From NCBI GenBank assembly GCA_944363605.1, contig CALVUM010000013.1, positions 1-44,226 of the forward strand: a stretch of DNA of 44,226 nucleotides, written 5' to 3'. A program made the position numbers and the translations under genes. The notes beneath the pieces are model-generated. The model made no database searches and was not told where the DNA came from. It saw only the letters and a program-made list of their open reading frames with translations. The stretch comes from an uncultured Bacilli bacterium. Lineage in GTDB: Bacteria; Bacillota_I; Bacilli_A; RF39; UBA660. Below, piece by piece: positions 1 through 44,226 of the stretch (within the stretch, counting starts at the first letter, position 1; every line of letters starts with the position of its first letter).

Positions 1-1
1 A

Positions 2-1612
2 GATTTACAAAATCCTAGTGTAATCGATGGAAGTGTGAATGTAGATAATGAGGTGAGTACGAATAATGAAAGAAGAGTCGAGTTTGAGTTAAGTGATGGA
101 AGTGGAAGTGGAATAAGGAGTTATAGCATTGTAAAGAATAAGAGTTGCAGTGGGGATGAGTATGAACAAAATAAACAAAGTGCAAGTGAAGGAATACAAA
201 GTACTTATTTAGGCAATGGAGATTACTATATCTGTGTAGAGGATAAAGTAGGAAATAAGAGTAGTGAAAGGGATTTAGATGAGGAAAGAAATCAGATCCA
301 TGTTTCAGGAGTTGATACAAGCAAACCAGTTATTAGTAGTTTTACCATCAAATCCAGAAAAAGTGGATATAATGCTTTAGAGACCAGTTTAACAATCAGT
401 GCCAAAGATGATGGAGGAACCAGTAATTTAGAAATGTGCATCTCTAATACTGGATATTTAAAAGGATGTAGTTGGGAAAAATATGCAACAAGTAAGAACT
501 GGACTTTAACAGGAAGTTTAGATGGAAAAGAAAGAACGGTATATTTAAGTATCAGAGATAGTGCAGGGAATATTGTTAATCGTTCTGCCAAATATACGAC
601 ATATAAAGAATGTAGTCAAACAAGTAAGGTTTATACAGATAGTAGTTATGGAAGTTGTAGTAAAAGTTGTGGAGGAGGATTGCAATACCGAGCATATGCT
701 ATGAAAGATAAATACACTAGTAAACAATGTAGTACTGGAAAAGATTCAAAAACTTGTAATACCCAAAGTTGTTCTATTCCCGAATATCCAGGAGTTAAAA
801 TAGGAAGTGTGGTATGGTATCAGACAAGAGCTGGAAGTGCAGAACATTCGATTAAGTATAATTCAGGACAATCATTTACCATGACAGCCAAGAAGATCAA
901 GACATTAATCTTTTCAATGGAAGAAGATGGAACTACTCAATTAATTCCAATGCAATCCGAATTTATGTTAGGGATATATAATATAGGAAATGCAGATGCA
1001 AATGATTATATTAAACCTTTAAATAAAGTAGCTAAATTATATCATAATCCAACCTATTCAAAATCTTCTTATGCTTTAGGATATACACCAAATGCCCTTA
1101 ACAATTACATATATGCTAGTTCTAAACATTCATATTATTTTAAAGGGGATATAGAGTTTGCAAGTGATCATATTGCCAAATATAATGCATTATACAATAT
1201 GGGATATACTAAAATAGGTGGGAAATATTGTCATGCTGGATGTGAACGGGTAGATGGAAGTCCTGACTTAACAAAGGAATTTGTAACAAAATATTGCAAT
1301 TATAATGGAGCCCATTTAGCTATATTTTATGATCATAGTGGAGAAAATAGTTGGGAAAGTTATTTTAATAGTTATGTTGGATATGTGAAATCTGGAGAAT
1401 TTGCAAATAAAACAAGGACTCATAGGCCAGAATATGGTGAAAGAGTTACTTATATAGATGATGCATTTTATACATTCATTAATAATGATGGGCATGATTA
1501 TGAATATGCCGTTTATGCCTATGTTGTACCAGTTATCACTTTAAAAAGTAATGTGTATATAAGTGGGGGAAGTGGAACGGTTTCTGATCCATATACCTTG
1601 GGAGTTAGTTAG
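2..1612 (+). CDS. Surface/secreted protein with Ig-like region and thrombospondin-1-like Cys motif (5' end outside window)
   Basis: The reading frame is open from base 2, so the real start lies upstream; the GTG at 35 is only an internal codon. Counting from that GTG, residues 1-90 and 95-185 look like repeated bacterial Ig-like beta-sandwich units with paired Cys and a 'RDSAGN' type ending, as found in extracellular adhesins. Residues about 204-246 read Y-G-S-C-S-x-S-C-G-G-G-x-x-x-R, then C232, C241 and C246, which is the spacing of a thrombospondin type 1 repeat. The C-terminal 270 residues are Tyr/Asn-rich and end in a 'SGTVSDPYTL' motif; no LPXTG or C-terminal membrane anchor is visible. 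Function is unknown; extracellular location is inferred from the Cys-rich Ig-like architecture. A pseudopilin gene follows, but with its own promoter. Confidence 0.75.
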   Translation, partial: DLQNPSVIDGSVNVDNEVSTNNERRVEFELSDGSGSGIRSYSIVKNKSCSGDEYEQNKQSASEGIQSTYLGNGDYYICVEDKVGNKSSERDLDEERNQIHVSGVDTSKPVISSFTIKSRKSGYNALETSLTISAKDDGGTSNLEMCISNTGYLKGCSWEKYATSKNWTLTGSLDGKERTVYLSIRDSAGNIVNRSAKYTTYKECSQTSKVYTDSSYGSCSKSCGGGLQYRAYAMKDKYTSKQCSTGKDSKTCNTQSCSIPEYPGVKIGSVVWYQTRAGSAEHSIKYNSGQSFTMTAKKIKTLIFSMEEDGTTQLIPMQSEFMLGIYNIGNADANDYIKPLNKVAKLYHNPTYSKSSYALGYTPNALNNYIYASSKHSYYFKGDIEFASDHIAKYNALYNMGYTKIGGKYCHAGCERVDGSPDLTKEFVTKYCNYNGAHLAIFYDHSGENSWESYFNSYVGYVKSGEFANKTRTHRPEYGERVTYIDDAFYTFINNDGHDYEYAVYAYVVPVITLKSNVYISGGSGTVSDPYTLGVS

Positions 1613-1724
1613 ATGGGGGATAATTGGATTTTCATTTAATAAAATTTTTGTTCTTTTATGAAATTGTTTACAATAATTTGTCATAGTTTTTCACGTAAAT
1701 AAATTGTTTTAATTGTGAATTTTG

Positions 1725-1764
1725 AGCACAAATAGCAGAACATACAATATGTGTGCTTTTCTTT
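1725..1764 (+). terminator. Possible terminator after the surface-protein gene
   Basis: AGCAC (1725-1729) can pair with GTGCT (1753-1757) and ACATA (1740-1744) with TATGT (1748-1752), followed by a T-rich run. There is an asymmetric internal loop, so the hairpin is imperfect. The rest of the 248-nt gap 1613-1860 shows only the promoter of the next gene. Confidence 0.4.
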
Positions 1765-1811
1765 TTTAAAATACATAAAAATTATAACGTAAAAACTTAA
1801 TTTTTTTGGAC

Positions 1812-1840
1812 TTGACGTTCCTAAGGACGTTGTGTATAAT
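1812..1840 (+). promoter_or_regulatory. Sigma-A type promoter of the pseudopilin gene
   Basis: TTGACG at 1812-1817, a 17-nt spacer and a perfect TATAAT at 1835-1840. It is one of the best -35/-10 pairs in the window. The spacer contains an imperfect inverted repeat (ACG-T-TCC TAA GGA-CGT) that might be an operator. Confidence 0.8.
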
Positions 1841-1866
1841 TATAGAAGAATAGGAGTGTCTTGGAC

Positions 1867-2292
1867 ATGAAAAGAAAAGGATTTACTTTAATTGAATTGT
1901 TAGCTGTTATTGTAATTTTGGCGGTAATTATGTTGGTAGCTGGTCAAAACGTATTCGGTATTATGGGTAAAGCTGAAAAAGGTTCTTTTCGAAATGAATT
2001 TTTGTCTTTTTTAGACTCGGCAGCAACTGCAGCTCAATTTGATATTATGAATGGAAATATTTCTGCATCTAAAAATACGAAATGTTATTCTATGGCTGAT
2101 TTATCAAATTATTTTGAACAAAAGGATGGTTATACAGGAAGTGTTTCTGTTACTTATTCAAATGGTCAATATTCGATTTCTGGATGGATGAGTAGTAGTA
2201 AGTATATAGTTGAAAATCAAGATGATAGTTTGACTACGGATAATATTTCAAGTTCTGAGGGAAAAAACGCTTCTACTACATGTGGAAAATAA
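1867..2292 (+). CDS. Type IV pilin-like protein (pseudopilin), 141 aa
   Basis: The N terminus MKRKG-FTLIELLAVIVIL is a textbook prepilin signal: short basic leader, Gly at -1, Phe at +1, Glu at +5, then a hydrophobic helix of about 20 residues. A prepilin peptidase would cut between G5 and F6. The globular part is Ser/Asn-rich and has only two Cys (C73, C139), which could form the disulfide seen in some Gram-positive pilins. ATG 1867 is chosen because AGGAG (1852-1856) is 10 nt upstream; a TTG at 1861 would be too close. No pilus ATPase, membrane platform or prepilin peptidase gene is in the window, so whether it belongs to a competence pseudopilus, a pilus or a surface decoration cannot be decided. 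It is monocistronic, with its own strong promoter and terminator. Confidence 0.85.
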   Translation: MKRKGFTLIELLAVIVILAVIMLVAGQNVFGIMGKAEKGSFRNEFLSFLDSAATAAQFDIMNGNISASKNTKCYSMADLSNYFEQKDGYTGSVSVTYSNGQYSISGWMSSSKYIVENQDDSLTTDNISSSEGKNASTTCGK

Positions 2293-2300
2293 GTTGTTCT

Positions 2301-2329
2301 AAAAAGTCTAGGCATAGACTTTTTCTTTT
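2301..2329 (+). terminator. Rho-independent terminator of the pseudopilin gene
   Basis: A 10-bp perfect stem AAAAAGTCTA/TAGACTTTTT (2301-2310 with 2315-2324) closes a 4-nt loop and runs into T-rich sequence. Confidence 0.85.
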
Positions 2330-2337
2330 GGTATAAT
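2329..2337 (+). promoter_or_regulatory. Extended -10 promoter of nfo
   Basis: TGG-TATAAT (TATAAT at 2332-2337) has the TGn extension and no recognisable -35, because the previous terminator occupies that position. It predicts a 5' leader of about 15 nt. Confidence 0.6.
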
Positions 2338-2359
2338 TTTTTTGGAAAGTGAGGAAGTT

Positions 2360-3262
2360 ATGATTATTGGAAGTCATGTTTCTTTTGGGAGTGAACAGCT
2401 TCTTGGAAGTGTAAAAGAAGCTCTTAGTTATAAAGCGAATACATTTATGTTTTATACTGGAGCACCACAGAACACTTTGCGTAAGAAAATTGATGAAAAA
2501 TTAACTAAAGAAGCTCAAAAACTAATGAAAGAAAACGGAATAAATCTTCAAAATGTAATTTGCCATGCTCCATATATAATAAATTTGGCAAATAAAAAGG
2601 ATGAAGAAAAATGGGATTTTAGTATTCATTTTTTAGAGCAAGAATTAAAGCGATGTGATGAACTTGGGATTTCTTATTTAGTTTTGCATCCTGGTAGTGC
2701 CGTAGGATATCCAGTTAATGAGGCTTTACAAAATATTGTTGATGCTTTAAATATAGTTTTAGAAAAGAATTATCAATGTATGATTTTATTGGAGACAATG
2801 GCTGGTAAAGGAACTGAATGTGGAAAGACTCTAGAAGAAATGGCATTTTTATTAAAAAACGTGAAAAAACAAGTTGGTGTATGTTTAGATACTTGTCACT
2901 TAAATGATGCAGGTTATGATATGAATAGATTTATGGAGTTTTTAGAAAATTTTGATAGACAAATTGGTTTAGAAAAAATTAAATGCGTTCATATAAACGA
3001 TAGTAAAAATTCTTTAGATTCTCATAAAGATCGTCATGCAAATATTGGTTATGGTACGATTGGATTTCAGGTACTTTTGCAAATTTGTTTGAATGAAAAA
3101 TTAAAAGATGTTCCTAAAATTTTAGAAACACCTTATGTGGGCGATACATGGGAAGCAAAAGAAAAAAAATATCCCCCCTATTTATTTGAAATTGCAATGA
3201 TTCGTGAAGGAAAATTTAATGATCATTTATTAGATTCTATTTTATCTTATTATAATAAATGA
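2360..3262 (+). CDS. nfo: Endonuclease IV (AP endonuclease), 300 aa
   Basis: This is the apurinic/apyrimidinic endonuclease of base-excision repair, a TIM barrel with three zinc ions that nicks 5' of abasic sites. Family signatures are present in order: IGSHVSFG at the N terminus, CHAPYIINLA, VLHPGSAVG, LLETMAGKGTE, CLDTCHLNDAGYD, CVHINDSKN with HKDRHANIGYGTIG, and ILETPYV. These carry the expected His, Glu and Asp zinc ligands, and the length is normal. ATG 2360 follows GAGGA by 4 nt; an upstream TTG at 2342 would place vector-like residues before the conserved start and lies at or before the predicted transcription start. The gene ends 13 nt inside the convergent DUF2624 gene, matching the nfo-yqfT neighbourhood of Bacillus but with reversed orientation. 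Confidence 0.96.
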   Translation: MIIGSHVSFGSEQLLGSVKEALSYKANTFMFYTGAPQNTLRKKIDEKLTKEAQKLMKENGINLQNVICHAPYIINLANKKDEEKWDFSIHFLEQELKRCDELGISYLVLHPGSAVGYPVNEALQNIVDALNIVLEKNYQCMILLETMAGKGTECGKTLEEMAFLLKNVKKQVGVCLDTCHLNDAGYDMNRFMEFLENFDRQIGLEKIKCVHINDSKNSLDSHKDRHANIGYGTIGFQVLLQICLNEKLKDVPKILETPYVGDTWEAKEKKYPPYLFEIAMIREGKFNDHLLDSILSYYNK

Positions 3263-3510
3263 CCATATTTTTGATAATACATAGTAAACAATTTTTGAAT
3301 TTTTTGAAAATTTTCAGGAGAAAATTGTTCTTTATACCGTTCTAAATGTAAGAGATTGGGATTTCTAAAAATCATTTCCCAATTTTTTTTCACAAAAGTG
3401 TATGTGAAGTTTAATTCATTTTCAGATAAAAAAACATTATTTTTGGTTGCAAAATCGTTAACTTGTTCTATGGATAAATTTTCCATATATCTTTTTACCA
3501 AATTATACAT
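3250..3510 (-). CDS. DUF2624-like small protein (YqfT-like), 86 aa
   Basis: A short, probably cytoplasmic helical protein. The pattern NLSIEQVNDFATKNNVFLSE-NEL..TY.FVKKNW..IF and a C-terminal MYYQKYG resemble the DUF2624/YqfT family, which in Bacillus lies beside the endonuclease IV gene; the same association is seen here. The start codon is preceded by AGGTG, within a near-palindromic divergent region shared with the PBP gene. Its 3' end overlaps the end of nfo by 13 nt tail to tail. Function is unknown; the family assignment rests on size, residue pattern and context. Confidence 0.75.
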   Translation of the reverse strand: MYNLVKRYMENLSIEQVNDFATKNNVFLSENELNFTYTFVKKNWEMIFRNPNLLHLERYKEQFSPENFQKIQKLFTMYYQKYGHLL

Positions 3511-3577
3511 AAAAAAATCACCTAATATATAGTATGAATTTATTACTTTTTTAAATACTACTATTAGGTGGTTTTTT
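3511..3577. promoter_or_regulatory. Near-palindromic divergent promoter/leader region
   Basis: The whole 67-nt gap between two divergent genes is an imperfect inverted repeat. Reading outward, both sides carry TACTAT..TATTAGGTG followed by a T run and the ATG. Both genes therefore have mirror-image -10-like and Shine-Dalgarno (AGGTG) elements. It may allow coordinated control or simply reflect duplicated start regions. Confidence 0.55.
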
Positions 3578-5473
3578 ATGAAATTAAAGGCTTTTTTACT
3601 TTTTCTCTTTTTTAGTTTTGGAGGAGTTATTTATACAATTAATCAAACAAATCATGTATATTATAGTACTCTTTTAGAGCAAAAGATGGAAAGAGTTGTG
3701 TATGGCTCTTCAGCGCCAAGAGGGCGGATAGTAGATCGTAATGGAAATGTTTTGGTAGATAATGTTGGAGTGATTAAGATAGCTTATCATAAACCATTAA
3801 ATAGTACGATTCAAAGTGAATTAGAAATTGCTTCTTTACTAGAGCCTTTTGTGAAAGAATATTTTTTAACTTTGACCAATATGAAAAATTATTATTTAGC
3901 AATTCATAATAATGGTAGAGAGTTAATTACAGAAGAAGAATATCGATTATGGGATGAACGAAAACTTAGTAACGATGATATTGCTAACTTAAAATGGGAT
4001 CGAATTACCGAGGACATGTTAGAGTTTGATGAAAAGGAAAGAAGAATCATTTATCTTTTTTCTTTAATGAATGAAGGATATTCTTATGAGGATAAAATAT
4101 TACTTTCAGATGTTTCAGAAGAAGAATTAGCTAAAATTCTATCTTTAGACATTGGCTCATTAACTTCGGTAATTGAAGCTAAAAGAATTTATCCTTATGG
4201 GGAAACATTAAAGAGTATTTTTGGAACAATTGGGAGTATTCCAAAAGAAAAAGTTCAAAATTATTTAACTAATGGGTATTCTTTAGATGATACAGTAGGA
4301 ACAAGTGGTTTGGAAGAACAATATGAAAGTATTTTAAAAGGAGAGAAAGCTAAATATTATGTAAATTCTGATAATACTCTTACTCTTATAGAAGAAGCAA
4401 AGATGGGAAATGATGTAGTTTTAAATATCGATATAGGGATTCAACTTGAATTAGAGAAAGTTTTAAAAGAAGAAATGATTTTAGCAAGTAAAAAAAGTAG
4501 TAGTAAATATTTTAAGGAAGCCTATGCAATGGTGGGAAATCCCAAAAATGGAGGAATTTTAGCTTTGGCTGGTTTAAAAATGGCAAATGACGGGACGTTT
4601 CAGGATATTACCATTACTTCTTTTACTTCTTCTTATGCGATGGGAAGTGTGGTAAAAGGGGCTAGTAACACAGTTGGATATTTAACTGGGGCCATTGAAG
4701 TTGGGCAGAAAGTTTTAGATAGTTGTGTTAAACTCTATAGTGAGCCTTCAAAATGTTCTTATCAAAGACTTGGATATGTAGATGACATTACGGCTTTAAA
4801 AACTTCTTCTAATTATTATCAATTTTTAACAGCTATTAAATCTACAGGTCAAATGTATACGTATAATATGAAATTTCCAGTTACAGAAGAAAATTTTAAA
4901 ACTTATCGTGATGTTTTTGCATCTTATGGATTAGGTTCAAAAACAGAAATTGATTTTCCGAATGAAGATACGGGTATGAAAGGAAGTAAAATTGCGGGCG
5001 ATTTGCTTTTGAATTTTGCAATTGGACAGTACGATACTTATACGCCTATTAGTCTTTTGCAATATATTCATACGATTGCTAGTTATGGAAATCGGTATGC
5101 ATTAAGACTAAAAAAGGAAGAGTATAATATGTTTTTAAATCAGGTAGGGTTAGATAGTAGTTATTATGATCGGATTATTGAGGGAATGTATCAAGTTTTT
5201 CATGGTGGAACAGCTTCTAGTTATGTAAATAAAAATTTGCATGCAGTTGGGAAAACGGGAACTGCAGAGACTTTTTATGATAGTAATTATGATGGGATAG
5301 TAGATACAGAGGTAATAAGTTCTACTTTAGCTTATTATTTTCCTCGAGAGGATCCTACTTATTCGGTCGTTATCATCGCTCCATTTTTAACTGATACAAC
5401 TACTTATCGTTATCCATTTACTCAAACAGTTAGTTTAAAAATTAGTTCCTATTTGCAAAGTATAGGTTCATAG
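3578..5473 (+). CDS. Class B penicillin-binding protein (PBP2/FtsI-like transpeptidase), 631 aa
   Basis: A D,D-transpeptidase that crosslinks peptidoglycan at the outer face of the membrane. One N-terminal membrane segment (about residues 5-22) is followed by the PBP dimerisation domain with the RGRIVDRNGNVL motif (48-59). The transpeptidase domain spans roughly 280-631. Catalytic motifs are S357-V-V-K360 (nucleophile and base), S410-S-N412 and K559-T-G561. The SxxK surroundings read YAMGSVVKG rather than the common PGSTFK. It is a single gene with no rodA/ftsW or mreBCD neighbours, so the elongation versus division role is not decided here. ATG 3578 follows AGGTGG by 6 nt. Confidence 0.92.
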   Translation: MKLKAFLLFLFFSFGGVIYTINQTNHVYYSTLLEQKMERVVYGSSAPRGRIVDRNGNVLVDNVGVIKIAYHKPLNSTIQSELEIASLLEPFVKEYFLTLTNMKNYYLAIHNNGRELITEEEYRLWDERKLSNDDIANLKWDRITEDMLEFDEKERRIIYLFSLMNEGYSYEDKILLSDVSEEELAKILSLDIGSLTSVIEAKRIYPYGETLKSIFGTIGSIPKEKVQNYLTNGYSLDDTVGTSGLEEQYESILKGEKAKYYVNSDNTLTLIEEAKMGNDVVLNIDIGIQLELEKVLKEEMILASKKSSSKYFKEAYAMVGNPKNGGILALAGLKMANDGTFQDITITSFTSSYAMGSVVKGASNTVGYLTGAIEVGQKVLDSCVKLYSEPSKCSYQRLGYVDDITALKTSSNYYQFLTAIKSTGQMYTYNMKFPVTEENFKTYRDVFASYGLGSKTEIDFPNEDTGMKGSKIAGDLLLNFAIGQYDTYTPISLLQYIHTIASYGNRYALRLKKEEYNMFLNQVGLDSSYYDRIIEGMYQVFHGGTASSYVNKNLHAVGKTGTAETFYDSNYDGIVDTEVISSTLAYYFPREDPTYSVVIIAPFLTDTTTYRYPFTQTVSLKISSYLQSIGS

Positions 5474-5628
5474 TGATTTTTTTCTAATATATGATTTTAT
5501 TATTTCTTCTATTTTATAATTTTTTTATTGGCATTTTGAAAATTTAGGCAAAAATAAAAAAATATGATATATTTTATTATATTGAGTTAGATAAGAAAAA
5601 TTTTCGTGTTTTTAGGAGGATAATAGAA

Positions 5629-6456
5629 ATGGAAAAGAGTTTAATATTTGATTTTAAAGACGATTACGGAAGAGAGCCTGTTATTAGAAAAACAAAGAAT
5701 AATACTTTGCTTTGCGTATGTTTATCAGGAGGCACTTGGGAGCCACAAAATGCTAATGTAGTTAAAATACAAAGAAGTTTTGATGATGGTAATACTTGGA
5801 GTGAACCTCTTTCATTTCCTAATGGAATAAATGGAGTAAGTGTTCGGCAAGGTATTATTTTAAGTAATGGGAGCTATTTATTTCCGATTTACTATGGGGA
5901 GGTTGTAAATCATTTTGATTGGAAAGATGTGACAGATTGGCACGACAATTTTCGATTTTGTTGTGGGGTTATACTATCTCATGATAAATTAAAAAGTTAT
6001 GAAAGATACGGGTACATAAAAAGTGAAAAATGTTTATGGGAACCTAATTGTGTTGAAGTAGAAAATGGACATATAATCATGTATATGAGAAATAATAATG
6101 CTCCATATTTAGGGATTAGTCATAGTTATGATTATGGGAAAACATGGACGGATTTTAAACAAACAGATATACCTAATTCTAATACGAAAGTTACTTTAGT
6201 TAAAGCGAATGATCTCATATTGTTAATAAGTAATTTTAATAAAAATATAGGGGTAAAAAATAGAACACATTTGCAAATATGGGTAAGTAAAGATGGAGAA
6301 AATTTTGATAAAAAAATTAAAATAGAAGAAGATAAAGAAAATTTCTTTTATCCACATGCATTTTTTGATGAAAAAAAACAACTTTTATATGTATCATATG
6401 AGAATTCAAAACAATTTTGGTTAAAAAAAATACCATTTGAAACTATTTGCAATTAA
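5629..6456 (+). CDS. Sialidase-fold protein with Asp-box (BNR) repeats, 275 aa, no signal peptide
   Basis: A six-bladed beta-propeller of the sialidase superfamily (BNR_2-like) is suggested by three Asp boxes: S50-F-D-D-G-N-T-W57, S166-Y-D-Y-G-K-T-W173 and a degenerate S220-K-D-G-E-N-F226. The N-terminal R15-E-P-V-I resembles the sialidase [FY]RIP motif, with R15 a candidate for the first carboxylate-binding arginine. There is no signal peptide, membrane segment or carbohydrate-binding domain, so it should be cytoplasmic; that fits an intracellular glycan-fragment hydrolase or a non-catalytic relative better than a secreted sialidase. The start is secure: AGGAGG lies upstream at normal spacing. 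It stands alone; no sialic-acid catabolism genes are in the window. Substrate is unknown. Confidence 0.75.
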   Translation: MEKSLIFDFKDDYGREPVIRKTKNNTLLCVCLSGGTWEPQNANVVKIQRSFDDGNTWSEPLSFPNGINGVSVRQGIILSNGSYLFPIYYGEVVNHFDWKDVTDWHDNFRFCCGVILSHDKLKSYERYGYIKSEKCLWEPNCVEVENGHIIMYMRNNNAPYLGISHSYDYGKTWTDFKQTDIPNSNTKVTLVKANDLILLISNFNKNIGVKNRTHLQIWVSKDGENFDKKIKIEEDKENFFYPHAFFDEKKQLLYVSYENSKQFWLKKIPFETICN

Positions 6457-6511
6457 TTAGGAATACTAAGTTTGAAGAACAAAAAATGCATGTATGTTTC
6501 TTAATTTTTTT

Positions 6512-6520
6512 TGATAAAAT
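6512..6520 (+). promoter_or_regulatory. Extended -10 promoter for the 6569-7968 pair
   Basis: TGA-TAAAAT with TAAAAT at 6515-6520 and no convincing -35. The leader then contains two near copies of ATGGTAYTCT before the AGGTG ribosome-binding site. Confidence 0.5.
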
Positions 6521-6568
6521 AATGGTATTCTTAGGAAAAATATGGTACTCTAATATTAGGTGAAGTTT

Positions 6569-7105
6569 ATGAAAAAGAAAAGTTTTTTATGGAATGTTTA
6601 TGGAAGTGTTGTTATTTTGCTTTTTGGCTGTTTCTTTTTACTTCTTCCGTTATTTCATATTTCAGATATTACTTTGGTTTTTCGTTTGTTTCTAGCTATG
6701 TTTACAATTATTTCTTTAGTTATGTTTGTTGGACAATATAAGAATAAAGAATACTCTTCGTTTTTTGTTTTTTTAATTAGTATTATCTTGCTTATTGGAA
6801 GTTTTCTTTTTCCATTAACATCTCAACCTAAAACTTTAGCTTTATCTTTATTGGTTTGGATTTTATTCGTGTCGCTTGCTAAAATAAAAAGAGCTGATTT
6901 TTTTCACGATCGAAAAAGTAAAATTTGGTGTTTGGAAATTTCTTTATTCTTTTTATTTTTTTTAAACGGAATATGTACTTGTCTTAATTTTGCTTTTACA
7001 GAAATTACGAGTGTTTTAAGTTTTGGTTATTTTATTTTTTTATACGGAGTTTTAGAAATTCAAGAATCTTTACTTCTTTATTTTACGAAGGGAAAATTAA
7101 AATGA
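6569..7105 (+). CDS. Polytopic membrane protein, 178 aa (DUF308/HdeD-like topology)
   Basis: Almost entirely hydrophobic, with about six predicted membrane helices separated by short basic loops. Size and topology resemble the DUF308/HdeD group, but no diagnostic motif can be named, so the function is unknown. ATG 6569 is preferred over the in-frame GTG at 6560 because that GTG is part of the AGGTG ribosome-binding site. Its stop overlaps the ATG of the next gene (ATGA, 7102-7105), so the two are translationally coupled. Confidence 0.7.
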   Translation: MKKKSFLWNVYGSVVILLFGCFFLLLPLFHISDITLVFRLFLAMFTIISLVMFVGQYKNKEYSSFFVFLISIILLIGSFLFPLTSQPKTLALSLLVWILFVSLAKIKRADFFHDRKSKIWCLEISLFFLFFLNGICTCLNFAFTEITSVLSFGYFIFLYGVLEIQESLLLYFTKGKLK

Positions 7106-7968
7106 GAGTTGTTGATGATTTTCATGAATACCAGATTTTAGATATGGCAAATGGTCAGAAGCTTGAAAAATGGAATGATGTTTTTTTAGTTAGACCAGAT
7201 CCTCAAATTATTTGGCCAGATCCTATTTTTAAAGAAAAGTGGAAAAAAATAGATGCAATTTATCATCGAAGCACAAAAGGTGGAGGAGCTTGGGAAATAA
7301 AAAAAGAAATTCCTATTCCTTTTTATGTTCATTACCTTGATTTGACTTTTTGTTTAAAATTGATGGGTTTTAAACATACAGGACTATTTCCTGAACAAGC
7401 TACGAATTGGCGTCTTTTAAAAGATGTTATTGAAAAAGAAGATAGACCTTTAAAAGTTTTAAATTTATTTGCTTATACAGGTGCTGCTTCGGTTGTAGCA
7501 CTTTCCTCAGGAGCTAGTGTAGTTCATGTGGATTCTTCTAAAGGAATGGTTGATTGGGCTAAGGAAAATGTTCTTATAAATCATTTAGAAGAAAAACCGA
7601 TTCGTTTTATTGTAGATGATTGTTTAAAATTTGTAAAAAGAGAAATACGAAGAGGAAATACTTATGATATTATATTAATGGATCCACCTAGTTTTGGAAG
7701 AGGAAGTAAAAAAGAAGTTTGGACAATTGAAGAAAAACTCTATGAACTTGTAGATTTATGTACAGAGTTAATGAGTGATAAATTTGTTTTGTTTTTAATT
7801 AATTCTTATAGTACTGGATTATCTAAAACGGTTTTAGAAAATCTTTTGTATTTGACTGTTAATAAAAAGAAAAAAGGGAGAATTTCTAGTGATGAAATTG
7901 GCATAAAAATGCAAGAATATCCTCTTGTTTTGCCTTGTGGAGTAACCGCTATGTGGCAAGATAAATAG
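7102..7968 (+). CDS. RlmI/RlmK-like SAM-dependent RNA methyltransferase, 288 aa
   Basis: A class I Rossmann methyltransferase, probably modifying 23S rRNA cytosine C5. The SAM-binding motif I is VLNLFAYTGAAS (about residues 120-131), the acidic motif II is VHVDSS, and motif IV is MDPPSFGRG, typical of the Methyltrans_SAM/RlmI-RlmK group. The N-terminal 115 residues contain the WPDP and TGLFPEQ..NW motifs seen in this group. The PUA domain of full-length RlmI is absent, so it is the short form. It overlaps the upstream membrane protein by 4 nt and ends before a terminator. The target nucleotide cannot be assigned from sequence. Confidence 0.85.
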   Translation: MRVVDDFHEYQILDMANGQKLEKWNDVFLVRPDPQIIWPDPIFKEKWKKIDAIYHRSTKGGGAWEIKKEIPIPFYVHYLDLTFCLKLMGFKHTGLFPEQATNWRLLKDVIEKEDRPLKVLNLFAYTGAASVVALSSGASVVHVDSSKGMVDWAKENVLINHLEEKPIRFIVDDCLKFVKREIRRGNTYDIILMDPPSFGRGSKKEVWTIEEKLYELVDLCTELMSDKFVLFLINSYSTGLSKTVLENLLYLTVNKKKKGRISSDEIGIKMQEYPLVLPCGVTAMWQDK

Positions 7969-7983
7969 TCTTATGTTATTGAG

Positions 7984-8009
7984 GCAAGAAGATTTTTCTT
8001 GCTTTTTTT
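7984..8009 (+). terminator. Rho-independent terminator
   Basis: GCAAGAA (7984-7990) pairs with TTCTTGC (7996-8002), 5-nt loop, then seven T. It closes the 6569-7968 operon. Confidence 0.85.
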
Positions 8010-8050
8010 AGGTATTTTTGCTAGGCTATAGCTAAAAAAGGGGGATTCTT

Positions 8051-8965
8051 ATGAATTTAAAAAAAGAAATGAACTATGCACGTTTATTAATGAATAAAAC
8101 AGAAGTGGGACAGAGAGTTTATCAGAATCATGATAAAATGATGTATATTGGTGGAGACAATATGCGGGGCTTGTTTCAAGAGTTAGATGTGAATAAGGAA
8201 AAATCTTTGGTGGTTTGTGGTTCTGGAGATCCTGGTTTAGAAGTTGCATATCAAGATTTTTCTCAGATTACTTGTTTTGATATTAATCTTTTTGCGCGTC
8301 ATATGCTTCATGTTAAATTAGCCGCGATAAAAGCTTTAAATTACCAAGAGTTTTGTGAGTTATTTCAAACTTCTTTAACGAAAGAATGGTTAGATAAAAT
8401 TTCTCCTTATTTACCTGATGCGACTTTTCTTTTTTTTGATAACTTATTTCAATTAAATTCTTCTAAATTACCGAATTTATTTACGCATAATTATTCGAAA
8501 CATGCTCTCTATTTCTTTCGTAAATGTCAACAAAATTTTTCTGTGTATAATGAACAAGAATTTTCTAAATTAAAAAGTTGTTTACAGACAAAAAAATTTC
8601 AATTTTTACCTTTAGATATTTTTCAAAAGGAAAAAGTGAATTCTTGTTTGGAAAAGTATGATTTTATTTACTTAAGTAATATTTTATTTTTTGCAAGTAT
8701 GCCTGTTGCAGATTTTATGAAAAATATTTTTCCAATATTTTATCAAAGTTTACGAGATGACGGAGTTTTGGTGGTAAATTATTTTCATAGTTATATGGAT
8801 GAATTGAAGGAAAAAAGAACTTTTAAAAATCGTTTATATCAAGAAAGAAATTCGTTATTATATGAACAAATTAAAAGGTATTGTAATCAAGAAATTATCC
8901 TTCCTGCTTCTGGTTTTGGGCATGGGACAGGTGGCAAAGATTTTGTTTTGGCTGTAAAAAAATAA
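8051..8965 (+). CDS. DUF3419-like protein (BtaA-type SAM-binding fold), 304 aa
   Basis: The segment about residues 52-98 (LVVCGSGDPGLEVAY..., ITCFDINLFARHMLHVKLAAI) matches the SAM-binding core of DUF3419, whose characterised member BtaA transfers 3-amino-3-carboxypropyl from SAM to diacylglycerol in betaine-lipid synthesis. The C-terminal part has the DDGVLVVNYFHS and GFGHGTGGKDF blocks. No BtaB methyltransferase is nearby, so a betaine-lipid role is not implied; another 3-amino-3-carboxypropyl transfer is possible. The start is supported by AAAAGGGGG upstream. The stop codon lies in the terminator hairpin shared with spoVS. Confidence 0.65.
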   Translation: MNLKKEMNYARLLMNKTEVGQRVYQNHDKMMYIGGDNMRGLFQELDVNKEKSLVVCGSGDPGLEVAYQDFSQITCFDINLFARHMLHVKLAAIKALNYQEFCELFQTSLTKEWLDKISPYLPDATFLFFDNLFQLNSSKLPNLFTHNYSKHALYFFRKCQQNFSVYNEQEFSKLKSCLQTKKFQFLPLDIFQKEKVNSCLEKYDFIYLSNILFFASMPVADFMKNIFPIFYQSLRDDGVLVVNYFHSYMDELKEKRTFKNRLYQERNSLLYEQIKRYCNQEIILPASGFGHGTGGKDFVLAVKK

Positions 8966-8990
8966 AGAATCTTTTTGGGATTCTTTATTT
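8963..8990. terminator. Bidirectional terminator between the DUF3419-like gene and spoVS
   Basis: TAAAGAATC (8963-8971) pairs perfectly with GATTCTTTA (8979-8987), 7-nt loop, with a T run on the plus side and A/T-rich flank on the minus side. Both convergent genes have their stop codons inside the stem. Confidence 0.85.
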
Positions 8991-9245
8991 ATTTGTAACG
9001 ATTAATTTCATTGCTGTTTTATTTTCTCCATTTATTGTGATATCGTTAAAAGCTGGGATAACAATTAAATTATCACCGCTTGGCGCAACAAATCCTCTGG
9101 CAATGGCGATGGCTTTAATTGCCTGGTTTAAACTTCCTGCTCCAATTGTTTGAATTTCTACAGATTTTTGTTCACGATAGATATTCGCGATTGCCCCAGC
9201 TACTTTGCTTGGATTTGATTTTGATGAAACTTTTAATATTTCCAT
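8985..9245 (-). CDS. spoVS: Stage V sporulation protein S, 86 aa
   Basis: Near-canonical SpoVS: MEILKVSSKSNPSKVAGAIA at the start, EIQTIGAGSLNQAIKAIAIA, then RGFVAPSG..L..IPAF.DI.INGE..TA.KLIV, with the normal 86-residue length of this Alba-like nucleic-acid-binding fold. In Bacillus it affects sporulation and septation, but the family also occurs widely in non-sporulating bacteria, so its presence alone does not prove sporulation. GGAGG precedes the ATG at good spacing. It lies downstream of the two unknown minus-strand genes, separated by a terminator, so it probably has its own weak promoter in the 45-nt gap. Confidence 0.97.
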   Translation of the reverse strand: MEILKVSSKSNPSKVAGAIANIYREQKSVEIQTIGAGSLNQAIKAIAIARGFVAPSGDNLIVIPAFNDITINGENKTAMKLIVTNK

Positions 9246-9282
9246 TTTTTAACCTCCGATATCAAACTATATGCGTAACGAA

Positions 9283-9313
9283 TAAAAAAAATACTACTAG
9301 GTTGTTAGTAGTA
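9283..9313 (-). terminator. Terminator of the minus-strand pair 9297-10197
   Basis: TACTACTA (9292-9299) pairs with TAGTAGTA (9306-9313), 6-nt loop. On the minus strand the hairpin is followed by a run of eight T. The stop codon of the upstream gene is in the stem. Confidence 0.85.
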
Positions 9314-9713
9314 ATAAACATGCAAGAAACATTCCTAAATTTAAAACAACAAATAAAAGGGCTACTCCATTTGCATATCCGGCTCTTTTTTCGCGTAAAG
9401 TTCTTTTTAATGTCATTTGTTCTTCTAGTATTTTTTCTTGTTCTTTTTTTAAATCAAGAATATTTTTTTCTTCTATATTTTCTTGGTATCTTGTTAATCC
9501 TTCTTGGAGTGTGTTTGATAGGTTAGGAAAATTCATTGCTTCTTGATAGAAATTATCAAAACGTTCAATATTTTCATTTGCACTTTCGTTTAAAAATGGT
9601 TGATATTTTTTCGCACGTTTTATATAATCTTCAAATTTTAAAATTTTTCTTTTTTCTTCTTCCGTAGTATTTCCTTTTTGAATTAAAGAATAATACTCTT
9701 CTTTATTTATCAT
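9297..9713 (-). CDS. Hypothetical coiled-coil protein with C-terminal membrane anchor, 138 aa
   Basis: Not recognised. Residues about 1-110 are strongly charged and helical (E/K-rich, coiled-coil like, 'LDLKKEQEKILEEQMTLKR'), and residues about 113-136 form one hydrophobic membrane segment (GVALLFVVLNLGMFLACLLLL). It is therefore probably a tail-anchored protein facing the cytoplasm. Its start overlaps the end of the upstream gene by 11 nt, with GGGAG before the ATG, so the two are made together. Confidence 0.75.
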   Translation of the reverse strand: MINKEEYYSLIQKGNTTEEEKRKILKFEDYIKRAKKYQPFLNESANENIERFDNFYQEAMNFPNLSNTLQEGLTRYQENIEEKNILDLKKEQEKILEEQMTLKRTLREKRAGYANGVALLFVVLNLGMFLACLLLLTT

Positions 9714-10197
9714 TTTGAATCTCCCTTCCTAAATCTTCTAAAGTGACATGTAGGTTTTTTGCTTTTAAAATTCCATACAATTGTAATATTTTTTGGGGAT
9801 TTTCGGTGTCGTAACGGTATTTTTTATCAAATTCATCAATGATTAGAAGAAATATTTTATTCTGATCATCTTTTTGGAGTAAAATATTTTTAATTTTAGG
9901 ATATTTACTGATCTTTTTTTGTTCTAGCTGATTCATTTCTTCAGTTTCTTTGTAAAGACGAATGATTTCAAATAAATCAATTGGTTCTAAAGCATCGTCT
10001 GTTAAATGCTCTCTTAGTACTTGATTATATAGAATTTCTGGTAAGTAAAATTTACTAATATCTATTTTATGTATTTTGTCCTTATCTTTACAAATTAGAT
10101 AATTTTCTTCGATAAAAAGAGTGTCTTGAAAGCCGGGATTGTATTTTTTCCATTCTTGCAAATAAAGAAAATTGTCTTGCATAATTTTATCCGTCAT
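9703..10197 (-). CDS. Hypothetical cytoplasmic protein, 164 aa
   Basis: Not recognised. An acidic and basic mixed alpha/beta protein with no signal peptide or membrane segment; residues about 95-140 (KIFLLIIDEFDKKYRYDTE) look like a beta-strand followed by helices. It is the first gene of a two-gene operon with the tail-anchored protein at 9297-9713 and may be its cytosolic partner (inference from coupling only). An extended -10 box lies about 30 nt upstream. Confidence 0.75.
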   Translation of the reverse strand: MTDKIMQDNFLYLQEWKKYNPGFQDTLFIEENYLICKDKDKIHKIDISKFYLPEILYNQVLREHLTDDALEPIDLFEIIRLYKETEEMNQLEQKKISKYPKIKNILLQKDDQNKIFLLIIDEFDKKYRYDTENPQKILQLYGILKAKNLHVTLEDLGREIQNDK

Positions 10198-10222
10198 ACA
10201 GCCACGTCCTTATTCTTAGATT

Positions 10223-10231
10223 ATTATAGCA
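10223..10231 (-). promoter_or_regulatory. Extended -10 promoter of the minus-strand pair
   Basis: On the minus strand TGC-TATAAT (10231 down to 10223), about 26 nt before the ATG at 10197. The -35 position is only a T run. Confidence 0.6.
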
Positions 10232-10367
10232 TGAAAAAAATAGAAAAAAAATACATTTTTCCTTTTTTTAAAAATTTGTTATTGGACTATATGGATATTT
10301 TAAAAATTCGTATTAGGATTTTGAAAATTGGTATAAAAAAAGGTGCAAATTTAGGTAAATTAGCAAT

Positions 10368-10396
10368 TTGACGAGGCTATTTCTTTATGTTTTAAT
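10368..10396 (+). promoter_or_regulatory. Promoter of the ssb gene
   Basis: TTGACG (10368-10373), 17-nt spacer, TTTAAT (10391-10396). It sits 24 nt before the ssb start. The remaining part of the gap 10198-10419 shows no credible gene. Confidence 0.7.
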
Positions 10397-10419
10397 GGCT
10401 TTGAAAGGAGGAATTTTTT

Positions 10420-10758
10420 ATGAATACGGTCGTTTTAATCGGGCGGTTAGGTACTGAACCTGTCCTTACTGAAACTAAAGATAGTCATTCAAGAACTGTT
10501 ATTCAATTAGCTGTTCCTAGATCTTATAAAAATCAAGATGGCATATATGAAACGGATTTTTTTCGATGTGTTTTATGGAATGGAATAGCTAAAAGAGCCA
10601 AAGAATATTGCAAAAAAGGTGATACGGTTTGTGTGAAAGGACGTCTGCAAGTTCGTGATTACCTTGACGAACATGAAGAAAAAAAATATATTACAGAAGT
10701 TATCGCGGAATCAATTTCATTTGTTAGTAGTGTAAAAAATAAGGAAGAAAATTCTTAA
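10420..10758 (+). CDS. ssb: Single-stranded DNA-binding protein, short form, 112 aa
   Basis: An OB-fold SSB: MNTVVLIGRLGTEPVL, then ..FFRCVLWNGIAKRAKEYCKKGD and VKGRLQVRDY. The core is complete but the protein stops about 10 residues after the fold with KNKEENS. The flexible tail and the acidic DDDIPF tip that recruits partner proteins are missing. This is the shape of the auxiliary SsbB of Bacillus (about 113 aa, used in competence), rather than of the essential replication SSB, which should be elsewhere. GAAAGGAGG precedes the ATG. Confidence 0.93.
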   Translation: MNTVVLIGRLGTEPVLTETKDSHSRTVIQLAVPRSYKNQDGIYETDFFRCVLWNGIAKRAKEYCKKGDTVCVKGRLQVRDYLDEHEEKKYITEVIAESISFVSSVKNKEENS

Positions 10759-10807
10759 AAAAATAATATTCCTCAAAAAATACACATAGGATGTAATAGG
10801 TGAAAAT

Positions 10808-11584
10808 ATGAATAAGTATATACGCGCGTTTGGAATTCTGTCTATTTTATGTTTTAGCTTTTATTATACAGAGAAGATCGCTTTATTTATGCAACAAAAA
10901 GATCCAATTTATGAAACAATTATGAGTATGAAAAGTGATTTTGAAATGAATTCTTTAGATGCTTATATTTATGATGAGTATATTATTCCTGGAGTTGTTG
11001 GTAAAGAAGTTAATGTTTTAGAAAGTTTTCGAAATATGAAATATGATGGTGCTTTTCAAGCTGATGATTTAGTATTTAATGAAGTAGTTCCTGAAATTAG
11101 TTTACAGGATCACAAAGATAAAATTATTGAACAAGGAAATAAAATTCATCAAGCAGTAGCTTTGATAACTCAAGATGAACAATTAATTACGTATTTAGAA
11201 GAAATGGGTGTTTCTTATGCTGTTCTTACCACAAAAGATAATGTGAATACCCATCGAGAATATGGAATTAAAGTAAATTATGATATTTCTAATTATCAGG
11301 AAGTTGAAAAAATATTGAAAGAAAATAAGGAAAATAATGAGTTGTGTTATATTAAACCTAATTATGAAGAGTTTTGCAAAAATGTTTCGAAAACTTTAGT
11401 TAAAGAAACGCTATCTTTATCTAAAAGTAATTTTCCACGGTTATATAGCCAAGTTTCGTCTGGTAATATTTTATATTTAGAAAATAATTTAGGATTACAG
11501 TATTTGAAATTATTGCTAGAGCAAATTCGTTATAAAGGATTGGAAGTTATAGCTTTATCCGAATTAGTTAGTGAAAATACATAA
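10808..11584 (+). CDS. Membrane-anchored protein, possibly a degenerate polysaccharide-deacetylase fold, 258 aa
   Basis: An N-terminal hydrophobic segment (about residues 7-22) with little else that is hydrophobic suggests a single-pass protein with an extracytoplasmic domain. The C-terminal block SGNILYLENNLGLQYLKLLLEQ..YKGLEVIALSEL resembles the last strand-helix of NodB-type deacetylases ('..KGYKFVTLSEL'), and the YAVLTTKDN block could be an earlier strand. The conserved metal-binding Asp-His-His motifs are not evident, so catalysis is doubtful. GGTGA before the ATG serves as ribosome-binding site. It follows ssb by 49 nt and may be cotranscribed. Function unknown. Confidence 0.6.
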   Translation: MNKYIRAFGILSILCFSFYYTEKIALFMQQKDPIYETIMSMKSDFEMNSLDAYIYDEYIIPGVVGKEVNVLESFRNMKYDGAFQADDLVFNEVVPEISLQDHKDKIIEQGNKIHQAVALITQDEQLITYLEEMGVSYAVLTTKDNVNTHREYGIKVNYDISNYQEVEKILKENKENNELCYIKPNYEEFCKNVSKTLVKETLSLSKSNFPRLYSQVSSGNILYLENNLGLQYLKLLLEQIRYKGLEVIALSELVSENT

Positions 11585-11648
11585 AACAATTTAAAAAAAG
11601 TTGAAATTATGAATTCTATCTATATATAGAAGATAGTGATGCTAGGTA

Positions 11649-11680
11649 AGCCTCGTTTTGAAACGAGGTTGCTTTTTTTT
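11649..11680 (+). terminator. Strong terminator, possibly ending a small RNA
   Basis: CCTCGTTT (11651-11658) pairs with AAACGAGG (11661-11668), followed shortly by eight T. A -35/-10-like pair (TTGAAA 11601-11606, TATATA about 11622-11628) lies just upstream, so this may end a roughly 50-nt RNA as well as the upstream gene. Confidence 0.85.
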
Positions 11681-11688
11681 CTTCTTTT

Positions 11689-11697
11689 TGCTATAAT
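11689..11697 (+). promoter_or_regulatory. Extended -10 promoter of the RNase J-like gene
   Basis: TGC-TATAAT with TATAAT at 11692-11697, giving a leader of about 80 nt before ATG 11782. Confidence 0.6.
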
Positions 11698-11781
11698 GAG
11701 TCTACGTTAAAAAACTTTTTATTGTGTTCTTTATTTTTTTGGAACAAAAAAAGGATGAATTATAGAAGGAGAAATTATTTT

Positions 11782-13416
11782 ATGGAAAAAATAAGAATTT
11801 TTAGTCTGGGTGGATTAGATGAAATGGGAAAAAACACCTATATTGTTGAAATAAATGAAGATATTTTTGTCTTTGATTGTGGACTTAAATATGCGGATAA
11901 CAATATGTATGGGATTGATTATATTATTCCGGACTATGAATATTTAATTAGAAATAAACAAAGAGTCAAAGGTATTTTTATAACTCATGGACATTATGAA
12001 AATATGGGGGCGGCTGCTGATTTATCTAGAATTATTCCAGGAATTAAATTTTATGCTACCCATTACACCAAATTTGTTTTAATGGATCTAGGCGTTAAAG
12101 AAGAAAATATAGTAGAAATTACACCAAATAAAGCTTTAAAGTTTGGAGCGATTACCATATTTCCACTTCCAGTAAGCCATAGTGTTCCAGGAGCAGTTAT
12201 GTATTCTATTAATACGAAACATGGAGCAATATGTTATACGGGAGACTTTATCATTGATCCGTTAATGAATGGTGCATACGATATGGATTTAGGCAAAATT
12301 GCCTATATTGGAAAAAAAGGTGTTTTATGTTTGCTTTGTGAGTCTGTTTTTTCAGAACATGTTGGTCATACTTCGCCATCGCATCGTTTATCTACTTTTT
12401 TTGGAGACATTATAAGTAAATACGATAGTCGTATTTTCTTTAGTGTTTTACCAACTCATTTATATACGATACAAGATATTTTTGAAGCGGCGAAAAATTC
12501 TCATCGAAAAATTGTTATTATGGGGAAAAAACTGCAAAATTTTATTCGCTTTGCTACAGAAAATCATTATTTAGAATATCAATCTGATCTGCTTGGAGAT
12601 TTATCTAATATAAATGATTCAAATTCTATTTTACTTATTTGTGATGATAAAGCTACTGCTTACGCTTCTATTAGTAAAATTGTTAATGGATATGATAAAT
12701 TTATAACTTTGCGTAAAGGAGATGCAGTTGTATTTGCTGAACCAAGATATGATGCGAATGAAAAGACTATTGTAAAGCTTGAAAATGACTTGGCAATGGC
12801 CGGGTGTAAAATTGTAAGTTTGCCAAAAGAAAAAAATATTTTACATCATGCTTCAAGTGAAGATATTATGCTTATGATTAAATTAATGAACCCAAAGTAT
12901 TATATGCCAGTTAAAGGAGAATACCGTTATATGGTAAATAACGCTAATTTAGCGAATGCTCTTGGTGTTAAGGCTGAAAATATTTTTTTGAAACAAAATG
13001 GGGATATTGTAGAAATTATTGATGGAAAAGCAACAGATAAGTTTGAACGAATTAAGGTAAAAGATACTTTAATTGATGGCAAGAGTAGTGATGATGTTGG
13101 TGAACTAGTTATGAAAGACCGTGAGATGTTAAGCGATAACGGAATTGTTTTAGTGAGTGCAACATTGAGTAAAAAAGCGAAAGTTTTGCTGGTTGGTCCA
13201 GAAATTACTACCAAAGGGTTTATTTATGTTAAAGAAGCAAAAGATATGATCTATAAAATGAAAGAAATTAGTGAAGAAGTTATTACAAGAAATATTAATA
13301 ATGGATTTGTTGATTATAATAAAATTAAAACAGAATTACGTTCTGAATTAAGTAATTATTTGTATGAACAGACAGAATGTAAACCAATGATTATTGCTGT
13401 AGTTCAAGAAGTTTAA
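11782..13416 (+). CDS. Ribonuclease J paralogue with degenerate catalytic site (RNase J2-like), 544 aa
   Basis: The fold and full length of RNase J are clear: a metallo-beta-lactamase half starting IRIFSLGGLDEMGKNTY, a beta-CASP insertion and the C-terminal domain. The metal-binding HxHxDH motif reads H69-G-H71-Y-E73-N74, so the Asp and last His are replaced. H133 (SHSVPGA) and D155 (TGDFIIDP) remain. The usual LSDSTNA loop is LLCESVF, the HxSGH phosphate-binding loop is H355-H-A-S-S, and the last His of PVHGEYR is Lys (PVK378GEYR). Catalysis is therefore likely weak or lost, as for RNase J2, which works in complex with J1 in mRNA decay and rRNA maturation (family knowledge). An active J1 should be encoded elsewhere. 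ATG 11782 (after GAAGGAG) is chosen over an upstream in-frame ATG at 11722 because the homologous N terminus begins there. Confidence 0.9.
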   Translation: MEKIRIFSLGGLDEMGKNTYIVEINEDIFVFDCGLKYADNNMYGIDYIIPDYEYLIRNKQRVKGIFITHGHYENMGAAADLSRIIPGIKFYATHYTKFVLMDLGVKEENIVEITPNKALKFGAITIFPLPVSHSVPGAVMYSINTKHGAICYTGDFIIDPLMNGAYDMDLGKIAYIGKKGVLCLLCESVFSEHVGHTSPSHRLSTFFGDIISKYDSRIFFSVLPTHLYTIQDIFEAAKNSHRKIVIMGKKLQNFIRFATENHYLEYQSDLLGDLSNINDSNSILLICDDKATAYASISKIVNGYDKFITLRKGDAVVFAEPRYDANEKTIVKLENDLAMAGCKIVSLPKEKNILHHASSEDIMLMIKLMNPKYYMPVKGEYRYMVNNANLANALGVKAENIFLKQNGDIVEIIDGKATDKFERIKVKDTLIDGKSSDDVGELVMKDREMLSDNGIVLVSATLSKKAKVLLVGPEITTKGFIYVKEAKDMIYKMKEISEEVITRNINNGFVDYNKIKTELRSELSNYLYEQTECKPMIIAVVQEV

Positions 13417-13439
13417 CAGGTGGAAAGAACCTGTTTTTT
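13415..13439 (+). terminator. Rho-independent terminator of the RNase J-like gene
   Basis: AACAGGT (13415-13421) pairs with ACCTGTT (13429-13435), 7-nt loop, T run. The stop codon overlaps the stem. Confidence 0.85.
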
Positions 13440-13483
13440 GTATATTTTTTTTCATTTTTCCCATACTAATCTTGGTGATAGAT

Positions 13484-13909
13484 ATGTTAGAAAAAGAAAT
13501 TTTATTAAAACTTTATCAAAATGTAGAAATGGGGATAGTTGGAATTGAGTCTGTTGAAGATAAAATAGAATCGCGGTCTTTAGCTAAACTTATTCTAGAA
13601 CAAAAGAAAGAATATGAAAAAATCAAAGAAAAATTAGTTTCTTTATGTTCTAAATATAATGTTGAGGACAAAGAAATAGGAACTTTTGCTAAGCTTAGTA
13701 GTGATATGATGGTTACAATGAAAACATTAATGGATAGAAGTGAACATATTCTTGCGAAGATGATGATGGAGGGTACAAATAAAGGATTGATTCAACTTGA
13801 AGAACTTTTGAATAATTATCAAGGAAAAGATCAAAAAATTATTGATTTGATTCAAGATACCATTCAATTAGAACATCAAAATAATGAGGAATTAAAAATT
13901 TATTTATAG
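13484..13909 (+). CDS. Hypothetical all-helical protein (ferritin-like bundle pattern), 141 aa
   Basis: Long amphipathic helices with little else, no signal peptide or membrane segment. The pattern of E/H/K-containing helices (about 5-20, 30-55, 70-105 and 115-138) resembles a four-helix ferritin-like bundle, but I cannot identify a di-metal ExxH set with confidence. ATG 13484 follows GGTGAT; an in-frame TTG at 13472 would use that site as coding sequence. Function unknown. Confidence 0.65.
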   Translation: MLEKEILLKLYQNVEMGIVGIESVEDKIESRSLAKLILEQKKEYEKIKEKLVSLCSKYNVEDKEIGTFAKLSSDMMVTMKTLMDRSEHILAKMMMEGTNKGLIQLEELLNNYQGKDQKIIDLIQDTIQLEHQNNEELKIYL

Positions 13910-13960
13910 TTTAAGATAATTAAAACTTAACAAAATCTTTTACAATAAAAGAGTCTATAG

Positions 13961-13993
13961 AATATCTTTCCTAGAAAAAGGGAAGATATTTTT
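13961..13993 (+). terminator. Terminator after the helical-protein gene
   Basis: An 11-bp stem (13961-13971 with 13980-13990, one G-T pair) with an 8-nt loop and a short T run. The rest of the 248-nt gap 13910-14157 holds only the next promoter. Confidence 0.7.
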
Positions 13994-14128
13994 ATGTTTG
14001 AAATAAAAAAACATTTTATATATCAAAATATGCTCAAGTTTTTTAAGAAATCTTTTTAAAAGAAGAAAGAAATTGTTAAAAGCTTTTTAGGAGATTGCAG
14101 TTACAAAGGTGTTTTTTTGCTTTTTTTG

Positions 14129-14137
14129 TGATAAAAT
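14129..14137 (+). promoter_or_regulatory. Extended -10 promoter of the coiled-coil gene
   Basis: TGA-TAAAAT (TAAAAT at 14132-14137), about 20 nt before ATG 14158, predicting a very short leader that still includes GGTGA. Confidence 0.5.
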
Positions 14138-14157
14138 ATTTTTATTGGTGAAATAAT

Positions 14158-15774
14158 ATGTTAAGTAAAATTTGGATAAAATTTAAAAATTTTTTGAAAA
14201 TTTTAAGTCTACTATTTATAAATATTCTCTTAGTGTTTTTTCCAGATAAAAAAGATAAGAGTGAAAAAATAAATGAAGAAAAAACCAAAAAAGCTTTAGA
14301 AAAGTCAACCGAAAAGAAAAGGGAGCAATCAAATTCAGAGACAAGTAATACAAATGAAAGTAGAAGCCTATTTGAGGAAACTTATGTAAAAGAATATTTT
14401 ACTGAAAAAGAGATTAAGGAAAAAATACAAAAAGCTTTTGAAAAAGAAACGAAATTTAAAATTCAAGATTTAGAAAGAAAAGAAAATTATAAAGAAACGG
14501 AAAAGAAAGTATTTAAAAAAATTCAAGAGAAGAAATATAGAAAAGATGAAAAGCAACAATTGGATTCGGTTATTCAGATTGAAGTTAAAAAAGAAGCAGA
14601 AAAGTTTAAAGAAAAACCACAAGAAATAAAAAACGAATCTATAAATTTAGATGAGGCTCCAGTTATTTTAAAAAAGGAAAACGTTTCGGTTTTGAAAAAC
14701 TTGGAATTGGAAACAGAAAACGAAGAAATCAAAGAAGATGAAAATAAAAATTTTCATGAAAGAGAAGAAGGTGTTTTAGAAATTCCTTTCAAAAAAGAAG
14801 TCAAACAAGATGATTTCATTGAAGAGAATCTGCAAATAGGTTCTGAAATTCCCGAAAATGTTGAAGAACCAGTTTTTAGAGACATTTCACAAAATCCAGA
14901 TATTTTACCTTTAGCATCTACTCCAGTAGTAATGAGGGTAAATCAAATTCTTGAAGAGGAAATGTTCGAAGAAAAACAATATGATCATTTAGAAGAAAAA
15001 ATAGCTTTACGAGAGACTCAATTACGAGTTTATCTTAAAGAAGAACTAGATGAAGCGAAAAAGGAACAAGCAAAAAATGAACTAAAGAAAATTGAAGTTT
15101 TAAAAAAAGATATGAATGAACAAAAAGAACTCGTTTTAGATGAAGAAATCATTTTGTTAGAAGAGAAGATTCCTTTGAAAGAAAAAGAGCTTGTTTTAAC
15201 TGAATTAAAGGATATGCAAGATAAACAAGTTAAAGAAATGGAAGAAGGAATTTTTAAAGAGTTTGAAAATAAGAGTGAAGAATATATTAAAAATATGGAA
15301 AAAATTCTTGTAAAGGAAAGAATTCAAAGTTTAGCTCGTGGTATTGAAATTCCTATGCTTTTGTCTTTTCCATTTATTAAAAATTCTTATTTTCGTATTC
15401 TTACGGCAAGCTTGTTTTTACATAATCATTTATCTTTTTTACGTAATTTACTTTGGCGTACTCCTAGAAATTATCTTAAGAGTGATTTGAGTTCTTTGGA
15501 TAAAGGGAAAGATGCTTTAAAAAAATCTCAAGATATGATTGCTAAAAATATTTTGCTTTTTTCGCAAATTGAGCAAAATATCTTTTCTAAATATCCCGAA
15601 TTACAAGAAGATGAAGAGTTTTTAAATCAGCTAGATGATATTAAAGTAAGATTACTTACTGATTATTATATATTAAAAAGAAAAGAAGAAAAAATAAATC
15701 AAAATTTAGAAAAAATAAAGGGTCAAACACGTAAATTAAAAAAATGGCAGAGAAGAGAAAATCATTTAGGATGA
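14158..15774 (+). CDS. Large charged coiled-coil protein with N-terminal membrane anchor, 538 aa
   Basis: Not recognised. Residues about 12-28 are hydrophobic (ILSLLFINILLVFF) and could anchor the protein. Residues 30-390 are dominated by Glu and Lys with heptad-like spacing, mostly disordered or coiled coil. A less charged stretch at about 400-440 (IPMLLSFPFIKNSYFRILTASLF) may fold or touch the membrane, and a second coiled coil follows to a basic C terminus. Strong E/K composition limits homology inference. It may be a structural or scaffold protein at the membrane; this is speculation. It is monocistronic. Confidence 0.7.
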   Translation: MLSKIWIKFKNFLKILSLLFINILLVFFPDKKDKSEKINEEKTKKALEKSTEKKREQSNSETSNTNESRSLFEETYVKEYFTEKEIKEKIQKAFEKETKFKIQDLERKENYKETEKKVFKKIQEKKYRKDEKQQLDSVIQIEVKKEAEKFKEKPQEIKNESINLDEAPVILKKENVSVLKNLELETENEEIKEDENKNFHEREEGVLEIPFKKEVKQDDFIEENLQIGSEIPENVEEPVFRDISQNPDILPLASTPVVMRVNQILEEEMFEEKQYDHLEEKIALRETQLRVYLKEELDEAKKEQAKNELKKIEVLKKDMNEQKELVLDEEIILLEEKIPLKEKELVLTELKDMQDKQVKEMEEGIFKEFENKSEEYIKNMEKILVKERIQSLARGIEIPMLLSFPFIKNSYFRILTASLFLHNHLSFLRNLLWRTPRNYLKSDLSSLDKGKDALKKSQDMIAKNILLFSQIEQNIFSKYPELQEDEEFLNQLDDIKVRLLTDYYILKRKEEKINQNLEKIKGQTRKLKKWQRRENHLG

Positions 15775-15891
15775 TGTAAAAACGAAGTAGTTTGAATGAA
15801 TAGGTTTAAGAAAAGTAAAGTGCTAAAAAGAGAGAAAATGACAAGAATTTGCCAAATTAAGGAGTTTTGCTTGTTTTCTTTTTTTTAGTTA

Positions 15892-15900
15892 TGATAAAAT
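15892..15900 (+). promoter_or_regulatory. Extended -10 promoter of the cyclophilin gene
   Basis: TGA-TAAAAT with TAAAAT at 15895-15900; a weak TTGTTT lies about 18 nt upstream. Confidence 0.5.
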
Positions 15901-15933
15901 TAAAGCGGTGTTTTAATAAAGGATGGGATCAAA

Positions 15934-16578
15934 GTGGAAGAACGTCATAAAAAATGGGTTTGTATAGGACTTTTTTTACTAGCAATTTTTGTGTGTTTTA
16001 CAACTGGATGTGAAAAAGAAAACTTTATAAATGGGGAACTTGAAGGATATCGTTATGAAGAAACTAATGAAGTTACGAATTATGTAAAAATTGTTACGAA
16101 TAAAGATCAAGTGATCTTGTTGGAACTTTATCCAGAAATTGCTCCTGTTACGGTGGAAAATTTTCAAAAGTTAGTTAATGAAAAGTTTTATGATGGATTA
16201 ATTTTTCATCGAGTTATTGAAAACTTTATGATTCAAGGTGGGGATCCTAAAGGAAACGGAACTGGTGGGAGTGACGAGACTATTAAAGGCGAGTTTTCAA
16301 GTAATGGATTTGAAAATTCTTTAGAACATGAACCTGGTGTTCTATCTATGGCACGAGGAAATGATCCGGACTCTGCTTCAAGTCAATTCTTTATTTGTAC
16401 CGGAGCTAAAGAAGATATTTCCTATTTAGATGGCGATTATGCTTCCTTTGGTCGTGTTATTGCAGGCATGGATACTGTATATGATATTTCCAAGGTAAAA
16501 ACAGATAATTATGATATGCCTCTTGCTACCCAGAAAATGGAAACTGTTCGTTTTGTTCATGTAGAAAAGATTTCTTAA
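15934..16578 (+). CDS. Lipoprotein cyclophilin-type peptidyl-prolyl isomerase, 214 aa
   Basis: A signal peptide with basic n-region (about 1-7), hydrophobic core (9-22) and lipobox T-T-G-C26 predicts lipidation at C26 and anchoring on the outer membrane face. The cyclophilin domain spans roughly 47-213: FHRVIENFMIQGGDP carries the catalytic Arg, followed by SMARGNDPDSASSQFFI and FGRVIAGMD. The Trp of cyclosporin-sensitive forms is absent, as in many bacterial members. It likely assists folding of secreted proteins, an extracellular foldase role like PrsA. The start codon is GTG. The lipobox has Thr at -3, slightly off consensus. Confidence 0.9.
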   Translation: MEERHKKWVCIGLFLLAIFVCFTTGCEKENFINGELEGYRYEETNEVTNYVKIVTNKDQVILLELYPEIAPVTVENFQKLVNEKFYDGLIFHRVIENFMIQGGDPKGNGTGGSDETIKGEFSSNGFENSLEHEPGVLSMARGNDPDSASSQFFICTGAKEDISYLDGDYASFGRVIAGMDTVYDISKVKTDNYDMPLATQKMETVRFVHVEKIS

Positions 16579-16596
16579 AAAATTAAGATATTTATG

Positions 16597-16621
16597 AAGA
16601 ACCGAAAATGGGTTCTTTTTT
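16597..16621 (+). terminator. Terminator of the cyclophilin gene
   Basis: AAGAACC (16597-16603) pairs with GGTTCTT (16611-16617), 7-nt loop, T run to 16621. Confidence 0.8.
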
Positions 16622-16701
16622 CATAAAAGAAGTTTAGGAAAAGCATAAATGAAAAAAATAAGTATATCTTCCCACTTTTCTTATCAGATTAAAAAAATTC
16701 T

Positions 16702-16710
16702 TGATATAAT
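16702..16710 (+). promoter_or_regulatory. Extended -10 promoter of polA
   Basis: TGA-TATAAT with TATAAT at 16705-16710. It excludes the upstream in-frame ATG at 16649 as the start and implies a leader of about 16 nt. Confidence 0.6.
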
Positions 16711-16732
16711 AGGTAAAGAAAGAGTGATGTTT

Positions 16733-19309
16733 ATGAAAAAGATAATTTTAGTTGATGGAAATAACTTAATCTTTCGAAGCTATTATGCAACTGCTTATTC
16801 GGGCAATTTGTTAAAAAACTCTAAAGGATTTCCAACGAATGCTTTGTATGGTTTTATTGGGATGATTCATAAGATTTTAGAAGAAGAAAAACCACAATAT
16901 ATTGCCGTTGCTTTTGATATTGGAAAAAACTTTCGAAAAGAAAAATATGATTTTTATAAGGAAGGAAGAAAAAAAACACCGGATGAACTTCATATGCAAG
17001 AGCCTTATGCGAGAAAAATATTAAAGGCTATGGGTATTCCTTATTTTGAACTTGCTCCTTATGAAGCGGATGATATTATTGGGACATTTGCTAAAATGGT
17101 TGAAGAAGATCCGGATTTTGTTGGAACCATTATTTCTTCAGATCGTGATCTTTTGCAATTAGTAAGTCCACAGTTAGAAATGAAACTTTTAAAACAAAAA
17201 GATTATATTCGTTATAATGTAGATACTTTTAAAAAGGATTATGGAATTGATCCACTTAAAATTATTGATTTAAAAGCTTTAGCTGGGGATTCTTCAGATA
17301 ACATTCCTGGAGTAAGAGGAATTGGGGAAAAGACAGCTTTAAATCTTTTGCAAAAATATGGTTCTTTAGAAGGAATTTATGATCATATTGATGAGATTAA
17401 AGGCAAAACCAAAGAAAAATTAGAGATTGATAGAGAAAATGCTTTTATGAGTCAAGAAATTGCTACGATCTATAAAGATGTTCCTTTAGAAGTGAAAGAT
17501 TTGGAAGATATAAAATATACAAAAGAAAATACAGAAGAACTTTATAGTATTTATGAAGAACTTGAATTTTATTCTTACATGAAAGGTTTAAAACAAGAAA
17601 ATATTGAAATTGATACATCTTATCAAGAAATTACTTGCGTTCATGATATTTTGGAAAGCAATGAATATGCTTTTTATATTGAGTTAGATGGTTCTAATTA
17701 TCATATGAGTTCTATTTTGGGTATGTCTTTGGTATGTAAAGAAAAATCTTATTTTGTTCCTAAACATCTTATTGCTGATGTAGTAGAAAAAATAAAAGAT
17801 AAAGTTTTGTATACGTTTGATTGGAAAAAAAATATTGTCGCTTTACACAAAGAAGGAATAATATGTCCAAAAGTAAATACCGATTTAATGATTCTTTATG
17901 CTTTAATTCAAGATGGTAGCAAAGATGATATTGCTTATTATGCTGTTCCAGCTGGATATAACGTGGCTTTTTTGGATAATGTTTGGAAGAAAAAAGAAGG
18001 ATTAACTTCTGCATTAAAACAAGATATTGTTTTAAAAAGCAAATTTATTTTTGATTCGCGTGACCGAGCTATTTTAGATTTAAAAAGAGATGAAATGTAT
18101 GATTTGTTTACCAAAATCGAAATGCCTTTAGCACCAGTTCTTGCATCAATGGAAATTGAAGGGATTAAAGTAGAGACGGATATTTTAAATAAAATGAAAG
18201 AAGAAATGAAGGGCAAAATTGAAGTTTTAACAAAGGAAATCTGTGAATTAGCAGGAGAAGAATTTAATATTGCTAGTCCAAAACAATTAGGAGATATTTT
18301 GTTTATAAAATTAGGTTTACCAAGTGGTAAGAAAAATAAGTCGGGATTTAAAACTGATGCAAAAGTGATGCATAAACTTATCGGAATACATCCTATTATT
18401 GAAAAGGTTTTAGAGTATCGCAATGTAACGAAACTTTATTCTACTTATTTAGAAGGATTAGAAAATTATATTTTAGAGGATGGAAAAATTCATACTATTT
18501 TTAAGCAAAATTTTGCAAGAACAGGAAGGCTTTCTTCTACTGAACCAAATTTGCAAAATATTCCAGTACGGGATGAAGAAGGGAAAAAAATTCGGGCGGC
18601 TTTTTTTCCAAGTAATGATAAATTCTTAAGTGCCGATTATAGCCAAATTGAGCTACGCATTCTTGCACATATCTCGGATTCTAAAGAATTACAAGAAGCG
18701 TTTATCAATGATCAAGATATTCATACGAAAGTTGCCGCGGATATTCACGGAATAGCTGAGAGCGAAGTAACTAAGAAAATGCGTAGTACAGCCAAAGCTG
18801 TGATTTTTGGTATTGTTTATGGTATAAGTGGTTTTGGACTTGGAGAGAACCTAGAGATAAGTGCTAAGGAAGCTAAGAACTTTATTGATAAATATTATGA
18901 ACTTTACCCCGGTGTTAAAAGATATATGGAGCGCATTGTAGAAGAAGCTTATGAAAGTGGTAGTGTAAGAACTCTTTTTAATCGAAGACGGGTTATTCCA
19001 GAATTAAATAGTCCAGAGTATATGGTAAGACAAGCAGGGGAGAGAATTGCCCTTAATACCCCAATTCAAGGAACAAGTGCTGATATTATTAAAAAAGCAA
19101 TGGTGGAAATTGCTAAGAAATTTGAAGAAGAAAATATAAAATCAAAAATGGTTTTACAGGTTCATGATGAACTTATTTTTGATGTCGTGGAAGAAGAACA
19201 GGAACAGGTAGAAAAGATCGTAAAAGAAATTATGACGCATACAATTACCTTAGATGTACCATTAAAAGTAAGTGCTGATTATGGAATGAATTGGTATGAT
19301 ATTAAATAG
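16733..19309 (+). CDS. polA: DNA polymerase I, 858 aa
   Basis: Repair and Okazaki-fragment polymerase. The N-terminal 5'-3' exonuclease (about 1-290) has LVDGNNLIFRSYYA, YEADDIIGT, SSDRDLLQLV and GDSSDNIPGVRGIGEKTA. The middle 3'-5' exonuclease domain keeps the fold but lacks the DxE motif (YIELDGSN at its place), so proofreading is probably lost, as in Bacillus Pol I. The polymerase domain carries motif A DYSQIELR (near residue 634), motif B RSTAKAVIFGIVYG and motif C VHDELIFDV. ATG 16733 is chosen because MKKIILVDGNN is the conserved start and the promoter overlaps the longer reading; ATG 16727 is an alternative. The next gene starts 17 nt after the stop. Confidence 0.97.
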   Translation: MKKIILVDGNNLIFRSYYATAYSGNLLKNSKGFPTNALYGFIGMIHKILEEEKPQYIAVAFDIGKNFRKEKYDFYKEGRKKTPDELHMQEPYARKILKAMGIPYFELAPYEADDIIGTFAKMVEEDPDFVGTIISSDRDLLQLVSPQLEMKLLKQKDYIRYNVDTFKKDYGIDPLKIIDLKALAGDSSDNIPGVRGIGEKTALNLLQKYGSLEGIYDHIDEIKGKTKEKLEIDRENAFMSQEIATIYKDVPLEVKDLEDIKYTKENTEELYSIYEELEFYSYMKGLKQENIEIDTSYQEITCVHDILESNEYAFYIELDGSNYHMSSILGMSLVCKEKSYFVPKHLIADVVEKIKDKVLYTFDWKKNIVALHKEGIICPKVNTDLMILYALIQDGSKDDIAYYAVPAGYNVAFLDNVWKKKEGLTSALKQDIVLKSKFIFDSRDRAILDLKRDEMYDLFTKIEMPLAPVLASMEIEGIKVETDILNKMKEEMKGKIEVLTKEICELAGEEFNIASPKQLGDILFIKLGLPSGKKNKSGFKTDAKVMHKLIGIHPIIEKVLEYRNVTKLYSTYLEGLENYILEDGKIHTIFKQNFARTGRLSSTEPNLQNIPVRDEEGKKIRAAFFPSNDKFLSADYSQIELRILAHISDSKELQEAFINDQDIHTKVAADIHGIAESEVTKKMRSTAKAVIFGIVYGISGFGLGENLEISAKEAKNFIDKYYELYPGVKRYMERIVEEAYESGSVRTLFNRRRVIPELNSPEYMVRQAGERIALNTPIQGTSADIIKKAMVEIAKKFEEENIKSKMVLQVHDELIFDVVEEEQEQVEKIVKEIMTHTITLDVPLKVSADYGMNWYDIK

Positions 19310-19325
19310 AAATGGAGAGGCGCGA

Positions 19326-20609
19326 ATGCTTAAAAATAAGCCTGTGATAGGGATTATTCCAACATATAATTTAGAAAATCCCTTAAATGATCCTTATACG
19401 GATCGAGCAAGTTTTGTAAGAATGTATGAAGAAAAAATTGTAGCATCTGGCGGTATACCTATTGGGTTACTTCATCAAAATATAGAGATGTATTTAGAAC
19501 TATGTGATGGTTATCTATGGCCAGGAGGTTCTAAAGTTTGGCCAGATTTTTATCCAGTAATAGAAGATGCAATAAAAAATAAAAAACCTTTGTTAGGTGT
19601 TTGTTTAGGTTTGCAATCACTTGGATTATATTTTAATTTTAGGGAAGAATATCAACGAAATCCTCAGTTATCTTATGATGAAATTAAACAGATTTTAAAA
19701 GATAATGACCATTATTTGAAAAAATTAGAAGATTCTTCTTTACATAATCATTATGTTACAAAGGAAAAGGAATCTCAAGAAGCTGCAAGACATAGAATTT
19801 ATTTACAGAAAAATACTTTGTTTTATAAAATTATGAAAAAAGAAAAATTAGATGTGGTTAGTCTTCATACAGTCATACTTCCGTATGTGGCTTATGATGT
19901 ACTTGTTTCAGCTAGGAGCGAAGATGGGGTTATAGAAGCTATCGAATACACTAAAGATGGAGCTCAAATACTTGGAGTACAATTTCATCCTGAATTAGAA
20001 AAAAATGGAGAACTTTTTGAATGGTTAATTGATGCTAGTTATCAAAAAACATTGCTTTTAATTAATAAACAAAATAAAATTCCAAATAACTATTCATTAA
20101 AAATTGTTGCTTATCGTTCTTCATATCCAGGGTGTCAAAATGATGGAAGTATTGCTCTACCAGCATTAGATTCTTGGTTAGAACTTAAGAAAGCTATGCA
20201 TAAAAAAGGTTTTTTTATTGATGTGGAAAGCGCTTATCGAAGTAATGAAATCCAAAGAAAAATTTATAAAGAGAATATAGAAAAATATGGACAAGAGCAT
20301 GCCGATATTTTTGTTGCAAAACCAGGATATTCTGAACATGAAACCGGTTTAGCAATTGATATTTGTATGAGAAAAGAAGATAAATGGTTTAATGAGTTTG
20401 TTGAAGAATTAAATGAAGTTTATCCTGTTCTTCATGAAATATGTGCACAGTACGGATTCATATTAAGATATCCAGAAGGCAAAGAAAAAATCACCGGATA
20501 TCATTATGAACCATGGCATTTAAGATATATTGGTTCGCCAAGAATCGCCAAATATATTATGGAAAATCATTTAACTTTAGAAGAATTTTATGAAAAAACA
20601 TTACGTTGA
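19326..20609 (+). CDS. Fusion: class I glutamine amidotransferase-like (peptidase C26) + M15B DD/LD-carboxypeptidase, 427 aa
   Basis: Residues about 5-240 are a PuuD-like C26 gamma-glutamyl hydrolase domain with nucleophile C93 in GVCLGLQSLG and H221-P-E223 (GVQFHPE) completing the triad. Residues about 255-427 are a VanY/LdcB-like M15B zinc carboxypeptidase: SAYRS at 302-306, zinc ligands H338 (SEHETG), D345 (AIDI) and H398, and catalytic E395 (YEPWH). Both active sites look intact. There is no signal peptide, so it should act in the cytoplasm. A stem peptide contains a gamma-D-Glu bond and terminal D-Ala, so both halves could work on recycled muropeptides (inference). ATG 19326 after GGAGAGG is chosen; the longer frame from 19296 runs into polA. 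It lies 17 nt after polA, so cotranscription is likely; the T-box promoter overlaps its last codons. Confidence 0.85.
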   Translation: MLKNKPVIGIIPTYNLENPLNDPYTDRASFVRMYEEKIVASGGIPIGLLHQNIEMYLELCDGYLWPGGSKVWPDFYPVIEDAIKNKKPLLGVCLGLQSLGLYFNFREEYQRNPQLSYDEIKQILKDNDHYLKKLEDSSLHNHYVTKEKESQEAARHRIYLQKNTLFYKIMKKEKLDVVSLHTVILPYVAYDVLVSARSEDGVIEAIEYTKDGAQILGVQFHPELEKNGELFEWLIDASYQKTLLLINKQNKIPNNYSLKIVAYRSSYPGCQNDGSIALPALDSWLELKKAMHKKGFFIDVESAYRSNEIQRKIYKENIEKYGQEHADIFVAKPGYSEHETGLAIDICMRKEDKWFNEFVEELNEVYPVLHEICAQYGFILRYPEGKEKITGYHYEPWHLRYIGSPRIAKYIMENHLTLEEFYEKTLR

Positions 20610-20634
20610 CAAGCTAGAAAAAATATTTTACAAT
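20606..20634 (+). promoter_or_regulatory. Promoter of the gltX T-box leader
   Basis: TTGACA (20606-20611), 17-nt spacer, TACAAT (20629-20634); it overlaps the stop codon of the preceding gene. Expected start near 20641. Confidence 0.85.
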
Positions 20635-20640
20635 AGTCAT

Positions 20641-20841
20641 GTAAAGCAATGAAAAAGAGGAGTAAAAATATTTCTTTTTAAAAGAGAGTCTATGGTAGGT
20701 GAAAATAGATAAAAGAATATTTTGAAGAAACTTTGGAGTTGAAGTTAAGGTAAATTAACTTTCGAAGTGCTCACGTTACGAGTTAAGAGAAAAAAATAAG
20801 GTGGTACCACGAATGATTCGTCCTTTGGGTATTGCCTTTTT
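20641..20841 (+). promoter_or_regulatory. T-box riboswitch leader of gltX
   Basis: The conserved T-box sequence AAGGTGGTACCACG is at 20798-20811. Upstream, AGAGAG...GGTAGGTGAAAA (about 20683-20704) fits the distal part of stem I, and a GAA triplet at about 20727-20729, before ACTTTGGAG, is the likely Glu specifier codon. The terminator form pairs GGTGGTACC (20800-20808) with GGTATTGCC (20828-20836), 9 bp with G-T pairs, followed by five T. Uncharged tRNA-Glu would favour the antiterminator and expression of glutamyl-tRNA synthetase. The gap 20610-20865 contains nothing else. Confidence 0.9.
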
Positions 20842-20865
20842 ATTTTTTAGAAAGAAGGTTTTATT

Positions 20866-22512
20866 ATGACAAGAGAAGAATTTGCAGATATTTTGCTTCC
20901 GAATGTGAAGCATACAAGAGCTTATTATGAAGAAAAATATGGGAAAAGAAATTTAAAAGATGGGGCAATGGTCACAAGACTTGCACCAAGCCCTACTGGA
21001 TTTGTGCATATTGGTTCTTTATATCAAGCAGTGGCTGCCCAAAAGCTTGCTCATCAAAGTGGTGGAGTTTGCTATTTACGTATTGAAGATACTGATCAAA
21101 AAAGGGAAGTTGAAAATGGTATAGAGCAGATTATCGCTTCTTTAAAAAAATATGATGTACAATTTGATGAAGGACCATTAGCTGATGGAGAAGACGTAGG
21201 AGCTTACGGTCCTTATATCCAAAGTAAGCGTAAGGATATTTACCAAGCTTTTGTTAAAGATTTACTGATAAAAGATTTAGCTTATCCTTCATTTTTAACC
21301 GAAGAGGAAAAAGAAAAGATAACAGAACAACAAAAGAAAATTAAATCTCGAATTGGGTATTTCGGGCCATGGGCTAGTGCAGAACGAAACATGAGTATGG
21401 AAGAAGCTATAGAAAAAGTACGTGCCGGTGTTCCTTATGCAATTCGCTTAAAAAGTCAAGGAAATTTTTTAAGAAGAGTAGTTGTTAAAGATTGTATTAA
21501 AGGAGAAATTTCTTTGCCTGAGAATGATATGGATCATATTTTATTAAAACAGGATGGAATTCCAACTTATCATTTTGCTCATGCGGTTGATGATACTCTA
21601 ATGCATACAACGCATGTAACTCGTGGAGATGAGTGGGTTAGTAGTTTGCCGTTTCATATTGAACTTTTCGCTGCTTTAGGGTATGAATTACCTAAATATG
21701 CTCATTTGGCGACGATTCAAAAAGAAGAAGATGGTAAAAAAAGAAAGATTAGTAAAAGAAAAGATCCAGAAGCCAATGTTTTATATTATATTGATAAAGG
21801 AATTCCAGTTAAGGCTGTTGAAATTTATTTAATGACGCTTTTAAATTCCAATTTTGAAGAATGGTTTTTAGATAATCCTAATAAGGATTTATCAGAATTT
21901 ACAATGGAATTTAGTAAAATGAGTACAAGTGGAGCTTTATTTGACATGGAAAAACTCTTAAATATCTCTAAAAATTATATCAGTAGTTTATCTGCTTTAG
22001 AAGTTTATCAAAATACTTTAGAATGGGCTAAAGAATATGATAAAGAATTTGCTGATTTATTAGTACGAGAAAAAGATGTAGCTATTCAGACATTAAATAT
22101 TGAAAGAGAAAGTGAAAAACCACGTAAAGACTTTGCAATGTATAGCGAGGTTAAGCAAAATATTTGGTATATGTTTAAAGAAAATTTTGAGAGTGTTTCT
22201 TATGATTTTCAAAAAATTACCGATTTAGATGAAATCAAGCATATCTTACAAGTTTATTTAGATAAATATTATGATATTAATGATGATAATGAAGAGTGGT
22301 TTAATAAGGTAAAACTTTTATGTGATGAATTAGGATATGCAACAAATATGAAAGAATATAAGAAGAATCCTGAAAACTATAAAGGAAATGTTGCAGATGT
22401 ATCCACGGTTATTCGAGTTGCTTTAACAACTAGTTCAAGAACTCCTAATTTAAAAGATATTATGGAAATTTTAGGAATAGATGAAATAAAAAGAAGAATA
22501 AATATGCTTTAA
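20866..22512 (+). CDS. gltX: Glutamyl-tRNA synthetase, 548 aa
   Basis: A class I synthetase that charges tRNA-Glu. The HIGH-like motif is PSPTGFVHIGSLYQA (about residues 43-57), LRIEDTDQ follows, and the KMSKS-like loop is KRKISKRKDPEA. The N-terminal extension of about 38 residues before the HIGH region and the total length of 548 are longer than the classic 470-490 and fit a longer form seen in some Firmicutes. The upstream T-box with a GAA specifier supports Glu rather than Gln specificity. A GAAGG site precedes the ATG. A bidirectional terminator follows. Confidence 0.95.
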   Translation: MTREEFADILLPNVKHTRAYYEEKYGKRNLKDGAMVTRLAPSPTGFVHIGSLYQAVAAQKLAHQSGGVCYLRIEDTDQKREVENGIEQIIASLKKYDVQFDEGPLADGEDVGAYGPYIQSKRKDIYQAFVKDLLIKDLAYPSFLTEEEKEKITEQQKKIKSRIGYFGPWASAERNMSMEEAIEKVRAGVPYAIRLKSQGNFLRRVVVKDCIKGEISLPENDMDHILLKQDGIPTYHFAHAVDDTLMHTTHVTRGDEWVSSLPFHIELFAALGYELPKYAHLATIQKEEDGKKRKISKRKDPEANVLYYIDKGIPVKAVEIYLMTLLNSNFEEWFLDNPNKDLSEFTMEFSKMSTSGALFDMEKLLNISKNYISSLSALEVYQNTLEWAKEYDKEFADLLVREKDVAIQTLNIERESEKPRKDFAMYSEVKQNIWYMFKENFESVSYDFQKITDLDEIKHILQVYLDKYYDINDDNEEWFNKVKLLCDELGYATNMKEYKKNPENYKGNVADVSTVIRVALTTSSRTPNLKDIMEILGIDEIKRRINML

Positions 22513-22518
22513 AAAAAC

Positions 22519-22545
22519 GCTATCAACGTGATAGCATTTTTTCTT
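22519..22545. terminator. Bidirectional terminator between gltX and the minus-strand gene
   Basis: GCTATCA (22519-22525) pairs with TGATAGC (22529-22535), 3-nt loop, with T runs on both strands. Confidence 0.85.
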
Positions 22546-22954
22546 TTTCTGTCAAAATAAATGCGATTAATTCTGGTTCTATTGCTTTCCATACTGTACT
22601 TTTTAAGTTATTCATGGTAGTAATTTCAGCCATAAGATAATCCTCTTCGTCACAAATGCGTAAGTCAGTTTTTGGAATATAAATACCTGTGTTAAATTCA
22701 ATAAAAGTATCTGTATCTAAGATTCTTCCGCGAAAATCAAAAAAATGGCCATTATATTCAAAAATGTAATGATCGCTTGTTGCCGTTAAAATATTTCCTT
22801 CTGGAAATTGTTCTTTTAAAAAATAAGCCAAATAAAAGCAATAACCATTTCCTAGCATATTTGCATCCTCTTTATAGGAAGTATTTTGACAATATTTTTG
22901 ATTATAGAATTCAATAAAAACTTGGGGAATTTTAGCAATAATTTCTTCTATCAT
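22523..22954 (-). CDS. Hypothetical protein with Cys-His-Asp (papain/transglutaminase-like) pattern, 143 aa
   Basis: Not recognised by name. The segment GNGYC39FYLAYFLKEQFP, then DH62YIFEYNGHFFD73FRG, has the order and spacing of a Cys-His-Asp triad in small papain-like or transglutaminase-like folds, where the Cys begins a helix, the His begins a strand and the Asp lies in 'yyDarG'. This is a pattern match, not a family assignment; a catalytically dead relative is possible. No signal peptide, so cytoplasmic. AGAGGTG precedes the ATG and a TATAAT (minus strand, 22979-22974) lies about 20 nt further upstream. Confidence 0.65.
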   Translation of the reverse strand: MIEEIIAKIPQVFIEFYNQKYCQNTSYKEDANMLGNGYCFYLAYFLKEQFPEGNILTATSDHYIFEYNGHFFDFRGRILDTDTFIEFNTGIYIPKTDLRICDEEDYLMAEITTMNNLKSTVWKAIEPELIAFILTEKEKMLSR

Positions 22955-23055
22955 TTTTGCACCTCTTTAAAATATTATATTAAAAGTACTATTGAAAAAA
23001 GTCTAGCAAAATCCTAAAAATATTGTATACTATATGTATAGAAAGTTGGTTTTTT

Positions 23056-24432
23056 ATGAAGTTGACAGTAAAAGAAATAGCTGAGATATGTGATGGTTCT
23101 TTATTATGTGGTGATGAAAATTTAGTAATCGATTCTTATTCGAAGGATACAAGAACAATTAAACAAGGTGATTGTTATGTTGGAATTACAGGTGAAAATT
23201 TTGATGGCAATAAATTTTGGGAAAAAGCTTTGGAAAAAGGAGCGAAAGCTTGTATTTTAGATTCGTTTGAAGGAAAGCTAGATGACGATTCAAAATATAC
23301 CATTCTTTTAGTAAAAAATAGCGTGGAAGCCTTGCAAAAACTTGCCACTTATGTTCGTGAACAACTAAATATTCCTGTCGTTGCTGTTACAGGAAGTGTT
23401 GGTAAAACAAGTACTAAAGATTTTATTTCGGCTGTTTTAGAGCAAAAGTATAAAGTTTTAAAATCGCCAGGAAATCTAAATGGACAAATTGGCTTACCTT
23501 TAAATATTTTAAGTTATCAAGATGAAGATGTAATGGTTTTAGAAATGGGAATGAATGACTTTGGTCAAATCTCTACTTTATCTCGGATTGCAAAACCAAC
23601 GATTGCGGTGATTACCAATGTTGGAACGGCTCATATTGGCATATTAGGTTCTAGAGAAAATATTTTGGCTGCAAAATTAGAAATTTTAGATGGTATGGAA
23701 AAAGGAACACCCTTAATAATAAATACCGACAATGATTTGCTTGCCAATATACCAGGTGAGAATCATCCTTTAATAACTTGTGGAATATTATCAGAAGCCA
23801 TGTATAAAGGTAGAGATATTCAAGTTTTAGATAATAAAACTTTATATCAAGTAGAATATCAAAATCAAAACTATCCAATAGAACTTCCTTTAATTGGTGA
23901 AGTCTTTGCTTTAAATAGTTTACTTGCCATTGCGGTTGGCGATTTACTTAGGTTATCTAAAGAAGAGATTCAAAAAGGGCTAGCCAATATAAATACCTCG
24001 GATAATCATATGCGAATTCTTACTTTAAAAAATAGAGTAACTATTATTGATGATTGTTATAACTCAAATTTAGAAGCTCTTAAAAGTGCTTTAAAAACTT
24101 TAATAAATTTTACTGGAAAACGTCATATTGCCGTTTTAGGAGATATTTTAGAATTAGATTCTTTTTCTAAAGATATTCATTTAGAAATTGGGTCATTAGA
24201 AGAAATAAAACAATTGGATTTTTTGATTTTAACAGGTAAAGATGCAAAATATATTCAAGAAGGAGCTTTAAATAATAACGTAAAACAAGAAAAAATTCTT
24301 TATTTTACGAATCAAGAAGATTTACTAAAAGAATTAAAAAAACTAATCAAAAAAGATGATGTGGTTTTAGTAAAAGCAAGTAATGGTATGCATTTTAAAA
24401 ATATTGTGTCTAGTTTAGAAGAAGAATTTTAG
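23056..24432 (+). CDS. murF: UDP-N-acetylmuramoyl-tripeptide--D-alanyl-D-alanine ligase (MurF), 458 aa
   Basis: It adds D-Ala-D-Ala to the UDP-MurNAc-tripeptide in the cytoplasm, the last soluble step of peptidoglycan precursor synthesis. The N-terminal domain (1-105) has SYSKDTRTIKQGDCYVGITGENFDG, the ATP-binding loop is AVTGSVGKTSTK (about 110-122), followed by SPGNLNGQIGLPL, VLEMGMNDFGQI and TNVGTAHI, then the C-terminal domain with DDCYNSNLEALKSAL. The length is standard. ATG 23056 lacks a good Shine-Dalgarno (only GAAAG); the longer frame begins before the -10-like TATACT at 23027-23032, so it is rejected. No ddl or other mur genes are adjacent. Confidence 0.96.
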   Translation: MKLTVKEIAEICDGSLLCGDENLVIDSYSKDTRTIKQGDCYVGITGENFDGNKFWEKALEKGAKACILDSFEGKLDDDSKYTILLVKNSVEALQKLATYVREQLNIPVVAVTGSVGKTSTKDFISAVLEQKYKVLKSPGNLNGQIGLPLNILSYQDEDVMVLEMGMNDFGQISTLSRIAKPTIAVITNVGTAHIGILGSRENILAAKLEILDGMEKGTPLIINTDNDLLANIPGENHPLITCGILSEAMYKGRDIQVLDNKTLYQVEYQNQNYPIELPLIGEVFALNSLLAIAVGDLLRLSKEEIQKGLANINTSDNHMRILTLKNRVTIIDDCYNSNLEALKSALKTLINFTGKRHIAVLGDILELDSFSKDIHLEIGSLEEIKQLDFLILTGKDAKYIQEGALNNNVKQEKILYFTNQEDLLKELKKLIKKDDVVLVKASNGMHFKNIVSSLEEEF

Positions 24433-24481
24433 AAATTTTTTCTAAAATGAATTGATTTATATAAAAGGAGAGTTGAGTAAA

Positions 24482-25588
24482 ATGAAAGAAAAAAAGAGAA
24501 TAAATAAGAAACAAATGTTTTTAATTGGTGGGGGAATTTTGTTAATTATCTTAGTTGTGGGTGTTCTTGTTTTTGCGTTAGCTCACAATAAAGAAGAAAA
24601 TAGAAATAATCCTTCACAAGAAGGTCCAACAGAGACTTTAAATAAAGAAATGCCTAAAGATTCCTCATCATTATTAGAAACCTATAGGGAACTTGAAGTA
24701 ACCAGTGTGTCTTTAAATAAAATTGAATTTGGCAAGAATTTTGAAGGTGAAACGGGAGATAAAGTAACGGTTTATGTTTATTCAACACCAAAGTTTGTTG
24801 GAGAATTTGAAATTCAAGAAATAGAGGAAACAAAATATATTGAAGGCTTAGAAGAAAAGTTAAAAGTATTAAATCTTAGTGATGAAACCCATTATTTAGC
24901 TATTCTTATAGAAAATCAAGTTTTAGGATATGTTAAACTAGAAATTAATATTGAAACAAATGAAGAAATAGCTGAAGAACCAAGTGAAGAGATTACTGAA
25001 AACGAAAAGCCGACTGAAAATACTACTGAAAGAACTACCGAAACAAAAGTTGTAACGGAAGATATTTCTTATACGACAGAAGAAGTTAAAGAAGTAAATA
25101 TGAAGCGTGGCGAAAGAAAAGTTGTTACCTCTGGTGTAACAGGAAAAAAAGAAGTTTCTTATCAAATAACTTATGAAGATGGTAAAGAGATTTCTCGAGA
25201 AAAGATTAGTGAAAAAGTCCTTCAAAATGCTGTTTCAGAAATAGTCAAAGTAGGCGTGAGTGATTATAATCTAAATACGGATACCTATGTTGATTATGCG
25301 GGACCAGTTTGTACGGAGTTAGATGAAAATAATCCGATTTGCAAGAAAGATTCTGATTTCATGTTTGAAGCTATTTCAATAAATGGTAAAATTTATATTA
25401 CTTGTATAGACAAACAATGCACAAAAGATAATGTTTTTCTAGAAGCTAGTTGGTATCAAAATTCAGCTTTGTTACAAGCAAGTTATAATGGAAAAATGAC
25501 TTATTTCTTTACGGAACGAAGCTCTGATAAAAGAAGTCTTACATTAGATATATGTCAAAAATATAACTTGGCATGTGGAAGTTGGTAA
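24482..25588 (+). CDS. Membrane-anchored extracellular protein with G5 domain, 368 aa
   Basis: A short basic N terminus and one membrane segment (about residues 12-34) leave the rest outside. Residues 65-155 form an unassigned beta-rich domain, 160-190 is a Glu/Thr/Pro-rich linker, and about 186-258 is a G5 domain (MKRGERKVVTSGVTGKKEV..Y..TYEDGKEISREKIS.....IVKVG). G5 domains bind N-acetylglucosamine or extend cell-surface proteins. The last 100 residues have four spaced Cys (VCTELDENNPIC, ITCIDKQC, DICQKYNLAC) that could form disulfides. ATG 24482 follows AAAGGAGAG. Exact role unknown; a cell-wall contact function is inferred, and murF lies directly upstream. Confidence 0.8.
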   Translation: MKEKKRINKKQMFLIGGGILLIILVVGVLVFALAHNKEENRNNPSQEGPTETLNKEMPKDSSSLLETYRELEVTSVSLNKIEFGKNFEGETGDKVTVYVYSTPKFVGEFEIQEIEETKYIEGLEEKLKVLNLSDETHYLAILIENQVLGYVKLEINIETNEEIAEEPSEEITENEKPTENTTERTTETKVVTEDISYTTEEVKEVNMKRGERKVVTSGVTGKKEVSYQITYEDGKEISREKISEKVLQNAVSEIVKVGVSDYNLNTDTYVDYAGPVCTELDENNPICKKDSDFMFEAISINGKIYITCIDKQCTKDNVFLEASWYQNSALLQASYNGKMTYFFTERSSDKRSLTLDICQKYNLACGSW

Positions 25589-25592
25589 AAAG

Positions 25593-25613
25593 AACACGAA
25601 GCGTGTTTTTTTT
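25593..25613 (+). terminator. Terminator of the G5-domain gene
   Basis: AACACG (25593-25598) pairs with CGTGTT (25602-25607), 3-nt loop, eight T. Confidence 0.85.
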
Positions 25614-25666
25614 ATGACAAATTTTTTAAAATTATGTAAATCACAATACTAGATAACCTTACTTTG

Positions 25667-25675
25667 TGGTACAAT
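25667..25675 (+). promoter_or_regulatory. Extended -10 promoter of the fucO operon
   Basis: TGG-TACAAT with TACAAT at 25670-25675, about 24 nt before ATG 25699; no clear -35. Confidence 0.55.
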
Positions 25676-25698
25676 GAAATAGTAGAATGGAGGTAGAT

Positions 25699-26847
25699 AT
25701 GGCAAATCGAATTATCTTAAATGAAACATCTTATTTTGGATGGAACGCTAGAGAAAATTTAGTGCCTGAAATTAAAAGAAGAAAGTTTCAAAAGATTTTA
25801 GTCGTAACAGATGAGACACTCATGGAGTGTGGAGTTGCCAAAAAAGTACTTGATTTACTTGATGATGCTCATATCGAGTATCAAGTATTTGACAAAGTAA
25901 AACCGAATCCAACGATTAAAAATTGTCACGATGGAATTAAAGTTTGTCAAGACTTTGGTGCTTCAGCCATTGTTTCTGTGGGTGGCGGATCTGTTATCGA
26001 TACAGCCAAATGTATTGGGATAGTAATAGAAAATCCAGAATTCTATGATATTAATTCATTAGAAGGTGTGGCGGATACAAAGAACCGTTCATTACCAATA
26101 ATCGCGTTACCAACTACGGCTGGAACTGCTGCTGAAGTAACCATTAATTACGTGATTACTGATGAAGAAAATGTTGTAAAACGAGTTTGTGTTGATCCAA
26201 ATGACATACCAGTATTATCAATTATTGATACAGAACTCATGTCTGGAATGCCTAGGTTAACGGCAGCTTCAACTGGACTTGATGCACTTACCCATGCGAT
26301 GGAAGGATATATTACGGCATCTCATTGGGAAATGACGGATATGTTTCATTTAAAAAGCATGGAGCTAACGTATAAGAACTTAGAAAAAGCAGTTTTAAAA
26401 GACAAAGAGGCTATGGATAAAATGGGACTTAGCCAATACATTGCTGGTATGGGATTTTCAAATGTCGGACTAGGAATTGTTCACTCGATGGCTCATCAGC
26501 TTGGCGCGACTTACGATGTTCCGCATGGAATTGCTTGTGCTCTTTTCTTACCATATGTTTTGGAATGGAATGGCGAAGTAGTTAAAGAAAGATTTCCAGC
26601 TATGGCAAAATCTTTTGGATTTGATGTAACGGGTAAAACAGATGAAGAGTGTGTTTCTCTAGTTGTTGAAGCAGTAAGGTCATTAGAGAGAAATTTGGAA
26701 GTTCCTATGCATTTAAGTGAATTAAATGTATCAAAAGAAGACTTCGATGTATTAGCTACAAAAGCTTTAAAAGACCCATGTACTGGTGGAAATCCAAGAA
26801 GTGTTACAAAAGAAGATATTCTAGCTTTATTAGTAAAAGCATATTAA
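25699..26847 (+). CDS. fucO: Lactaldehyde reductase / 1,2-propanediol oxidoreductase (iron-dependent ADH), 382 aa
   Basis: A group III iron-containing alcohol dehydrogenase that reduces lactaldehyde to 1,2-propanediol with NADH, or the reverse. The start MANRIILNETSYFG and the blocks PTTAGTAAEVTINYVITDEE, VDPNDIP, STGLDALTHAMEGYIT, AGMGFSNVGLGIVHSMAH and DPCTGGNPR follow E. coli FucO closely. The NAD-binding GGGS is at about 95-98, and iron ligands are D195, H199, H262 and H276. ATG 25699 is preferred over an in-frame ATG at 25687, which overlaps the GGAGG site. It leads an operon with a FIST protein and an aldehyde dehydrogenase, but no fucose or rhamnose isomerase, kinase or aldolase genes are in the window, so the aldehyde source is unknown. 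Confidence 0.92.
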   Translation: MANRIILNETSYFGWNARENLVPEIKRRKFQKILVVTDETLMECGVAKKVLDLLDDAHIEYQVFDKVKPNPTIKNCHDGIKVCQDFGASAIVSVGGGSVIDTAKCIGIVIENPEFYDINSLEGVADTKNRSLPIIALPTTAGTAAEVTINYVITDEENVVKRVCVDPNDIPVLSIIDTELMSGMPRLTAASTGLDALTHAMEGYITASHWEMTDMFHLKSMELTYKNLEKAVLKDKEAMDKMGLSQYIAGMGFSNVGLGIVHSMAHQLGATYDVPHGIACALFLPYVLEWNGEVVKERFPAMAKSFGFDVTGKTDEECVSLVVEAVRSLERNLEVPMHLSELNVSKEDFDVLATKALKDPCTGGNPRSVTKEDILALLVKAY

Positions 26848-26861
26848 AAGGAGTGAAAAAA

Positions 26862-28034
26862 ATGTTAAAAACAAAAGTAGGATATAGTGAAAATGTTGAT
26901 GCATACGCATCTGGTGTTGAAACAGCCAAAATGGCAAATGTGATAGAAAATCCACAAGTAGGACTTTTCTTTACGAGCTGTGTTCAAGACCAACAAAAAT
27001 TAATGGAAGGTGCAAAAAGCGTTTTAGGTAATGTTCCAATTATTGGATGTACGTCTTCTGCAGCTTTATGTACACAAGACGGATATTTAAACAAGGAGAC
27101 TGGATATTCTGGAATGATGTTATTTGGAGGAGATTTAGAAGTTGTTACAGCTGGCTCCAAAAAGACCGATGAATCACCTCGTGAAATTGGGGCTCGTATT
27201 GCTAAAGAAGCTATTTCTAAAGTAAAGGGGCAAGATAAAGAACCAGATTTCTTCTTTATGACAGCATCTCCTGCGAATGAAGAAGATTACATGAAAGGAA
27301 TTCAAGATGTTATTGGGAATATTCCAGTTTTTGGTGGAAGTGCTGCTGATAACACCGTTGAAGGAAAATGGAGTATTTTGTGTGATGGTGAATCTTTCGC
27401 TGATGGTGTAGCTATTGCTATTTTCTATACCGATGGAAAAATGAAAAATATTTATACAGGTGCCTATCATGAAACAGAAAATGTTGGTGTTATCACGAAA
27501 ATTAATGGCGATCGTACCTTAGTAGAAATTGATCATGAACCAGCTTTAAAGAAATATGCTGAGTGGACTGGTAAAGATGTAGAATCTTTAAAAGGAAATA
27601 ACTTACTAACAGAAACTATCTGTGCTCCATTAGGTGTAAAAGATCCAATTGGTAAAGTTACAGCTGTTCGTCATCTGATGTTTGGTAACGAGGATTATTC
27701 CATGAATATTGGAGCCAATTTAGCTGTTAATACGGCAGTAATTCAACTTGCTAATAGTCCAGAAGGAATTTTAAAAGCCAATGCCGAAGCGATTTCTTCT
27801 TTAAATACGTTAATGAATAATGAAGAAAAATCTTATTTCTTAGTTCACTGTGGTGGACGTCGTCTAGGACTTGCTTTATCAGAAATTGAAGATCAAATTT
27901 ATCCAGAAGTGAAAAAAGCCATTCCAGATAAAGAATTCTTAATGGTATTTACTTTTGGTGAATATGGTTCAGGCGATCATTCATCTAACACGGTTGGTGG
28001 ATTATCTTTATCTTATACAGGATTTGGAGAATAA
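26862..28034 (+). CDS. FIST-domain protein (FIST_N + FIST_C), stand-alone, 390 aa
   Basis: Contains the two halves of the FIST sensory module: an N-terminal part with VGLFFTSCVQDQQ..., IIGCTSSAALCTQDGY and PVFGGSAADN, and a C-terminal part with APLGVKD, NIGANLAVNTAVIQLANSP and LVHCGGRRLGLA, ending in TFGEYGSGDHSSNTVGGLSLSYTGFG. FIST domains are predicted small-ligand sensors, usually joined to or beside histidine kinases, chemoreceptors or diguanylate cyclases. Here there is no output domain and no signal peptide, and the gene sits 14 nt after fucO and 3 nt before an aldehyde dehydrogenase. A ligand-binding or metabolite-handling role tied to aldehyde metabolism is inferred. ATG 26862 follows AAAAGGAG; the longer frame overlaps fucO and is rejected. 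Confidence 0.88.
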   Translation: MLKTKVGYSENVDAYASGVETAKMANVIENPQVGLFFTSCVQDQQKLMEGAKSVLGNVPIIGCTSSAALCTQDGYLNKETGYSGMMLFGGDLEVVTAGSKKTDESPREIGARIAKEAISKVKGQDKEPDFFFMTASPANEEDYMKGIQDVIGNIPVFGGSAADNTVEGKWSILCDGESFADGVAIAIFYTDGKMKNIYTGAYHETENVGVITKINGDRTLVEIDHEPALKKYAEWTGKDVESLKGNNLLTETICAPLGVKDPIGKVTAVRHLMFGNEDYSMNIGANLAVNTAVIQLANSPEGILKANAEAISSLNTLMNNEEKSYFLVHCGGRRLGLALSEIEDQIYPEVKKAIPDKEFLMVFTFGEYGSGDHSSNTVGGLSLSYTGFGE

Positions 28035-28037
28035 TTT

Positions 28038-29474
28038 ATGGCAAAGAATTTAATTGGCGAAAATTGGTGTGATGCTTCAGACGGAAGAACCATTAAAATT
28101 ACAAATCCAGCTACCAATGAGCTTATTGATACAGTCCCTGAAAGCAATAAATTAGATTGTGATAAGGCCGTTGAAGCTGCGTATGTAGCTCAAAAAGAAT
28201 GGGCTAAAAAACCTGTTCATGAAAGAGCGAGCATTTTAATGAAATTCGTGTCTATTGTTGAAAGTCATAAAGATGAACTTGCCAAGCTTTTAAGTGATGA
28301 GACAGGAAAGCCAATTAGTGAAGCTATTGGCGAAATTGCAAATGTTTCTATTGGTGTTCCAGCTTTTTGTGAAAAAGCTAAACACGAATATGGAATGGTT
28401 TTTGAAGGAAGTAAGGAAAAAGGCCAAGAACATCATCTTTACTATACAGTTCAAGCTCCTCTTGGAGTAGTAGTTGCTGTTATTCCTTTTAACTTTCCGA
28501 GTGACTTATTTTGTCAAAAAGTTCCTGCTGCATTACTTATGGGAAACACAGTCATTTTAAAACCATCTGCTCATAATCCGCTTACATTAACGAAATACGT
28601 TGAGTATTTATTAGAAGCTGGTGTACCAGGTGGAGCTATTAATTTAATTAATGGAAGTGGCGGTGAAGCTGTTCAAGCAATGGCTGAAAATCCAAAAGTT
28701 TCTTTAGTTACTCTAACAGGAAGTACTAAAGCTGGTGCGGAAACAATGGCAAAATGTGCGAAAAATATCACTCATGTTATGTTAGGATTAGGTGGAAACG
28801 ATGCCTTTATTTTACATAAAGATGGCGATATTGATTTAGCTGTAGAAGAAACCGTTTGGGGTCGTTTATACAACACTGGTCAAGTTTGCTGTGCATCAAA
28901 ACGTTTCTTGGTTCATAAAGATGTCAAAGAGGCTTTTGTTGAAAAATTGAAAAAAAGATTAGAAGGGATACCTGTTCGAATGCCAAGTAATCCGGAAGCA
29001 AAAATTGGTTGCTTAATTAGCGAGGATGCAGCCAAGAAAGTAGAGTCACAAGTAAATGATATGGTGGCACTAGGAGCAAAAGTGGTTTTTGGTGGTCGAA
29101 GAAAGGGAGCTTTCTATGAACCAACAATTTTAGTAGACATAACAAAAAATATGCCTGTAGCCAAAGATGAAGAAATCTTTGGACCAGTTATTTCTATCAT
29201 TGAATATGAAGATTTAGATGAGGCAATTTCGATTGCTAACCAATCAAGTTATGGATTATGTGGTTGTATTGTTTCAGAAAGTCAAAAGACTTGTCAATAT
29301 GTTGCTGAAAAATTAGAATGTGGCGGTGTCGTTATTAATGGTGCTTCATTCTTTAGACCATTTGAAATGCCATTTGGTGGTTGGAAACATTCTGGTACAG
29401 GTAATGAAGGCGTTTCTTCAACACTTCATGAAATGTCTAGAACAAAAACAATTGTTATGAAAAATATTTTATAA
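28038..29474 (+). CDS. Aldehyde dehydrogenase family protein lacking the general-base Glu, 478 aa
   Basis: An NAD(P)-dependent ALDH fold of normal length. Conserved parts are PFNFPSDLF..KVPAALLMGNTVILKPS (Asn152 for the oxyanion hole), LTGSTKAG, the nucleophile C284 in NTGQVCCASKRF, EEIFGPVISI and PFGGWKHSG. The motif that normally reads ELGGK, supplying the hydrolytic base Glu, here reads G250-L-G-G-N. ALDHs without that Glu include CoA-acylating types such as methylmalonate-semialdehyde dehydrogenase, so an acyl-CoA-forming or slow hydrolytic reaction is possible (inference). It is the third gene of the fucO-FIST operon, so lactaldehyde or a related small aldehyde is a likely substrate. A terminator follows. 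Confidence 0.88.
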   Translation: MAKNLIGENWCDASDGRTIKITNPATNELIDTVPESNKLDCDKAVEAAYVAQKEWAKKPVHERASILMKFVSIVESHKDELAKLLSDETGKPISEAIGEIANVSIGVPAFCEKAKHEYGMVFEGSKEKGQEHHLYYTVQAPLGVVVAVIPFNFPSDLFCQKVPAALLMGNTVILKPSAHNPLTLTKYVEYLLEAGVPGGAINLINGSGGEAVQAMAENPKVSLVTLTGSTKAGAETMAKCAKNITHVMLGLGGNDAFILHKDGDIDLAVEETVWGRLYNTGQVCCASKRFLVHKDVKEAFVEKLKKRLEGIPVRMPSNPEAKIGCLISEDAAKKVESQVNDMVALGAKVVFGGRRKGAFYEPTILVDITKNMPVAKDEEIFGPVISIIEYEDLDEAISIANQSSYGLCGCIVSESQKTCQYVAEKLECGGVVINGASFFRPFEMPFGGWKHSGTGNEGVSSTLHEMSRTKTIVMKNIL

Positions 29475-29484
29475 AAAGAAAAAA

Positions 29485-29509
29485 AGTTGCTTATTAAGCA
29501 GCTTTTTTT
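29485..29509 (+). terminator. Terminator of the fucO operon
   Basis: AGTTGCTT (29485-29492) pairs with AAGCAGCT (29496-29503) with one G-T pair, 3-nt loop, then seven T. It isolates the following small locus from the operon. Confidence 0.85.
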
Positions 29510-29538
29510 ATGCTATTTGATTTTCTGATATTTTTGTG

Positions 29539-29547
29539 TGTTATAGT
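29539..29547 (+). promoter_or_regulatory. Extended -10 promoter of the small-peptide transcript
   Basis: TGT-TATAGT with TATAGT at 29542-29547; a TTGATT at 29517-29522 is a weak -35 at 19-nt spacing. The predicted start near 29554 puts GGATATATCTGA at the very 5' end of the RNA. Confidence 0.55.
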
Positions 29548-29554
29548 AATACTT

Positions 29555-29780
29555 GGATATATCTGAAACATCAGGTGCTTATCCCTTTTAAAAGAATAGA
29601 AGGGATGTGATAAGTATGAGAAAACAAGAAAAATTCTTAAATTGCATCATATTTATCTTATTATTTATTATAATTATTTTATTAATGAAATAAATAAAAG
29701 CATCTGATTCAACATGTGTTGATTCAGATGCAAAACCAAAATAAATGGGATAGCATCTGATTCTCCCTTCAGATATATCC
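29555..29780 (+). repeat. Long-range inverted repeat joining transcript 5' and 3' ends
   Basis: GGATATATCTGA (29555-29566) is perfectly complementary to TCAGATATATCC (29769-29780), just before the final T run. Adjacent bases (TCAGGTGCTTATCCC versus the reverse of GGGATAGCATCTGATT) extend the similarity. Inside lie a 15-bp hairpin with one T-T mismatch (29700-29714 with 29717-29731) and the SD-blocking stem 29582-29590/29597-29605. Confidence 0.85.
29616..29693 (+). CDS. 25-residue hydrophobic membrane peptide (type I toxin candidate)
   Basis: The peptide has a basic start MRKQEKF, then about 17 strongly hydrophobic residues (Ile/Leu/Phe-rich, 8-24) and a final Lys, a single membrane helix. 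This is the usual shape of type I toxins, which depolarise or disturb the membrane, though the sequence matches no named family I can recall. The ribosome-binding region AAGGGATGTGAT resembles AAGGAGGTGAT but its AAGGGA (29600-29605) is buried in a 9-bp stem with 29582-29590, so translation should be inefficient without refolding. The ORF is the only one in a transcript bounded by promoter 29539-29547 and terminator 29748-29786. A leader peptide or random ORF cannot be excluded. Confidence 0.6.
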   Translation: MRKQEKFLNCIIFILLFIIIILLMK

Positions 29781-29808
29781 TTTTTTAATATATGTCATTT
29801 TCTTTGAC
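29688..29808 (-). ncRNA. Predicted antisense RNA (antitoxin candidate), about 120 nt
   Basis: Transcription from the minus-strand promoter 29843-29815 would start near G29808 and run through the complement of the peptide gene's terminator and 3' UTR. A hairpin (29731 to 29700) followed on that strand by TTTTATTTATTT would end it near 29688. It would share about 100 nt of perfect complementarity with the 3' part of the peptide mRNA, up to the stop codon. This convergent 3'-overlap layout is known from Bacillus txpA/RatA and bsrG/SR4. Evidence is sequence only. Confidence 0.55.
29748..29786 (+). terminator. Terminator of the small-peptide transcript
   Basis: GGATA-GC-ATCTGA (29748-29760) pairs with TCAGAT-A-TATCC (29769-29780), leaving a small internal loop and an 8-nt apical loop, followed by six T. 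Confidence 0.8.
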
Positions 29809-29814
29809 GTATTC

Positions 29815-29843
29815 ATTATATCAATTTTTTTCTTCTTTTTCAA
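29815..29843 (-). promoter_or_regulatory. Antisense promoter
   Basis: On the minus strand TTGAAA (29843-29838), a 17-nt spacer and TATAAT (29820-29815), with TG at the extended position. It is a near-perfect sigma-A promoter with no gene downstream on that strand other than the predicted antisense RNA. Confidence 0.8.
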
Positions 29844-29887
29844 TAGACGTAAAGTTGCATCCTTTTTTTGCAATTCATTATATATTA

Positions 29888-29896
29888 TGTTATATT
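29888..29896 (+). promoter_or_regulatory. Extended -10 promoter of the signal peptidase gene
   Basis: TGT-TATATT with TATATT at 29891-29896, 31 nt before ATG 29928. Confidence 0.5.
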
Positions 29897-29927
29897 TTAC
29901 TAGTAGATTAGTGATAGAGGGTAAGAT

Positions 29928-30455
29928 ATGGATTGGTTAGGAATTAAAGAATTTTTAAAAGATTCATTTAAATTGATTCTATTTATTATAGTTTTATTGT
30001 TTATAATGGTCTATGTTTTTTCAATGACTCAAGTAGTAGGAGATTCAATGTCACCAACTTTAATTGATGAAGAGGTTTTATTTTTAAATAAAGTGCAATA
30101 TCGTTTTTTTGATGTAAAGCGTGGAGATATTATTTCATTAGAATATGCAGATACGAAATATTTAATTAAAAGGGTAGTTGGGTTACCTGGAGAAAAAATA
30201 GAAATAAAAGATAATCAAGTATATATAAATGATGAGTTGTTAGAAGAAGACTATTTAGAAGAGGCTTTGCTTTATGGCGACTTTTCTTTAAAAACAATTG
30301 GTTATGAAACTATTCCAGAAAACATGTATTTTGTTTTAGGAGACAATCGGGAAAATTCGATGGATAGTAGAGAAATAGGATTAGTTTCTCAAGAACAAAT
30401 TAAAGGCAAAGTTATTATGCGTTTTTGGCCTTTAAATAAAATTAAATTTTTTTAA
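29928..30455 (+). CDS. lepB: Signal peptidase I, 175 aa
   Basis: Removes Sec and Tat signal peptides at the outer face of the membrane. One N-terminal membrane helix (about 13-32) precedes the catalytic domain. The Ser-Lys dyad is S40 (GDSMSPTL) and K81 (LIKRVVGLPGE), with box E as YFVLGDNRENSMDSREIG. This is a typical short Gram-positive SipS-type enzyme. GAGGG lies upstream of the ATG. The neighbouring large secreted protein, which has its own promoter, has a signal peptide of the kind this enzyme cuts. Confidence 0.95.
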   Translation: MDWLGIKEFLKDSFKLILFIIVLLFIMVYVFSMTQVVGDSMSPTLIDEEVLFLNKVQYRFFDVKRGDIISLEYADTKYLIKRVVGLPGEKIEIKDNQVYINDELLEEDYLEEALLYGDFSLKTIGYETIPENMYFVLGDNRENSMDSREIGLVSQEQIKGKVIMRFWPLNKIKFF

Positions 30456-30462
30456 GTGTTGG

Positions 30463-30489
30463 AGAAAATGACAAACATTTTCTTTTTTT
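30463..30489 (+). terminator. Terminator of lepB
   Basis: AGAAAATG (30463-30470) pairs with CATTTTCT (30476-30483), 5-nt loop, T run. Confidence 0.8.
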
Positions 30490-30533
30490 GACATAAACTT
30501 TAATGCGTAGTGGCAATTTTTTGTCAAATATTG

Positions 30534-30561
30534 TTGCATTTTGAAATCGCAATGATATAAT
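30534..30561 (+). promoter_or_regulatory. Promoter of the large secreted protein, with overlapping inverted repeat
   Basis: TTGCAT (30534-30539), 16-nt spacer, TATAAT (30556-30561) with a TGA extension. An inverted repeat TTGCATTT-TG-AAATcGCAA covers the -35 and spacer and could be an operator. Confidence 0.7.
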
Positions 30562-30585
30562 ACAATTGAACGGAGGTTTGATGTT

Positions 30586-33500
30586 ATGGACAAGAAAAAA
30601 GCTATAGTTATAGCGGTAGTATTGTTTTTGTTAATAGGATTAGGTACTTTCGTATTTGCCAATCCTAGTGAGAGTAGTCTAGACGGAAATGATACGGGAA
30701 ATGTTACTGATAAAGGTAATGATACACAAATAGACAAAGATACGGATGGAAAGGAGGAAAATTTAGACGATAATAATAACGAAGATGAAGAAAAGGATAA
30801 TGTTATTCCTGTAGTTGGTGAAAACGATAATAATGTTAACACAGAATTGCAAGTTCCTAGCAATGGAAATAGTGGATCTTCAAATTCTGAAGAGAATAAT
30901 GAAACATCTACACAAGTAGATAACACAGCTTATTTACAAGCACTTGCAGCACTTGAAAAAGCAGAACTTTCATTTTCTAAAGAAGATCTAAGTTATGCAA
31001 ATAGTTTGATTTAAGCATTAGAAAATAATGAAAATAAAAATGCTTTAGCAAATAGAGCAGATGCTGTTCAAAATGTAATTAATGTAGAAACATTAGTTAA
31101 AGATTTACAAAGCCAAGTGGAAGCGGCTAAGGATATCGAGAGTGTAAACACAGCAAGAGACTATCGTACAAATAAAGAAATTGTTAATAAGGTAAATAGT
31201 TTAGCATCTAGTTCTAAAAAAGAAGAATTAGAAAAAATATTAACAGAAGTTGCTGTTATTTTAGATGATATGACAGCTCCAGCAATTACTGGAATTGCTA
31301 ATGACTCTTATACAAATCAAAATGTAAGTTTAAATGTTTCTGAAGAAAACGTAAAAGTTTTTGTAAATGGTGTAGAAGAAACTTTAGCAGAACTTAAAAA
31401 TATAAGTGAAGAAAAAAATTATACAGTTGAAGTAGTAGATCAAGCATTTAATAGTACTTCAATTACATTTGTTATTGATAAAACCGCACCAGTTATTACA
31501 GTAGCAGATTTAAAAGAGAATTTTACAAAAAATGGTAATATTACAGTTACTGATGCAAATGTTTTTGATATTGTAATCGCTAGAGGTGAGGTAAAAGAAA
31601 CTGTTACTGCTAAATTAGTAGAAGATAAGTACGTAGCAAATATTGAATTAGAAACTAATGGTACATATACAATTACTGCTACTGATAAAGCTAAAAACAG
31701 TGTTGCAAAAACCATCTTATATGATGAAAACGGTGCATTAGTTAATAACGAGGATGAATTAAGAAGTGCTTTAGAAGATGCAAATATTCAAACTATTTAT
31801 TTGAATAAGGATATTGAAGAATTAAAAGAAAGAATTATTATTAATCGTCCAGTTACAATTAATGGTAATGATAAAAAATTGACCTTTACTACGGATATTA
31901 ATACTGCTCCTTATGGGGAAAGACAAGGTGTTGTTGTTACTTCTAATGATGTAGTTATTAATGATTTAACAGTTCAAATGAATGCGGTTGAGGGTAATGA
32001 TACATGGACTGGAACTTATGCTATTCAAGTATATAACGGTTCAGCTACATTAAATAATATCATTGCTACTAAAGCAGATGGTGGTATATTTGCTAATAAT
32101 TCAACAATTAAATTAACTGGAACAATTGATGTATCCGGAAATGAATTTGGCGGAATTGAAGTATCAAATGGTAGTCCTGTTTTAGATGCTACTGTAGCAA
32201 CTTTAGTAAATACTACTGAAGCATTTAAAAAGCCAACTATTTGGACGGATAAAACTATAAATGCGGTTGTTAATGTTTCAGGATTAACTGCTGTTGATAA
32301 TATTAAAGAAGAACAAGTTCAATATTACTTAAATAAAGAAAATATTGCTACTGGTACTATAACTGCAAACATTAATGAGATTTTGGTATCTAACAATTTA
32401 GATAAACCAAATGCAATTATTTCAAATGGAGAGGCAACTTTAATAACTTATAAGGATGCTACTAATGTAAGATTTAGAGTTACTAATGTTGTTAAACCTG
32501 AAGGAGCAAATGTTAAAGTTTGGGCTATGGATACTGTCGGAAATGTTTGGGATATGGTTACAGAAGGTTGGGGACCAGCTGAAGGATTTTCAGCTCCAGC
32601 TAAATATTCTGCGACAACACCTTTCCAAATTGTTGCTGATAAAACAGGTGAATATAAGGCTACTATTGAACTATATGAAGTAAATGGTAACGTTTTGGCT
32701 AGTTACGATATTCAGTTTGAAGTTATTAACTCAATTAATATTGATGGAGTTGATTATAGTTTTGAAACTTATAACGAGTTGTTTGCTAAATTACCAGCTA
32801 ATACTAAAGCATCAATCGAATTATCAGAAGATATTAATGAAAGTTTAGTAATTCCAGAAAATATAGAAATTGTTTTAAATTTAAATGGTAACACTATTAC
32901 TGGAAATAAAGCAATTACGAACAATGGTACTTTAAGTATTATAAATGGTAAAATTAGTACTCCTAATAATGCAATTGTTAATACTGGAACAATTAAAGAA
33001 ATCACTAATGTGGAAGTTAGTTCTGATTGGACTGGTATTAACAATTCTGGAACTATCGAAAAAATTGAAAATAGTAAAATTGAAGCAAGAATGTATCCAA
33101 TTTATCAAGAAAATGGAAGTATTGGGGAATTAGCAAATAATGAAATTATTGGTCATTATATAACAGCTATTTATTTAGCTGAAACAAGTACAATCACGAA
33201 AATTACTTCTGGAAGTTATATTACATATGGCGACAAACCAGATCAAGGTAACTCTGTTGCTGGATTTGGCTTATATGTTGGAAGTAAATCTGTAGTAGAA
33301 GAAATAGCTGGTGGTACTTTCCAAGGAAATAAATCTGCTGTAGCTAATTATGGTACAATTAATAAAATTAGCGGTGGAGAATTTTTAGAAAAAATGCAAA
33401 ATGATGTATGGGCATATTCATCAACATTCCTTTATTCTGGAAAAGTATTAAGTATTACTGGTGGAAGATTCTATTCTTACAACGGTAACACAACAAACGG

Positions 33501-33588
33501 CATATTTGCAGGCAAAGGTACACTTGCTGAAGGATATGAATTTATAGAAACTAGCGATAATTATTTTGAAGTAAAAAAACAAAATTAA
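30586..33588 (+). pseudogene. Large secreted beta-helix surface protein interrupted by one in-frame TAA
   Basis: Two open stretches in the same frame (30586-31011 and 31015-33588) are separated only by TAA at 31012-31014. The sense sequence reads naturally across it (ANSLI-stop-ALENNENK), and CAA (Gln) would differ by one base. Together they encode about 1,000 residues: a signal peptide with likely cleavage VFA25|N, an Asp/Asn/Glu-rich linker (30-110), a helical FIVAR-like segment around the stop, Ig-like repeats starting TAPAITGIANDSYT, then parallel beta-helix rungs with recurring 'GTIxxI' units, densest at 32,900-33,500. No LPXTG or other anchor is visible. The 142-residue product before the stop would be only a secreted linker. 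It may be a recent nonsense mutation, phase-variable lesion, readthrough site or sequencing error. Confidence 0.8.
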
Positions 33589-33603
33589 TTTTAGCTTTTC
33601 ATA

Positions 33604-33634
33604 AGAAGATAACATAAAAAGTTATCTTCTTTTT
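33604..33634 (+). terminator. Terminator of the beta-helix protein gene
   Basis: AGAAGATAAC (33604-33613) pairs perfectly with GTTATCTTCT (33621-33630), 7-nt loop, T run. Confidence 0.9.
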
Positions 33635-33684
33635 GTCTAAAAATGTCAAGTAGCTAACTTGAACGCTGTTTGTCAATTCTTTTA

Positions 33685-33693
33685 TGCTATACT
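33685..33693 (+). promoter_or_regulatory. Extended -10 promoter of the PH-domain gene
   Basis: TGC-TATACT with TATACT at 33688-33693; no correctly spaced -35. Confidence 0.5.
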
Positions 33694-33714
33694 GATTTTA
33701 TAAGGTGTGATGAT

Positions 33715-34107
33715 ATGGCGTATATTAAATTTAAAGAGCTATCTAAATATTTTGATTTTAAAGAAGAAATCTTAGCAGAAAATCTACCAGAATATGCTAA
33801 AGAATATGTAAGTGATAAAGAGAAAATTTTGTTAGGATATAAAAATAGTAAAGATTATGCTGTTTTTACAGATAAGAAAATGATTTTATTTGATCGGGAC
33901 GTTTTAGGTTTAACATATAAAAAAATTCATGTTTTTCCATATAATTCTATTTCTTCAAGCGCGGTTAAATTTAAACCTGGAAAAGTTGAACTTTTATTTA
34001 GCTTTGATTCGGGTTATCAATTACATGTGAATTTTATTGAAATGAATCATCAGAAAAAAGAAAATATAAAATATATTTACAAAACCATGATGAATTCTTG
34101 CATTTAA
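33715..34107 (+). CDS. Bacterial PH-domain-like protein, 130 aa
   Basis: Residues about 45-110 show the pattern of small bacterial PH domains: YAVFTDKKMILFDRD, then IHVFPYNSISS with a following strand, and GKVELLFSFDSGYQLHVNF, ending in a helix. No membrane segment. The N-terminal 40 residues are helical. Such proteins may bind lipids or peptides, but the ligand is unknown. ATG 33715 follows AAGGTG; the longer frame from 33670 reads through the promoter and is rejected. It stands between terminators as a single gene. Confidence 0.7.
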   Translation: MAYIKFKELSKYFDFKEEILAENLPEYAKEYVSDKEKILLGYKNSKDYAVFTDKKMILFDRDVLGLTYKKIHVFPYNSISSSAVKFKPGKVELLFSFDSGYQLHVNFIEMNHQKKENIKYIYKTMMNSCI

Positions 34108-34108
34108 A

Positions 34109-34130
34109 AAGATTATTCGAAAATAATCTT
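34109..34130. terminator. Hairpin between convergent genes, probable bidirectional terminator
   Basis: AAGATTATT (34109-34117) pairs with AATAATCTT (34122-34130), CGAA tetraloop, with a T run best developed on the minus strand. Confidence 0.7.
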
Positions 34131-34577
34131 ACTTTGAGATATCTTTTGATATCTTTTTCTTTTTCCACGTTCTTTTGTTTCTTCAAATAAAAGATCAGCA
34201 ACAGTTTCCCAGATCGCTAGCCAACCTAATACTAATAAAAACTCATGAAGAACCTCAATTTTTATATAATAGATTAAAAATAATAAAACAATACCAATAA
34301 TAAAAATAATCGTTCTAAAATAAGTAGAAATTTTATTTTTTACTTTTTCTTCTTTTAATTCAATTCGAAAATTATTATGAATTAATTTTTTTATTTCATT
34401 TTTTTCTTCTTCAGTAAATTTTTGGTTAGAAGAAATAAGAATTTTAATATTATTATTAGCCTTATATCCAAAACATTCTTCATATATAAAAGAAGCTAAC
34501 ATAGGGTTTAAAGTGTTCTTACTAAATGGATGATAAATGGATTCTAACGAATCTAAATTTAAACGGATATGTATCAT
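34113..34577 (-). CDS. Hypothetical membrane protein, 154 aa
   Basis: Not recognised. Residues 1-80 are soluble and mixed alpha/beta; about 86-108 and 110-127 form two close hydrophobic helices (TIIFIIGIVLLFLIYYI and LHEFLLVLGWLAIW), and the C terminus is basic and probably cytoplasmic. The ATG is preceded by GGTGAA and, further upstream on the minus strand, by an extended -10 box. Confidence 0.65.
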   Translation of the reverse strand: MIHIRLNLDSLESIYHPFSKNTLNPMLASFIYEECFGYKANNNIKILISSNQKFTEEEKNEIKKLIHNNFRIELKEEKVKNKISTYFRTIIFIIGIVLLFLIYYIKIEVLHEFLLVLGWLAIWETVADLLFEETKERGKRKRYQKISQSKIIFE

Positions 34578-34592
34578 ATTTTCACCAGAATA

Positions 34593-34601
34593 AATATATC
34601 A
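34593..34601 (-). promoter_or_regulatory. Extended -10 promoter of the minus-strand membrane protein
   Basis: On the minus strand TGA-TATATT (34601 down to 34593), about 16 nt before the ATG. The gap 34578-34814 otherwise holds only a weak ORF that I do not accept. Confidence 0.5.
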
Positions 34602-34814
34602 TAGATTTTTCTTTTTTTAAAGACGATTTTGCAAGTGAAAAAATAAAAAAGTTATATCATAATAAAAAAAAGGAAATGGGACAGTTGTATATAGTGCAAG
34701 AAAGACAAAATATTACAAGAGACGCAAAAAAGAAGGCTTTTAAAAGACGATTTTATTGCGGATGATAATCGCTGTGTATGGATCATGAAAATAGAGATAG
34801 TGGAGGTATATATT

Positions 34815-35300
34815 ATGGATGCTCTTTTTTTGGATATTGATGGTGTTTTAAATTCAGATGAATATTTTGATAAAGTAAAAAAGTTAAGTATAGAAGGAAT
34901 AGAGAGTGAAATAGATGTTAATAAAATAAAATTATTAAAAAGAGTAGTAGAGGAAACGGGTGCCGTAGTTGTATTAACTTCATCATGGCGATATACAAGA
35001 AAAGCCCAAGACTTAAAAGATTTATTGTCAAGATATGAAATTTATGTAGATTCTACTCCTTTTATTAATAATAAACGGGGATTAGAAATAAAAAAATGGT
35101 TGGAAGATAATCCGAATGTAGAAAACTATGTTATATTGGATGATGAAATATTTGATTCTTATGATGAAGAATTAATGGATCATTTAATAAAAATATCTAG
35201 TGGAAATGGATATAATTTTGGAGAAGGATTACTTCTTCAAGATGTAGATAAAATTATTGATAGGCTAAGAAATAAAAACATTAAAAAAATACAAGAATAA
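34815..35300 (+). CDS. HAD-superfamily hydrolase (HAD_SAK-like), 161 aa
   Basis: A small haloacid dehalogenase-type phosphatase. Motif I is LDIDGVLNSDE (catalytic Asp pair), motif II is VVLTSSWR, and the acidic motif III/IV region is VILDDEIFD. The SSWR motif and short cap-less form match the HAD domain found in Swiss-Army-knife RNA-repair proteins and stand-alone relatives. The substrate is unknown. ATG 34815 after GGAGG is chosen over an in-frame ATG at 34785. Confidence 0.82.
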   Translation: MDALFLDIDGVLNSDEYFDKVKKLSIEGIESEIDVNKIKLLKRVVEETGAVVVLTSSWRYTRKAQDLKDLLSRYEIYVDSTPFINNKRGLEIKKWLEDNPNVENYVILDDEIFDSYDEELMDHLIKISSGNGYNFGEGLLLQDVDKIIDRLRNKNIKKIQE

Positions 35301-35404
35301 TTAGTTATTTTAAACTTAGATATTTTTATAATCTAATAATTCAGTTATTTTTGATTATTAAAAAGTATTATGTTTAAATCAGGTGCTTTAATTTATATTA
35401 AGTT

Positions 35405-35435
35405 AAAGAAAAACGACTTTTTGACAAAGCCGTTT
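35405..35435 (-). terminator. Terminator of the tRNA-Glu gene
   Basis: On the minus strand a 9-bp stem (35411-35420 with 35426-35435, one mismatch) is followed by TTTTTCTTT. Confidence 0.65.
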
Positions 35436-35448
35436 CTTTATTATTATT

Positions 35449-35525
35449 TGGTGACCCGTACGAGTTTCGAACTCGTGAATGTAACCTTGAGAGGGTTATG
35501 TGTTAAACCACTTCACCAACGGGCC
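35449..35525 (-). tRNA. tRNA-Glu (anticodon CUC), 77 nt with encoded CCA
   Basis: On the minus strand: 7-bp acceptor GGCCCGT/ACGGGTC with one G-T pair, D arm with GGTTTAAC, anticodon stem TAACC/GGTTA with loop CTCTCAA (anticodon CTC), and T arm ACGAG-TTCGAAA-CTCGT, ending ACCA. The body closely follows tRNA-Glu. CUC reads GAG only, so a UUC isoacceptor must exist elsewhere. Confidence 0.95.
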
Positions 35526-35634
35526 AAGCAATGTAATTGTATCATGAACTGTCAAAAAAAAGAAGAGTTTTTTGAAAAGTCTTTAAAAAAATTCTTTTCT
35601 CGCGTACAATAGAAAAGGAAAGTAGGATGTAAGA

Positions 35635-36279
35635 ATGAAAATTGCTTTAATAAATGAAAATAGTCAAAAAAAGAAGAATAATTTTATTTTAAATGTTTTA
35701 GAAAAAGTTGCTGAAAAATATGGACATCAAGTATTTAATTATGGTGTGAGTGAAGGAAAAGAAGCTGATATCAATTATGTTGGCGCGGGACTTCTTGCAG
35801 GTATTTTATTAAATAGTCATGCTGTTGATTTTGTAATAATGGGTTGTTCTAGTGGAGAAGGAGTTTTGATAAGTGCGAATGCAATGCCAAATGTTTACTG
35901 TGGATATGTTTCTGATGTTGTTGATGCAAAGCTTTTTGCTAAGATTAATGCTGGGAATGCTGTTTCAATTCCTTTTGGAAAATACTTTGGAGTAGGAACC
36001 GAATTTCAATTAGAAAGTATTTTTGAAACGTTATTTACCACGCCATTTGGTGAAGGATATCCTTCGGAAAGACGAGAAATTCAGGAGGAACAACGAAAAG
36101 AGTTGGAACTTTTAAAACAAACTTCTCAAATAAATATGCGAGAAATATTAGAAGAGATAGATAAAGATTTTTTATATCAAATAATTCATAATGAATATTT
36201 TGAAGAAAATTTTTTTGCCAATTCCTTAGATGATGAAATAAGTGGACTATTAAAAGATTTATTTGATGCTTGGGTTTAG
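35635..36279 (+). CDS. RpiB/LacAB-family sugar-phosphate isomerase, long form, 214 aa
   Basis: The N-terminal 150 residues follow the ribose-5-phosphate isomerase B fold: MKIALINENSQ, HQVFNYGV, then FVIMGCSSGEGVLISANAMPNVYCGYVSD, matching the usual CGTGIG..IAANK.PGIRAA..SD block. The active-site Cys (GCSSG) and Asn are present. A C-terminal helical extension of about 60 residues makes it longer than classic RpiB (about 150). It may interconvert ribulose-5-P and ribose-5-P or act on another aldose/ketose phosphate; I do not assign the substrate. Single gene. Confidence 0.85.
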   Translation: MKIALINENSQKKKNNFILNVLEKVAEKYGHQVFNYGVSEGKEADINYVGAGLLAGILLNSHAVDFVIMGCSSGEGVLISANAMPNVYCGYVSDVVDAKLFAKINAGNAVSIPFGKYFGVGTEFQLESIFETLFTTPFGEGYPSERREIQEEQRKELELLKQTSQINMREILEEIDKDFLYQIIHNEYFEENFFANSLDDEISGLLKDLFDAWV

Positions 36280-36376
36280 ATTCTTTTAACTAAAAATGAA
36301 CTTTGTCAAATATTTGCCAAGTAGTAGCTATTCTTAAAGAAAAAATGTATAATGAAATCATGAAAGGAAAGAGTTT

Positions 36377-37276
36377 ATGTTAAAAGTAGAACATATTACA
36401 AAATATTATGACCAAAATAAGGCAGTCGATGATTTATCTTTTGAAGTACCTGATGGGAAAATCTTTGGCTTACTAGGTGTGAATGGGGCAGGAAAAACTA
36501 CCACTTTTCGCATGATTATTGGTTTACTTGATCCAACAGAAGGTAAAATTACTTTAGATGGCAAGCCTATTGATTACAACATGACAGATACGATTGGTTT
36601 TTTAACAGAAGAACGGAGTTTACTTACTAAACTTACGGTAAAAGAACAGATTATCTATTATGGTACGTTAAAGGGAATGGAAGAAAAAGAAATTTTAAAG
36701 AAATTGGATGAATGGTTAAAAAGATTTCAAATTGAAGAATACAAAGATCGAAAGATTAAAGAGCTTTCTAAAGGAAATCAACAAAAAGTTCAATTTATCT
36801 CAGCCGTAATTAATGATCCAAAGCTTTTGATTTTAGATGAACCATTCTCTGGGTTAGATCCGATAAATGTTGAAATGTTTATGGATGCCATTCGTGAGTT
36901 TAAAAAGAAAGGAAGCAGTATTATTTTTTCTTCTCATCGGATGGAACACGTTGAAATGTTTTGCGAAAATTTAGTTATCTTAGTGAAAGGAAAAAGTGTT
37001 TTAGAAGGTGAATTAAAGCAAATCAAAAAAGACTATCGTAAGAAAAACATTCATATAAAAGGAAATGTTGACATTGAGACTTTAAAAAAGGCTAAAGGCG
37101 TATTAAATGTGATAGAAAACGCTGATGAAATTATTGTGAAAATTGAAGATGATTCTTATATTTCTAATGTCTTTGACATTGTAAAAAAAGGAAAAGATAT
37201 TATCGAATTTGCTGTAGAAGATCCAACTTTAAATGAAATTTTCTTAAGTAAAGTGGGGGAAGCATATGAAAAATAA
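36377..37276 (+). CDS. ABC transporter ATP-binding protein (NatA/ABC-2 type), 299 aa
   Basis: The ATPase of an exporter. Walker A is GVNGAGKTT (about residues 35-43), the signature is LSKGNQQKVQF, Walker B is LLILDEPFSGLD, and the switch His is in IFSSHRME. The C-terminal 80 residues form a DUF4162-like tail. Its end overlaps the permease gene by 11 nt, so they form one unit. Substrate unknown; Na+, drug or peptide export are all possible. Confidence 0.93.
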   Translation: MLKVEHITKYYDQNKAVDDLSFEVPDGKIFGLLGVNGAGKTTTFRMIIGLLDPTEGKITLDGKPIDYNMTDTIGFLTEERSLLTKLTVKEQIIYYGTLKGMEEKEILKKLDEWLKRFQIEEYKDRKIKELSKGNQQKVQFISAVINDPKLLILDEPFSGLDPINVEMFMDAIREFKKKGSSIIFSSHRMEHVEMFCENLVILVKGKSVLEGELKQIKKDYRKKNIHIKGNVDIETLKKAKGVLNVIENADEIIVKIEDDSYISNVFDIVKKGKDIIEFAVEDPTLNEIFLSKVGEAYEK

Positions 37277-38585
37277 ATTGAAATTTTTAACAAAACAAAG
37301 TTTAGATAAAAAAATCAAAACCAAATGGTTTAAAGGGGTAAATATTCTATTATTAATTCTATTTATTTTAATAATGAATATTGACCGAGTAATTTCTTTC
37401 TTTGGTGGAGATTTTCAAGAACAAGTTACCGTTTATGTTCAAGATGAAGCAAATGTTTATGAGAGTTTTGCTACATCTTTCGATAGTACTATGGAACTGT
37501 TAGGCGAATCGAAAAATTTTCGGTTAGAAAAAACGGAAAAAAGTATCGATGAATTAAAAAGTGAATTAGAAAAAACAGATGACAAAATTGTCGTCCAACT
37601 TTTGCCTGATGAAGAAAATTATTTACAAGCAAAGATTTATTCTTATGAGGATATTGGAACTGTTTCCACACAACTCATCTCATCTAGTGTAAATAGTGTC
37701 AAATCCTTAGTTGCTGTGACAGAAAGTGGTCTTAGTGAAGAACAAATACTAGCTTTAACTTCGCCTGCTCAAATAGAAACCATTCTAACGAATCCTGATG
37801 TTGAAAATCAAGAAGGAAAAGATATTGTAGCTGCGGGAGTGATGTTAATCTTTATCTTACCATGCTTTTTCTTAATTTTAATGCTTGTCCAAATGATAGG
37901 CGCGGAAGTAAACGACGAAAAATCAACTAGAAGTATGGAAATTATTATCTCGAACGTTCCACCAAAAATTCATTTTCTTTCGAAAATTTTTGCCTCTACC
38001 ATGTTTGTGGTAATTCAAGGTTTGCTGTTACTCTTATATGGAGGAATTGCCTTAATTATTCGAAATATTCTAGGTGGAACAGGCCTTGCCACGATGAGTG
38101 GTGAAGTAACCGGTCAATTAAGTGAAATCCTTCAAATGGTAAAAGATACGGGAGTATTTAGTTTGTTACTTCAAGGTTTACCAATCATTTTAATTCTGTT
38201 TATTGTATCTTTTATTGCTTATGCAATCGTCGCCGGAGTATTAGCGTCTATGACTACGAGTATTGAAGATTTTCAACAGCTTCAAACACCAATTATGTTA
38301 ATCATCATGGTGGGATATTATTTAGCAATTATGGCTGTTCAGTTTGATGGATCTTTATTCATTCAAATTGCTTCTTATATTCCAATGTTATCTTTTTTAC
38401 TCTCACCAGTTCTTTACATGCTTGGACAAATAACGATGCTTGAAATGGCTATTTCAACTGCGATTATGGCTTTATTTACTTGGCTCATTTTCCGTTATGG
38501 ACTAAGGATCTACAAAGTGGGTATTTTAAATTATTCCTCTTCAAAACTATGGAAAAAGATGTTTAAGAGTTTAAAACAAAAATGA
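37266..38585 (+). CDS. ABC-2 type permease (NatB-like), 439 aa
   Basis: One N-terminal membrane helix (about residues 24-42), a large extracytoplasmic loop (about 48-190), then five or six helices beginning at about 190 (MLIFILPCFFLILMLVQMIG). The 'GAEVNDEKSTRSMEIIISNV' block after the second helix is the hallmark of the ABC2_membrane_3/NatB family. It partners with the upstream ATPase. A terminator follows directly; the stop codon touches its stem. Confidence 0.9.
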   Translation: MKNKLKFLTKQSLDKKIKTKWFKGVNILLLILFILIMNIDRVISFFGGDFQEQVTVYVQDEANVYESFATSFDSTMELLGESKNFRLEKTEKSIDELKSELEKTDDKIVVQLLPDEENYLQAKIYSYEDIGTVSTQLISSSVNSVKSLVAVTESGLSEEQILALTSPAQIETILTNPDVENQEGKDIVAAGVMLIFILPCFFLILMLVQMIGAEVNDEKSTRSMEIIISNVPPKIHFLSKIFASTMFVVIQGLLLLLYGGIALIIRNILGGTGLATMSGEVTGQLSEILQMVKDTGVFSLLLQGLPIILILFIVSFIAYAIVAGVLASMTTSIEDFQQLQTPIMLIIMVGYYLAIMAVQFDGSLFIQIASYIPMLSFLLSPVLYMLGQITMLEMAISTAIMALFTWLIFRYGLRIYKVGILNYSSSKLWKKMFKSLKQK

Positions 38586-38612
38586 TCATTAGACTTTCTA
38601 ATGATTTTTTTT
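38585..38612 (+). terminator. Terminator of the ABC transporter operon
   Basis: ATCATTA (38585-38591) pairs with TAATGAT (38599-38605), 7-nt loop, eight T. Confidence 0.85.
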
Positions 38613-38678
38613 GAATCGTAAAATTCATGCTATCTTTTTATTTTAAATTTTAGTATAATCTAATAGGAGTAGAGTAGT

Positions 38679-40388
38679 ATGAAAAAAAGAATTAAAATAG
38701 GGATCGTGTTATTTTTAATTGTTTTAAATCTTTCTTTTTTTGGAATTGGTTATTATGTATATTTAAATCCTAAATTAGGAGATTTTTCAATTGAAACGGT
38801 TGTGGAAACAGAAAAATTTTTGGCTATTAATATTACGCCTTCTGTAAACGCGACGAAATATGAAGTTGAAGTCGTAAAAAATAATGAAATAATTTTTGAA
38901 AAAGTAGAAGAAAATACTCAAATTTCTTTAGAAGATTTTGAAGCAAATTATAATGATGAATTAGAAATAACTGTTAAAGCTTATAATAAAAAAAATGAAG
39001 AAAAGGAAAGTTTAAATACGTATAATTATGTATATAAAGATGCAAGTTTTAAAAAAGATCAAAATCATTTACTGGCAAAAAGTACGGATTTAGTATTAAA
39101 ACTAGATGGATATAATAATCAAGAGAAATACTATGTGCAAGTTTTTTATGGTAAAAAGTTTTTGTATGAGACTTCTCTTGTTCAAGAAGAAGTAATTATT
39201 CCATATGATGTTGTAAAAGATTATTCGGGACGTTTAACTGCTGTTTTATATAATGAAAGTAATCGAAAACTAAGTACCTTTACATTTTATTTAAATACTC
39301 CTGTAGTTGGAAAATTAACTCTTTTATCGCCAAAAGAAGAGTTTAATACGAGATGGAATGATATCATCGTAAAATACCTTGGTGGGGAAAATGCTAATCA
39401 TTTTTATATAAATTTATATTCGGATGGAAATTTGATATCCCAAACAGAAGTTTTTCCAGAGAAGAGTGAAATAACAATACCTGCTTCAATGCTTAGCGAA
39501 AATACAAATTATTTTGTAACTTTAGAAGCAGTTTATGAAGATTATTTTGAGATAGCGGAAACACTTAGTTTTAATTTGAATGTTAGTAAAAAAGAAACTA
39601 CAGAACCTGTATATGTAAGTCATAATCCTAGCTTTATTAAAAAAGGAACAACCGTTGATTTAAAAAGTCGCACAAGTGGCACGACTATATATTATACTTT
39701 AGATGGCAGTGACCCAAATACTTCAAGTCTTGTCTATGAAAAGCCCTTAGTTATTGACGATAATGTCACACTTAAAACGTATGCAGTAAGCCCAAATCGC
39801 TTTGATTCTCCGATAAACACCTATGATTTTCAAATAAAAGAAAAAACACCAGTTATTTATTTAAGCCCAAGTAATCAATACGATAATTATGGCGCCAAAG
39901 ATAGTAGCTTTACAACTGAAAAAGAAATGATGAATAAACTTGCTGATGTTATAGAAGTTCATTTAAAAAATGCTGGATTCGTTGTTTACCGAAATAATCC
40001 TTATGGCGACATTAACGCTTGGAATAGCTTTAGTAATGCAGTAGGCGCGGATCTTCATTTTGCTATTCATTCGAATGGTTCAGCGAGTCACACTGCACGG
40101 GGTGTAGAAATACATGTTGATGATGAAGTGTCTCCTTCTTTATCCATAGCTGCAAATATTTATGAAAATTTATTTGATATTTATCCAGCTAAAGAAACTC
40201 CTTTATATAATCGGGGAATAAAATATGCTAGAGGAAGTCTAGGTGAAGTGAATGATAACTATGTCAACAATGGAGCCTTAATTGAAGTAGCTTTTCATGA
40301 TAACTATGAAGATGCAACTTGGATTGTTCAAAATTTAGAGCAAATAGGACAAAATATTGCAAGTTCGATCATTTCCTATTATAATTAA
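38679..40388 (+). CDS. Membrane-anchored N-acetylmuramoyl-L-alanine amidase (Amidase_3), 569 aa
   Basis: An N-terminal anchor (about 7-28) is followed by three FN3/Ig-like modules (40-300), a chitobiase C-terminal-like module (about 313-385, TTIYYTLDGSDP) and an Amidase_3 catalytic domain (391-569). The domain keeps Glu (E414/E416 in TTEKEMMNK), H464 (HFAIHSNG), the GVEIHV strand and catalytic E536 (ALIEVAFHD). The first zinc ligand, usually His in DPGHGG, is replaced by SPSNQ400..N, a variant I associate with one Amidase_3 subgroup. It would cleave the MurNAc-L-Ala bond outside the cell. TATAAT at 38654-38659 probably starts transcription. The GT2 gene follows after 21 nt. Confidence 0.85.
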   Translation: MKKRIKIGIVLFLIVLNLSFFGIGYYVYLNPKLGDFSIETVVETEKFLAINITPSVNATKYEVEVVKNNEIIFEKVEENTQISLEDFEANYNDELEITVKAYNKKNEEKESLNTYNYVYKDASFKKDQNHLLAKSTDLVLKLDGYNNQEKYYVQVFYGKKFLYETSLVQEEVIIPYDVVKDYSGRLTAVLYNESNRKLSTFTFYLNTPVVGKLTLLSPKEEFNTRWNDIIVKYLGGENANHFYINLYSDGNLISQTEVFPEKSEITIPASMLSENTNYFVTLEAVYEDYFEIAETLSFNLNVSKKETTEPVYVSHNPSFIKKGTTVDLKSRTSGTTIYYTLDGSDPNTSSLVYEKPLVIDDNVTLKTYAVSPNRFDSPINTYDFQIKEKTPVIYLSPSNQYDNYGAKDSSFTTEKEMMNKLADVIEVHLKNAGFVVYRNNPYGDINAWNSFSNAVGADLHFAIHSNGSASHTARGVEIHVDDEVSPSLSIAANIYENLFDIYPAKETPLYNRGIKYARGSLGEVNDNYVNNGALIEVAFHDNYEDATWIVQNLEQIGQNIASSIISYYN

Positions 40389-40409
40389 GGTATAGAAAGT
40401 GAGAACTAT

Positions 40410-41411
40410 ATGAAATATATTACGTTTGCCGTTCCATGTTATAATTCAGAAAGTTATATGGAACATTGCATTGAAACTCTTTTAAAAGGAAAAGAAGATG
40501 TTGAGATAATCTTGGTGGATGATGGAAGTAAGGATAGAACAGGTGAAATAGCTGATCAATACCAAAAAAAGTATCCTTCCATAATTAAAGCCGTTCATAA
40601 AGAAAATGGTGGCCATGGATCAGGAGTTAATAAAGGATTAGAATTAGCCACTGGACTTTATTATAAAGTTGTGGATTCCGATGACTGGGTCGATGAAGAG
40701 GCTTTAGAAGAAGTTTTAAAGACCATAAAAAAATTTCATAAAGAGAAAACACTTGTTGATATGATGGTTGTAAATTATGTTTATGAAAAAGAAGGCGAGC
40801 AAAAAGCTATCAAATATACGAAAACTTTGCCCGAAAAGAAAATTTTTACTTGGGATGAAGTAGGCAAGTTTAAAAAAGATGCTTATTTACTTATGCACTC
40901 AGTAATTTATCGAACGGAATTTTTAAAAGAAATTAATTTGAAACTTCCAGAGAAAACTTTTTATGTTGATAATATTTTTGTTTATTATCCTTTACCATTT
41001 ATAAAAAACATGTATTATCTAAATGTGGATTTTTATCGTTACTTTATTGGAAGAAGCGACCAATCTGTAAATGAACAAGTGATGATTAAACGGATAGATC
41101 AACAAATATTTATAACGAAAACCATGATCGATTTCTTTAATCCTTATGATTATTGGGAGACGAATAAAAATTGTGCAAAATATTTAATTCACTACATAGA
41201 TATTATGATGAGTGTTTCTTCTATTCTTTTGCAAGTCTCTAATACAGACGAAAACCAACATAAAAGAAAAGAATTATGGAAATATTTAAAAGAGAAAAAT
41301 CGCAAACTTTATAAAACTTGTCGGCTATCTTTATCGGGCGCAACGTGTTTACCAAGAGATATTGCCGTTACAGGATATCGAATTGCTCGTAAGATTTATA
41401 AATTTAATTAA
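40410..41411 (+). CDS. Family 2 glycosyltransferase, 333 aa
   Basis: GT-A fold with FAVPCYNSESYMEHCIETLL at the start, ILVDDGSKDRTGEIA, ENGGHGSGVNKGLELATG and the metal-binding D89-S-D-D (VVDSDDW). The C-terminal 200 residues lack a membrane segment. It transfers a sugar from a nucleotide donor, probably to a cell-surface polymer or glycolipid; the acceptor is unknown. It follows the amidase by 21 nt and is likely cotranscribed, which suggests an envelope role. Confidence 0.9.
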   Translation: MKYITFAVPCYNSESYMEHCIETLLKGKEDVEIILVDDGSKDRTGEIADQYQKKYPSIIKAVHKENGGHGSGVNKGLELATGLYYKVVDSDDWVDEEALEEVLKTIKKFHKEKTLVDMMVVNYVYEKEGEQKAIKYTKTLPEKKIFTWDEVGKFKKDAYLLMHSVIYRTEFLKEINLKLPEKTFYVDNIFVYYPLPFIKNMYYLNVDFYRYFIGRSDQSVNEQVMIKRIDQQIFITKTMIDFFNPYDYWETNKNCAKYLIHYIDIMMSVSSILLQVSNTDENQHKRKELWKYLKEKNRKLYKTCRLSLSGATCLPRDIAVTGYRIARKIYKFN

Positions 41412-41436
41412 ACATCTTTTAATGGATGTTTTTTTC
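41410..41436 (+). terminator. Terminator of the amidase-GT2 operon
   Basis: AAACATC (41410-41416) pairs with GATGTTT (41425-41431), 8-nt loop, T run; overlaps the stop codon. Confidence 0.8.
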
Positions 41437-41484
41437 TTTAAAAAAATTTTAACTTTAAGGTCACTTTAAAAAATACATTTCTTG

Positions 41485-41493
41485 TGTTACAAT
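41485..41493 (+). promoter_or_regulatory. Extended -10 promoter of sufS-sufU
   Basis: TGT-TACAAT with TACAAT at 41488-41493, giving a leader of about 90 nt. Two ACTTTAA copies (near 41450 and 41463) flank the -35 position. Confidence 0.5.
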
Positions 41494-41588
41494 ACAAATG
41501 AAGTTTTGGGTTAATATTATATGCTAAAAGTAAAGAATTGAATACATTATAGTAAGCACAGGAAAATAAAAAAGAAAGGAGTGATAGA

Positions 41589-42785
41589 ATGAATATAGAA
41601 GACTTTCCTATGTTAAAAGAAGATTTAATCTATTTAGATAATGGAGCAACGACTTTGAAACCTCAATGTGTAATTGATAAGATTACCGAATATTATACGA
41701 AATATTCTGCTAATGCCCATCGTGGGGATTATGATATTTCTTTTAAGGTAGATCAAGAATACGAAAAAGCTCGTGAAATTGTCCGGAATTTTATTCATGC
41801 TAAATATAAAGAAGAAGTTGTTTTTACAAGTGGAACGACTGAATCTTTAAATATGGTTGCATTTGGCTTTTTTGGTAAATTTCTTGAGAAAAATGATGAG
41901 ATTCTAATTACCCAAAGTGAACATGCATCAAATGTTTTGCCATGGTTTCAACTTTCAAAAAAACTAGGAATTGTAATAAAATATATTCCTTTAGATGAAC
42001 ATCATTATGTAACTTTAGAAAATGTTAAAAAGTCAATTACACCAAATACAAAAGTTATTTCTCTAGCAAGCATTACTAATGTTATTGGGGATGAAAGACC
42101 GATTAAAGAAATATGTGAATTTGCCCATCAAAACAATATTTTCGTTGTTATGGATGGTGCACAATCTGTGCCTCATCGTAAAACCGACGTTCAAGATTTA
42201 GATGTGGATTTTCTTGCTTTTTCAGGTCATAAAATGTGTGGACCAACTGGAATAGGTATTCTTTATGGAAGAAAAGAACTTCTAGAAGAAATGGAGCCTC
42301 AAACTTATGGTGGCGGAATGAATGAGTCTTTTGATAGTCCAGATGAAGTCTATTTAAAAGATTTGCCTACAAGATTAGAAGCTGGTACTCCAAATATTGC
42401 AGGAGTAATTGGCCTTGGTGAAGCTATCAAATATTTAGAGAAGATAGGAATGGATAAAATAGAAGAATATGAAAAAAATTTACGAGCGTATGCTATAAAC
42501 AAACTTATTTGTATTCCTCATTTGGATATTTTAAACATAGAATCGGATAGTGGAATTATCTCATTTAATGTAAATGACATTTTTAGTCAAGATGTAGCTT
42601 ATCATTTAAATAAGTATAAAATATGTGTTCGGGCCGGAAATCATTGTGCCAAAATATTAAAAAAAGAAACGGGGGTACAAAATAGTTTGCGTGTTAGTTT
42701 ATATTTTTATAATACAGAAAGCGATATAGACAATTTAGTAGATTTATTAAGCAATAAAGAAAAGATTATAGAAGGGATGCTTTAA
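41589..42785 (+). CDS. sufS: Cysteine desulfurase SufS, 398 aa
   Basis: A PLP enzyme that removes sulfur from cysteine as a persulfide for Fe-S cluster assembly. The PLP lysine is in FSGHKMCGPTGIG, with FTSGTTESLN, EHASNVLPW and DGAQSVPH as other cofactor-binding parts. The persulfide Cys is in RAGNHCAK, the short-loop SufS type. The length is standard. AAAGGAG precedes the ATG. The stop overlaps the sufU start by one base. The scaffold genes sufB, sufC and sufD are not in this window. Confidence 0.95.
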   Translation: MNIEDFPMLKEDLIYLDNGATTLKPQCVIDKITEYYTKYSANAHRGDYDISFKVDQEYEKAREIVRNFIHAKYKEEVVFTSGTTESLNMVAFGFFGKFLEKNDEILITQSEHASNVLPWFQLSKKLGIVIKYIPLDEHHYVTLENVKKSITPNTKVISLASITNVIGDERPIKEICEFAHQNNIFVVMDGAQSVPHRKTDVQDLDVDFLAFSGHKMCGPTGIGILYGRKELLEEMEPQTYGGGMNESFDSPDEVYLKDLPTRLEAGTPNIAGVIGLGEAIKYLEKIGMDKIEEYEKNLRAYAINKLICIPHLDILNIESDSGIISFNVNDIFSQDVAYHLNKYKICVRAGNHCAKILKKETGVQNSLRVSLYFYNTESDIDNLVDLLSNKEKIIEGML

Positions 42786-43201
42786 TGGAAACTAGAGAAA
42801 TAATAATGAATCATTATACCTCTTCTCCCTATAAAATAAAGAAAGAAGATATTAAAGATTATCAAAAAATAAGTGTTCAAAGTGATAGTTGTATAGATCA
42901 TTTAGATATCTTTGTAAAAATTGAAGAAGATAAAATTGTCGATGCTTACTTTGAAGGAGAAGCTTGTGCAATTGCAACTTCTTCTTGTTCTATCCTCCTT
43001 AAAAATTGTATTAATAGAAATTTTACAGAAATACAAGAATTTATTACAAACTTTGAAAATATGATAAACGATTGTCCTTACAATGAAAAACAATTAGATG
43101 AAGCCATTGTATTTCGTGAAATCATTCGGCAGGGTAATCGTAAAGCCTGTGCTTATCTTCCTTATAAGGGTTTAAAACAAATTTTAGGCAAAGAACTATA
43201 A
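42785..43201 (+). CDS. sufU: SufU, zinc-dependent sulfurtransferase partner of SufS, 138 aa
   Basis: IscU-like fold. The conserved ligands are C36 and D38 (SCID), C61 (GEACAIATSS) and C122 (RKACAYLPY), matching the Cys-Asp-Cys-Cys set that binds zinc and accepts sulfur from SufS in Bacillus. The region between C61 and C122 has the SufU-type insertion. The ATG overlaps the sufS stop, so synthesis is coupled. Confidence 0.93.
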   Translation: METREIIMNHYTSSPYKIKKEDIKDYQKISVQSDSCIDHLDIFVKIEEDKIVDAYFEGEACAIATSSCSILLKNCINRNFTEIQEFITNFENMINDCPYNEKQLDEAIVFREIIRQGNRKACAYLPYKGLKQILGKEL

Positions 43202-43255
43202 GTTTTTTTTTGTCTTTTTTATTTTGCTAAAACATAAAATAAAATAGGTGGTAAA

Positions 43256-43483
43256 ATGAATTTATCTGATTTACAAAGAAAAGATGTTATTAATATTGAA
43301 TCGGGTAAAAGATTAGGAAGAATTATTGATGCGACAATTAATGAAAAAGGATTAATTGAACATTTTGTTGTAATGGATCATAAATTTTGGAAGTTTTGGA
43401 AGTCAGCTGGTGAATTTAATATTACAATTGAACAGATCAAAAAAATTGGTACGGATGTCATATTAGTTGATCAAGTATTTTAA
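43256..43483 (+). CDS. YlmC/YmxH family PRC-barrel protein, 75 aa
   Basis: A small PRC-barrel: MNLSDLQRKDVINIESGKRLGRIIDATINEKGLIEHFVV and, at the end, ITIEQIKKIGTDVILVD. This matches the YlmC/YmxH family, annotated as sporulation-associated in Firmicutes but also found in non-sporulating bacteria. AATAGGTGG precedes the ATG. A single gene before a bidirectional terminator. Function unknown. Confidence 0.88.
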   Translation: MNLSDLQRKDVINIESGKRLGRIIDATINEKGLIEHFVVMDHKFWKFWKSAGEFNITIEQIKKIGTDVILVDQVF

Positions 43484-43486
43484 AAA

Positions 43487-43522
43487 AGTTATCCTAGGTA
43501 ATTATTTAGGATAACTCTTTTT
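43487..43522. terminator. Bidirectional terminator between ylmC-like gene and Rpn-type gene
   Basis: AGTTATCCTA (43487-43496) pairs perfectly with TAGGATAACT (43507-43516), 10-nt loop, T-rich on both strands. Confidence 0.85.
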
Positions 43523-44225
43523 GAATTTGTTGTATTTGCTGGATTGAATAACCAGTAAATTTTGCAATTTGTTTAAGTTCGACATGTTCTTTTAACATAT
43601 TGCAAATGATTTTCCGTTGACTTAGCTCAATACCTTGTTCAATGCCTTGTTCAATGCCTTGCTCAACACCTTGTTTAATGCCTTTTTCGATGCCTTGCTT
43701 AAATCCTTTTTCATGACCTTCGGCAAAGCCTTCTCTTTCTGCTTCTCGTTTCCATTTGTCTTGTAAGTTTTTCATTTCTCTCGTTTCTTCGTCATAAAGA
43801 AATTTTCGTATTTGGGTTACTACATCCATTAAAAATTCACTCCCTTCCGCAATGTCCTTTCTTTCTTCATCTGTTTCTGCTTTGATTAATCTAAGCATTC
43901 CTTCTAACAAATTATTTTCACCCACATTATAATTTTGTTCTTCTAATTTGTCAAGATTATATATAGTTCCTTTTAAATCATTAGCAACAACAATATTCTT
44001 TTCATTTTCTTTTAATAAATACTCAGTTTTTAGCACTTTTGTAAAAGATAAAGAACTTTTTAAACAAATGTTATATTGAGATACTTTGTGTTGTCGAGTA
44101 TATTTTTCCCCTACAGGTAAATCCGTTGAATAGATACGGAAGAAATAAACTTTACTTTTTGTAAAATCTTCTTCATCAAAATTTGTATACATTTCTAAGT
44201 TAATGATTTCACCTGGAATCTTTAC
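43506..44225 (-). CDS. Rpn/PD-(D/E)XK nuclease-family protein, C-terminal part (5' end outside window)
   Basis: The frame remains open to the window edge (reading VKIPGEIINLEMYTNF...), so the N-terminal part with the nuclease core lies beyond base 44226. The visible segment has the 'YFFRIYSTDLPVGEKY' and 'CLKSSLSF' strands and the helical tail of the PDDEXK_2/Rpn family, which is often annotated as transposase or recombination-promoting nuclease. Residues near the end form a G-[IVF]-x-x-G tetrapeptide repeat (EKGIKQGVEQGIEQGIEQGI), written in DNA as 12-nt repeats at 43631-43700, then a helical C terminus like a small HTH. Copy number is typically high and variable in host genomes. Confidence 0.85.
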   Translation of the reverse strand, partial: VKIPGEIINLEMYTNFDEEDFTKSKVYFFRIYSTDLPVGEKYTRQHKVSQYNICLKSSLSFTKVLKTEYLLKENEKNIVVANDLKGTIYNLDKLEEQNYNVGENNLLEGMLRLIKAETDEERKDIAEGSEFLMDVVTQIRKFLYDEETREMKNLQDKWKREAEREGFAEGHEKGFKQGIEKGIKQGVEQGIEQGIEQGIELSQRKIICNMLKEHVELKQIAKFTGYSIQQIQQIQKELS

Positions 44226-44226
44226 T

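What the first reader, a model, noticed from the sequence alone, without database searches (positions are those of the whole stretch)
29539..29843. Candidate type I toxin-antitoxin locus with a new 25-residue peptide
Seen in sequence: an isolated unit between two terminators. A promoter starts an RNA of about 230 nt whose only ORF (29616-29693) is a membrane-helix peptide with a basic N terminus. A consensus promoter on the opposite strand would make a convergent antisense RNA ending in its own hairpin. Known: txpA/RatA and bsrG/SR4 in Bacillus have this layout (short hydrophobic toxin, antisense overlapping the 3' end). Inference: this is a type I module of unfamiliar sequence in this lineage. 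Nothing in the peptide resembles Fst, Hok, TxpA or BsrG beyond composition.
Basis: partly seen in the sequence, partly recalled or inferred. Interest (0 to 1): 0.9.

Follow-up and report, generated by a model that had tools for sequence, protein, structure and literature searches.

The report
Repeated hidden-toxin RNA unit, gut Bacilli
This 300-base unit looks like a switched-off poison gene: it makes a messenger for a tiny membrane peptide that is folded shut end to end, plus an opposing RNA that probably destroys that messenger; it is one of a large, apparently undescribed family repeated several times per genome in one family of uncultured gut bacteria, but nobody has yet shown that the peptide is toxic or that either RNA is made.

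Summary
The unit has three tandem copies elsewhere in this genome and matches in 60 of 99 related genomes. I collected 245 distinct copies, 173 full length; 160 keep an intact 15-34 residue peptide of one pattern: M-x-K/R-x-E/D, a hydrophobic helix, usually K/R at the end. The peptide is under purifying selection (pN/pS 0.25 in 50 independent pairs). Both convergent promoters are conserved. The antisense RNA covers the mRNA 3' part, as in txpA/RatA and bsrG/SR4, while the end-to-end fold recalls hok and aapA1. No Pfam, NCBIfam, PADLOC or Rfam family matches. By covariance model the family is nearly confined to one bacterial family, which includes Candidatus Ventrenecus. Best reading: a new family of type I toxin-antitoxin modules. 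Expression and toxicity are inferred, not shown.

The parts
29539..29547 (+). extended -10 (TGTTATAGT) of the toxin mRNA promoter; start near 29553-29555
   Evidence: conserved in 159 copies
29555..29585 (+). 5' leader GGATATATCTGAAACATCAGGTGCTTATCCC, pairs with the mRNA 3' end; nearly the same sequence as the 5' part of the antisense RNA
29581..29606 (+). hairpin that takes in the upstream half of the ribosome binding site (ATCCCTTTT..AGAAGGGAT)
   Evidence: own stem about 1 kcal/mol better than swapped stems
29616..29693 (+). 25-residue membrane peptide MRKQEKFLNCIIFILLFIIIILLMK, presumed toxin
   Evidence: family of 124 distinct peptides; pN/pS 0.25
29700..29731 (.). hairpin in both RNAs; terminator of the antisense RNA (U-rich tail on the minus strand)
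   Evidence: swap test
29747..29786 (+). 3' arm of the end-to-end helix and sense terminator (GGGATAGCATCTGA..TTCAGATATATCC + T6)
29690..29808 (-). predicted antisense RNA (antitoxin), about 119 nt, complementary to the last ~95 nt of the mRNA
   Evidence: fold z -4.5; covariance model R1
29794..29808 (-). 5'-terminal stem-loop of the antisense RNA (GUCAAAGAAAAUGAC)
   Evidence: leader folds at mean -5.2 kcal/mol versus -0.8 shuffled over 72 copies
29815..29843 (-). antisense promoter TTGAAA-17-TATAAT with TG extension

Best explanation
A type I toxin-antitoxin module of an undescribed family. The plus promoter makes an mRNA of about 230 nt for a single-helix membrane peptide that is probably toxic when translated. 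The mRNA is folded so that its two ends pair and its start codon and ribosome binding site are buried, which should keep it silent and long-lived. A convergent promoter makes an RNA of about 119 nt complementary to the last ~95 nt of the mRNA; it most likely pairs through hairpin loops and leads to cleavage of the duplex (RNase III in the Bacillus systems), removing the messenger. If antisense synthesis stops, the stable mRNA would be left and could be opened, by an unknown step, to make the peptide. Shown by sequence comparison: peptide selection, conserved promoters, covarying end-to-end helix and hairpins. Inferred: transcription, toxicity, duplex decay, activation.
For: Homologous units: three tandem in this genome, 60 of 99 relatives, up to nine per genome; 245 distinct copies, 173 full length, 160 with intact peptide. 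Peptide selection: pN/pS 0.25 in 50 independent pairs, substitutions by codon position 79/50/160; position 5 acidic in 99% of 124 peptides. Promoters on both strands. End-to-end helix: own dG -32.6 kcal/mol, 16.5 worse when arms are swapped between distant copies, 97% of swaps worse; 158 two-sided compensatory cells versus 55.7 sd 6.7 shuffled, 90% paired versus at most 52.5% when slid; mRNA fold z -10.4. Antisense: z -4.5, 158 compensatory cells versus 55.3. Start codon unpaired 0.0007 here, family mean 0.08, versus mean 0.40 for 25 other genes of the window.
Against: No transcript or toxicity data. Equilibrium folding does not show the start site opening when the 3' end is trimmed, so the hok/aapA1 activation route is not supported by calculation. 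Loops of paralogues in one genome are no more different than loops of equally diverged copies in other genomes, so no sign of selection against cross-talk. About nine full-length copies have broken ORFs and two relics in this genome lack one, so not every copy can be active.
Confidence: 0.8

Rival explanations
1. A non-autonomous mobile element (MITE-like): the inverted repeats are transposase sites and the peptide and promoters are passengers.
For: Multi-copy, inverted repeats, copies at several intergenic sites and in tandem; two related species lack the whole block between the same two genes.
Against: Homology runs past the repeats to both promoters and the antisense leader hairpin; the ORF is under purifying selection; no target-site duplication seen at the one compared site; G-U outnumber A-C mismatches 134 to 60 in the helix (shuffled 225 to 154), mildly favouring pairing as sense RNA.
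Confidence: 0.07
2. A regulated small membrane peptide that is not a toxin (for example modulating a transporter or stress response), controlled by an antisense RNA.
For: Only sequence evidence exists; the conserved K/R-x-E/D N terminus suggests a specific role.
Against: Multi-copy tandem arrays, presence/absence between close species, and an extremely closed mRNA fit a toxin better.
Confidence: 0.1
3. Inverted-repeat similarity kept by DNA-level gene conversion between the two arms rather than by RNA pairing; the module is still type I but the fold-back has no function. (Overlaps with the best explanation: it concerns only the fold-back.)
For: The promoters are also roughly mirror images; profiles match the unit on both strands.
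Against: Arms are not identical, and differences lean to G-U over A-C relative to shuffles; the hairpins and the long helix each covary.
Confidence: 0.12

Closest known systems
txpA/RatA and bsrG/SR4 (Bacillus subtilis)
   Same: Short hydrophobic peptide; convergent antisense RNA complementary to the mRNA 3' part (PMC6562991).
   Different: Peptide unrelated by profile search; antisense overlap ~95 nt versus 100-140 bp; end-to-end mRNA helix conserved here; chromosomal, multi-copy, other lineage.
hok/Sok and aapA1/IsoA1
   Same: Toxin mRNA closed by a 5'-3' long-distance interaction (hok: Gultyaev 1997 as cited in PMC6733600; aapA1: PMC6733600).
   Different: Here the antisense RNA lies at the 3' part, and folding does not predict opening on 3' trimming.
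Fst/par (pAD1)
   Same: ~230-nt toxin RNA, convergent promoters, SD stem, protected 5' end, repeats at both ends (PMC7472228).
   Different: par uses direct repeats giving complementary RNAs and one shared bidirectional terminator; here the repeats are inverted, so both RNAs begin with similar sequence, and each RNA has its own terminator; no profile match to the peptide.

Membership tests
type I toxin-antitoxin (general) | small hydrophobic peptide under selection | tested here: met
type I toxin-antitoxin (general) | antisense RNA gene overlapping the toxin mRNA, with promoter and terminator | tested here: met
   as sequence features only:
type I toxin-antitoxin (general) | both RNAs transcribed | not testable with these tools
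   needs RNA-seq or Northern blots
type I toxin-antitoxin (general) | peptide toxic, antisense RNA neutralises | not testable with these tools
   needs expression assay
txpA/RatA, bsrG/SR4 | antisense complementary to mRNA 3' part | tested here: met
txpA/RatA, bsrG/SR4 | peptide homology | tested here: not met
   no significant Pfam or NCBIfam match; direct alignment with TxpA or BsrG not run
hok/Sok | 5'-3' fold-back of the mRNA | tested here: met
hok/Sok | Hok peptide family and Sok RNA | tested here: not met
   no match in Pfam or Rfam
hok/Sok or aapA/IsoA | 3' trimming opens the ribosome binding site | tested here: not met
   equilibrium folds of 70 copies, mean unpaired SD 0.224 full versus 0.227 trimmed; kinetic folding not tested
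Fst/par | Fst peptide profile | tested here: not met
Fst/par | direct repeats and one shared bidirectional terminator | tested here: not met
   repeats are inverted; separate terminators
MITE | homology ends at terminal inverted repeats, with target duplication | tested here: not met
   homology continues to both promoters; no duplication seen at one site

The most novel reading that the evidence does not exclude
A separate design of type I module: the toxin mRNA's leader is an inverted copy of the antitoxin's own 5' part, so the mRNA is silenced in cis by a built-in antitoxin mimic and destroyed in trans by the real one, both aiming at the same 3' segment. The family has expanded through one reduced-genome bacterial family.
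Probability: 0.35. Interest if true: 0.75.

Novelty: new variant of a known kind. Interest (0 to 1): 0.62.

Why it matters
Type I modules are hard to find because toxins and RNAs diverge fast; outside a few model groups little is known. This would be a whole family of them, several per genome, in small-genome uncultured gut Bacilli, with enough sequences to see selection on peptide, promoters and RNA fold at once. The built-in copy of the antitoxin sequence in the toxin leader makes a specific testable proposal for how an mRNA can be held shut end to end in Gram-positive relatives, a trait so far described for hok and aapA1.

Tried and rejected
Opening of the start site by removing the mRNA 3' end: no change on average in 70 folded copies. 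Extra divergence of loops between paralogues of one genome: none. Known families: Rfam, Pfam, NCBIfam, PADLOC, no significant match. Phage, plasmid or viral carriers: no match with the window sequence in phages or plasmids and none for an exact pattern in viral contigs (that pattern finds only about half of known copies). Consensus folding of the antisense alignment with RNAalifold gave only the middle hairpin, so the other two were tested as named structures. Orphan-antitoxin asymmetry: the two relics in this genome (G000:C55, C17) have decayed promoters or hairpins, so no clean test. The database paper T1TAdb was not held.

Full report
What is there. Between an aldehyde dehydrogenase gene (28038-29474) and a signal peptidase I gene (29928-30455) lies a free-standing unit. 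The upstream gene ends in a terminator at 29479-29509. The plus strand carries an extended -10 (29539-29547), a leader, a Shine-Dalgarno site in a hairpin, a 25-codon ORF (29616-29693) and a 3' part with two hairpins. The minus strand carries a strong promoter (29843-29815) and an RNA that ends after hairpin 29731-29700.

It is a family. The unit matches three tandem copies on another contig of the same genome at 75-76% identity and 60 of 99 related genomes, up to nine copies each in the same genus. A pattern scan of named genomes gave more than 116 stretches, in Candidatus Ventrenecus avicola and stercoripullorum and many uncultured Bacilli MAGs, many from rabbit ('Lapin'), with others from chicken, goat and deer guts. 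In all I extracted 245 distinct copies, 173 of them full length. A covariance model of the antisense RNA found it in 35 of 395 genomes of the class, 34 of them in the same family, and in 4 of 295 genomes of the phylum sample, all in that family. The single match outside the family (G245) was not confirmed: no peptide ORF was found beside it.

The peptide is selected for. Of 173 full-length copies 160 keep a short hydrophobic ORF of one pattern: positive residue in positions 2-4 in all 124 distinct peptides, acidic residue at position 5 in 99%, K or R in the last three positions in 85%. In 50 independent pairs of the 25-codon class, pN/pS is 0.25 and substitutions by codon position are 79, 50 and 160. 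This excludes an ORF by chance.

Both promoters are selected for. The sense -10 is exactly TATAAT in 121 of 159 copies against 3 of 159 shuffled, with TGn in 83% against 13%. The antisense -10 is more varied (exact in 39) but has TGn in 81% against 9%, a better -35 than shuffles (4.38 against 3.03 matches), and a fixed distance to the conserved GGATA (34 or 35 nt in 149 of 159).

The mRNA is closed end to end. The 5' leader (29555-29585) and the 3' segment (29747-29780) pair at mean -32.6 kcal/mol over 72 copies less than 85% identical. Swapping arms between distant copies costs 16.5 kcal/mol and is worse in 97% of swaps; control segments show 0.2-1.6. On an alignment of 70 copies, 90.2% of cells pair, 20 of 26 pairs show changes on both sides, and 158 cells have compensatory changes against 55.7 (sd 6.7) in shuffles; sliding the partner drops pairing to 35-52%. 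Shared ancestry can inflate the shuffle comparison, but not the slide and swap comparisons to this degree. The window's own mRNA folds at -80.8 kcal/mol, z -10.4. The start codon is unpaired with probability 0.0007 here and 0.08 on family average, against 0.40 in 25 ordinary genes of the window.

The antisense RNA has its own conserved shape: a 5'-terminal stem-loop just after the predicted start (mean -5.2 kcal/mol against -0.8 shuffled), a middle hairpin and a terminator hairpin (158 compensatory cells against 55.3 over the three). In the middle hairpin G-U outnumber A-C 63 to 18 in antisense orientation (shuffled 102 to 55), which suggests the antisense strand is the one that matters there. 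The 5'-terminal stem-loop lies downstream of the sense terminator, so it is hard to explain except as part of a minus-strand RNA.

How it probably works. The antisense RNA is complementary to the last ~95 nt of the mRNA, the layout of txpA/RatA and bsrG/SR4, where the antisense RNA promotes decay of the mRNA (PMC6562991). The mRNA itself is held shut by its two ends and local hairpins, as described for hok and aapA1 (PMC6733600). The leader is nearly the same sequence as the antisense 5' part, so leader and antisense RNA compete for the same 3' segment; this looks like an old inverted duplication (inference). What opens the mRNA is unknown: trimming the 3' end does not free the start site in equilibrium folds, so either folding during transcription matters or the fold mainly protects the ends from nucleases.

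Spread. In two species of the genus the same two flanking genes are 112 and 150 bp apart with no unit, while a third carries several tandem units there. No target duplication is evident. Gain or loss is not decided. No match was found in phage or plasmid records.

Limits. All data are sequence; the genomes are fragmented MAGs; many copies were collected with a pattern on the 3' half, which biases the sample towards copies with that half intact. Type I function is the best reading, not a demonstrated one.

Noticed in passing
20640-20828: T-box leader (107 bits) upstream of a gene resembling glutamate--tRNA ligase (20866-22512, just under the NCBIfam cut-off).
   Followed up: no
L297, L299 (G000:C55:35745-35878, G000:C17:7109-7224): Antisense-like relics in the same genome with no peptide ORF beside them; promoters or hairpins look decayed.
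   Followed up: partly
L300-L303 and L184, L199, L201: A diverged subfamily with peptides of the type MNKKDFLIFAL..., different leader and 3' sequences, but still complementary ends.
   Followed up: partly
L304 (G401:C4): A unit with the same RNA layout but a possibly different or rearranged peptide; not resolved.
   Followed up: no
26778-28034: Protein with weak similarity to the nitric oxide sensor NosP profile (83.6 bits, cut-off 450), next to an aldehyde dehydrogenase.
   Followed up: no
L292 (G245:C32): Only covariance-model match outside the bacterial family; no peptide ORF found beside it.
   Followed up: partly
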